Assembly: GCA_019359235.1 (NCBI GenBank)
Contig: JAHHHT010000019.1
Location: 1-37,300 of the forward strand
Direction: 5' to 3'
Length of the DNA: 37,300 nt
Source: Oscillatoria princeps RMCB-10
GTDB lineage: Bacteria; Cyanobacteriota; Cyanobacteriia; Cyanobacteriales; Oscillatoriaceae
The notes under the pieces were generated by a model. It saw only the letters and a program-made list of their open reading frames with translations. It made no database searches and was not told the origin of the DNA. Shown here piece after piece: positions 1 to 37,300 of the stretch (the stretch's first letter is position 1; each line of letters opens with the position of its first letter). A program made the position numbers and the translations under genes.

Positions 1-245
1 TCAGAGAGCACCGAGCTCAGCTGAGATTGTGTCTCCTCAAGCTGAGACTGGAGTTGCTGGCGCTCTTGACCTGCTCCCTCCAATTCAGATTGCAGCCGGT
101 CGCGCTCAGAGAGCACCGAGCTCAGCTCAGATTGTGTCTCCTCAAGCTGAGACTGGAGTTGCGCCACAGTCTGACCGGCTCCCTCCAATTCAGATTGCAG
201 CCGGTCGCGCTCAGAGAGCACCGAGCTCAGCTGAGATTGTGTCTC
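1..245 (-). repeat. 105-bp in-frame tandem repeat in the coiled-coil gene
   Basis: The same sequence begins at 1, 106 and 211, giving a period of 105 bp (35 codons). The first two copies differ mainly in a block of about 18 bases in the middle; the third diverges after about 35 bases. Such repeats expand and contract by recombination without breaking the heptad phase. The array may continue beyond the window start. Confidence 0.85.
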
Positions 246-605
246 AGACAGTTGCTGGGATTGATCTGCTAGCTGTGACTCAACATTCTCTCGCGCCGAA
301 CTCACTTGCTCGAGTTGGGATTGCAGTTCTGCCTTTTGCTGCTCAGTCTGCTCTAGTTGTGACTGCAGTTGCGAGTTGTGATGGTGAGCTTGACCTAATA
401 GAGTTTGAGACTCAGACAGCTGGGACTGCAGCTGTGAGTTTTCTTCACGAGATTGCTGTAATTCAGTTTGAATCTCTGCCAGTTGGGACTGGAGTTGTGA
501 GCGCTCCTCCTCAACTTTCTTTAATTGTTCCTGCCGTTCCGATCCAGAATCTTCCTGCTTAGATGAAGCAGCGGAATCGTCTGACTTTTTGCTTTTACTT
601 GCCAT
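1..605 (-). CDS. Coiled-coil repeat protein, C-terminus beyond window
   Basis: Reading leftward from an ATG at 605-603, the frame is open to the window edge (about 201 codons). An in-frame TGA two codons upstream fixes this start. The first 20 residues are Ser/Lys/Asp-rich and polar (MASKSKKSDDSAASS). After that the protein is almost only Gln, Leu, Ser and Glu in a heptad pattern (repeated LQSQL), as in a long parallel coiled coil. There is no signal peptide or membrane segment, so a cytoplasmic filament or scaffold role is likely. The distal part is built from 35-residue units, exactly five heptads, encoded by 105-bp DNA repeats. The plus-strand open frames here are shadows of this repeat. 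Function unknown; the composition would fit a myosin-tail-like or SMC-like structural protein. Confidence 0.8.
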   Translation of the reverse strand, partial: MASKSKKSDDSAASSKQEDSGSERQEQLKKVEEERSQLQSQLAEIQTELQQSREENSQLQSQLSESQTLLGQAHHHNSQLQSQLEQTEQQKAELQSQLEQVSSARENVESQLADQSQQLSETQSQLSSVLSERDRLQSELEGAGQTVAQLQSQLEETQSELSSVLSERDRLQSELEGAGQERQQLQSQLEETQSQLSSVLS

Positions 606-679
606 GTCTCACTGAGGAAATATTTGAAATAATTGGGTTTATAACTGCCAGCGCGATGCTTGAGTTTGCCTTGAGACTG

Positions 680-787
680 CTAGCGCCTAATGGCAAGCAT
701 ATTTGGCAGTTGCTGATTTTTGGGTTCTAAAATTTGGAGCGCCGTTTCCAGGGTCAATTCTTCTAGTGTTTGATTTTCAACCAGAGG
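680..787 (-). pseudogene. Possible 36-codon gene remnant
   Basis: This minus-strand frame runs from just after an in-frame TAG to a stop at 680-682 and reads LVENQTLEELTLETALQILE and onward, ending LAIRR. Its Leu/Glu composition looks like real protein, but it has no ATG or GTG start. It may be the tail of the gene whose head is the 45-codon frame just upstream (796-933), now in another frame. I do not recognise the family. Confidence 0.25.
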
Positions 788-795
788 CTAGAGAT

Positions 796-933
796 TCAGC
801 GTCTCTCCATTTTTTGGGTGGCGCTGAGCGTGCCGGCGACAGGTGGAATGTCGTTTCTTAATTCCCCCCTACCAGTCTCAATCGCTTGCGAATTAGACCC
901 TTTCAGCCAAGTTACCAGATATTGCAAAGGCAT
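796..933 (-). CDS. Small ORF, 45 aa, possibly a gene fragment
   Basis: An ATG at 933 preceded by a G-rich run opens a 45-codon frame beginning MPLQYLVTWLKG. It is followed in another frame by the 680-787 remnant, so the two may be halves of one frameshifted small gene. An inverted repeat (938-945 with 966-973) would fold over the presumed ribosome site. No known domain recognised. Low confidence that it is expressed. Confidence 0.25.
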   Translation of the reverse strand: MPLQYLVTWLKGSNSQAIETGRGELRNDIPPVAGTLSATQKMERR

Positions 934-1168
934 ACCCCCCTGAAAGTTTGGCAACTTCTTTCGGTTTTCAGGGATAAATACTCACCGGCTGTAACGGCTT
1001 TCCGCCCCTATACTCTCAACTTTTGAGGGAGTTGAGGATTGGTTTCTTCACCACCATTGGCTATCTTGTAAGTGATCCTCCCTGTTATAGTTTCTAGCTT
1101 GCTTCTCTGACGAAAGTGCGCTTTGGGCGCACCGGCACTGAAATCGGATTCTGCTGGTAACTGGCGGA

Positions 1169-1198
1169 GCGCGGGAGCCTTCCCCGGCTCTCACGCGC
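1169..1198. other. GC-rich stem-loop downstream of gltX
   Basis: GCGCG (1169-1173) pairs with CGCGC (1194-1198), and GAGCC (1175-1179) pairs with GGCTC (1186-1190) around a six-base loop. It lies about 135 bp past the gltX stop. There is no following T-run on the minus strand, so it is not a standard intrinsic terminator, but it could block or process the gltX transcript end. Confidence 0.4.
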
Positions 1199-1219
1199 CT
1201 GTAACAGTTCTCGGACTGT

Positions 1220-1269
1220 CGCTTGCAAAAATTGATTTAGTATGCTATTATACCAGACTTTTGCAAGCG
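1220..1269. repeat. 50-bp element with perfect 11-bp terminal inverted repeats
   Basis: CGCTTGCAAAA at 1220-1230 is the exact reverse complement of 1259-1269. The 28-bp centre is AT-rich. On the minus strand it contains TATAAT (1252-1247), with a TTGCTC 18 bases upstream (1276-1271) as a possible -35. It could be a leftward promoter under a large operator-like repeat, a terminator-like hairpin, or a tiny mobile remnant. Confidence 0.5.
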
Positions 1270-1331
1270 AGAGCAAAAAGGCGCGTAAGTTTGACGGTAA
1301 CAGTTGCCAGCCCCTCAGCTCTTGCTATCTC

Positions 1332-2819
1332 TTACCCCTTCAGCGCCAGAGCCGCTTGCAAGCGAACTCGGTCAAGAGATCGCTGGTGCAGCAGCAACCA
1401 AGATTGTACCAGATCGGGGCCGTGCACTTCGCCTGTCAGTGCTGCCCGCAGCGAGCGCATCACGGCTCCTTTTTTGAGATTTTTCTCTTTCGTCACCTTT
1501 TTGATGACTTCCCCAGCACCTGCTTGTGTGAGAGCCGGTTCGCTGTCGAGGTTGGCCAGAATTGCCTCTAAAACGCCATAGGCTTCCGGTTGCGCCAGCT
1601 GTGCGGCAGCTTCCGCGCTATACCCCACCTCTTTGACAAAAAACACCCGGCTCATGTCGGCGGCGTCTTTCAAGCGACTCAAGCTTGGGCCAATCAGAGC
1701 CGCCAGCTGTTCCAGCCAAAGGCGATCGGCGGCGGGATCGAACTCACACCCCGCCTCGCGCCAGTAGGGAATCAGCTTTTCGGTTAGCTGATTCACCGGC
1801 ATAGAGTGCAGGTACTGGCTGTTAATCCAGTTGAGCTTGTCCCAGTCAAACTTAGCACCGGCTTTATTAACGCGATCAAAGCCGAATTTCGCCGCCGCCT
1901 CTTCCAGCGCAAACAGCTCTTGACTGTCTGGCGGCGACCAGCCCAGCAGCGTCATATAATTGGCCATCGCCTCAGCCGTGTAGCCCAACTGCTGGAAGTC
2001 ATAAATGGAGGTAACGCCATCCCGTTTCGACAGCTTTTGACCGGCTTGGTTCAAAATCAGGGGCGTGTGGCCGAACTCGGGCCTTTTTGCCCCGAAAGCT
2101 TCGTAAAGCAAAATCTGTTTCGGCGTGTTGCCGATGTGGTCTTCCCCTCGGATGACATGGGTGATTGTCATATCAATGTCATCCACCACCACCACAAAAT
2201 TGTAGAGAGGCTGGCCAATTTCACTGCCGGTGGCGGCGCGAGCGATCACCATATCGCCACCCAAGTCGCTGCCTTTCCAGCTCACCCGGTCCCGCACCAT
2301 GTCATTCCAGGAAATCTCCCGCTCGTCGTCAATAATAAAGCGAATCACCGACGTGCGCCCAACGGCTGCAAAGGCGGCTCGCTGTTCCGGCGTCAGGTTG
2401 CGGTGACGGTTGTCGTAGCGGGGAGCCTGTTTTTTAGCTTTTTGCTCCTCGCGCATTTGCGCCAGTTCTGACTCCGTGCAGTAGCAGCGATAAGCCTGCC
2501 CTTTATCCAGGAGTTCTTGAATCTTCTGCCGGTAGAGATCCAGGCGCTGGGACTGAAAAATTGGCCCTTCATCCCAGTTCATACCCAGCCAGCGCAGTCC
2601 GTCGAGTATATTCTGGGTGTACTCTGGGCGGGAGCGCTCTAAATCCGTGTCTTCGATGCGCAAAATGAACTTCCCGCCGTGATGGCGGGCAAATAGCCAG
2701 TTAAACACGCCTGTTCTGGCTGTCCCGATGTGTAAATTGCCGGTGGGACTGGGGGCTAGACGGACTCTGACACTCCCGACAGTTTCAATCCCGTTTCCGG
2801 GATTCAGCTGACCAAACAT
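1332..2819 (-). CDS. gltX: Glutamyl-tRNA synthetase
   Basis: Class Ic aminoacyl-tRNA synthetase that charges glutamate to tRNA-Glu. In cyanobacteria the enzyme is normally non-discriminating and also makes Glu-tRNA-Gln for GatCAB. The 495-residue protein has the HIGH-type signature HIGT at 30-33 and the KMSKS-type loop KLSKR at 262-266, with family-typical sequence throughout. The usual family N-terminus corresponds to [16 protein letters not shown], near residue 17. The preceding 16 residues, including [13 protein letters not shown], are encoded by a dispersed 110-bp repeat. The ATG at 2819 and its GGAGG run five bases upstream both lie in that repeat, and I see no ATG, GTG or TTG nearer the catalytic domain. 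The repeat therefore appears to supply translation initiation. Confidence 0.97.
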
Positions 2820-2891
2820 CTTCTCCTCCTACCCCCTAGTGAAATCATTGTCGCATTGATATGGGCTTCTTTGTACAACTGGGATGCTCCC
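2782..2891 (-). repeat. 110-bp dispersed element, copy A (gltX leader)
   Basis: Read on the minus strand, it runs from GGGAGCAT (2891) to GGGATTGAAAC (2782). It matches copy B at 12259-12368 with about 12 differences in 110 bases, and copy C at 33182-33292 less closely. It contains GGAGGAGAAG followed by ATG, the frame [12 protein letters not shown], and the 18-base hairpin AATCCCGGAAACGGGATT (7-bp stem, GAAA loop). Its 3' half is the first 13 codons of gltX. Confidence 0.9.
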
Positions 2892-3194
2892 TACTCTCTA
2901 AACGGCCAATTTTTTATTATACCTAAAATTATGGCAAAATTTAGAGAGTATCCCTCCCTTTATTCCCCAGAGCCGGCGCAACCAGCTCTTGCAGAACGCC
3001 GCATCGCGTCTGGCTCTCTTGTAGAAACGCAATTTATCCCGTCTGGTAGCGGCTTCTATGAATTTACCCGCCCTCAAGTCGCGCCGGTTGTCCGTTTGAT
3101 TTGTCATCTAGCACTAGCCAAATTGGTTAGGACATCATTAAGGCCCGGCGTAAGCGTTGCGGCGCGTAAGCCGCACTCCCACCTACGGATATAC

Positions 3195-3480
3195 GTCCCG
3201 GGCTGGGAAAATACCCCCCTGCGCCAGATGCGGTCGGCGGAATTCGGGGTGCCGGTGAGTGTGGACAGCGACGCCAATGTTGCGGCGCTGGGGGAGCACC
3301 GCTTTGGTGCCGGCAACCCGACGGTAGGGCTAAAGCCCAACTACAAACGCGGGACGCCCCTGGCGCGGAGCCGGTAGCATGGCGGGAGAGATTGGCCACA
3401 CAGTCGCTGACCCAGCCGGCCCGATGGTGCGGCAAGCGCGGCAGTGGGTCGCGCTTGGCATCTGGGCCCTATATGGTTAG
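3195..3480 (+). pseudogene. Relic of a ROK-family sugar kinase (glucokinase-like)
   Basis: From 3195 the frame reads PGWENTPLRQM, then SDANVAALGEHRFGAG, the sugar- and ATP-binding core of ROK kinases. After GAGNPTV the frame enters unrelated sequence made by a palindromic repeat. A second frame starting about 3374 resumes with SMAGEIGHTVADPAGPM, the conserved ROK stretch containing the GEIGHT motif, and stops at 3478-3480. The loop normally joining these blocks (the TGIGGG region), the N-terminal ATP site and the zinc-cysteine motif are absent. It cannot encode an active enzyme. The upstream part of the plus frame (from 2856) has no homology that I can see. Confidence 0.8.
3324..3348 (-). repeat. 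REP-like palindrome inside the ROK relic
   Basis: The core resembles TTGGGCTTTAGCCCAA. On the minus strand these 25 bases match 17565-17589 with one difference. The copy sits exactly at the break in the ROK kinase relic, which suggests that its insertion, or a deletion next to it, inactivated the gene. Confidence 0.75.
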
Positions 3481-3549
3481 GACGTAGGACAGGCGTTCCC
3501 TCCGATCCCTATCTTAGGTTAGGACGTAGGACAGGCGTCTCGCCTGTCC
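3475..3549. repeat. 22-bp direct repeat and 9-bp hairpin
   Basis: A 22-base unit beginning GGTTAGGACGTAGG occurs at 3475-3496 and again at 3517-3538. The second copy runs into a perfect hairpin: GGACAGGCG (3529-3537), loop TCT, CGCCTGTCC (3541-3549). This is a repeat-type hairpin without a U-tract, filling the gap between the ROK relic and kinase 1. Confidence 0.75.
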
Positions 3550-3575
3550 CTATCCCTACTAGCAAGTGAGATACC

Positions 3576-3606
3576 TTGTCCTAAACTAACTGTCTATTGC
3601 TATAAT
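3576..3606 (+). promoter_or_regulatory. Candidate promoter for kinase 1
   Basis: A perfect TATAAT at 3601-3606 has TTGTCC 19 bases upstream (3576-3581). Transcription would start near 3613, leaving a leader of about 115 bases before the kinase start at 3729. The -10 is strong, but the spacing is longer than ideal. Confidence 0.35.
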
Positions 3607-3728
3607 AGAAAGTTTAGGGCATTATCAGCCAATGAATTGACTCGGCTCGCCGGAATTTTAAGGAAAATTTCATTTATTTTTCCAGCTGCATTGGGTAGCA
3701 TAGTAAAAGATGAGTGCACCTGCCCGCT

Positions 3729-5804
3729 ATGAGCGACTACCCAGACTTTTCCAGCCACGGCTATCAAGTTTTAGAGGCAAACGGTCGGAACCCCGTACTC
3801 GGTCACAATAACATCGGGGGGAGAGTCACCTACCTCGCTGTTAACACAAAAACCCAGCAGCCGGTGGTGATTAAGCAGTTTCAGTTCGCCCAGTTGGGGG
3901 CGAACTGGGGGGAGTACAACGCGATTGAGCGAGAAATCAAAGTGCTGCGCCGGCTCAAACACCCCAGCATCCCCCGCTATCTGGATTTCTTCCAGACAGC
4001 CGGCGGTTTCTGCATGGTGCAGGAATACAAAGACGCCGAATCAGCCGCCACCTCCCGCAGCTTTTCACCGCAAGAAATCAAGCAAATCGCCATCTCGGTG
4101 TTGGAGATTTTGGTCTACTTGCAATCAATGAAGCAGCCTGTCATCCACCGGGATATCAAACCAGAAAACATTTTGATAGATGGGCAGATGAAGGTGTACT
4201 TGGTGGACTTTGGTTTCGCTCGGATGGGGGGTGGGGAAGTTGCAGCCAGCAGTGTCGTCAAAGGCAGCCTCGGATTTATGCCGCCGGAGCAATTATTCAA
4301 CCGGCAGCTAACAGAAGCCTCGGATCTGTATGGGTTAGGCGCGACGCTGATTTGCTTGCTCACCGGCACGAAATCCGCAGATATCGGCAACTTAATAGAT
4401 GAGAGATACGGCATACATTTCCAGCATCTCGTACCGCCACAAGATCGGGGGTGGCTCAACTGGCTGGAAAAAATGGTCGAGCCCAGACCGCAAGACCGCT
4501 ACGCTAATGCTGCAGAAGCTTTAGCAGCCCTCAAACCCCTCGATGTCAGCCGGTTGCCGAAAGTTAGGGTAAGCTGGGATAAAGTTGAATTACAAGCGGT
4601 TGAACTGGGCGAGAAACTAAGGCAAACCATCACCGTCAGCAACCCAATTCCAGAGACAGTGCTTGCGGGCCGGTGGGAAGTAGCGCCCCATGAGAGCGAT
4701 CCGCCCCACACCCCTTATGACCACGCTTGGATATTCTTTGAGCCGGTGAAGTTTGAGGGCAATATGGCGGTGTGCGAAATCACGGTGGATACCAGCCAGT
4801 TGCTGGAGGATCTAACCTACACTCGCCAAGTTTTCTTGCGGACAAACTCTCAGCCGGACACTTATCCTATCGCGATTGAGGTTAAAACTGCACCCCTCCC
4901 CAAATTTACAATAAGTCTGTTTCTAAAGCTGCTGTTATTTAGGCTGTTTTTTATAATATTGTTTTTCATATTTGGGTATTTGTTTATCGGGTATATTAAT
5001 GCCTTGAATATTAAGGGTTTTGTCTCGGAGCTTGATCACCTACCCTCTTTTGTAATTTTTATGCCCAGCCTGGTGGCTGGATTTATCGCAGCACACAAGA
5101 CGATGATAGGGATGGCGACTGGGGCTGAGTTTAATGGGGTAGGAGTTTTAGTTGGAGCTAGTAATGGAACTCTACTTGGGTCTGTTGCTGGTTTCATTGC
5201 TGCTGGTGGCATGGTGTCAAACTCTACGAATGGGCAAATAGCCAGTCTGGCAGGCTCTCTGGTAGGAGCTGTCATGGGAGCTCTTACTGGAGCTTTTCTT
5301 GGGGGTGTTATGATGGGTTGTCTGACTTGGATTTTTTTTCAGTTGTTTAGTGGGTGGCTGGCGATGTCTCTTTTGCCTTGTATTTTAAAGCCAGTGCCAT
5401 TTGATGGCTCTGGTGGCGAGGGTATAGTTAATGCACTTGTTGGTATAGTTTTAATTGGAATAAGTCTGCTTTTTTTGTGGTTTGTCAATCCTTGCATATC
5501 GGCAGCAGTCTGTATAATCGTTTACTTTCTGGTTTTATTCCAGATAGAGGAGTGTAATAAATATGCTGTGGATGTCGCATTTCTATGGACTGGTTTTAGT
5601 ATTACTTTAGGAGCGGAGTATCAACTGTTCTCAAATGTGGTGTCTCAACAAGCATGGGTGGAGCCGTTGGAAATGGCTGTCGCAGCAGCAATGGCAATTG
5701 CCGGTTTATCCGCTACCGCTATCCCACTGATCAGCCTGATGGTCAAACGCTCCATAATGATTGACAAATACCTCAAGTCTGAACCCTATTTGATTAAACC
5801 ATAA
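3729..5804 (+). CDS. Ser/Thr protein kinase with Ig-like domain and multispan membrane tail
   Basis: Eukaryotic-type kinase of 691 aa that would phosphorylate Ser/Thr on unknown partners. Catalytic landmarks are K49 (VVIKQF), E69, H140-R141-D142 (HRDIKPEN), D160-F161-G162 and MPPEQ in place of APE. The glycine loop is atypical (GGRVTYLA instead of GxGxxG). It also carries about five extra residues relative to the two paralogues in this window. Residues about 278-390 look like a cytoplasmic beta-sandwich of Ig/ASH type. From about 394 to the end there are six or more hydrophobic segments, several Gly/Ala-rich, so the kinase is anchored by a polytopic domain. The start was chosen at ATG 3729 because the paralogues begin MSDFPNF and MSHFPDF; a GTG at 3714 is the alternative. 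Confidence 0.93.
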   Translation: MSDYPDFSSHGYQVLEANGRNPVLGHNNIGGRVTYLAVNTKTQQPVVIKQFQFAQLGANWGEYNAIEREIKVLRRLKHPSIPRYLDFFQTAGGFCMVQEYKDAESAATSRSFSPQEIKQIAISVLEILVYLQSMKQPVIHRDIKPENILIDGQMKVYLVDFGFARMGGGEVAASSVVKGSLGFMPPEQLFNRQLTEASDLYGLGATLICLLTGTKSADIGNLIDERYGIHFQHLVPPQDRGWLNWLEKMVEPRPQDRYANAAEALAALKPLDVSRLPKVRVSWDKVELQAVELGEKLRQTITVSNPIPETVLAGRWEVAPHESDPPHTPYDHAWIFFEPVKFEGNMAVCEITVDTSQLLEDLTYTRQVFLRTNSQPDTYPIAIEVKTAPLPKFTISLFLKLLLFRLFFIILFFIFGYLFIGYINALNIKGFVSELDHLPSFVIFMPSLVAGFIAAHKTMIGMATGAEFNGVGVLVGASNGTLLGSVAGFIAAGGMVSNSTNGQIASLAGSLVGAVMGALTGAFLGGVMMGCLTWIFFQLFSGWLAMSLLPCILKPVPFDGSGGEGIVNALVGIVLIGISLLFLWFVNPCISAAVCIIVYFLVLFQIEECNKYAVDVAFLWTGFSITLGAEYQLFSNVVSQQAWVEPLEMAVAAAMAIAGLSATAIPLISLMVKRSIMIDKYLKSEPYLIKP

Positions 5805-6328
5805 TTGATATCATGTCCGCTTGCATCGGTTTTGTATATAAGCCTTGTAGGGGCGGGTGAGCGCCAAAATATTTCTGGCACAGGGCAGAATATGAATAAA
5901 CCCGCCCCTACCCCTTCAGTACAACAACGGTGCCAATCTCGCTTTTGTACATAAGTCCTGGCGATTGAAAGCTGCTGTTGGCGTGCTGTTGGCGAATCCG
6001 TGAGGGGTTAGACCTTTTCTCTGGGAAGTAAAAAGGGCGAAGCATTGGCGAATGAAGATATCGGGTGGTGTCCCAAAGCTTGTCCCGCCAATGCTTCGCC
6101 CCTACACAAGATCCGATGTAGGGGCGAAGCATGAGCGCGACCATTTATGGGACTCAAGGAAAAGATTACATCCGCTCATGCTTCGCCCAACCCCTCTCGC
6201 TACCTGCAGACGGGCGGGTGGGGTAAGACCCCACATCAATTCGCCAAAAGTCTCTTGAAATACCGGATATACAGACGAAACCCGCCTGCGCGGGTTTCAA
6301 ATGAACTTCTAATAAGGGAAAAAATATG
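5805..6328. repeat. Intergenic cluster of three hairpin repeats plus a REP
   Basis: No gene is seen between the two kinases. Three successive inverted repeats occupy the space. The first has 12-bp arms (5847-5858 with 5900-5911). The second has 16-bp arms (6035-6050 with 6086-6101) with core GGGCGAAGCATTGGCG. The third has 16-bp arms (6122-6137 with 6173-6188) with core GGGCGAAGCATGAGCG. The last two are diverged copies of one family, with matching changes in both arms. A fourth element at 6266-6297 is listed separately. Confidence 0.8.
6266..6297 (+). repeat. REP hairpin, CCCGCCTGCGCGGG family
   Basis: AAACCCGC, CTGC loop, GCGGGTTT, preceded by ATACAGAC. The same motif recurs at 17411-17441 as AAAGCCCGC/GCGGGCTTT, so the outer stem pair has changed on both sides together. 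It lies about 30 bp before the start of kinase 2. Confidence 0.75.
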
Positions 6329-7631
6329 ATGAGCGATTTCCCAAATTTTACCAACTACGGCTATCAAATCAAAAGAGAACTCGGTCAGAATCGTGCCGGC
6401 GGGAGAGTCACCTACCTCGCCACGGAAATTAACACTCAGCGCTCCGTTGTCGTCAAACAATTTCAATTTGCCCGCACGGGTGCTAGCTGGTCAGAGTATG
6501 ACGCTTTTGAGCGGGAAATTCAAGTCTTGCGAAGACTTGACCATCCCAGCATCCCTCACTATTTGGATTCCTTCCAAACGCCAGCCGGTTTCTGCATGGT
6601 GCAGGAATATAAGGATGCTCCTTCCCTGGCAAGTTCGCGCCGGTGGAAGCCGCAAGAAATAAAGCAAATTGCCATTTCGGTTCTGGAAATCCTCAAATAC
6701 CTGCAAAATCAGATGACTCCAGTGATTCACAGGGATTTGAAACCGGAAAATATCTTGGTGGATGAGCGTCTGAATGTTTTTTTTGGTGGATTTTGGCTTC
6801 GCTCGCACCGGCGGGGGAGAAGTCGCCGCCAGCAGCGTTGTCAAAGGCACCCTCGGATTTATGCCGCCAGAACAGATGTTCAACCGGCACCTCAGCGCCG
6901 CATCGGATCTCTACAGTCTTGGCGCTACGCTGATTTGCTTGCTGACGAACACAGCCTCCACCGAAATTGGCACCCTGGTAGATGATGCGGGGCGGATTAA
7001 TTTCAAGCAGCGGGTGCCGAAACTAACTCCGGGATTTATTGAGTGGCTGCAAAAAATGGTGGAACCGAATGTCAAACAGCGCTATGCTAACGCAGCTGAA
7101 GCTCTAGACGCTCTAATTCCCCTTCAGGTGCTTCGCCCGGATGGAACTTCTAAAGTGCCGGTGGTTGCTGCCGGTTTGCTAGCGGTGGGTGTGGCTTTCT
7201 GCGTGCCGGTTGTAATGAAATTTAGCGCACCTGAAGTTGAACTGCAGGAAGTAGAAGAACAGAATGCTGGAGAAGTGATTGTTACCGCAGACCCAAAATC
7301 AGTGAAGAATACAGACAGCATATCACTGAATCAAAAACGGGTGTATTTTTCCGTCAAAATTAACACTAATACCCCAAAAAGTCAAGCCATCGGTACTTGC
7401 CAGCTATTCAATAGTGCTGGAATCCTTGTAGCAATGGGTCAATCCCCGCTTCAAGTATCGGAAAGCGGATTGTTGTCAGCTTACTGTTGGTATGACTTCA
7501 AAAAAATTGACAGTCCCGGAGATTGGACGTTTAAATTTAATGTAGACGGCCAAAAAGCCGTGCAAAAAAACTTGCTAGTGCTATACATCCAGCCACAGCC
7601 TACCCCTCCGGAAGGAAGAGAAGAAGGATAA
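6329..7631 (+). pseudogene. Ser/Thr protein kinase, frameshifted at a T8 run
   Basis: Paralogue of the kinase just upstream. The first frame (to 6985) has K43, HRDLKPEN (H134-R135-D136) and then loses the family sequence at eight T residues (6777-6784). The second frame (open from 6774 to the stop at 7631) resumes exactly with LVDFGFARTGGGEVAASSVV and continues through MPPEQMF to the end. Seven T residues would restore NVFLVDFGFAR. After the kinase domain come one membrane segment (VPVVAAGLLAVGVAFCVPVV) and about 140 residues of probable periplasmic domain. As written, the DFG magnesium-binding motif is lost. The cause could be a real mutation, a sequencing error in the homopolymer, or polymerase slippage at the T-run that rescues some product. 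Confidence 0.85.
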
Positions 7632-7721
7632 ATAAAGAGTTTCTGCTTTCCCCCTTCCTCCCTGTAAGCCCGGCATTCGTGCAGTTTCATAAACGGGTTT
7701 CGATGGCGATCGCTTATCTCC

Positions 7722-8348
7722 CTATCTTAAAGGGTGCGCACCGGGCGGACATTGTATTTCCCCATCCTTAATAGTTGGCAGAGTAGAAGGCAAAGGAATC
7801 CATCTGTCAATTTCGCAAATTTCAGAATGTGGTAAAGTCTCAGTACCTTTTATTCTTTTCTGGGTGGTGTACACCACTCCGATGTAACTCTTGTCCTGGG
7901 TATTTTTAGCTTTGGCAAGCATAAAAACGCTCTGGGGAGCAGATGCTGGCTTCACCGGCTCCTTCAATTCTTGCACCGGCACCATTGGCGACAATATTTG
8001 GTAGCTGTAATTCTCTGGCTCTTTTGGGTTTCCGGAATTCTCTCGATCTTTCATGATTCCCGGATTCGGGAGTAAAATGGAATCGCTAAAATAACCTTTC
8101 TCCGTATAGTACGCTTCCTGGGCGCGGTTCAGCGCCCCAATATAGTTTCTCGCTTCCACTGAGTTGTCAATACTCTTTTGAAATATCAGAAACATATTCT
8201 CCCTGAAATCGTAGAAAGGCAATAACAAGTTCACCAGAACGCCACTGTAAATTAAAATCCGCAACAGCAGCCCTTTCAGGGAAAACCCCTGGCTTTCATT
8301 TTTATTTAACGAAGATTGCTGCAACTTAGCGTTGGTTTGCACTTGCAT
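7722..8348 (-). CDS. Type IV pilin-like protein (Pilin_GH type)
   Basis: 208 aa. The N-terminus has a hydrophobic helix at about 22-46 (GFSLKGLLLRILIYSGVLVN) that resembles a class III prepilin signal. It has Gly-Phe at the expected cleavage site but lacks the usual Glu at +5. The body carries the cyanobacterial pilin-like pattern ARNYIGALNRAQEAYYTEKG, then NYSYQI, and a C-terminal CEI...CPPG cysteine pair, which matches the 'type IV pilin-like G and H' family. It is probably exported to the cytoplasmic membrane as a minor pilin or pseudopilin. An AGGAGG lies nine bases before the ATG, and a strong promoter lies upstream (8426-8454). Monocistronic, convergent with kinase 2. Confidence 0.8.
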   Translation of the reverse strand: MQVQTNAKLQQSSLNKNESQGFSLKGLLLRILIYSGVLVNLLLPFYDFRENMFLIFQKSIDNSVEARNYIGALNRAQEAYYTEKGYFSDSILLPNPGIMKDRENSGNPKEPENYSYQILSPMVPVQELKEPVKPASAPQSVFMLAKAKNTQDKSYIGVVYTTQKRIKGTETLPHSEICEIDRWIPLPSTLPTIKDGEIQCPPGAHPLR

Positions 8349-8425
8349 GGGATATTCCTCCTGTAATCACCGGCTCTGTGGGGTGCTGACAGCTTAGCGC
8401 TCTGGCTTTGGAGAGCCGGCTTCCT

Positions 8426-8454
8426 ATTATAGCTTACCCATTAGGCGACTGCAA
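8426..8454 (-). promoter_or_regulatory. Sigma-70 type promoter of the pilin-like gene
   Basis: On the minus strand TTGCAG (8454-8449) is followed by 17 bases and a perfect TATAAT (8431-8426). Transcription would start near 8419, about 70 bases before the ATG at 8348. Confidence 0.65.
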
Positions 8455-8808
8455 TATATCACTGGGCAAAAGGGATTTCTTGAAAACCCATCCCAGCAAC
8501 CAAGTTTATTTTATAAGACCTTCGTCCCAAAGTATGGTGCTGTGGCAGTACAGTTGCTGTTTCCCACAACCACAACGGATATAGCCTTTCTCATATCAGT
8601 GCGGTAGATTTTTCGCTTCCGCACTCATCCGGGACTCCCTCCCGGCTCTCAAAGGGATGTGTCGCGGCTATACATAGAGCGGTTCTCATTTGGATGAGTC
8701 GGCCCCAAAAACCCGGTTTCGTAGGGGCGGGGCACTCACGGAGACCGCCCCTTCCGGGTTTATCACTGCCGTCTCTCAATAGCTCACTAATATGAGGAAC
8801 GCACTCAA

Positions 8809-8931
8809 GTGAACGAACTCATAAAACTGCTTCCAGAAAAACCTGAGCCAATTAAATTGGCTCAGATTTTCCAAAGTATATCCCGTAAGGTTGTATCCAC
8901 CGGCCTTCCACCTTGTAGCAACCTCACCTAA
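8809..8931 (+). CDS. Possible 40-aa ORF containing a palindrome
   Basis: GTG at 8809, stop TAA at 8929-8931, product beginning MNELIKLLPEKPEPIKLAQI. The composition is protein-like, and a GAGG lies 12 bases upstream. The middle of the frame is a perfect 23-bp palindrome, which argues either for a structured mRNA or for an untranslated regulatory hairpin. No family recognised. Confidence 0.3.
   Translation: MNELIKLLPEKPEPIKLAQIFQSISRKVVSTGLPPCSNLT
8843..8865. other. Perfect 11-bp-arm palindrome, terminator-like
   Basis: CTGAGCCAATT, one central A, AATTGGCTCAG, with AAAAAC before and ATTTTCC after. The flanking A and T tracts would suit a bidirectional terminator, though no clear upstream gene on the plus strand needs one. 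It lies inside the possible 40-aa ORF. Confidence 0.5.
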
Positions 8932-9103
8932 ATAGGCGAAGGGATTTTAAGGTAAGGGCTGGGTATTAAGGTTTGATTGAAAGAAGTTTGAAAAATTTGT
9001 CTGCCGTAGGCGTCCCCTTTGGACAGGCTTTAAGATTGGGCCAAGAAGAAATTAACCTGCCAACTGCAGCGCGAACCAACAGGCTTGCTCCTTGTCAATC
9101 ATG

Positions 9104-9325
9104 TCAGATCCGGACGGCAGGTTCCACCGGCGTTTCCTTCTCCCAGGCGATCATCTGCTGGAGACCTTCCCAAGGCGGCGCAAAGGGTGGCACAGCCAGA
9201 GCACAAGCCTTCCAGCTAGCTTGCACCTGCACGTTGAGCTGCAGGCAGTGGCCACCTCGGCGTCCTTCGAGACTGTAAAACCGGCAGTTGCGACAGGTAG
9301 AAGCTAGACACTTGCTGGTACTCAT
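9104..9325 (-). CDS. Small conserved Cys-rich cyanobacterial protein
   Basis: 73 aa with cysteines at 6, 11, 14, 27 and 41. The core is CRNCRFYSLEGRRGGHCLQL, followed by WKACALAVPPFAPPW. I recognise this CxxC...GRRGGHC...WKAC...PPFAPxWE pattern as a small hypothetical protein widespread in cyanobacteria. The Cys arrangement suggests a structural zinc or another metal. No signal peptide or membrane segment. The ATG at 9325 gives the family-like N-terminus; a good ribosome site is not evident. The upstream 200 bp contain no other gene. The longer plus-strand frames across this locus are shadows. Confidence 0.7.
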   Translation of the reverse strand: MSTSKCLASTCRNCRFYSLEGRRGGHCLQLNVQVQASWKACALAVPPFAPPWEGLQQMIAWEKETPVEPAVRI

Positions 9326-9499
9326 GGATGTTCTCAGTGAAACTCGGTGCCTCTACTATGCAACTTTTCTGCGAAGCAAATGGTAGTGTAAGTATCAAAA
9401 TGAATGTGATCGGATTAAAATAATCTGTTGATCTAAATCTCTCAAAACCTGTGACGCTGGGCCTGTCTGCTGGCGATCGGCGTCACTGGGGAAGGTGAG

Positions 9500-9520
9500 G
9501 GGTGCGTTAATAACGCACCC
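9500..9520. terminator. Hairpin at the 3' end of the Pro-rich membrane protein gene
   Basis: GGGTGCGTTA at 9500-9509 pairs perfectly with TAACGCACCC at 9511-9520, only 12 bp beyond the stop of the minus-strand gene. There is no T-run, so it may act as an mRNA 3' stabiliser or be a repeat. The same GGGTGCGTT/AACGCACCC core occurs in the repeats at 35844-35990. Confidence 0.5.
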
Positions 9521-9532
9521 TGCTGCTGCGTG

Positions 9533-10399
9533 CTATGGGGCGGAACCGGCTGGCGCACCGGCACCGGCACCCGATGTGCTGCCGGGCGCTGCTGTAGTGC
9601 CGGCACCCGAGGTGGTGCCGGCGGGAGCGGGCGAGCCGGTGTCAGACTCGCCACCCGTTGCGCTGCCGGTTTCGCTCCTTGTCCCCGGAGCTGTAGCGCC
9701 CCGATCGCTGCCGGTTGGCGACCGGTCAGGTGAAGTCTCAGGAGTGCGAGCCGGCGGCGTCAGATCCCGCGGTTTCGGGGAATTGGGAGCTGCGCTACTG
9801 CTATCCGGTGCGGGCGAGGGAGCAGGTGCGGTCTGTGGCGCGGGGCTCGGCTGAGTCGGAGCGTCTTGGCGCTCGGAATTGGGAACCGTGATATTGATAT
9901 CCGGTGCGGGGGCTGGAGCGGGCTGGTTCTGGGGATTGGGAACCGTGATATTGATATCCGGTGGAGTGGTTGGCTGCTGGGGAATGGGAATGATCCGGTC
10001 GGCGGGGGGCTGTTGGGGAACCGGAACCTGCCTTTCAATGATGGTTGTTTCTTTGGAGGGGGAAGGCGCGGCTGCCGGTGTCGGAGATTCGTTGCGCTGG
10101 TTGAGGTAATATAAGGTGCCGCCGGCCAGCGCCGCAACAGAGGCGAGAATAATACCTAGCAGCAAGGCGCGAGACGCAGTCTGGTTATCGCGAACATCTT
10201 GATACTCGGCTTGCCGGTAGCTCTCGGAAACTCGACCGTGCGCGTCACCTTCGTCATAAGCCGCTCGCTGAGAATCGCCGGCTGTGCTGTTAACCGTTTC
10301 GCTGCTTCGCGTCGTGCTGGTGTAAGCGTTCGTTTCAGGGTCAGAGTGAACCTCGCGACTGACTTCACGGCTGTAGTTATTTGGCTCGTTCGTTTTCAT
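9533..10399 (-). CDS. Membrane-anchored Pro/Ala-rich low-complexity protein
   Basis: 288 aa, unknown function. Residues 1-77 are hydrophilic and acidic. One transmembrane helix lies at about 78-98 (RALLLGIILASVAALAGGTL). The rest is Pro/Ala/Ser/Thr/Gly-rich and disordered, with two copies of PDINITVPN near 145-175. The long tail is probably in the periplasm or reaches into the cell wall. The two PDINITV units are also visible as a DNA repeat at about 9885-9960. The single-pass anchor and rigid Pro-rich stalk resemble cell-wall-spanning linkers, but no catalytic domain is present. The 200 bp downstream hold a hairpin. Confidence 0.8.
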   Translation of the reverse strand: MKTNEPNNYSREVSREVHSDPETNAYTSTTRSSETVNSTAGDSQRAAYDEGDAHGRVSESYRQAEYQDVRDNQTASRALLLGIILASVAALAGGTLYYLNQRNESPTPAAAPSPSKETTIIERQVPVPQQPPADRIIPIPQQPTTPPDINITVPNPQNQPAPAPAPDINITVPNSERQDAPTQPSPAPQTAPAPSPAPDSSSAAPNSPKPRDLTPPARTPETSPDRSPTGSDRGATAPGTRSETGSATGGESDTGSPAPAGTTSGAGTTAAPGSTSGAGAGAPAGSAP

Positions 10400-10800
10400 A
10401 ATTTGTCTTGCCAGAACTCGTCAAAAAATCTTCCTGTCTGAGAGCTTCTCCTCTTTTCCAGAGCGAGCGAACAGGTAGGCTGTCAGCTTTTTGTTTGCTG
10501 TCCTAAGTTCGCACTTCCTGGGAATCCCTTGCGGGAAACTCCGGGATATCACTCCGGACTCTGTGCGCTAGCCCAGCTGCGCTTGCCCGACGGACAGCGG
10601 AAGTGGTGCTGGCTAACAATTAAGCTAATCACAATCTAATTGACTTGGGGTTTGTGCCGCCTCTTCCCCAGGAATGATTTCAAGCTTGCTTGGCCTGTAG
10701 GGGGTGATTAGCTCTCACGATGAAGTTGCGCTCATCAAGACAGGAGGCGCGAGAGAGTCAGCAAGGACGGCGCGAGACAGGAGCCAGAAGGCTCTCTTAA

Positions 10801-10828
10801 CTTCTGACTTCTGACTTCTGACTTCCGG
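10801..10828. repeat. Tandem heptamer CTTCTGA
   Basis: Three perfect copies (10801-10821) and a fourth imperfect one. This is one of the short tandemly repeated heptamers common in filamentous cyanobacteria. Confidence 0.8.
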
Positions 10829-11388
10829 CAGATTTATCCTCCGGGTTGCGCCCTAGCATCTACCCCGCCGCCCAGTTTTGTCTGCCTAAAAGCTTTCCAG
10901 CAGCCACTCCAGGATTTCCCAGCCTCAAACTTTGAATTTTCCAGTCGGATGGCTGGTTATTGTGTCTCCAGATGTTACGCCTGGGATTCAATGGGCTATG
11001 GCAGCGCCGTCAACAGCGCAGTAAAGCCATTAATTCCTGTCTTAATTTCTTCCTTTTCTTCTCTTGGCGCTCGGGCGCGTCTTGGCGGTTACAAAAAAAA
11101 AACCAAACCTAATCTCAGCCGCTCTATAAGCTATTTTCTCCCAAAAGCGAGACATAAAACTTTCCAGCTTTCGCAGTTAAGTATGACGCCCTAAAAGGAA
11201 ATTGCTAGGAATTCACGCTCGTGCGCTTTGGGAGTGCGTGCCGGTGCCGGAAGCGCGTTCATCTCGGGCAAAAATTCCCGCTCCTCACCCAGGGCGTGGA
11301 AGCTTGGCGCAGTGCCGGTGGCGCAAAAGTGGCACGCTTCCGGGCCAGCAGGCATTTGCCACCTGCCAAGCTGAGGGGGGATTGGGCA

Positions 11389-11520
11389 TCATCGCATGGG
11401 GCATTGGCCAAAACAATCAATCCACGCATCCAAAATCCACGCATCCAAAATCCAAAATCCTTGCATCCAAAATCCAAAATCCTCATGGGACATTGGGGAT
11501 TGGGCATTGGGGATTGGCAA
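11389..11520. repeat. Short tandem repeat block (STRR type)
   Basis: Iterations of GCATCCAAAATCC and GGGGATTGGGCATT flank the linker CAAAACAATCAATCC. A related block, with the linker CAAAACAATTAATCC, lies at 17243-17375. It generates misleading open frames in all phases. Confidence 0.8.
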
Positions 11521-11954
11521 TCGCCTCGATCTGGAGCCTAATTTCGGCTTAACGACAGGAGATGATATTAAAAAGCCCACAGCCAGAGGGCAAGGATGAC
11601 GAGACAAAGGAACGCTGGCGGGCTTCTCGCCCCATTGCTTTCCGCACGGCGGGGTGAGATAATCAAGCACGCTCAGCATTGATGGCTAAGCAGAAGGCAA
11701 TCTAAAATCCAATAAAAATCTAAAATTTTCTGTTGCCGGTGGAGAACACTGCCAAGGCAATCTGCGGCGGGGAAGCCCAGGACAGTTGAAAAGTAGGGGC
11801 TGTGTGATCGCCATCACCCAGCCAGCATCGGATTGTCACAACCTCTCAGAGGTTTCAATCACTTCCAGCCCTAGAAAGGCACGCCAGTATTTATTTAGGA
11901 GTACAGCAAAGGACAGAAGCCCTGTCACTGAACTGTAAGTGTGGGGAGATTAAG

Positions 11955-12146
11955 ATGTTGGAAAGACTACTGCTAGCCGCCGCGATCACATTTTCACTAA
12001 ACCTGTTTCTGGGAGTGAGTGTGCCTGGTGCAACCCAGCACGATTCCGAATTGAACCGGCAGCCCGGGGCACCTCAAATTGCAATGGAACTGCCAAGCCA
12101 CCAGACGGTGGAAATGTCGCAACCGAGCAAGCGCAGCCAGCCATAG
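11955..12146 (+). CDS. Small exported protein, 63 aa
   Basis: GGGGAG lies six bases before the ATG, which is a good ribosome site. The N-terminus MLERLLLAAAITFSLNLFLG is a plausible signal peptide, with possible cleavage after VPGA near residue 26. The remaining about 37 residues are polar (Gln, Ser, Pro). I do not recognise a family. The gene is followed by about 110 bp and then copy B of the 110-bp element. Confidence 0.5.
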   Translation: MLERLLLAAAITFSLNLFLGVSVPGATQHDSELNRQPGAPQIAMELPSHQTVEMSQPSKRSQP

Positions 12147-12258
12147 CCGCAACGCTTGCGGCTCCCCAGGAGTGGCCTGCTGTCACCGGCACCGGCAGAG
12201 CTGGCCGGCACGGCCCTGCGGCTGACCCGGCGATAAAAGATTTAAGAGCGATGGAGAG

Positions 12259-12368
12259 GGGAGCATACCGGTTGTGGGAAGAAGCCCATATCAATGCGAC
12301 AATGATTTCAGCAGGTTGCAGGAGGAGAAGATTTTTGGCCAGCTGAATCCCGGAAACGGGATTGAAAC
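12259..12368 (+). repeat. 110-bp dispersed element, copy B (rfaE2 leader)
   Basis: It has the same orientation relative to the downstream gene as copy A. It contains GCAGGAGGAGAAG, then ATT where copy A has ATG, followed by the frame [12 protein letters not shown]. That frame continues out of the element and stops at a TGA overlapping the rfaE2 ATG (ATGA at 12390-12393). The hairpin AATCCCGGAAACGGGATT is identical to copy A. Confidence 0.9.
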
Positions 12369-12389
12369 CACGCCACAAGCCCGGAACCC

Positions 12390-12887
12390 ATGATTCCCAA
12401 CCTCTACACCGTAACTGAACTGCAAAAAGCGCTAGCGGCGTCCCCCGAACGCTGGCGACCGCTGGTGTTCACCAACGGCTGCTTCGACTTGCTCCATGCC
12501 GGTCATGTCCGGTACTTGCAGGTTGCCAGATCCTTGGGGCGAGCGCTAGTGGTGGGGTTAAATAGCGACCGGTCGGTGCAGAGCATCAAACCGCACCGGC
12601 AGGGATTGCCCCCCCGCCCGATTGTGCCAGAGACGCAGCGGGCGGAAGTGCTGTGCGCCCTCAAACCAGTAGACGGGGTGGTGATCTTTTCTGAAACCAC
12701 CGCCACCGGACTCATCGAAGCGCTCAAGCCCGACATTTACGTCAAAGGCGGCGACTATAAAATAGAAACCCTGCCGGAAGCGCCGGCGGTGCTGGCGTAT
12801 GGTGGCCACCTGGAGCTAGTCAGCATCGAAATTCCCACTTCCACCACCGGGATCGTAGACCGCATCTTGCGTGCCACAGCGCTGTAA
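12390..12887 (+). CDS. rfaE2: D-glycero-beta-D-manno-heptose 1-phosphate adenylyltransferase
   Basis: Single-domain (165 aa) equivalent of the C-terminal half of HldE. It joins an adenylyl group to D-beta-D-heptose 1-phosphate to give ADP-heptose for lipopolysaccharide. The nucleotidyltransferase signature is VFTNGCFDLLHAGHVRYL at about 28-45, with the HAGH (HxGH) catalytic motif at 37-40. YVKGGDY near 117-123 and STTGIVDRI near the C-terminus are family motifs. There is no Shine-Dalgarno just before ATG 12390. The nearest GGAGG is in the 110-bp element about 65 bases upstream, so start use may depend on coupling to that element's frame. The start of gun4 follows after 42 bp. Confidence 0.93.
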   Translation: MIPNLYTVTELQKALAASPERWRPLVFTNGCFDLLHAGHVRYLQVARSLGRALVVGLNSDRSVQSIKPHRQGLPPRPIVPETQRAEVLCALKPVDGVVIFSETTATGLIEALKPDIYVKGGDYKIETLPEAPAVLAYGGHLELVSIEIPTSTTGIVDRILRATAL

Positions 12888-12929
12888 GACAATGGATCGG
12901 TGGCAGCAACCTTAAACAGAAGTGGTTTC

Positions 12930-13658
12930 ATGACTGACTCGAAGACTAATTCAGCCCCGATCGCCGCACCGTCCGATATCAGCGGTCTTGGCTCGCAGTT
13001 GAGGTCGGCACCTGAGAAAACGCAGATGCAGCTGATTCAACAGCTGGCAGATCCCAGCAATGCCGGTTTGGACATCCTGATGGAATTTTTAATGGAGCAA
13101 CCGCCGGCACCGGCTTCTGTGGTGGCGGGGAAAGCCTACCAAACCCTGTACCAGTCCAATTCCCCAAAAGCAGCAGAATTCCTCCAAACCCACTTTCCCA
13201 CGGGAGTGGTGCCCCTGCGCTCAGAGCGGGGCGCGGACTACACCGAGCTGCAACAGCGGCTGGCGCGTCAGGACTTTCAAGCCGCAGACCGGCTGACCCT
13301 GCAAAAGCTCTGCGAACTGGCAGGTGCCGGTGCGGTGCTCAGAAAGTGGCTGTATTTCACCGAGATTGACAGCTTCCCGATTCCCGACCTGCTTTCCATC
13401 AATTCCCTGTGGCTGGTTCACTCGGAAGGCAAGTTTGGCTTTTCCGTGCAGCGGGAAATTTGGCTCGCTCAGGGCCAGAACTGGGACAAAATGTGGCCCA
13501 AAATTGGCTGGAAAACTGGCAACAGCTGGACGCGATACCCCAATGAGTTTACCTGGGACCTGACGGCACCGCGCGGTCATTTGCCCCTGTCCAACCAGCT
13601 GCGGGGAGTGCGGGCGATGGAAAAGTTGCTCTCTCACCCGGCTTGGAGTTCAACCTGA
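12930..13658 (+). CDS. gun4: GUN4-domain tetrapyrrole-binding regulator
   Basis: Gun4 binds protoporphyrin IX and Mg-protoporphyrin and stimulates magnesium chelatase (ChlH) at the chlorophyll branch point. The 242-residue form has the cyanobacterial layout: an N-terminal helical bundle (about 20-95), then the GUN4 domain (about 98-235) starting DYTELQQRLARQDFQAADRL. The signature WLYFTEIDSFPIPDLLSINS is followed by FGFSVQREIWL and WDLTAPRGHLP. The start was placed at ATG 12930 (MTDSKTNSAP) because the frame upstream to a GTG at 12900 looks non-conserved. It is close behind rfaE2 and possibly co-transcribed. Confidence 0.93.
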   Translation: MTDSKTNSAPIAAPSDISGLGSQLRSAPEKTQMQLIQQLADPSNAGLDILMEFLMEQPPAPASVVAGKAYQTLYQSNSPKAAEFLQTHFPTGVVPLRSERGADYTELQQRLARQDFQAADRLTLQKLCELAGAGAVLRKWLYFTEIDSFPIPDLLSINSLWLVHSEGKFGFSVQREIWLAQGQNWDKMWPKIGWKTGNSWTRYPNEFTWDLTAPRGHLPLSNQLRGVRAMEKLLSHPAWSST

Positions 13659-14099
13659 CCGGCCTGCCTTAGCTCCCGGACGTCAAAACCCGAGTTTGGA
13701 TTAAGGACAATTCACCCAGCCATCCTCGTGCGGCTGTGTTCGCGCTCCACTTCAATTGGGAAAAATGTATGTAAGTCAACGCCACCCTAAAGTAGAGCGA
13801 GCGCGTGACGGCGTTTCTGCTGCAGGACAAAAGAGCGCTAGTCAATGTGGGGACCGAACATGTTCGGTCCCCACACCATCCTCCCCGTCCCTTTTCGATA
13901 GGTGGTTTGAAGTGGAATTGCCCACAACTGTGGGCAAAATTGTTTCTCTCGTCTGAAGTCCACCGTTGAAATGCGCCAGTCCTGTACGGTCGGCTAACAG
14001 CCCCAGGCAAGGGGGAACAGCGCCTCCGTAGCGGCAGGACACACCCTGTGAGCCTGAAACAATGTTTGTAATGGTTGTAGGCCGCCACCCAAAACTGCT
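13659..14099. other. Intergenic region with a 28-bp perfect palindrome
   Basis: No gene is supported; the minus frame 13669-14088 has no recognisable sequence. The notable item is GTGGGGACCGAACA at 13847-13860, followed immediately by its reverse complement (13861-13874). It could be a rho-independent-like stop for gun4, a mobile palindrome, or a dimeric protein site. Confidence 0.7.
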
Positions 14100-15602
14100 A
14101 TGATAGCACCCGAAAACAAAAGAATTGGTTGTCTTGACGATTTGGCAGAGGCAGCACGAGAAGAGCAGCGCCTGCTGGCACTGGCTGAATCGGGCCTGCT
14201 AGAAGCACAAACGGTGCCGGTCTTCGAGGAAGCAACTGAAGCTGCAGCTGACTTTCTCGAGACACCTATCTGCATCGCCGGACTGTTGGACAAAGACCGG
14301 CACTGGCTGAAGGCCGCTGTGGGGATGTCCGAGCTGGGCCACATGACTCAGCTGCCCGATCCGTGTCAGATGAAGCGCAGTGAGTCCTTCTGCGCCCGAG
14401 TGGTGGAGAGCGGCCAGGTTTTGGCTGTCCGCGACACAGCGGCCCATCCAGCTTTCTCCCATCTTTCTTTAGTGCGGGAGTACGGCGTCCGCGCTTATTT
14501 GGGAGTGCCGCTGCTGACCGAGTCGGGCCATTGCCTGGGGGCGCTCGCCGTCATGGATCTCGCACCTCGCACCTTTACCCGCAAACAAATTCAGTTTTTA
14601 GAACTGACCGCCCGCTGGATGATGAGTGAGTTTGAACTACAGCGGCTAAAATCTAGCTTGCCGCTCAGCCATCTCGCCACTCAGCTGCGCGAACACAGCC
14701 ACAAATCCACCGCACCCGTCACCCCATCGCTTCTTCTCAATCCAGTTAAAGCTGAAATGCTGACTCACCTGACGCAGGATCTGCGCACTCCCCTGACTTC
14801 AGTGATGGGAATGACTAGCGTACTCAGCCGTGGAATTTATGGCCCTTTGACCAACAAACAGAAAGAGTACCTCGGCATTATCAACGACAGTGGCCGGTAC
14901 TTGCTGTCCCAGGTAGAGGCAATTTTGGCCCTGGAAACACTCTCCGACAGCAGCCCCGCTGTGGGGCAAACAGCCGCAGACATTGAAATGCTCTGCCAGC
15001 AGGTTATCAATGCCCTAGAACAAGATGCCAGCCGGCGAGAGCAAGAAATTCGCCTGTCAGTAGAGCCCGGCAATCGGATTTGGGTGCTCGATAAAATTAA
15101 AGTCCAGCAGATGCTCTATCACCTGGTTTTTAGCGTTATTCAAGCCGCAACCCCCGGCAGTATCGTTCGCATCCATGCCTGTCGCAAGTTAAGTGGGCTC
15201 AACATTGCCGTTTGGGTTTCCCACCCCTGGTTGGGAGAAGGTATCCCCCTTGCCGATCTCTCATCGTGCCCCCTATCGCTGCTCTCCCGGCCAAACCCTG
15301 ACGCCGCACCCCCCGACAGCAGCGACTTGCTAGCGCCAGGAGAACTTTCCGTAAGCGTTGCGGGAGGCGACAGCGTCCTTCTGCCCCACAAGCCAGATAA
15401 CGGACACGCGCCGGCTGAGTCGGGTTTGGGTGTCCTGGTTGAGCCAGAAACATTCGAGAAGGCATTACCCACTCTTCGCTCTCGCGAATCTCTGGGGCTA
15501 TTGCTCAGCTGTCTGCTGGCGGAAATCCAGGGCGGAGACATCAGCATTCAAGGCTCCTCCGAGTCGGGGTATCGATATACTGTCAGCTTGCCACAGCTTT
15601 AA
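14100..15602 (+). CDS. GAF-domain protein with degenerate histidine kinase core
   Basis: 500 aa, soluble. A GAF sensory domain occupies about 38-180 (typical DPCQMKRSESFCARVVESG and YLGVPLLTESGHCLGALAVMD). A HisKA-like helix follows at about 216-280. The H-box reads THLTQDLRTPL, so the phospho-accepting His of SHELRTPL is replaced by Gln226; a His lies three residues earlier (H223). The ATPase part keeps only an outline: the N-box Asn is not evident (HLVFSVIQAATPG), and I see no DxGxG or GxGL boxes. It probably binds a ligand and acts as a partner or scaffold, not as an active kinase. A terminator-like hairpin follows at 15633-15669. No response regulator is adjacent. Confidence 0.85.
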   Translation: MIAPENKRIGCLDDLAEAAREEQRLLALAESGLLEAQTVPVFEEATEAAADFLETPICIAGLLDKDRHWLKAAVGMSELGHMTQLPDPCQMKRSESFCARVVESGQVLAVRDTAAHPAFSHLSLVREYGVRAYLGVPLLTESGHCLGALAVMDLAPRTFTRKQIQFLELTARWMMSEFELQRLKSSLPLSHLATQLREHSHKSTAPVTPSLLLNPVKAEMLTHLTQDLRTPLTSVMGMTSVLSRGIYGPLTNKQKEYLGIINDSGRYLLSQVEAILALETLSDSSPAVGQTAADIEMLCQQVINALEQDASRREQEIRLSVEPGNRIWVLDKIKVQQMLYHLVFSVIQAATPGSIVRIHACRKLSGLNIAVWVSHPWLGEGIPLADLSSCPLSLLSRPNPDAAPPDSSDLLAPGELSVSVAGGDSVLLPHKPDNGHAPAESGLGVLVEPETFEKALPTLRSRESLGLLLSCLLAEIQGGDISIQGSSESGYRYTVSLPQL

Positions 15603-15632
15603 GCTGGGAGCTGGGGGCAATCAAGCCAGCCC

Positions 15633-15669
15633 GGATGAGGGGATATTGAACTCGATTATCCCCTCATCC
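15633..15669 (+). terminator. 13-bp stem-loop after the GAF/histidine kinase-like gene
   Basis: GGATGAGGGGATA (15633-15645) pairs exactly with TATCCCCTCATCC (15657-15669) across an 11-base loop, 30 bp after the stop. No U-tract follows. Confidence 0.55.
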
Positions 15670-15715
15670 CCTAATCCCGGCTCATGAAAAGCAAAATTTT
15701 ATGCCGGTGGAAAAA

Positions 15716-15744
15716 TTGACAGGACGCCTTTCTTCCTGTTAAAC
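15716..15744 (+). promoter_or_regulatory. Candidate promoter for ictB
   Basis: TTGACA (15716-15721), 17 bases, TTAAAC (15739-15744). The -35 is consensus and the spacing ideal, but the -10 is weak. The ictB start is 86 bases further on. Confidence 0.35.
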
Positions 15745-15829
15745 AGCTTGCCCAGTCGTTTTCAAGGATAATGGCGTATGGCTTGTGCTATGGCCACAAC
15801 GATTGTTTTTCCGACCTAGCAGGCAGTCC

Positions 15830-17236
15830 ATGAATTCTGTTTGGCAACAGTTAACCCTTGAAAATTTTTCCCTGTACCGGTGGCAAGATGCCAGCTTCTT
15901 CTATCGTTTGCTGGGGGACCCCCTGCGAGCTTGGCGAAAGGGCAGCTTGGCGCTGCAGTGGGGCGATGCCATTGCGGGGCTGATCGTTAGTCTGGTGTTC
16001 GCTCTGGCTCCTTTTGTGTCTAACGATCTGGTGGGCGTCTTGCTGATTGCCTGCGCTTGCTTTTGGCTGCTGCTGACGCTCTCTGACGAGCCGAGCACCG
16101 GCGTGACTCCGATTCAGTTGCTGGTGTTGCTCTACTGGAGTATCGCTACGGTGGCTACGGCGCTGTCGCCGGTGAAGAAAGCGGCGCTCACCGGCTGGAG
16201 CAAGCTGACGCTCTATTTGCTGCTGTTTGCGCTGATGGCCAGGGTGCTGCGCTCGCCCCGCATCCGCTCTTGGTTAATTACTGTCTATTTGCACATTGCT
16301 CTGACTGTCAGTGTCTACGGGATGCGCCAGTGGTTTTTTGGGGCGGAAGCGCTGGCAACCTGGACAGATCCGGAATCTCCCCTGGCGAAAACGACGCGGG
16401 TTTACAGCTATTTGGGCAACCCCAATCTTCTGGCTGGCTATCTGGTGCCGGCGATTGCTTTCAGTATTGCGGCTATTTTTGCTTGGCGCAACTGGGGGGC
16501 GAAAGCTCTGGCGGTGACGATGGCGGTGGTGAACTCGGCTTGTTTGATTCTGACTTTTAGCCGGGGCGGCTGGATTGCCTTTGTGGTTTCTGTTGGTGCG
16601 CTGACGCTATTGCTGGCTTACTGGTGGAGTGTGCGTCTGCCCTCTAAGTGGCGCACTTGGGCGCTGCCGGCTGTGTTGGGAACTGCTGCGGCGCTGCTGG
16701 TTGTGGCGGTTGTGTTTGTCGAGCCGGTGCGCGACCGCGTTTTCAGTATGTTTGCCGGTCGGGAGGACAGCAGCAATAATTTCCGCATCAATGTTTGGGC
16801 GGCTGTGCGAGAGATGATTGCTGACCGCCCGATTCTGGGTATTGGCCCGGGCAACGTGGCGTTTAACAAGGTCTACCCTATTTACATGCGCCCCCGCTTT
16901 AGTGCCCTGAGCGCCTATTCTATCTGGCTGGAAGTGGCGGTGGAAACGGGCTTTATTGGTGTTTCCTGTTTCATTTGGCTGCTGCTGGTGACGTTTAATC
17001 AGGCTCGGGTGCAGCTAGTCAGGCTGCGCCAAACCGGCAGTTCAGAGGCGTATTGGCTGATGGCGGCGTTCGCCACTATGCTGGGCATGCTGGCTCACGG
17101 CTGTGTGGACACGGTTTGGTATCGCCCGGAAGTCAGCACTCTCTGGTGGCTGATGGTGGCTGTGATTGCCAGTTATTGTGCGGTTCCCCACCGGCATCTG
17201 GGGGATGTTATTGCGCCCGCAGAGCCTGCCGGTTGA
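15830..17236 (+). CDS. ictB: IctB, O-antigen ligase/Wzy-like membrane protein
   Basis: Polytopic protein (468 aa, about ten or more hydrophobic segments) of the Wzy/O-antigen ligase superfamily. It was first reported as involved in inorganic carbon accumulation in Synechococcus; the biochemical role is still debated. It resembles Synechococcus IctB closely as I recall that sequence: TPIQLLVLLYW, GWSKLTLYLLLFALMARVLR, RVYSYLGNPNLLAGYLVP, LTFSRGGW, GREDSSNNFRINVW and GIGPGNVAFNKVYP. The last two are in the periplasmic Wzy_C loop. The start was placed at ATG 15830 (MNSVWQQLTLENF), which matches the family start; the upstream ATG at 15785 adds 15 residues without similarity. Confidence 0.92.
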   Translation: MNSVWQQLTLENFSLYRWQDASFFYRLLGDPLRAWRKGSLALQWGDAIAGLIVSLVFALAPFVSNDLVGVLLIACACFWLLLTLSDEPSTGVTPIQLLVLLYWSIATVATALSPVKKAALTGWSKLTLYLLLFALMARVLRSPRIRSWLITVYLHIALTVSVYGMRQWFFGAEALATWTDPESPLAKTTRVYSYLGNPNLLAGYLVPAIAFSIAAIFAWRNWGAKALAVTMAVVNSACLILTFSRGGWIAFVVSVGALTLLLAYWWSVRLPSKWRTWALPAVLGTAAALLVVAVVFVEPVRDRVFSMFAGREDSSNNFRINVWAAVREMIADRPILGIGPGNVAFNKVYPIYMRPRFSALSAYSIWLEVAVETGFIGVSCFIWLLLVTFNQARVQLVRLRQTGSSEAYWLMAAFATMLGMLAHGCVDTVWYRPEVSTLWWLMVAVIASYCAVPHRHLGDVIAPAEPAG

Positions 17237-17242
17237 AATTGG

Positions 17243-17375
17243 GAATTGAGCATGGGGCATCATCGCATGGGGCATCATCGCATTGGGCATGGGGCATCAT
17301 CGCATTGGGCAAAACAATTAATCCCCAATCCCCAGTCCAAAATCCTTGCATCCAAAATCCGGGCATCCAAAGTCC
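17243..17375. repeat. Short tandem repeat block (STRR type), second copy
   Basis: Units such as GGGGCATCATCGCAT repeat four times, followed by CAAAACAATTAATCC and then CATCCAAAATCC-like units. Order and content are the same as in the block at 11389-11520. Confidence 0.8.
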
Positions 17376-17410
17376 CCATAAAGCAGATCCTGCCGGTTGA
17401 AACCGGCAGC

Positions 17411-17448
17411 TATACAGACAAAGCCCGCCTGCGCGGGCTTTTGTTTTT
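17411..17448 (+). terminator. REP hairpin followed by T-rich tract
   Basis: AAAGCCCGC (17420-17428), loop CTGC, GCGGGCTTT (17433-17441), then a TTTTGTTTTT tract. It could end transcripts from ictB. It belongs to the same repeat family as 6266-6297. Confidence 0.6.
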
Positions 17449-17564
17449 CCAGAGGTTCTCAAGTTGCCAAATGTGGGGGCCAGATGCAGGGGTGGCCGGC
17501 GCATAAGTCTGGGACTAAGGTAATTTAGTATTTTAGCAATACAGGATAGTTTTGTGTTAGGTGG

Positions 17565-17589
17565 GTTTGTAGTTGGGCTTTAGCCCAAC
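17565..17589 (+). repeat. REP-like palindrome TTGGGCTTTAGCCCAA
   Basis: This 25-base unit matches the complement of 3324-3348 with one difference. Confidence 0.75.
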
Positions 17590-17763
17590 CGGCGGGCCTC
17601 CTAGGAGCGCATAATTTTCATTGGTGGCGGTGTGCGCCGTTCCGAAGCGACTGCCTCCTTTTTACAGCAAGCACCATTATTAGCCTAACACCTTATTGCC
17701 ACGCTCAGCCATAGCCGTCTTGATGGAACTCGCTGCAGGGAATCTCTGCCACGCCAACTGGAG

Positions 17764-17860
17764 ATGCGCTACCTGTGCATACGCTGTGCCTGCGTTGAAG
17801 ATGCCATTCTCTGCAATACGAGCGTGCCAGATGGAAGTATAAGGAATGATGGCTGCCGGT
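17764..17860 (+). pseudogene. C-terminal relic of a pentapeptide-repeat gene
   Basis: The frame reads CVEDAILCNTSVPDGSIRND. This matches the C-terminal tail of the intact gene at 18973-19434 (CETILPDGSIRSDG). The upstream repeats are missing and the frame runs on without the family stop, so this is a leftover of a lost cluster member. Confidence 0.6.
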
Positions 17861-18049
17861 TAGAGGAACAGACATTCTTGAAATCTGGCCTGCAGCCACG
17901 GCTAGCCGAAAAAATCGCTCCGCCACAGAACACCGTGCCGGCAAGTCATATAATATTGTTTCATGCCGGCGTTATTAGTCGCGTATTTTTGGATAGAATT
18001 GGGGAAGGAAAAGCGCTTTGATATCCTCAAGGGATTAAGGAGTAAAGTT

Positions 18050-18724
18050 ATGGACGCTGAAGAACTGATCAGACGGTATGCCGGTGGCGAGAGAAATTTT
18101 GCTGGGATTGATTTGAGATTGGCTAGTTTGAGTGGGGCTAACTTGAGTGAGGCTGACCTGAGCGGGGCTGACCTGAGCGGGGCACACTTGAGTGGGGCTA
18201 TCCTTGATAGTGCAAATTTGAGCAACGCCAATTTCAGTCGGGCCGATCTCTGTGGAGCGGGACTGGGAAACGAAATTGTATTGAATGGGACTGATTTTAG
18301 TGAAGCAAAATTGCGAGGTGCTGACTTCAGTGGTGCGAGATTGAGTGGAGTCAACTTCAGACATGCTGAACTGTGCGGTGCATTCTTCCAGCATACTATT
18401 TGGGAAAACGGAAATTTTGAACACGCACTTATGATAGGTGTTCAAATTTTACAATCTAGGCTAGAAAGGACTTATTTAGCTAGTAGCAATCTCAGAGGCT
18501 CTAGTTTTTATGGGGTCGAGATGACTGATCTTGACCTCAGTGATTCCGAAATGATGGGTGTCTGGCTGTTCGAGACTATCATGGTCAATGTGAATCTGAG
18601 TAATACCTGCCTGAAAGGTGCTGAGACGGAAGATGTCTTCTTTGGACGATGCAAGAATGTTACTTTTGATAACACTAGGATGCCGGACGGAAGCCTTTTT
18701 AAGGGTTGCATTTCGAGATTTTAA
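18050..18724 (+). CDS. Pentapeptide-repeat protein 1 (224 aa)
   Basis: Opens with the cluster's head module MDAEELIRRYAGGERNFAGI, then pentapeptide repeats A(D/N)LSG over about residues 20-130, predicting a right-handed quadrilateral beta-helix. The second half (about 130-224) keeps a looser repeat pattern. Molecular function unknown; cyanobacteria carry many such proteins. AAGGAG seven bases before ATG 18050 selects this start over one at 17963. No signal peptide. Confidence 0.88.
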   Translation: MDAEELIRRYAGGERNFAGIDLRLASLSGANLSEADLSGADLSGAHLSGAILDSANLSNANFSRADLCGAGLGNEIVLNGTDFSEAKLRGADFSGARLSGVNFRHAELCGAFFQHTIWENGNFEHALMIGVQILQSRLERTYLASSNLRGSSFYGVEMTDLDLSDSEMMGVWLFETIMVNVNLSNTCLKGAETEDVFFGRCKNVTFDNTRMPDGSLFKGCISRF

Positions 18725-18750
18725 ATAATAAAATTAGGATTTGGATTCAG

Positions 18751-18963
18751 TTAGCTATACGCTATTAATTTTTTTCGATCGCTGCCGCAGCAGTCTGAAT
18801 AGAGTTTTGCATCAAGAGCGCTAATAGGATTCTGGAAATTCAGAAGATTGCCCTCGTCAATAACTTCAAAAGTCCAGTCTGGCGAAAATTGCAATAAAAC
18901 AGCGATTGCCTGTGGCACTGATTCGTTTACCGCGCTATTATTGATAAAGTAGAAAAATTCTGG
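18751..18963 (-). pseudogene. Overlooked minus-strand coding fragment, about 70 codons
   Basis: The minus frame reading PPEFFYFINNSAVNESVPQA and onward through LLQFSPDWTFEVIDEG to a stop at 18751-18753 is clearly protein-like. It fills the whole gap between pentapeptide genes 1 and 2. No ATG is present; a GTG near residue 16 is the only nearby alternative start, and its 5' side runs into the start of pentapeptide gene 2 on the other strand. Possibly the truncated C-terminal part of a small gene. Family not recognised. Confidence 0.45.
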
Positions 18964-18972
18964 AGGAGAGCT

Positions 18973-19434
18973 ATGAACGCTGAAGAATTGCTCAGAAGGT
19001 ACGCTGCCGGAGAGCGGGATTTTACCGGAGTGAGGCTGCCGAAAGTCCGTTTGCTTGATGAAAATCTTCGAGGGATTATTTTCAGAGGAGCTGACCTCAG
19101 TAACGCTCTTCTGGATTGGAGCAGTCTAGATTATGCCGATTTGAGTTATGCCAACTTGAGAGGGGTGCATCTTGGTGAAGCAACTTTGGTAGAGGCTAAT
19201 TTAGAGGGAGCTGACTTGAGTAATGCTGTGTTTGGTCAAACCTATTTCGGAAATGCCAACCTCAGTCATGCCAGTTTAAGGGGTGCTATTTTGACGGAAA
19301 CTACTTTCTCCAACGCTAACCTCAGTTATACCGATTTTACAGGGGCTCGCGACTTTAATATTCGGAGGTGCAAGGGAGCTACTTTTTGTGAAACCATTTT
19401 GCCTGATGGAAGTATTAGAAGCGATGGTGCTTGA
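18973..19434 (+). CDS. Pentapeptide-repeat protein 2 (153 aa)
   Basis: Head module MNAEELLRRYAAGERDFTGV, then about 18 pentapeptide units (for example ADLSNALLDW, ANLEGADLSNAVF) to about residue 128. The tail CKGATFCETILPDGSIRSDG is shared with gene 3 and the relic at 17764. TGGAGGAGAG before the ATG is a strong ribosome site. Cytoplasmic; same orientation as its neighbours but separated by about 250 bp, so probably its own transcript. Confidence 0.88.
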   Translation: MNAEELLRRYAAGERDFTGVRLPKVRLLDENLRGIIFRGADLSNALLDWSSLDYADLSYANLRGVHLGEATLVEANLEGADLSNAVFGQTYFGNANLSHASLRGAILTETTFSNANLSYTDFTGARDFNIRRCKGATFCETILPDGSIRSDGA

Positions 19435-19534
19435 GGTAAGAGTAAGTGCCCGTGCAGAATTAATTACGCTGGACGGGCATAGTAAATAAGGCTTAACGCC
19501 TATAATCTGTAATTTATTTAGCCGTTTTTTAGTT

Positions 19535-19639
19535 ATGGACATCCAAGAATTGCTCAGAAGGTACAGAGCTGGAGAAAGAAACTTCGCCGGACTCGATCTG
19601 ACGAACTCCCGCAGTAGTCGAGCTGACAGACTCGGATGA
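19535..19639 (+). pseudogene. Truncated pentapeptide-repeat gene (N-terminal head only)
   Basis: ATG at 19535 opens MDIQELLRRYRAGERNFAGL, the same head module as the three full genes, but it stops after 34 residues (TGA 19637-19639) before any repeat array. It is either the 5' remnant of a fourth gene or a free-standing head peptide. Confidence 0.65.
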
Positions 19640-19712
19640 AACAAGGGAGTATAAGAAGACTGTATTTAATTATTCTGCCACAAATGTTAGAGAGAGAGTC
19701 AGGAGTGGAAAT

Positions 19713-20654
19713 ATGGATGCCGAAGAATTACTGAGACGATATGCTAATGGGGAGAGAGATTTTACAGGAATAAATCTGGCCCATATTGATTTAACTGGCA
19801 CTCACTTAAGGAGCGCTAATTTTACCGGAGCTAACATAAGAAATACAACCTTGCTTAATGCCGATTTAAGTCGTGCCAATTTCCAAAATTCCGAGTGGGA
19901 AGAAAGCAATTTGCGGGGTGTGAATTTGAGCCAAGCTAACTTAGAAGGTGTTGTGATGAGAGATATTATTTTAGAGAGCGCTGATTTAAGTGATATTAAC
20001 TTAAGCCATGCTGAACTAAATGAAGTTTATCTCATGGGCGCTAATCTAACAGGTGCCAACTTGAGTAATGCTTCTTTGTATATTGTGAGTCTTGCATCTG
20101 CTAAATTGGAGCAAGCTAGATTCAGCAATACTACTTTTGATGAAGTTAGCTTTGCTCCTCCAAATCGGCGCTATATTGAATTCCGTAAATTGCTTAAACA
20201 ATACGCTGATGGGGAAAGAAATTTTGCTGGAATTAAAGTTCATGGGGGATCGGTTCGTGGCTCCGATCTTAGTGGCATCAATTTAAGCCAGGCTGAACTT
20301 TCGGCTCTAAATATAAGTCAGGTCAATTTGAGTAATGCTCACTTGCAAGGAGCGATAATGCTTGGTACTGACCTGAGCAGTTCTAATCTCAGGGGTGCCA
20401 ATCTCAGGGGGGCCAATCTGAGTGGTGCCAATCTGAGAAAAACTAATTTGAAAGATGCCGACCTAAGAGATGCTATTTTGAGTGGTGCCGATCTTGATGG
20501 TGCTGACTGCTTGGGATTTAATATAGAGAATGCTCTGTTAGTGGCCACCAGTTTCAGAGGGGCTAAAAATTGCCGTATTGGCCTAGGAGCTTTCTTTTGC
20601 AAAACTATTCTTCCTGAGGGGGATTTCGTAGAAGGACCCGATTGGTTGGAGTGA
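19713..20654 (+). CDS. Pentapeptide-repeat protein 3, two fused units (313 aa)
   Basis: First unit: head MDAEELLRRYANGERDFTGI and repeats to about residue 147. A second head then appears internally at about 153-175 (EFRKLLKQYADGERNFAGIK), followed by another repeat array (ANLRGANLRGANLSGANL) and the family tail FFCKTILPEGDFVEG. The gene therefore looks like a head-to-tail fusion of two cluster members. AGGAGTGGAAAT before the ATG supports the start. Confidence 0.9.
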   Translation: MDAEELLRRYANGERDFTGINLAHIDLTGTHLRSANFTGANIRNTTLLNADLSRANFQNSEWEESNLRGVNLSQANLEGVVMRDIILESADLSDINLSHAELNEVYLMGANLTGANLSNASLYIVSLASAKLEQARFSNTTFDEVSFAPPNRRYIEFRKLLKQYADGERNFAGIKVHGGSVRGSDLSGINLSQAELSALNISQVNLSNAHLQGAIMLGTDLSSSNLRGANLRGANLSGANLRKTNLKDADLRDAILSGADLDGADCLGFNIENALLVATSFRGAKNCRIGLGAFFCKTILPEGDFVEGPDWLE

Positions 20655-20856
20655 AGAAGTAACGAATCTATAATCAGCTTAAAAGTCTCCCAAAAAACGG
20701 ACAGATTATCTTTATTTTATGTGGGTTTGGGGAACTTTAAAATAATCCCAAGTTTTGGGGTGTAAAATAGTTGATATCCCCCAACCGGAGCGGGCTTGTT
20801 ACTGCCCCAACAATTGGGGGAAGCAATAAACTATTTGTTTCACCGTTTAATTTAAA
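20655..20856. other. Convergent intergenic space
   Basis: AT-rich spacer between pentapeptide gene 3 and the broken giant gene. A short CCCCAA/TTGGGG hairpin near 20803-20817 could end transcription from either side. No gene seen. Confidence 0.4.
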
Positions 20857-21936
20857 TTAAGGTATAACGCCTGTCCGAGCAGTTGGACCATCGTCTACCC
20901 GGCTTTCAAGGCGATCTTGAATTTCTACAGGAATATTTGAAAATAGGTCAAGCCCAGTTTGCCTTTCAATTTCATCAATGCTAACACGCCAATTGCCCCA
21001 GTTGCGCCAAGCTGCCAGTTGCTCGGGAGTTAGCTCTTCAGGTCTGGCAACATTAGGTGTAATAACACCTATAAGCCGTGTATTGTCTGTGATATCAGCA
21101 ACACTCTGGCCAGGTTCGAGAACTGCGATCGCTTTCCAAGTTGATTGCGGGTAATTAATGCCGTTTTGGATGAGAGGATGATCCGGAGCAATTGGCGGAT
21201 TATTTGGCCAAGCTTGAGAACCAATCCCACCTGAGATGATATAGAGTTCCCTATTTTCTGTCAGCACAAGTTGATCTCTGGCATATCCTTCGAGATTGTA
21301 CCACGCTGACTGGAAGTTGTCAGAATTATTCGCAGCATGTTGTGGGAGCATATCTGTAGTATAGAAAGTAGCCTGCTGATCTTTAAACTCCCTGTCTCTA
21401 TGCGAGCGCGTAGTCATATGGCCCCTGTGAATTTGTCCATTTGTGTTTATATACCAATCCCCATCGGTTCCTTGCAATGGCGGCAGAAGTTGAGGATCTC
21501 GATCCCATGCTTCTTGCTCCGCTCGGTCTTCCTCGCCTATCCACGAGTTATTCAGTTGGTAACTAACCCAATTCGGGCCTCTTTCCCGGTTGTTGTAAGA
21601 CAAAGCATACTGGGGCCTTTCTATTAAATAATTGTTTGGTTGGTTAATCGGATCGAATCTGGCTTCTTGTTGATTAGCCCCATCTAGCGGCTCGGTTAAA
21701 GTCGGGTTTCCAAGTTTGAGATGAACGCTCTTGAAGAAAACATCATCTAGATAGATTGTAGAATCGCCTTCTAGCTGGAACCGAAGGGTAGCCATCTGGC
21801 CCCGCAGATTATCTGGTACGTCAAATTGGAAGGTTTCAAAGCCTCGAGTTGCAAAGCCTATTTGACTGGGGTCGTGAGCGGCGGGATGTGGATCGTCATA
21901 ATTTCCAGCGACTAGATCAACAGAATCTCTTCGCAA
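20857..21936 (-). CDS. Giant gene segment 4: DNA/RNA non-specific endonuclease domain
   Basis: The frame is open from 21993, immediately after the TAA; the nominal TTG start at 21936 is unlikely to be used. After about 70 residues finishing the jelly-roll-like domain (TLRFQLEGDSTIYLDDVFF), a NUC-family (Serratia nuclease type) domain begins at about residue 100: PNWVSYQLNNSWIG, then the catalytic motif HRGHM (codons near 21415-21429). The family normally has DRGH; here Asp is replaced by His, while Arg and the general-base His are kept. The metal-binding stretch NNSDNFQSAWYNLE and LYIISGGIG follow. The domain would cleave single- and double-stranded nucleic acids outside the cell. Confidence 0.85.
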   Translation of the reverse strand: MRRDSVDLVAGNYDDPHPAAHDPSQIGFATRGFETFQFDVPDNLRGQMATLRFQLEGDSTIYLDDVFFKSVHLKLGNPTLTEPLDGANQQEARFDPINQPNNYLIERPQYALSYNNRERGPNWVSYQLNNSWIGEEDRAEQEAWDRDPQLLPPLQGTDGDWYINTNGQIHRGHMTTRSHRDREFKDQQATFYTTDMLPQHAANNSDNFQSAWYNLEGYARDQLVLTENRELYIISGGIGSQAWPNNPPIAPDHPLIQNGINYPQSTWKAIAVLEPGQSVADITDNTRLIGVITPNVARPEELTPEQLAAWRNWGNWRVSIDEIERQTGLDLFSNIPVEIQDRLESRVDDGPTARTGVIP

Positions 21937-21993
21937 AACAGTATCGTTGACTCTGGATATAATAGTGGTTAAAGTTTGCCAAAATGCATTAGG

Positions 21994-22521
21994 TTAGCTC
22001 CCTCTCATAGAAACCTGAAGTCTACCGCCATTGGGATTAGGAACGTGAAGATTAAACCGCAGCGCACCCCAATCAGGCACAACAAAACGATTGTGTACGA
22101 TCTCCCTCAGACCATCAGTGCCTCCCATTATCAGAGCGTAGTTAGCTCGGGTTCTGTCGTTAAAATCGATGTCTACTTGTTCGAGGTAAGTCAATTCTCT
22201 CGCAGGTACAGGCTCGCGGCTGACACTAGGTCTTATTCTACGACGGCTAGGTTCATTCAGCGAAGGAATATCCCGCCAGTCTACTAAATTGTTCGTGGAC
22301 AATATCGTTGATGGTGAGCCATTATGGAAAGACCAGCCAGGAATTGCCTCAGACCAGAAAGTTCTGTTCTGACCCTGGGGATTGAAAACTGCGTCAAAAT
22401 TCCCATTGAAAAGAGTGGGAACAGGATAGTCGCTCCGCATGCGAGAATCGTAAGTGTTATCAAAGTCAACCGGAATGCGCGGCACAAATGTCTTCGGACG
22501 CAGGTCTTTTCCACCCCCCAA
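21994..22521 (-). CDS. Giant gene segment 3: linker region
   Basis: 175 codons as an isolated frame. Read in the restored frame it starts earlier, at about 22594 (NQAGFQHGAENAPWEGIGTG), showing that it continues segment 2. The content is beta-rich (FNGNFDAVFNPQGQNRTFW, GWSFHNG), resembling a carbohydrate-binding-like jelly roll. It ends at TAA 21994-21996, after which the same frame continues without interruption as segment 4. Confidence 0.75.
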   Translation of the reverse strand: MGGGKDLRPKTFVPRIPVDFDNTYDSRMRSDYPVPTLFNGNFDAVFNPQGQNRTFWSEAIPGWSFHNGSPSTILSTNNLVDWRDIPSLNEPSRRRIRPSVSREPVPARELTYLEQVDIDFNDRTRANYALIMGGTDGLREIVHNRFVVPDWGALRFNLHVPNPNGGRLQVSMRGS

Positions 22522-22567
22522 CGCCGAGTAAAACCAGCCCGTACCTATGCCCTCCCAAGGTGCATTT

Positions 22568-25500
22568 TCAGCACCGTGTTGAAAGCCTGCTTGGTTCCGG
22601 CGTGTACCAAGGGCTGACGCGGGGAGGTTGACTTACCGTATCGCCGAATGAGAATTCTTTATCGAACAGCTCTTCGTAATATCCATCACCGCGCCGGCGG
22701 TAAATGTTCTGCGAGTCTGCTTCTTCAGGAAATGGGAACACAGTCGGGAAAAGGTCGGTTGTTCCCGCGTACCAAGTCTGAACTCGTCCGTGAGTAGCTC
22801 CCTTACCGCCAATGCCCATACCCGGATCGGTTTCTCTAGTAAACCCAGCACGACTGTTTATATATTCGAGCGAGTTATCTTGATTAGTTCCTAGAAAAAC
22901 TGACAGGTCTGGTTCGCCCAACAAAGGAGCAGTAGGGTTGGGATTTTCCGAGCGCCAACCTTGCCGAGGTAACTGAAGTCCTGGGGCTGTTTTACCCGCT
23001 TCTGTGGGCGGTAAATTAGGAATATCGCGACCAGCAGGCGTTACCGTACCACCCATTAAATTAGGAACTGTCTGATAATAATTGTCCGCAAAGGTAACAT
23101 TTCCCCAAACTTGAACTTTCGGTTCGCGGAAATCGCCGAAATTCTGAGTTATTACGTTCAATCCGGGCTGGTCAAAGTCATGGGGATCTAGCGTCGTCAT
23201 CTGAAGATCGCGAATCCCAGAGTTTTCCTTACCACCCGCCTCTGGGAAATAAGTCCCTAAACGCTGAATAATTTCACTGTTGACGACAGTGCCTCGGCTG
23301 AAACCGATAAAGTGCAGCGGTGAATTAAATAGCGCTCCTTGGTTGGCAACGCTGCCCTCTGACTTCAACAGTCCATCTAATTGCACTAGGGAAGCAAAGA
23401 AAGCATCGGCTGCAGCTTCTGTAAAGCCTGAATCAGGAACCGCCGATTCTCTATCCTGCGACCAATCATTCAGAAGCACTAGAGGTTTATTTTCTCGAAA
23501 ATACGGAGTTATGTAGGCCCTCAAATTCTTTAAATATTCTGGGTCGGTTTCCGGATTTAACCCACTCGGTAAATCCCCCGGAACCTGACCATATTTATTT
23601 ACGGTAACCCAATACCCTGTGGGCCGATGATATCTCAGAATCAGCCCGTCATTATTCCCGCCGGCATTGGCAATATTATCGGCCATTTCGTAAAATTCTT
23701 GGGGAATTCCAGGCTGACTAAAAAATGGAGGTTTAAAGCCGTGCGTCAATACAGTCACGCTGCGGAAGGTATCTTCACCGTTAAGCGCTGGCGGTAACGG
23801 GGTATTGAATTCACCAAAATCGATGTTTTGTTTTCCTTCCTTATTCCAAGCCTCGACAGCCCAATAGTAAGTCTGACCAGCAGTCAGGGTACGGTTGTTA
23901 GGCAGCGTGAAGCTGGTATTAGTACCCTCAGTCCATGTTTTGCCGCCATCCCAAGTCCACTTGCCGATTCCATCTTCATCTCTTTGCCAAGTAGCGGTAA
24001 GAATCCGGTTGGGATTAAAGTCATCTTCTTTGCCGTAGAAGGAAATATTCCAGAGTTCTGTCAGTAAGTTTAACTGTTCCTGCCGATCTAACCCTTGTTT
24101 GGAAAGGAATTCATTCCCATCAGGGCCAGATAAATCAACTAATTCATCCCACGGCAGCAACCCATTGCCCTCATCGAATACGCTAACGAAAAGATTAACT
24201 TCTTCAACGTCCTCAGGCAAAAGATATTCAAAATCCCATTTAAATGTAGGGGTGAGAGGATTAGATGAATTCTCACTGAGCCCAATAGGGCCGTTTAGCG
24301 ACAGCCAGTCCGCCGGCGCTGCACTCAGCCCCCAAGACCCACCGGCAAGAGCAACCGGCCCCCGCGTGCTATTTGGCAGCACGCCATAGGTAAACTGGTA
24401 ACTCGCCCAATTCCCCTGAACAATCCCATAGTCAGCAGCAACACTAATCTCCGGATTGATATCATCCACCGGCACCTTTGACAAATCACCCCAAGTAGCA
24501 TTCTTCGCCGAACCAGCATCGAAGAAAGGAGACCCCTCCCCTCTATCCAGTCCGTCAATAAGGAAATTCCCAGGATTTTCCAGAGTTTCGATAATCTCCT
24601 CTACATCAAAAACATATGTACTGCCGGTGCCATTCGTGTTGGGATAGGAAGCGTAGAGATACTTACTGTCATTTGAAAGCACCAGATCTGTAGTCAGCGC
24701 TAGGGGAATCGGTCGAGTTGCAGCCACCAACTGCGGATTAGTCAGCGGGTCTTTAATAATCCCAATATTCCCCCCAGCCCGCTTATCAGTTTGCAGGACA
24801 CTGCCCTGACGGTTGCGACCGGCAACAAACGCATACCGCCCATCTGGCATCACAGTTACCGCCACCCCCTCATTGACATCGAAATAATCACCGACATTCC
24901 CCAAAGATAAATCTATGTATCGGGCACTGGCTGCAAAATTGAGAGGGTCATCATTCGTTACCTCAAGCACGCCGAAACCCTTTGCGTCGCTATTCTGTTG
25001 CCCATTGGTAAACGTTAGCTTCAACGGATCTGCAGTAGCTGCCACCCCGTCCGCCCCGTTGTTTGTCAGAACCGCCCCAATCTGCTCGTGCCACTTGCGC
25101 TCGTTCTGATTTGGAGCAGTGGGCCGGTCTTGCCCGTCAATATTAATGACATAAATATAACCATTCGCCGCTGTGACAAAAAGCTTGCGCCCGTCACTGC
25201 TAATAGCCATCTTCCGCAGCCCAGACGATGCCGGATTTACCGCAATGGTTTGAACTACCTGATGATAAGTCTCCGAGAACGGATTGATATCCAGTATGTA
25301 GATATTTCCCCTCGCACTGTCGGAAATGTAAGCGTATTCATTGCGCGAGTTAATAGCAATTGACCACGGTTTTGCACCGACAGGCAGATCGATCGGGTTA
25401 ATGTCCGGGATATCCGGTTGAGTGTCCACCTGCTGCAACACCAGCGGATCTACTAACGCCACGCGCCCCGTCAAGGACCCCCTAGTCTCCAAAACCACAT

Positions 25501-26560
25501 AAACGCGAGTTCCGTCGCTCGTCACGGCGCTCGCTCGCGGCCAATCTGTTCGGTCAGGAGTGCCGACCGGAATGCTGGCGAGGAGCAATTTACTGCTGTT
25601 GCTGGCTTCCACTACTGATTCTGGGTCAGTGCCGTCGAGAACCGCAAGCCGGTCTGCCCCTCTTTGAGCAGCAAAAATGTACTCAGCCCCCTGATTTATC
25701 CGGATATTATTGCTGTCGTACTCGACTTCTTCATACACCGGCTCTGTGCCATTTTGACCGACCAAATGGTTCTGCCGGCGCGTCAGGACAATCCGCGACG
25801 CACCGAGAGGCACAGTATTGGGCACCTTAACCGCCACCTCAAAGCGATTGTCCCCCAACTCTCGGCTCAGATTGGGCAAAACCGTCCCCTCATACGCCTT
25901 ATCGCCAACATAAAATTTAGCAACCAAATCCTCAAACCGGCTGCCAAGAAGGTCACTCCCACTATTCACCAGCACATTACTGCCCGTTAGAAAAAGAACC
26001 GGCTGATTGTTCTCGAATGGCTGATTATTCTCATCCGAAAACTTCAGCTCAGCTTCAAGCAGCACCGGCGGTGCCGTCGGTTCAGACTCAGCCGGTGCCG
26101 GCATATTCAATGCCGCCGAAAAACTAGCAATCCCATCCTGATTGCGCTGCACGCCCACCTCTGTAATCACCGGCAGTCCCACCGTCGGCACCGCCATCAC
26201 CTTCACCGACGAGATATCATAAGAAACCGTCAATGCTACATTGGCACTGCCAAATTGGTCAGGCGTCAGCAACTGACCGATTTTTCCCAGCGAGTCCATC
26301 ACGCCATAAAATGCAATCGGCAAATTATAATTTACCGTCAGCTGACCCTTGACAAGCGTGACACTTTCGCTTTCTCCCGAATATGCGACTATATATTCTC
26401 CCGGTCTGATGATACCAGGCCAAGGTGGCGAAGACGTGCGAATCATGCCGTCAGCACCCACTACCCCAGACTCTTCTTGCAGCCAAATAGGATTCCAGGT
26501 GCCGGTTTCATCCGGGAGCGCACCAAAACGCATAAAATAAACCTCAGTTCCCGCCGCCAA
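22568..26560 (-). CDS. Giant gene segment 2: beta-propeller and lipase-like domain
   Basis: 1330 codons in another frame, overlapping segment 1 by 17 bp. A nominal TTG at 26560 is probably not a real start. It begins with the remainder of the ZU5-like domain (AAGTEVYFMRFG, GADGMIRTSSPPWPG). A beta-propeller of YVTN/lactonase type spans about 290-680 (YIFAAQRGADRLAVLDG, NEYAYISDSARGNIYILDIN, DGRKLFVTAANGYIYVIN). An alpha/beta hydrolase-like region follows at about 960-1130: TVLTHGF forms the oxyanion strand and HFIGFSRGT (codons near 23290-23304) the nucleophile elbow with Ser. A later TLDPHDFD could hold the acid. The last residues EPSRLSTRC are out-of-frame. Confidence 0.85.
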   Translation of the reverse strand: MAAGTEVYFMRFGALPDETGTWNPIWLQEESGVVGADGMIRTSSPPWPGIIRPGEYIVAYSGESESVTLVKGQLTVNYNLPIAFYGVMDSLGKIGQLLTPDQFGSANVALTVSYDISSVKVMAVPTVGLPVITEVGVQRNQDGIASFSAALNMPAPAESEPTAPPVLLEAELKFSDENNQPFENNQPVLFLTGSNVLVNSGSDLLGSRFEDLVAKFYVGDKAYEGTVLPNLSRELGDNRFEVAVKVPNTVPLGASRIVLTRRQNHLVGQNGTEPVYEEVEYDSNNIRINQGAEYIFAAQRGADRLAVLDGTDPESVVEASNSSKLLLASIPVGTPDRTDWPRASAVTSDGTRVYVVLETRGSLTGRVALVDPLVLQQVDTQPDIPDINPIDLPVGAKPWSIAINSRNEYAYISDSARGNIYILDINPFSETYHQVVQTIAVNPASSGLRKMAISSDGRKLFVTAANGYIYVINIDGQDRPTAPNQNERKWHEQIGAVLTNNGADGVAATADPLKLTFTNGQQNSDAKGFGVLEVTNDDPLNFAASARYIDLSLGNVGDYFDVNEGVAVTVMPDGRYAFVAGRNRQGSVLQTDKRAGGNIGIIKDPLTNPQLVAATRPIPLALTTDLVLSNDSKYLYASYPNTNGTGSTYVFDVEEIIETLENPGNFLIDGLDRGEGSPFFDAGSAKNATWGDLSKVPVDDINPEISVAADYGIVQGNWASYQFTYGVLPNSTRGPVALAGGSWGLSAAPADWLSLNGPIGLSENSSNPLTPTFKWDFEYLLPEDVEEVNLFVSVFDEGNGLLPWDELVDLSGPDGNEFLSKQGLDRQEQLNLLTELWNISFYGKEDDFNPNRILTATWQRDEDGIGKWTWDGGKTWTEGTNTSFTLPNNRTLTAGQTYYWAVEAWNKEGKQNIDFGEFNTPLPPALNGEDTFRSVTVLTHGFKPPFFSQPGIPQEFYEMADNIANAGGNNDGLILRYHRPTGYWVTVNKYGQVPGDLPSGLNPETDPEYLKNLRAYITPYFRENKPLVLLNDWSQDRESAVPDSGFTEAAADAFFASLVQLDGLLKSEGSVANQGALFNSPLHFIGFSRGTVVNSEIIQRLGTYFPEAGGKENSGIRDLQMTTLDPHDFDQPGLNVITQNFGDFREPKVQVWGNVTFADNYYQTVPNLMGGTVTPAGRDIPNLPPTEAGKTAPGLQLPRQGWRSENPNPTAPLLGEPDLSVFLGTNQDNSLEYINSRAGFTRETDPGMGIGGKGATHGRVQTWYAGTTDLFPTVFPFPEEADSQNIYRRRGDGYYEELFDKEFSFGDTVSQPPRVSPWYTPEPSRLSTRC

Positions 26561-28478
26561 AGAAAGCCGGTGCGGGAATTGCCAGCTGCGCCGGCACCTT
26601 CATCGGGTCATCCCCAGCATCTAAATTGAACGCACCGGCAATCTCGAATCCTTCGGGAACAGGAAGCGATAAATCTTCCCGAGTCAGCGGAGTCAAACTG
26701 ATAGTTGTATCCTCTTCTAGAGCGCCAGGAGCCACCATGACCATTGAGCCATCAGAAGCTCGCACCACACCCCCATCCGCTCCCAAAGTTGCCGGTCCGA
26801 GTTGGGGATTTTGCACCCGTATTGGAATAACTTCCACCGCTGAACCGTTGCTAACCGTTACAGTGGCGTCCCCCGACTTCAATGCAGTAACTAAACCGTC
26901 CTCACTCACACTCAGCACCGAGGGGTCACTCACCTCATATCGCGTCCCCGACTCATCAGTATTTAAGTCAGGCGAATTGGGCAATTCGTTTACTTTTACC
27001 GATAATTGCCGCGTCCCCCCAACCGGCAGAGAGACCGCATCTGGGTAAGGATCTAGCCCATAGAGTTGGGCGAGATCCACACTAAATTGTACTTCACTGT
27101 CCAAACTGCCTGAATCATTGGTCGCCGCCGGCACAAGGGTGAAGCGAACCCCCTCAAACCCCGACACATTGCCATTTTCATCTATCGCCCGCAAATAAAG
27201 GGTGTGACTTCCCTCTGACAGCGCCCCGCCAAATATTTCCTCTAAAGCGTTGCGGTCTAATGAGAACGTTCCATCCTCTGCCAGCCGACTGGCAATCTCA
27301 GTAAAGCTCTCCACCGGCATCCCTTCAAAACCGGCACGCAAGCTGAAAATCCCGCTGACATCGATCGCAGTACCGGCAATCGCCGGGTCAGAGGTAATCC
27401 CATCTGCAGTGTCCTCACCCGTATCGTTCTCTAGATATGCCGCAATTTCTGACGGTTCGGTGTCCGCTGAATTGATTTCATCTAAAATTTGTCCCCCCAA
27501 AACTGTCCCGCGCCAGTCCAGGGATGGTGCAATTACATTATTTACCGATGGGGCTGTGCCAGTCGCGCCGGCAATCTGGAACATCACATCGTTGTAATCC
27601 CTATCCGCACCGGCATTCACCTGCATGTCTTCAAAAGCGAAAGCATACCCCTTGCCGGTGACATCAGCTATCTGCCCAGAATTGAAAGCGTCCCTGGGGT
27701 CAGCTGTCGCTAATGAAAACAGGGGGCGGCGCGTGCCGGTCAGTGCCGGATTGTTAAAGACATCCTGTATCTTATTCCGGGGGGCTAATATAATCCCAAA
27801 CTCATCCCCGGGATTCATAGATACTGTCTTGATGCCCTGGTATGTCCCCTTGTTCCAATTTTGCGGCTCAGCCCCCAAAATGCCGGTCAACTTAGCGCCT
27901 TCCGTGAAGTCAGAGATTCCCACATGCCCCTCTGAAGAATTACTCAGCGCCCGCCGCGCGGCTTCTTTGACAAAAGCACTGTGATCGGTCAGGAAAGCCG
28001 ACATCCCCTTCAGGTTAAAGATGCCTACCTCTCCCTCATAGAAGCCGCCATCAAACAGATAACTTATATCGACTTTCCCCGTTGGGCCTACTTTAAACAC
28101 TCCCGACTCAAAGGGGCTGTTATTGCTGGGGGCTAGGGGCTGACCTGTGAGCGGGTCAGTGTTGGTTTTGGGACTCACCTCCAGAATATAGTCTGTGTCG
28201 CCGCTCACCCGAGAGATTTCAATCGAGTAGTCCCCCGCAATTAACGCATCGGCATTAATCGCTTCTGGACTTGTTCCACTATTAGATGATGTGCGCAGTA
28301 CAGAGCCGGTGCTGTCCAGCAATTTCATATCCACATCGCCGCTCAATTCGCCCAGAGACAGACTGAAACTGCCCGGTGCGTCTAGAGTGAGCCGGTAAAT
28401 GTCTGTTGGGTCGGCGCTCAAGACATTGCCGACATATGTGGAGCTGCTGTCTAACGAGCCAATGTTGAAGTCGGACAT
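26544..28478 (-). CDS. Giant gene segment 1: PPC, DUF4114, Ig-like and ZU5-like domains
   Basis: 644 aa from ATG 28478 (a GTG one codon upstream is possible). Residues about 5-100 form a PPC-type beta domain (DPTDIYRLTL, GDYSIEISRVSGDTDYILEV). DUF4114 lies at about 145-305, ending AFEDMQVNAGADRDYNDVMF, whose acidic residues suggest calcium binding. A region at about 370-450 resembles Ig-like modules. A bacterial Ig-like (Big_2) fold occupies about 475-555 (LPVGGTRQLSV, GLVTALKSGDATVTV). A ZU5-like domain begins near 560 (GGVVRASDGSMVMVAPGALE). The set is typical of exported cyanobacterial surface proteins. No classical signal peptide is seen. Its last residues FFGGGN are out-of-frame read-through. 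Confidence 0.85.
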   Translation of the reverse strand: MSDFNIGSLDSSSTYVGNVLSADPTDIYRLTLDAPGSFSLSLGELSGDVDMKLLDSTGSVLRTSSNSGTSPEAINADALIAGDYSIEISRVSGDTDYILEVSPKTNTDPLTGQPLAPSNNSPFESGVFKVGPTGKVDISYLFDGGFYEGEVGIFNLKGMSAFLTDHSAFVKEAARRALSNSSEGHVGISDFTEGAKLTGILGAEPQNWNKGTYQGIKTVSMNPGDEFGIILAPRNKIQDVFNNPALTGTRRPLFSLATADPRDAFNSGQIADVTGKGYAFAFEDMQVNAGADRDYNDVMFQIAGATGTAPSVNNVIAPSLDWRGTVLGGQILDEINSADTEPSEIAAYLENDTGEDTADGITSDPAIAGTAIDVSGIFSLRAGFEGMPVESFTEIASRLAEDGTFSLDRNALEEIFGGALSEGSHTLYLRAIDENGNVSGFEGVRFTLVPAATNDSGSLDSEVQFSVDLAQLYGLDPYPDAVSLPVGGTRQLSVKVNELPNSPDLNTDESGTRYEVSDPSVLSVSEDGLVTALKSGDATVTVSNGSAVEVIPIRVQNPQLGPATLGADGGVVRASDGSMVMVAPGALEEDTTISLTPLTREDLSLPVPEGFEIAGAFNLDAGDDPMKVPAQLAIPAPAFFGGGN

Positions 28479-29065
28479 CACTCACCTCACCTGTAAACTG
28501 CACACCATCAACCCTCGTGGGCTGCACGAATCTCTCCGTCACACCTGTCGGGAGCGGCTGACTTGTTTTTTACTGTAGCGAGGTTTTTTTTGGCTGTCAA
28601 ACTTCTGCGCTCTCCCCCTCTGACGCTGGGATTCTAATGATTTATATCTTTGATTAGTATTTCTAATCTTTGCGGTTGAGCGCCTGAAGCCCCGGTATTT
28701 GTTCTGATTAAACTGCCGTAAATTAGAAATATGCCCCGCACCGGCACCCCCCTCCGCACCCCCTGAGGGAGCGTTTTTAGCATGCCTGAGGGCGGAATCA
28801 TTAAAAATTTAAATGATTCTTAAGCGGAATTATTAGAAATTTCTATAGACGCCCGCCATGCCAGCCGGCAGGCTGCCACATAACACCCAAAAGGTGCCGG
28901 TGTCAATGAGTATTCTTACTTTACCTGATGCCGGCGGCTGTTCTGGCTGCCCTTCTTGCGGTTGGCCCCGCCTGTGGCCCGGGCCAGTACGAGATGGCCC
29001 TCAAGACAGCACACCGCCACAAGTCTCTCTGGTGCGGGGTGCGCCGCAGCGCACCTGACACCTGT
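28479..29065. other. Upstream region of the giant gene
   Basis: No gene is supported on either strand; the plus frames at 28858-29218 overlap smpB or have no signature. An AT-rich patch (28635-28660 and 28800-28845) could contain promoters for the leftward giant gene. A weak hairpin with GCGTTTTT lies at 28758-28780. Confidence 0.4.
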
Positions 29066-29533
29066 CTAATACCGCTTCATGGCCCGCTCCATCTCGCGCT
29101 TGTCTTCCCGCCGGCGCTCATCTTCGCGCTTGTCGTGCAGCTTCTTGCCTTTGCCAAGGGCGACTTCAATTTTTACCCAGCCGCGCTTCAGGTACATTTT
29201 CAAGGGGACGAGGGTTAATCCCTGCTGCTCGACTTTGCCAATGAGCTTGCGAATTTCTTGCTTGTGCAGCAGCAGTCTGCGGGTGCGGCGGGGGTCGTGG
29301 TTGAAGTATTCGCTGGCTGTGCCGTAGGGCGAAATGTGGGCGTTAATCAGCCACGCTTCTCCATTGCGAATCAGGACGTAGCCATCTCGCAGGTTGACTT
29401 TGCCTTCCCGAATTGATTTGACTTCTGTGCCTTTGAGCTCTATTCCGGCTTCGTAAGTGTCTAGTATTTCGTAGAGGAAACGGGCTTGCCGGTTATCGCT
29501 AACAATTTTTATTCCTTCGCTTTTTTCTGCCAT
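29066..29533 (-). CDS. smpB: SsrA-binding protein SmpB
   Basis: SmpB binds tmRNA and brings it to stalled ribosomes for trans-translation. The 155 residues match the family in full: an OB-fold core beginning IVSDNRQARFLYEILDTYEAGIELKGTEVKSIR is followed by GYVLIRNGEAWLINAHISPY and LKMYLKRGWVKIEVALGKGKKLHDKR. The C-terminal tail is basic, ending REMERAMKRY, and inserts in the mRNA channel. The ATG at 29533 gives the normal length. The tmRNA gene is not in this window. It is divergent from nothing nearby and about 100 bp from the next minus-strand gene's end. Confidence 0.98.
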   Translation of the reverse strand: MAEKSEGIKIVSDNRQARFLYEILDTYEAGIELKGTEVKSIREGKVNLRDGYVLIRNGEAWLINAHISPYGTASEYFNHDPRRTRRLLLHKQEIRKLIGKVEQQGLTLVPLKMYLKRGWVKIEVALGKGKKLHDKREDERRREDKREMERAMKRY

Positions 29534-29633
29534 AATTAGTTTGGTGTTTGTAACTTTAGTTTAACTATTGGTAGCTGGCTCTTCAGCGCAAGGGCAGTCT
29601 CCGTGGGTGGCCTGCCCCTACAATCGGTAATTT

Positions 29634-30404
29634 CTAATTTCTGCGCTGGCGGGTCAGCTTATCGACGCCCAGATCTGACTCGCCTGGAATTGCCCAGCGA
29701 CCATTGGCTTCGTTGTCTCGAATCCGATAATCGGTGACTCCGAACTCATCCTGGGGTCCCCAGCCGACAGCGAGCCAGTCGCCAGAACGCAGCCCAACCC
29801 CGCGATAGGTGGTGCGGTCTACTGTCCAGGTGATTTCATAGATGTCATCCGACCGGCGAATCCTTAGAGATCCATTGTATTCCCCGCCGGAATCTCTGCC
29901 GGTGATTTCGTAGTTGCCCTCGACTTTGCCTGCTTTGCCGCCGGTGGCTGTCTCCTCGCCCACTTGGCCCCTGCCTCCGCCGTAAGTCCACTTTCCGTCC
30001 AGGGTGCCGTCTGAGTTGATGCGGTACACGGCGACTCCGTATGTCTTTCCTTGGGGTGCCCAGCCGACAAATAGGTGGTCATCCTCAAGGAAGGCCAGCC
30101 CTGAGAATTCGCCGGCAGAGGTGTTCCAGGAGACGCTGTAGAGATTGGCTTCGCTGCCAATGGCTTCAATCTCTGTGGTGCCGGTGTATTTGTCTCCGTT
30201 GGGAGCTTTGCCTTCGCTAATTTTCCACCGGCCTTCTATGTTGTTTCGGGAGGAGCGCTGCGCCAAATCAGCCGGTGCGGGGCTTATGCCTGCTGCCGGG
30301 GCAGGCAGCTTGGCCTTCTGCGGGAGGCTCGCGCCGGTTGGGCCAGTGAGGGTGAGGCTGATGCCGGCGATCAGTAAACTGGCTAAAATCCGATTTCGCA
30401 TCAT
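29634..30404 (-). CDS. Secreted protein with two internal beta repeats
   Basis: 256 aa. The N-terminus MMRNRILASLLIAGISLTLTG is a signal peptide, followed by a Pro/Ala-rich spacer to about residue 52. Two copies of a roughly 85-residue unit follow (about 55-150 and 158-250). Each unit has the order GRWKISEG or GNYEITGRD, YTGTTEIE or YNGSLRI, YSVSWNT or YEITWTV, F/YxGxxxxxxDxLxVGWxPQ, YRINxDG or YRIRDNE, and GxW. I know this as an uncharacterised cyanobacterial periplasmic family. A beta-barrel or lipocalin-like fold is an inference. The GGCACC before ATG 30404 is weak; the second ATG (30401) is equally possible. Confidence 0.8.
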   Translation of the reverse strand: MMRNRILASLLIAGISLTLTGPTGASLPQKAKLPAPAAGISPAPADLAQRSSRNNIEGRWKISEGKAPNGDKYTGTTEIEAIGSEANLYSVSWNTSAGEFSGLAFLEDDHLFVGWAPQGKTYGVAVYRINSDGTLDGKWTYGGGRGQVGEETATGGKAGKVEGNYEITGRDSGGEYNGSLRIRRSDDIYEITWTVDRTTYRGVGLRSGDWLAVGWGPQDEFGVTDYRIRDNEANGRWAIPGESDLGVDKLTRQRRN

Positions 30405-30456
30405 GGTGCCTGTTTGGTTTGGGAGTTGAAGAATATTGCGCCGCCGGTGCTCGTCT

Positions 30457-30489
30457 AGAAACCCGGTTTCTTAAAGAAACCGGGTTTCT
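30457..30489. repeat. REP hairpin AGAAACCCGG family, copy 1
   Basis: AGAAACCCGGTTTCTT is followed by its near complement, giving a 33-base palindrome. A second copy at 35795-35827 has AGAACCCC in place of AGAAACCC, with the matching change in the other arm, so pairing is preserved. Confidence 0.85.
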
Positions 30490-30658
30490 GGGGTCTCACC
30501 GGCTCGTGTGCTATTTGGACGAGTTTGGCGCTGTGTGAGTTGCTTGGCGCAAAGGACAAAAAGCGGGGAGGTCTGGAAGCAGGGCAGTCTCCGCCGGTGG
30601 CCACACGCCCGCCGCCGGCCCCGAAACTCTGACCTTGATGTAAATTTTTGTAAAAACC

Positions 30659-30687
30659 TTGACAACTGCCAGAAAAACAGTAACAAT
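30659..30687 (+). promoter_or_regulatory. Sigma-70 type promoter for the 53-aa gene
   Basis: Consensus TTGACA at 30659-30664, 17 bases, AACAAT at 30682-30687 (or TAACAA with 16). It would start a leader of about 135 bases that folds (30711-30758). Confidence 0.5.
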
Positions 30688-30710
30688 GAATACAGAAAAG
30701 AAATCGTTCA

Positions 30711-30758
30711 TCTCTCTGGTGGTGACGGGCCGTCAGCTGGCCCGATACACAGGAGAGA
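30711..30758 (+). ncRNA. Structured 5' leader candidate of the 53-aa gene
   Basis: Outer pairing TCTCTC (30711-30716) with GAGAGA (30753-30758), inner pairing CGGGCC (30726-30731) with GGCCCG (30739-30744) and a seven-base loop. It lies between a consensus promoter and a strong ribosome site. It matches no riboswitch class I know. Confidence 0.35.
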
Positions 30759-30831
30759 CGGAAGTAGGGAGTCATTCCATCCCGAAGGAACGCGCCTCAA
30801 CTCACCACACTCTGATTAGGAGGCGAAAACC

Positions 30832-30993
30832 ATGCAACTGACAAATAGCGGAACCAGCTACGAAGACACCCTGCCGGTGCGGTCTGCGGAAGAGAAAGCT
30901 CGCTCTTTGATGCACAACCGGCAGTTGGCCACTCAAAATCGTCAGCGTTCGCTGTTGAGCCGGGCTGCTGCCGAGATTGGACTGCCTCTCTAG
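30832..30993 (+). CDS. Small 53-aa protein, possibly DUF4278-related
   Basis: AGGAGG nine bases before ATG 30832. The product MQLTNSGTSYEDTLPVRSAE is followed by a helical, Arg/Gln-rich second half ending AAAEIGLPL. The start resembles small cyanobacterial DUF4278 proteins (MxLTYRGxxY), although the YRG core reads NSG, so the assignment is tentative. The gene has its own promoter, leader and terminator (31119-31144), which argues strongly that it is real and expressed. Confidence 0.75.
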   Translation: MQLTNSGTSYEDTLPVRSAEEKARSLMHNRQLATQNRQRSLLSRAAAEIGLPL

Positions 30994-31118
30994 GGTTTGC
31001 AACTCGGGGAACCCGATGCGAAGCGATCTGCGAGTTTTGGCAAGAATGTCCGATCGTGGCCTTATAGTTTACCGCTGAGCAACCAGCGGGATGTCCTAAG
31101 AAAACTCATCTATGCCGG

Positions 31119-31144
31119 CACCCCCTGAGGGGGTGTTTTTTTTT
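31119..31144 (+). terminator. Rho-independent terminator
   Basis: CACCCCC (31119-31125), loop TGA, GGGGGTG (31129-31135), followed by nine T residues (31136-31144). It ends the 53-aa gene transcript. Confidence 0.92.
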
Positions 31145-31238
31145 GCAGGACTCCGACCGCATTGAGAAGCGAAGACACAATGATATTTTATCCGTTTAAT
31201 TACTCTAAATTCAGAACTTGGCGAGGGGGATTAAGAAT

Positions 31239-31309
31239 GCGAGCGTGCCCAGTGCGAGCGTGCCCAGTGCGAGCGTGCCCAGTGCGAGCGTGCCCAGTGC
31301 GAGCGTGCC
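31239..31309. repeat. 15-bp tandem repeat GCGAGCGTGCCCAGT
   Basis: Four perfect units from 31239 to 31298 and 11 bases of a fifth. It lies 74 bp before the TPR gene start, in what should be its promoter region. It also creates a false RTGHA-repeat frame on the minus strand. Confidence 0.92.
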
Positions 31310-31382
31310 GGAGGCAAAGGTAGCGATATGATGATAGAAAAATTGCCTGTTGTGATAGCGTCAGCCCCAGAGTCGAGCCTCT

Positions 31383-33173
31383 ATGTCTAACTCCGCCCAG
31401 ATCGCAGACCAACGCCAGCAAAAGCCGCATCCCTCAAATGCCAGCCGCTCTGCCAGCCGCCCTTCCAGCAAAGACAGCCGCAGAGACAGACGGCGGGAGA
31501 GGCAACTGAGGGACAGGGAGGGGCCTCTAGAACAGTTGATTGGCTTTACCAGTTCAATTTTTTCTAAATTCCGGACAGGAGCCTCCGACTGTCAGGTCGG
31601 CAACAAGTTGTACAGAAAAGGCAAGTACGAGCAGGCGGTTGCCGCTTACGAAAAAGCGATTCAACTCAAACCTGAGCTGCATGCGGCTTGGTTGCAGATG
31701 GGCAAGGCGCTGGAAAAGTTGCACCGGCACTCCGAGGCGATCGCAGCCTTTGACAGAGCCCTGCAACTGAAGCCGGACGACGGCTGGAGCTGGACATTGC
31801 GAGGGAAGTGCCTCTACCACTTGCAGGAGTATGAAGCGGCGCTGGCCTCTCTGGATCAAGGCATTCAAATCGATCCGAAACGGGATGAAGCCTGGTATTA
31901 CCAGGGCCGGTCGTTTGAGGCGCTGCAACAGTACCCCGCTGCGGCTGAGGCTTATGGCAAAGCCTGCCAGCTGATGCCTTCCTCGCACGCGGTTTGGCAT
32001 CACCGAGGGCGCATGCTCCAGCACCTGCAACAGTTTTCACCGGCAGCTGACGCTTACGAGCGAGCGCTTCGCCTCAAAGGGGATAACTTTGAGATTTGGC
32101 TCAACTACGGCATGACGCTGGCGGTTTTGAAGCGCTACGACGCGGCGGTGGCGGCTTGTGAGCGAGCGCTGCAACTCAACGCGAGCAGCTTGGAGGCTTG
32201 GATTCAGCGAGGGCTGGCTCTGGAGCAGCTGGAGCGGTACACGGACGCTGTTAGCTCCTACGACCGAGCGATTATACTGCAGCCTGATGCCTACGCCGCC
32301 TGGTATCACAAAGGGATGGCGCTGAAGCACCAGTGGTATGAAGCGGCTATCGCTTGCTTGGACAAGGCGATTGAACTGCAGCCTGATATCCCGCAAGGGT
32401 GGCATGGGCGGGGTTTGGCGCTGGCTGAATCGCGACAGTACGCAGCGGCGCTGGCTTCTTTTGACCAAGCTACTAAATTGAATCCGAAATGGCCAGATGC
32501 CTGGTTGGGTCGCGCTAAGGCGCTGTGCGGATTGCGCCGGTACAAGGATGCCATCATTGCCTACAGCAATGCCATTCAGCTGCAACCCGACTTCTCTGAG
32601 GCTTGGTTTGGGCGGGGCGAGGCGCTAGAGCAGCTGCAGCGCTACGCAGAAGCGGTTGCCGCTTATGACAAAATCATTCAGCTGCACCCGGATGACTTGG
32701 GTGTGGCCTATCGGGCTTGGCTGAAACGCGGTCAGGTACTCGAGCAGATGCAGCGGTATGAAGAGGCCACCGCCGCCTATGACACATTAATTGTAATTCG
32801 CCCGAAGGACGTGGAAGCTCGGCTGAAACGCGGCTACGCCCTGGAGCAAATGCAGCGGTACGCAGACGCCCTGGCCACCTATGACGACGCTCTGGGCATC
32901 GGGCCAGAAAACGGCGCTTTTTGGCTGAGGCGCGGCAAGGTGTTGAGTGAAATGCAGCGCTACACCGAGGCTTTGGCTAACTTTGACCGGGCGATTCAAC
33001 TTATGCCCGGTCAGTACGAAGCTTGGTTGAGACGCGGCGAACTGCTGGAATTGTTACAGCGCTATAAAGAGGCGGCCAGTTCTTATTCGATCGTCATGGA
33101 ACTTAAGCCCGACTGCCAGGAAGCGATTCAGAACTGCCAGCGGGTGATCAGCCGGCTGGGAGAGGCACAATGA
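31383..33173 (+). CDS. TPR scaffold protein with 15 repeats
   Basis: 596 aa. Residues 1-45 are basic and disordered (RPSSKDSRRDRRRERQLRDR). From about residue 75 to the end there are about 15 consecutive 34-residue tetratricopeptide repeats with canonical positions (W/L-G-Y-A-F-A-P), for example GKALEKLHRHSEAIAAFDRA. One repeat (near 305) is a residue or two short. TPR superhelices hold protein partners; the basic N-terminus could bind nucleic acid or membrane. No enzyme domain. The TPRs resemble those on the third kinase 800 bp downstream, which suggests common ancestry. The ATG at 31383 has no clear ribosome site. Confidence 0.9.
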   Translation: MSNSAQIADQRQQKPHPSNASRSASRPSSKDSRRDRRRERQLRDREGPLEQLIGFTSSIFSKFRTGASDCQVGNKLYRKGKYEQAVAAYEKAIQLKPELHAAWLQMGKALEKLHRHSEAIAAFDRALQLKPDDGWSWTLRGKCLYHLQEYEAALASLDQGIQIDPKRDEAWYYQGRSFEALQQYPAAAEAYGKACQLMPSSHAVWHHRGRMLQHLQQFSPAADAYERALRLKGDNFEIWLNYGMTLAVLKRYDAAVAACERALQLNASSLEAWIQRGLALEQLERYTDAVSSYDRAIILQPDAYAAWYHKGMALKHQWYEAAIACLDKAIELQPDIPQGWHGRGLALAESRQYAAALASFDQATKLNPKWPDAWLGRAKALCGLRRYKDAIIAYSNAIQLQPDFSEAWFGRGEALEQLQRYAEAVAAYDKIIQLHPDDLGVAYRAWLKRGQVLEQMQRYEEATAAYDTLIVIRPKDVEARLKRGYALEQMQRYADALATYDDALGIGPENGAFWLRRGKVLSEMQRYTEALANFDRAIQLMPGQYEAWLRRGELLELLQRYKEAASSYSIVMELKPDCQEAIQNCQRVISRLGEAQ

Positions 33174-33181
33174 GGTTCGGT

Positions 33182-33292
33182 GTTTCAATCCCGTTCCCGG
33201 GATTCAGCTGGCCAAAAATATGCCTCTCCTGCCGCCTGCTGAAATGATTATCGCATTTATTTCGGCAGATTTGGACAACCCTTGATGCTCCC
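33182..33292 (-). repeat. 110-bp dispersed element, copy C
   Basis: The most diverged copy, on the minus strand, 9 bp past the TPR stop and pointing into it. It keeps [12 protein letters not shown] and the hairpin (here AATCCCGGGAACGGGATT, loop GGAA, still GNRA). It has lost the GGAGGAGAAG run (GGAGAGGCAT). No gene follows in its orientation, so any transcript would be antisense to the TPR gene. Confidence 0.85.
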
Positions 33293-33981
33293 CGGTTGCG
33301 CTGCCCGCAAGTCGTCGGGTGCGCCAGAAGTGCCGGCGAGTCCAAAACTTATTAATTTTTGGGCCCGCCGCACGCTTTCTCGCCGGCGCACCCTGCAACT
33401 GGGGTAAGGGAGATCATCTGAGGGGGAGAGGGGGAAAGAAATTAATGCCGGTCAATTAAGAAATGATGATATAATTAAAAGTTTTTTGCATTCAGATTGA
33501 TTGCAGGGGGAGGGAGCCAAGCAAAGCTCACCGCCCAAATTATTTGTTAAGCTTTCATAATGTCCGGTTGGATAATATATATAAAAGGCGGTGAGGTGCC
33601 AGTCGGGGGCGAGCTGCCGTTTGTTGGCTTGCGATGGAATGGTGCTGTCGGGCAGCCTCCGGTTTTGATGGTAAAGTAATAAAACGGATGCGAGTGCGGC
33701 TCTGGCGGGAGGGCGGTGAAGAGCGTGCGCGACAATCCAAGAAATGTCAGAATAGGAAGTGGGAACCTGACGGATGCTGACAGGGCAGGTGCCGGTATGA
33801 CGAAGGCCAGCAGGGTAAAAAGTAGGTGGGCGCGAGAAGAAACAAAAAGCGTAGAAGCCCGTTTTCATGGGAGTGAGCGGGTTGATTGGAACTGCTGACA
33901 ATCAGGGTAGTGGATCTGCTAGGCAACTGCGACAACAGCACTCCTGTCCAAACCCAGAAAATTTTGGCAGACGATCGGATA
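33293..33981. other. Region between TPR gene and kinase 3
   Basis: No gene is supported; the minus frame 33452-33901 and the short frames around it lack any signature. GCCGGCGAG (33332-33340) is repeated inverted at 33379-33387. The kinase 3 frame is open upstream to 33886, but only the part from 33982 is conserved. Confidence 0.5.
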
Positions 33982-35763
33982 ATGAGCCACTTTCCAGACT
34001 TTTCTAGCCACGGCTATCAAGTCATTCAGGAACTGGGACGCAACCGTGAAGGCGGTCGTATTACCTACCAGGCGATTGACTTCGCTGGCGACCGGCAGGT
34101 TGTAATTAAACAGTTCTGCTTCACAGAAGCCGGTGCCAGCTGGGCGGGCTTTAAAGCGTATCAGCGCGAGATTCAAATTCTCAGAGAGCTAAATCACGCG
34201 GGTATCCCCAGCTACCTGAACTCGTTTGAAACCGCATCAGGGTTTTGCCTGGTGCAGGAATATAAATCGGCTTTTTCTCTCGCCGACCGGCACAGTTTTG
34301 CTGCGGATGAAATCAAGCACATTGCTGTGTCAGTATTAGAAATTTTGGCCCACCTGCAAAATCGCATTCCGCCGGTGATTCACCGGGATATTAAACCAGA
34401 GAATATCTTGCTGGAAGAAGGCGACCCTTGCGGGCGACCCCAAGTTTACCTGGTGGATTTTGGTTTGGCCCGCATTAGTAGCGGGGGAGTTGCCACCAGC
34501 AGTGTCGCCGCCGGCACTTTGGGGTTCATGCCGCCAGAACAGCTGTTCAACCGCCCGCTGACCGAGGCGTCAGACCTCTACAGTTTAGGGGGGACGCTGA
34601 TTTGCATCCTCACCGGCACTGCATCGGCAGATATCGGAAACTTAATTAACGACACCTGTGGCTTTAATTTCAAACACCTGCTCCCCAAACTGAACCGGCG
34701 TTTTGTTAAGTGGCTGGAAAAAATGGTAGCTCCCAGCGCTAAAGATCGCTATCCCGACGCAGCGACAGCACTGGAAGCGCTCCAACCGATTGAGGTGATT
34801 CGCTCTCGATACCCTTCTTTTGGCGGGGTGCAACTGGTTAAGCCGGCAGCTATCGCCGGCGCAGTGTCCGTCGTCTGCGCGATTTTTGGGATTTTGCCCT
34901 CTGTGCGAATCGATGTGCGACCCCCTTCCACGCTGAGTTCGCCGGCATCTACCCCGCCACCGGTTCCGAAAGCTGACGCGGCTGAATGGCTGAAACGAGG
35001 GGATTTGCTTCGGGAGACGCAGCGCTACTCTGACGCCTTGGCGGCTTATAACCAGGCGCTCAAAGTCAGCGACAGCTATGCGGAAGCTTGGTATGGCCGG
35101 TGCTATGCGCTGACTAATTTGCAGCGCCCCCTAGAAGCGCTTTCCGCTTGTGACAAGGCGTTAAACCTGAAGCAAAATTATGCGGAGGCGTGGCACCGGC
35201 GCGGCTACGCGCTTGACGACTTGGAGCGCTATTCTGATGCGCTCCAAGCTTACGACAAAGCGCTGCAAATCAAGCCCAAATACGATACGGCATGGCATAA
35301 CCGGGGGTTCACGCTGCAAAAATTAGGCCGCTATCAGGAAGCGCTCGCCTCTTATAACAAGTCGCTGCAATTCGACCCAAACGATGCCGTGACTTGGCAG
35401 GAACGAGGACGGCTTTTAGATGCTTTGCACCGTTATGAGCAAGCGCTCGCCTCCTTTGACAAAGCGATCTCCCTCAAGCCGAAATCGGAAACTGCTTGGC
35501 GGAACCGGGGCTTAACGCTGCGGAAATTAGGTCGCTATCAGGAAGCGCTCCTTTCTTACAACAAGTCGCTAGAACTCGACCCAAACGACCCAATGACATG
35601 GCAGAGCCGGGGCGAGGTTTTAGAGCAATTGAAGCGCCTGGAAGAAGCGGCTGTTTCTTATAACAAAGCGCTGCAATTCAAGGCTGACTATGAATTGGCG
35701 CTTCAGACCCAAAAGCAGAACATGAGTGGGAGCCAATCTTTAAAGGAAAAGCTAAATCCTTAA
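33982..35763 (+). CDS. Ser/Thr protein kinase with membrane segment and TPR tail
   Basis: 593 aa. The kinase domain (about 12-270) has K43, E63, H134-R135-D136 (HRDIKPEN), D159-F160-G161 and MPPEQ. The glycine loop is GGRITYQA, atypical as in the two paralogues. One transmembrane helix lies at about 289-307. About seven TPRs follow (about 330-580); repeats 4-5 and 6-7 are near duplicates (GRYQEALASYNKSL and GRYQEALLSYNKSL). Relative to the paralogues there is a five-residue insertion containing GDPCGRP (147-153) just before the DFG strand. The start was placed at ATG 33982 by paralogy (MSHFPDFSSHGYQ). The TPRs presumably recruit substrates, perhaps on the periplasmic side if the single helix crosses the membrane. 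Confidence 0.93.
   Translation: MSHFPDFSSHGYQVIQELGRNREGGRITYQAIDFAGDRQVVIKQFCFTEAGASWAGFKAYQREIQILRELNHAGIPSYLNSFETASGFCLVQEYKSAFSLADRHSFAADEIKHIAVSVLEILAHLQNRIPPVIHRDIKPENILLEEGDPCGRPQVYLVDFGLARISSGGVATSSVAAGTLGFMPPEQLFNRPLTEASDLYSLGGTLICILTGTASADIGNLINDTCGFNFKHLLPKLNRRFVKWLEKMVAPSAKDRYPDAATALEALQPIEVIRSRYPSFGGVQLVKPAAIAGAVSVVCAIFGILPSVRIDVRPPSTLSSPASTPPPVPKADAAEWLKRGDLLRETQRYSDALAAYNQALKVSDSYAEAWYGRCYALTNLQRPLEALSACDKALNLKQNYAEAWHRRGYALDDLERYSDALQAYDKALQIKPKYDTAWHNRGFTLQKLGRYQEALASYNKSLQFDPNDAVTWQERGRLLDALHRYEQALASFDKAISLKPKSETAWRNRGLTLRKLGRYQEALLSYNKSLELDPNDPMTWQSRGEVLEQLKRLEEAAVSYNKALQFKADYELALQTQKQNMSGSQSLKEKLNP
34420..34440 (+). repeat. Palindromic repeat inserted in the kinase coding sequence
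   Basis: GGCGACCCTTGCGGGCGACC is a near-palindrome encoding GDPCGRP. The two paralogous kinases lack it at the same site. I have met the same DPCGRP peptide in unrelated cyanobacterial proteins (from memory), consistent with a mobile palindromic repeat that can insert in frame. Confidence 0.65.
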
Positions 35764-36038
35764 AAATGTTTCCCCTGAGCGGAGTGTAAATTTCAGAACC
35801 CCGGTTTCTTAAAGAAACCGGGGTTCTCGGACCCCGTGAATCAGTAGGGTGCGTTCCGCGACCAACTGCATCATGTATGGAGTAAGAGGTGAAGCGGAAC
35901 GCACCCTACCCCCTGATGGAGCAACAGTAGGGTGCTTCCAGAGGGAGCATCCCATATCTGGAGTAATCGAAGCGGGGGAACGCACCCTACCTCTGGCGGG
36001 TACGGAGCGGCTCTTGCCATAATTTTGTCAATTTTTCA
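35764..36038. repeat. Cluster of palindromic repeats after kinase 3
   Basis: The first is a 33-base palindrome of the AGAAACCCGG family (35795-35827). The second has 16-bp arms GTAGGGTGCGTTCCGC (35844-35859) and complement (35894-35909). The third is a looser copy with GTAGGGTGC (35927-35935) and GCACCCTAC (35982-35990). The last two share a family and are similar in layout to the repeats between kinases 1 and 2. No gene. Confidence 0.8.
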
Positions 36039-36052
36039 GTGATACAGATCAC
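36039..36052. promoter_or_regulatory. CRP-type binding site GTGA-N6-TCAC
   Basis: GTGATACAGATCAC has perfect half-sites for cAMP receptor proteins; cyanobacterial SyCRP1 recognises TGTGA-N6-TCACA. A TAGAAT (36089-36094) downstream could be the -10, placing the site about 55 bases upstream of the start of transcription. It would control the gene at 36121. Confidence 0.5.
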
Positions 36053-36120
36053 GCAAAATCAAAGGATTTATCACCGAGCGAGGCGGAGTAGAATCACAGA
36101 GACAATCTGGGGTAGAGTGG

Positions 36121-36465
36121 ATGATGAATGTGGCGAAGAAGTTTTGGGTTACAGGGTTCCCGTCAAGGTCAGGTATGCAAATGGGTAATAACACGCTTGA
36201 AAATCCCTTAAACAGTCAGAAAAGTGCGGTTTCAGCACTCCCAGATGTCAAGGAATGGATATCTGACCATAACTTCACGGTCAGTCTTTTTTTAGCCGTC
36301 AAGACCATGAAACAGGTACTGGCTGAAGGGGGATCGGGAGAGGACCACTGCGGCTTCTCCACTCCTGAGGGGAAATTGGTGCTGACGCCTAAAGCCAAGG
36401 ATGTCTTGAGATCCCACTGTCTGGACGAACACTGGGAGTATTTTCAGAATTACCTGCTGGCGTAG
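36121..36465 (+). CDS. Hypothetical protein, 114 aa
   Basis: Unrecognised. ATG ATG at 36121-36126, with a GGGGTAGAG purine run before it. The product is soluble and mixed helical: residues 1-45 look non-globular (FPSRSGMQMGNNTLENP), while 46-114 look folded (VSLFLAVKTMKQVLAEGGSG, LTPKAKDVLRSHCLDEHWEY). It has no signal peptide. The clean upstream region with a CRP-like site and a -10 supports a real gene. The next gene, codA, starts 129 bp downstream. Confidence 0.6.
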   Translation: MMNVAKKFWVTGFPSRSGMQMGNNTLENPLNSQKSAVSALPDVKEWISDHNFTVSLFLAVKTMKQVLAEGGSGEDHCGFSTPEGKLVLTPKAKDVLRSHCLDEHWEYFQNYLLA

Positions 36466-36594
36466 GAGGGGGCTAAGAAAACGTGGGGTGCGCCGGTGCG
36501 CCCTACCGCCTCTGGGGAGGGCAGACCTTTTGGTTTCTGGGATAAGGCGATGTTATGTTTAATGATGTCGGCCTGCTTGTAAGATTGCGCTTTT

Positions 36595-37300
36595 ATGTCC
36601 CAGAAGCCCTACGATTTACTCCTCCGGGAGTGCCGGCTGCTCACCGGCTCGCTGGTTGATATTGCCATTAAAGATGGCTTGATTGCGGCGATTGCGCCCC
36701 AGCTCGGCGATCGGGCTGATATGGAAATCGGTGTTGGGGGCAAGTTGGCCAGCCCCCCATTTGTGGAGTCGCACATTCATCTGGATTCCGCTTTGAGTGC
36801 CGGTGAGCCCCGACAGAATGCCAGCGGCACGCTGTTTGAAGGGATTGAAATTTGGGGGGAGCGCAAGCAAAGTTTAAGCTTGACAGATGTCAAAAAACGC
36901 GCTAAAGAAACCCTGAAGCTGCAAGCGTCTCAAGGGGTTTTGTTTGTTCGCACTCATGCGGATGTGAGCGAACCGAGCCTGACGGCGCTGCAAGGTTTGC
37001 TGGAAGTGCGGGAGGAAGTCAAAGACTGGATTGCAGTGCAAGTGGTGGCGTTCCCTCAAGATGGGATTTATGGCAAACCCGAAAATGAGGCGCTGCTGGA
37101 AAAAGCTCTGGAGATGGGGGCGGATGCGGTGGGCGGCATTCCCCATTATGAATTCACGCGGGAAGATGGGGTGCGGTCGGTTCACCGCATCTTTGAATTA
37201 GCGGAAAAATATGACAGGCTGATTGATATCCACTGCGATGAAATTGACGACGATCAGTCGCGCTTTTTGGAAGTTGTGGCGGCTTGTGCGATTCGCACCG
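36595..37300 (+). CDS. codA: Cytosine deaminase (amidohydrolase), 3' end beyond window
   Basis: Converts cytosine to uracil and ammonia for pyrimidine salvage; related enzymes of the family act on other ring amines. 235 codons are present. The metal motif HIHLD lies at about 60-64 and is followed by SGTLFEGIEIWGERK, RTHADVS, AVQVVAFPQDGI, GGIPHYEFTRE and IDIHCDEIDDDQSRF, all in the order of E. coli CodA. The His of IDIHCDE and its Glu are the next metal and catalytic residues. The start at ATG 36595 gives a normal N-terminal beta domain (YDLLLRECRLLTGSLVDIAI). The closing Asp of the active site is not in the window. Confidence 0.93.
   Translation, partial: MSQKPYDLLLRECRLLTGSLVDIAIKDGLIAAIAPQLGDRADMEIGVGGKLASPPFVESHIHLDSALSAGEPRQNASGTLFEGIEIWGERKQSLSLTDVKKRAKETLKLQASQGVLFVRTHADVSEPSLTALQGLLEVREEVKDWIAVQVVAFPQDGIYGKPENEALLEKALEMGADAVGGIPHYEFTREDGVRSVHRIFELAEKYDRLIDIHCDEIDDDQSRFLEVVAACAIRT

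Follow-up and report, generated by a model that had tools for sequence, protein, structure and literature searches.

A 110-bp sequence occurs three times in the window, by which we mean the whole stretch of 37,300 nucleotides from Oscillatoria princeps RMCB-10 that was analysed, and the question that this locus raises is what kind of sequence can be dispersed in this manner and also stand directly ahead of genes. The earlier note on this DNA proposed a mobile or dispersed translational leader linked to gene starts, or a small RNA family. From our analysis, the three copies (A, B and C; Table 1) were recovered at the positions that had been reported. Copies A and B differ at 12 of 110 positions (89% identity), for which the earlier estimate of about 12 was correct, and copy C is longer by one base and more diverged, as had been claimed. 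A 30-base core was found three times in the window at ≤1 mismatch, with 0.00 occurrences expected (100 shuffles). The purine run AGGAGGAG of copies A and B, a short frame and a hairpin with a GAAA loop were all found; the short frame starts with ATG in A and with TTG, followed by a stop, in B. Two of the three copies lie at the start of a gene in the orientation of that gene, the one after copy B being cytidylyltransferase-like, and the third copy is antisense. With a probability of roughly 0.8, we consider the element to be a MITE of one Oscillatoria genus, the putative transposase of which accepts a captured CRISPR repeat as the second end.

Table 1. Copies of the 110-bp element in the window, their parts and the adjoining gltX gene (positions in the window).
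Feature	Position	Strand	Description
Copy A	2782..2891	-	110 bp; left terminal repeat at 2891, putatively CRISPR-derived right end at 2782; 5' end of gltX
Copy B	12259..12368	+	110 bp; 21 bases ahead of the ATG of an rfaE2-like gene
Copy C	33182..33292	-	111 bp, diverged; in antisense, with a TPR-type gene on one side and a kinase-TPR gene on the other (identified by eye)
Copy B, left terminal repeat	12259..12276	+	motif common to conventional MITE ends
Copy B, putatively CRISPR-derived right end	12341..12368	+	28 bases; matches the 3' part of the type I-D repeat at all but one position (GGAAAC in place of GGCAAC)
Copy A, part predicted to be translated as GltX residues 1-12	2782..2819	-	ATG at 2819-2817
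gltX	1332..2819	-	495 aa including the predicted element-encoded start; Pfam tRNA-synt_1c (catalytic domain) from residue 17, Anticodon_2

We estimated the number of copies in the RMCB-10 genome (8.49 Mb, 60 contigs) using a sequence-only model built from 65 copies and found at least 71 near-complete copies (≥96 of 110 positions), a count that could be low as 150 of 4,157 candidates were scored. Four additional shorter matches were obtained at E <1e-12 in the same genome. Among 40 genomes (its own and those of 39 relatives), matches at E 0.001 were present in three, all of one genus, and the number of matches of any length was 85 in RMCB-10, 93 in Oscillatoria sp. PCC 10802 and 21 in a third genome (G001). 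A pattern scan of named genomes placed the element in PCC 10802 and in the MAG Oscillatoria sp. Prado101, and plasmid and phage collections yielded no match. Most copies are 110-111 bp in length, which leaves no room for a transposase gene. None of the Rfam families reached its gathering score on the element; at a lax threshold, CRISPR direct-repeat models ranked best with 16.9-18.9 bits and E-values of 0.15-0.62, near chance. The only Rfam match in the window is a glutamine riboswitch (RF01739; 30703-30796, plus strand, 52.2 bits). Elsewhere in the window (6326-7631, plus strand), a kinase gene is probably frameshifted, with ORFs at 6326-6985 and 6774-7631 and a switch of frame near 6774.

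The element is a transposable element. In alignments that included the flanks, the likeness among copies starts at GGGAGCATC and stops at GATTGAAAC. Exact 8-bp target duplications were carried by 28 of 134 distinct full-length copies and duplications with ≤1 mismatch by 34 of 134, for which pairing the flanks of different copies gave expectations of 0.06 and 0.12, respectively. Three genomes were pooled in this count since the species labels of some loci are uncertain, and nine partial matches as well as copies with <20 bases of flank were excluded. The signal is sharp: none were found at lengths of 6 or 7, and when one boundary was moved by 1 base only 0 to 3 were left. We then joined the flanks of nine duplication-bearing copies at one duplication and searched for them in PCC 10802. 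Four of the nine (L005, L016, L020, and L040) align across the junction with 91-98% identity, so that the corresponding sites in PCC 10802 are empty. The L019 and L030 sites are occupied in both species, L034 and L024 gave a good match on one flank only, and L004, with a junction crossed only by a 78% match of ∼110 bases, was not counted as empty. The copy at L020 interrupts an hsp20-like reading frame (named by eye), the counterpart of which in PCC 10802 is intact. The notion of a mobile or dispersed sequence is hence borne out by the exact duplications and by the empty sites in a relative. This evidence comes from other copies of the family, the three copies in the window having no recognisable 8-bp duplication (5, 6, and 5 of 8 positions mismatched). 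Copy B is missing from PCC 10802: the matching flanks are there, separated by 222 bases of different sequence. At one insertion (L003/L177), the site and the duplication CGATTGCC are shared by two species, yet the copies are of different hairpin subtypes, for which either gene conversion between copies or two insertions would account.

At its left end, the element carries the terminal inverted repeat that marks a local MITE/IS group, GGGAGCATCCC(G/A)TTTTTG. Conventional MITEs with this sequence at both ends, ranging from 94 to 461 bp, are present in the same genomes and, after removal of the 110-bp family, 12 of them were found with exact 8-bp duplications. The left end equals the MITE end at 20 of 22 positions; the right end equals it at 11 of 18, mostly inner positions. 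Thus, the element has the left end and the duplication in common with the conventional MITEs, which differ from it in their two proper inverted ends, their interiors and their lengths, and one transposase may serve both. Among cyanobacterial MITEs, Nezha, attributed to Zhou and colleagues in 2008, is said to be short, gene-free and present in many copies with target duplications. The element is like such MITEs in all these features but has the terminal inverted repeat of its group at the left end only, the right end being a CRISPR repeat. A conventional 164-bp MITE (L042, 8838-9001), with the exact 8-bp duplication TTCAAAAT, lies directly downstream of the RMCB-10 CRISPR array. A 461-bp MITE (L119, 1742-2202) gave 130 matches in the RMCB-10 genome, mostly to its interior, so that further dispersed repeat families are present there.

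Among the 134 copies, 25 terminate in GGCAACGGGATTGAAAC, and in 17 of these the last 28 bases (AGCTGAATCCCGGCAACGGGATTGAAAC) are identical to the 3' part of the resident 37-base type I-D CRISPR repeat, which contradicts, as regards the right end, the earlier statement that the sequence is no CRISPR repeat. The resident repeat, CTTTCCTATAGCTGAATCCCGGCAACGGGATTGAAAC, forms an array of 11 units on contig C38 of RMCB-10, and the adjoining genes encode Cas10d/Csc3, Csc2, Csc1, and Cas3' of type I-D (NCBIfam), with a Cas6 match near the array just under the cut-off. The same 37-base repeat forms a long array in PCC 10802, in which the 20-base tail (≤1 mismatch) has at least 236 minus-strand and at least 24 plus-strand matches, one 20-kb stretch alone holding 123 tail matches, and Cas4, type I-D Cas1d, and Cas2 are encoded between cas6 and the array. 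Compared with this locus (L252), that of RMCB-10 (L042, C38:38000-54000) looks decayed: the Csc2 frame has 228 aa against a model of 282 positions, and cas4-cas1-cas2 is absent between cas6 and the array. With the type I-D repeat, as in the resident arrays and in CRISPR1 of Synechocystis 6803 (PMC3575380), the element has 28 of 37 bases and the hairpin in common. It differs in being solitary, spacer-free and transposed with defined ends, and it lacks the nine bases with which the CRISPR repeat begins, save for a run of T.

Conceivably, a right end equal to a CRISPR repeat could be what is left of a CRISPR locus, a leader with one repeat, that was spread by Cas1-Cas2 or by recombination without any transposase. 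The single repeat-like units with a TATAAT-like box that occur elsewhere in the genome would suit such an origin, as would a copy (L064) with a diverged second tail 45 bases past the element end. We nevertheless hold it to be extremely improbable, as both ends of the element are fixed and its 8-bp duplications match in length those of the MITEs with the same left end. Moreover, the 17-base tail occurs at 87 places in RMCB-10, of which only those in the C38 array are spaced at ∼73 bases, and the copies of the element are solitary, without tandem repeats and spacers. The interior was also considered as a CRISPR leader and rejected, as it looks, by eye, unlike the PCC 10802 leader region. As to other repeat-like units, we noticed at least 12 further solitary ones (L047, L053, L225-L229; contigs C28, C43, C36, C48, C6, and C16), several of them clustered, that often have a TATAATAAATTC-like box followed, after ∼45 bases, by a tail that is CRISPR-like and close to TCAGCTGAATCCTGGAAACGGGATTGAAAC; these units are like the interior of the element and have no left end of its kind. 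Other single repeat-like tails (such as GAATCCCTGTCAGGGATTGAAA), some of them ∼50 bases past TGTGCTATTAT-like boxes, were seen at L031, L035, L052, and L066 and are possibly remains of another CRISPR type.

The right end has GTTTCA exactly in 116 of 134 copies and GGGAGC in none. This constancy would also be expected of an unequal-ended IS derivative in which the right end (GTTTCAATCCCG) is a natural terminal repeat and the likeness to CRISPR is secondary, either by convergence or because the CRISPR repeat was derived from the element. However, the likeness spans 28 bases and extends past the end motif. Furthermore, repeats of this kind occur outside the genus: in a genome of another family, an I-D-like array (L283) comprises, within the 3 kb examined, 41 units of the repeat CTTTCAATTCAATGAATCCCGGCAACGGGATTGAAAC, which shares the 25-base tail, and Synechocystis 6803 has a related I-D repeat, CTTTCCTTCTACTAATCCCGGCGATCGGGACTGAAAC (PMC3575380). 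The presence of such repeats in L283 and in Synechocystis 6803 is indicative that the repeat type is older than the element, and a secondary likeness is accordingly rated as very unlikely. Among 137 spacers from the array stretches examined, none matched the element over more than 14 bases, and the repeat core was absent from the viral contigs searched.

Our preferred reading, the capture of a CRISPR repeat as a transposon end, would work as follows. The captured type I-D repeat would form the right end, its terminus read inward being GTTTCAATCCCGTT, and would carry the inner part of the terminal repeat, ATCCCGTT, correctly spaced from the terminus; the putative transposase would accept it because ATCCCGTT sits in register from base 7. 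Read inward, the right end is GTTTCAATCCCGTTGCC in what we call the older form and GTTTCAATCCCGTTTCC in the younger form, labels that rest on copy number, duplications and divergence; the MITE end reads GGGAGCATCCCGTTTTTG. Of the six outermost bases (GTTTCA at the right end, GGGAGC at the MITE end), one agrees and five differ. We scored the ends with a weight matrix from 24 MITE ends. Over positions 7-18, the left end scored 11.55, the right end with GGAAAC 11.27 and the right end with GGCAAC, which is the CRISPR form, 7.02; windows scoring as high made up 0.017, 0.025, and 0.079%, respectively, of a background of 437,972 windows, drawn from loci in which such elements are over-represented. 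When all 18 positions were used, the corresponding scores were 22.22, -2.68, and -6.93, and the low values of the right ends count against a complete terminal repeat. The lack of the 5' part of the CRISPR repeat and the interior without likeness to the PCC 10802 leader region likewise speak against the capture reading.

The two forms of the right end differ in their abundance and apparent age. The GGAAAC form, which is one change away from the CRISPR form and toward the MITE consensus, was found in 88 copies, 25 of which have exact duplications, at a divergence of 0.116. The GGCAAC form was found in 30 copies, of which three have exact duplications, at a divergence of 0.147; the difference in exact duplications is marginal (Fisher p 0.048, uncorrected). 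The direction of capture would thus have been from CRISPR to transposon, through use of the repeat as a pseudo-end, and the later C-to-A change (GGCAAC to GGAAAC) may have made the right end a better one, to the benefit of the larger subfamily. The mobility of the element and the CRISPR identity of its end are well supported; the pattern of subfamilies is as expected from a CRISPR repeat that was captured as a pseudo-end and then improved, which is suggestive and falls short of proof.

A transposase with these ends was not found in the loci examined, which comprise some of the loci with such an end. An ISKra4 transposase was rejected as the driver, model NF033572 being without a match in the RMCB-10 genome. 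An autonomous partner was sought as a pair of ends lying within 3.5-4 kb of each other, at part of the 170 places with an exact 11-base end; this returned only MITEs (94-461 bp) and one pair 1,898 bp apart in L258, which looks by eye like a MITE with other insertion sequences inside and was set aside. Likeness to the 461-bp MITE was also tried as a route to the partner and was swamped by dispersed internal matches. In viral contigs, the end motif had one match, within a phage reading frame and with the partner end absent.

Whether the right end is kept as DNA or as RNA can be judged from the hairpin AATCCCG-GAAA-CGGGATT, one arm of which lies inside the terminal region and the other outside. 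The inside arm is 98-100% conserved across the 134 copies, and the outside arm is 79-81% conserved at five of its seven positions. At least 6 of 7 stem pairs are kept in 107 copies and ≤5 in 27, and exact duplications are equally frequent in the poor-stem copies (6/27) and in the stem copies (22/107). Conservation therefore tracks the DNA end and not the hairpin. Although copy B folds better as RNA than most shuffles (-34.6 kcal/mol, z -2.78; equalled by 2 of 200 shuffles), the conservation of the hairpin lends no support to the proposed small RNA family, and an RNA role of the element is unproven.

These data also bear on whether the element could be a mobile solitary CRISPR repeat unit that acts as an RNA anti-CRISPR (Racr-like), its transcripts occupying Cas6/Csc and blunting the type I-D system, an idea suggested by work on solitary repeat units (SRUs; PMC10651486 and PMC11656645). 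The reported units number 2,103 on viral sequences and 90 on plasmids (PMC10651486). Like them, the element has a single intergenic repeat of the host's subtype, or rather the last 28 of its 37 bases, on a mobile element outside cas loci; unlike them, its repeat is a transposon end, present in ∼70 chromosomal copies, with a stem that is not maintained. The stem pairs kept in most copies, the fold of copy B and the decayed look of the RMCB-10 I-D locus, with its 11 repeats, short csc2 frame and missing cas4-cas1-cas2, are in favour of such a role. However, the outer stem arm is not conserved where the DNA end has no need of it, and copies with poor stems duplicate as often as the others. PCC 10802 has a similar number of matches beside a cas4-cas1d-cas2 set and a long array, and a sigma-70-like site was not found in copy B. 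The Racr-like reading is thus possible but not favoured, and from this analysis we would call it very unlikely. A bolder combination would be that the transposon made the host CRISPR repeat its terminus and that the scattered repeats, bound or cut by Cas6, act as a self-spreading decoy (a transposable RNA anti-CRISPR), sense copies in transcripts having been purged and the decay of the RMCB-10 I-D locus being in part a consequence; this too seems very unlikely.

We next compared the orientation of the element with that of its neighbouring genes, which were predicted not by homology but with a hexamer model that had the retrieved loci as its training set; the middle of three settings is reported. 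Of 145 copies with ≥700 bases of flank on each side, none lay within an intact called gene, and 19 were excluded for want of a called gene on one side, leaving 126. The gene after the right end has the same orientation as the element in 59 of the 126 copies and the opposite in 67. By arrangement, 47 copies lie between divergent and 17 between convergent genes, and in co-directional gaps 50 are antisense and 12 sense (p 1.2e-6; 53:14 and 43:11 in the other settings). In RMCB-10 alone the ratio is 25:5 (p 0.0003), orthologous insertions of two species not being independent. The antisense preference in co-directional gaps means that the left end tends to face gene starts, and the two sense copies from which the leader idea arose (A and B) belong to the disfavoured class. 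The antisense:sense ratio is 14:2 in copies with duplications (≤1 mismatch) and 39:12 in those without. As the bias is present in duplication-bearing copies, it is not due to late selection alone and may reflect target preference as much as selection. With regard to the Cas6 idea, the ratio is 46:11 with the hairpin and 7:3 without (Fisher p 0.42, few copies).

A dispersed translational or transcriptional leader selected at gene starts, as first proposed, therefore does not hold as a rule in the face of this orientation, the absence of copy B from PCC 10802, and ends, duplications and empty sites that are those of a transposon; as an account of the family we regard it as highly improbable. What speaks for it is an AGGAG-like purine run in most of 65 aligned copies and, above all, copy A, for which the proposal stands. 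Copy A is present at the same site in PCC 10802 with 110/110 bases identical, and among 28 rows of candidate ortholog pairs (some of them weak or one-flank matches, with L148 in four rows) it is the sole row without a difference, the other 27 all differing. In the adjoining 150 bases of gltX, 149 are identical between the species, and the other flank is not near-identical, so that the identity could stem from a recent exchange of this block instead of from constraint on the element. In two species, the ATG in copy A is the only in-frame start between a TAG in the element and the conserved GltX motif; a second gltX of PCC 10802 has GTG at that place. This ATG arose by a T-to-G change relative to the consensus and is shared by 7 of 134 copies. 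With no other in-frame start, the element would provide the purine run, the ATG and 12 codons of gltX, and copy A is, judging from the reading frame, the translational leader of this gene. The insertion would thus have been domesticated, giving gltX a ribosome-binding-like run, its start codon and its first codons. Copy B has no such role, PCC 10802 having other sequence at that place.

In essence, the element is best read as a MITE with one proper end and one CRISPR-repeat end. A description of a MITE with a CRISPR repeat as its end was not found among the titles and openings of abstracts listed, with most subscription journals and bioRxiv lying outside this scope, and the text of a MITE review (PMC10969869) is without the word CRISPR. 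Transposons (casposons) are generally regarded as the ancestors of CRISPR adaptation. Phages and Tn7-like elements have in turn recruited CRISPR parts (PMC11656645), and the recruitment of a CRISPR repeat as the DNA end of a transposon seems to be a different use of the same sequence. If this reading is true, a CRISPR repeat whose end happens to fit can be moved and multiplied, giving rise to solitary chromosomal repeats without phage, and a transposon origin would be one to weigh before a solitary repeat is taken for an anti-CRISPR or for a decayed array. At gltX, a transposon, including CRISPR-repeat sequence, would in two species have come to encode the beginning of an aminoacyl-tRNA synthetase.
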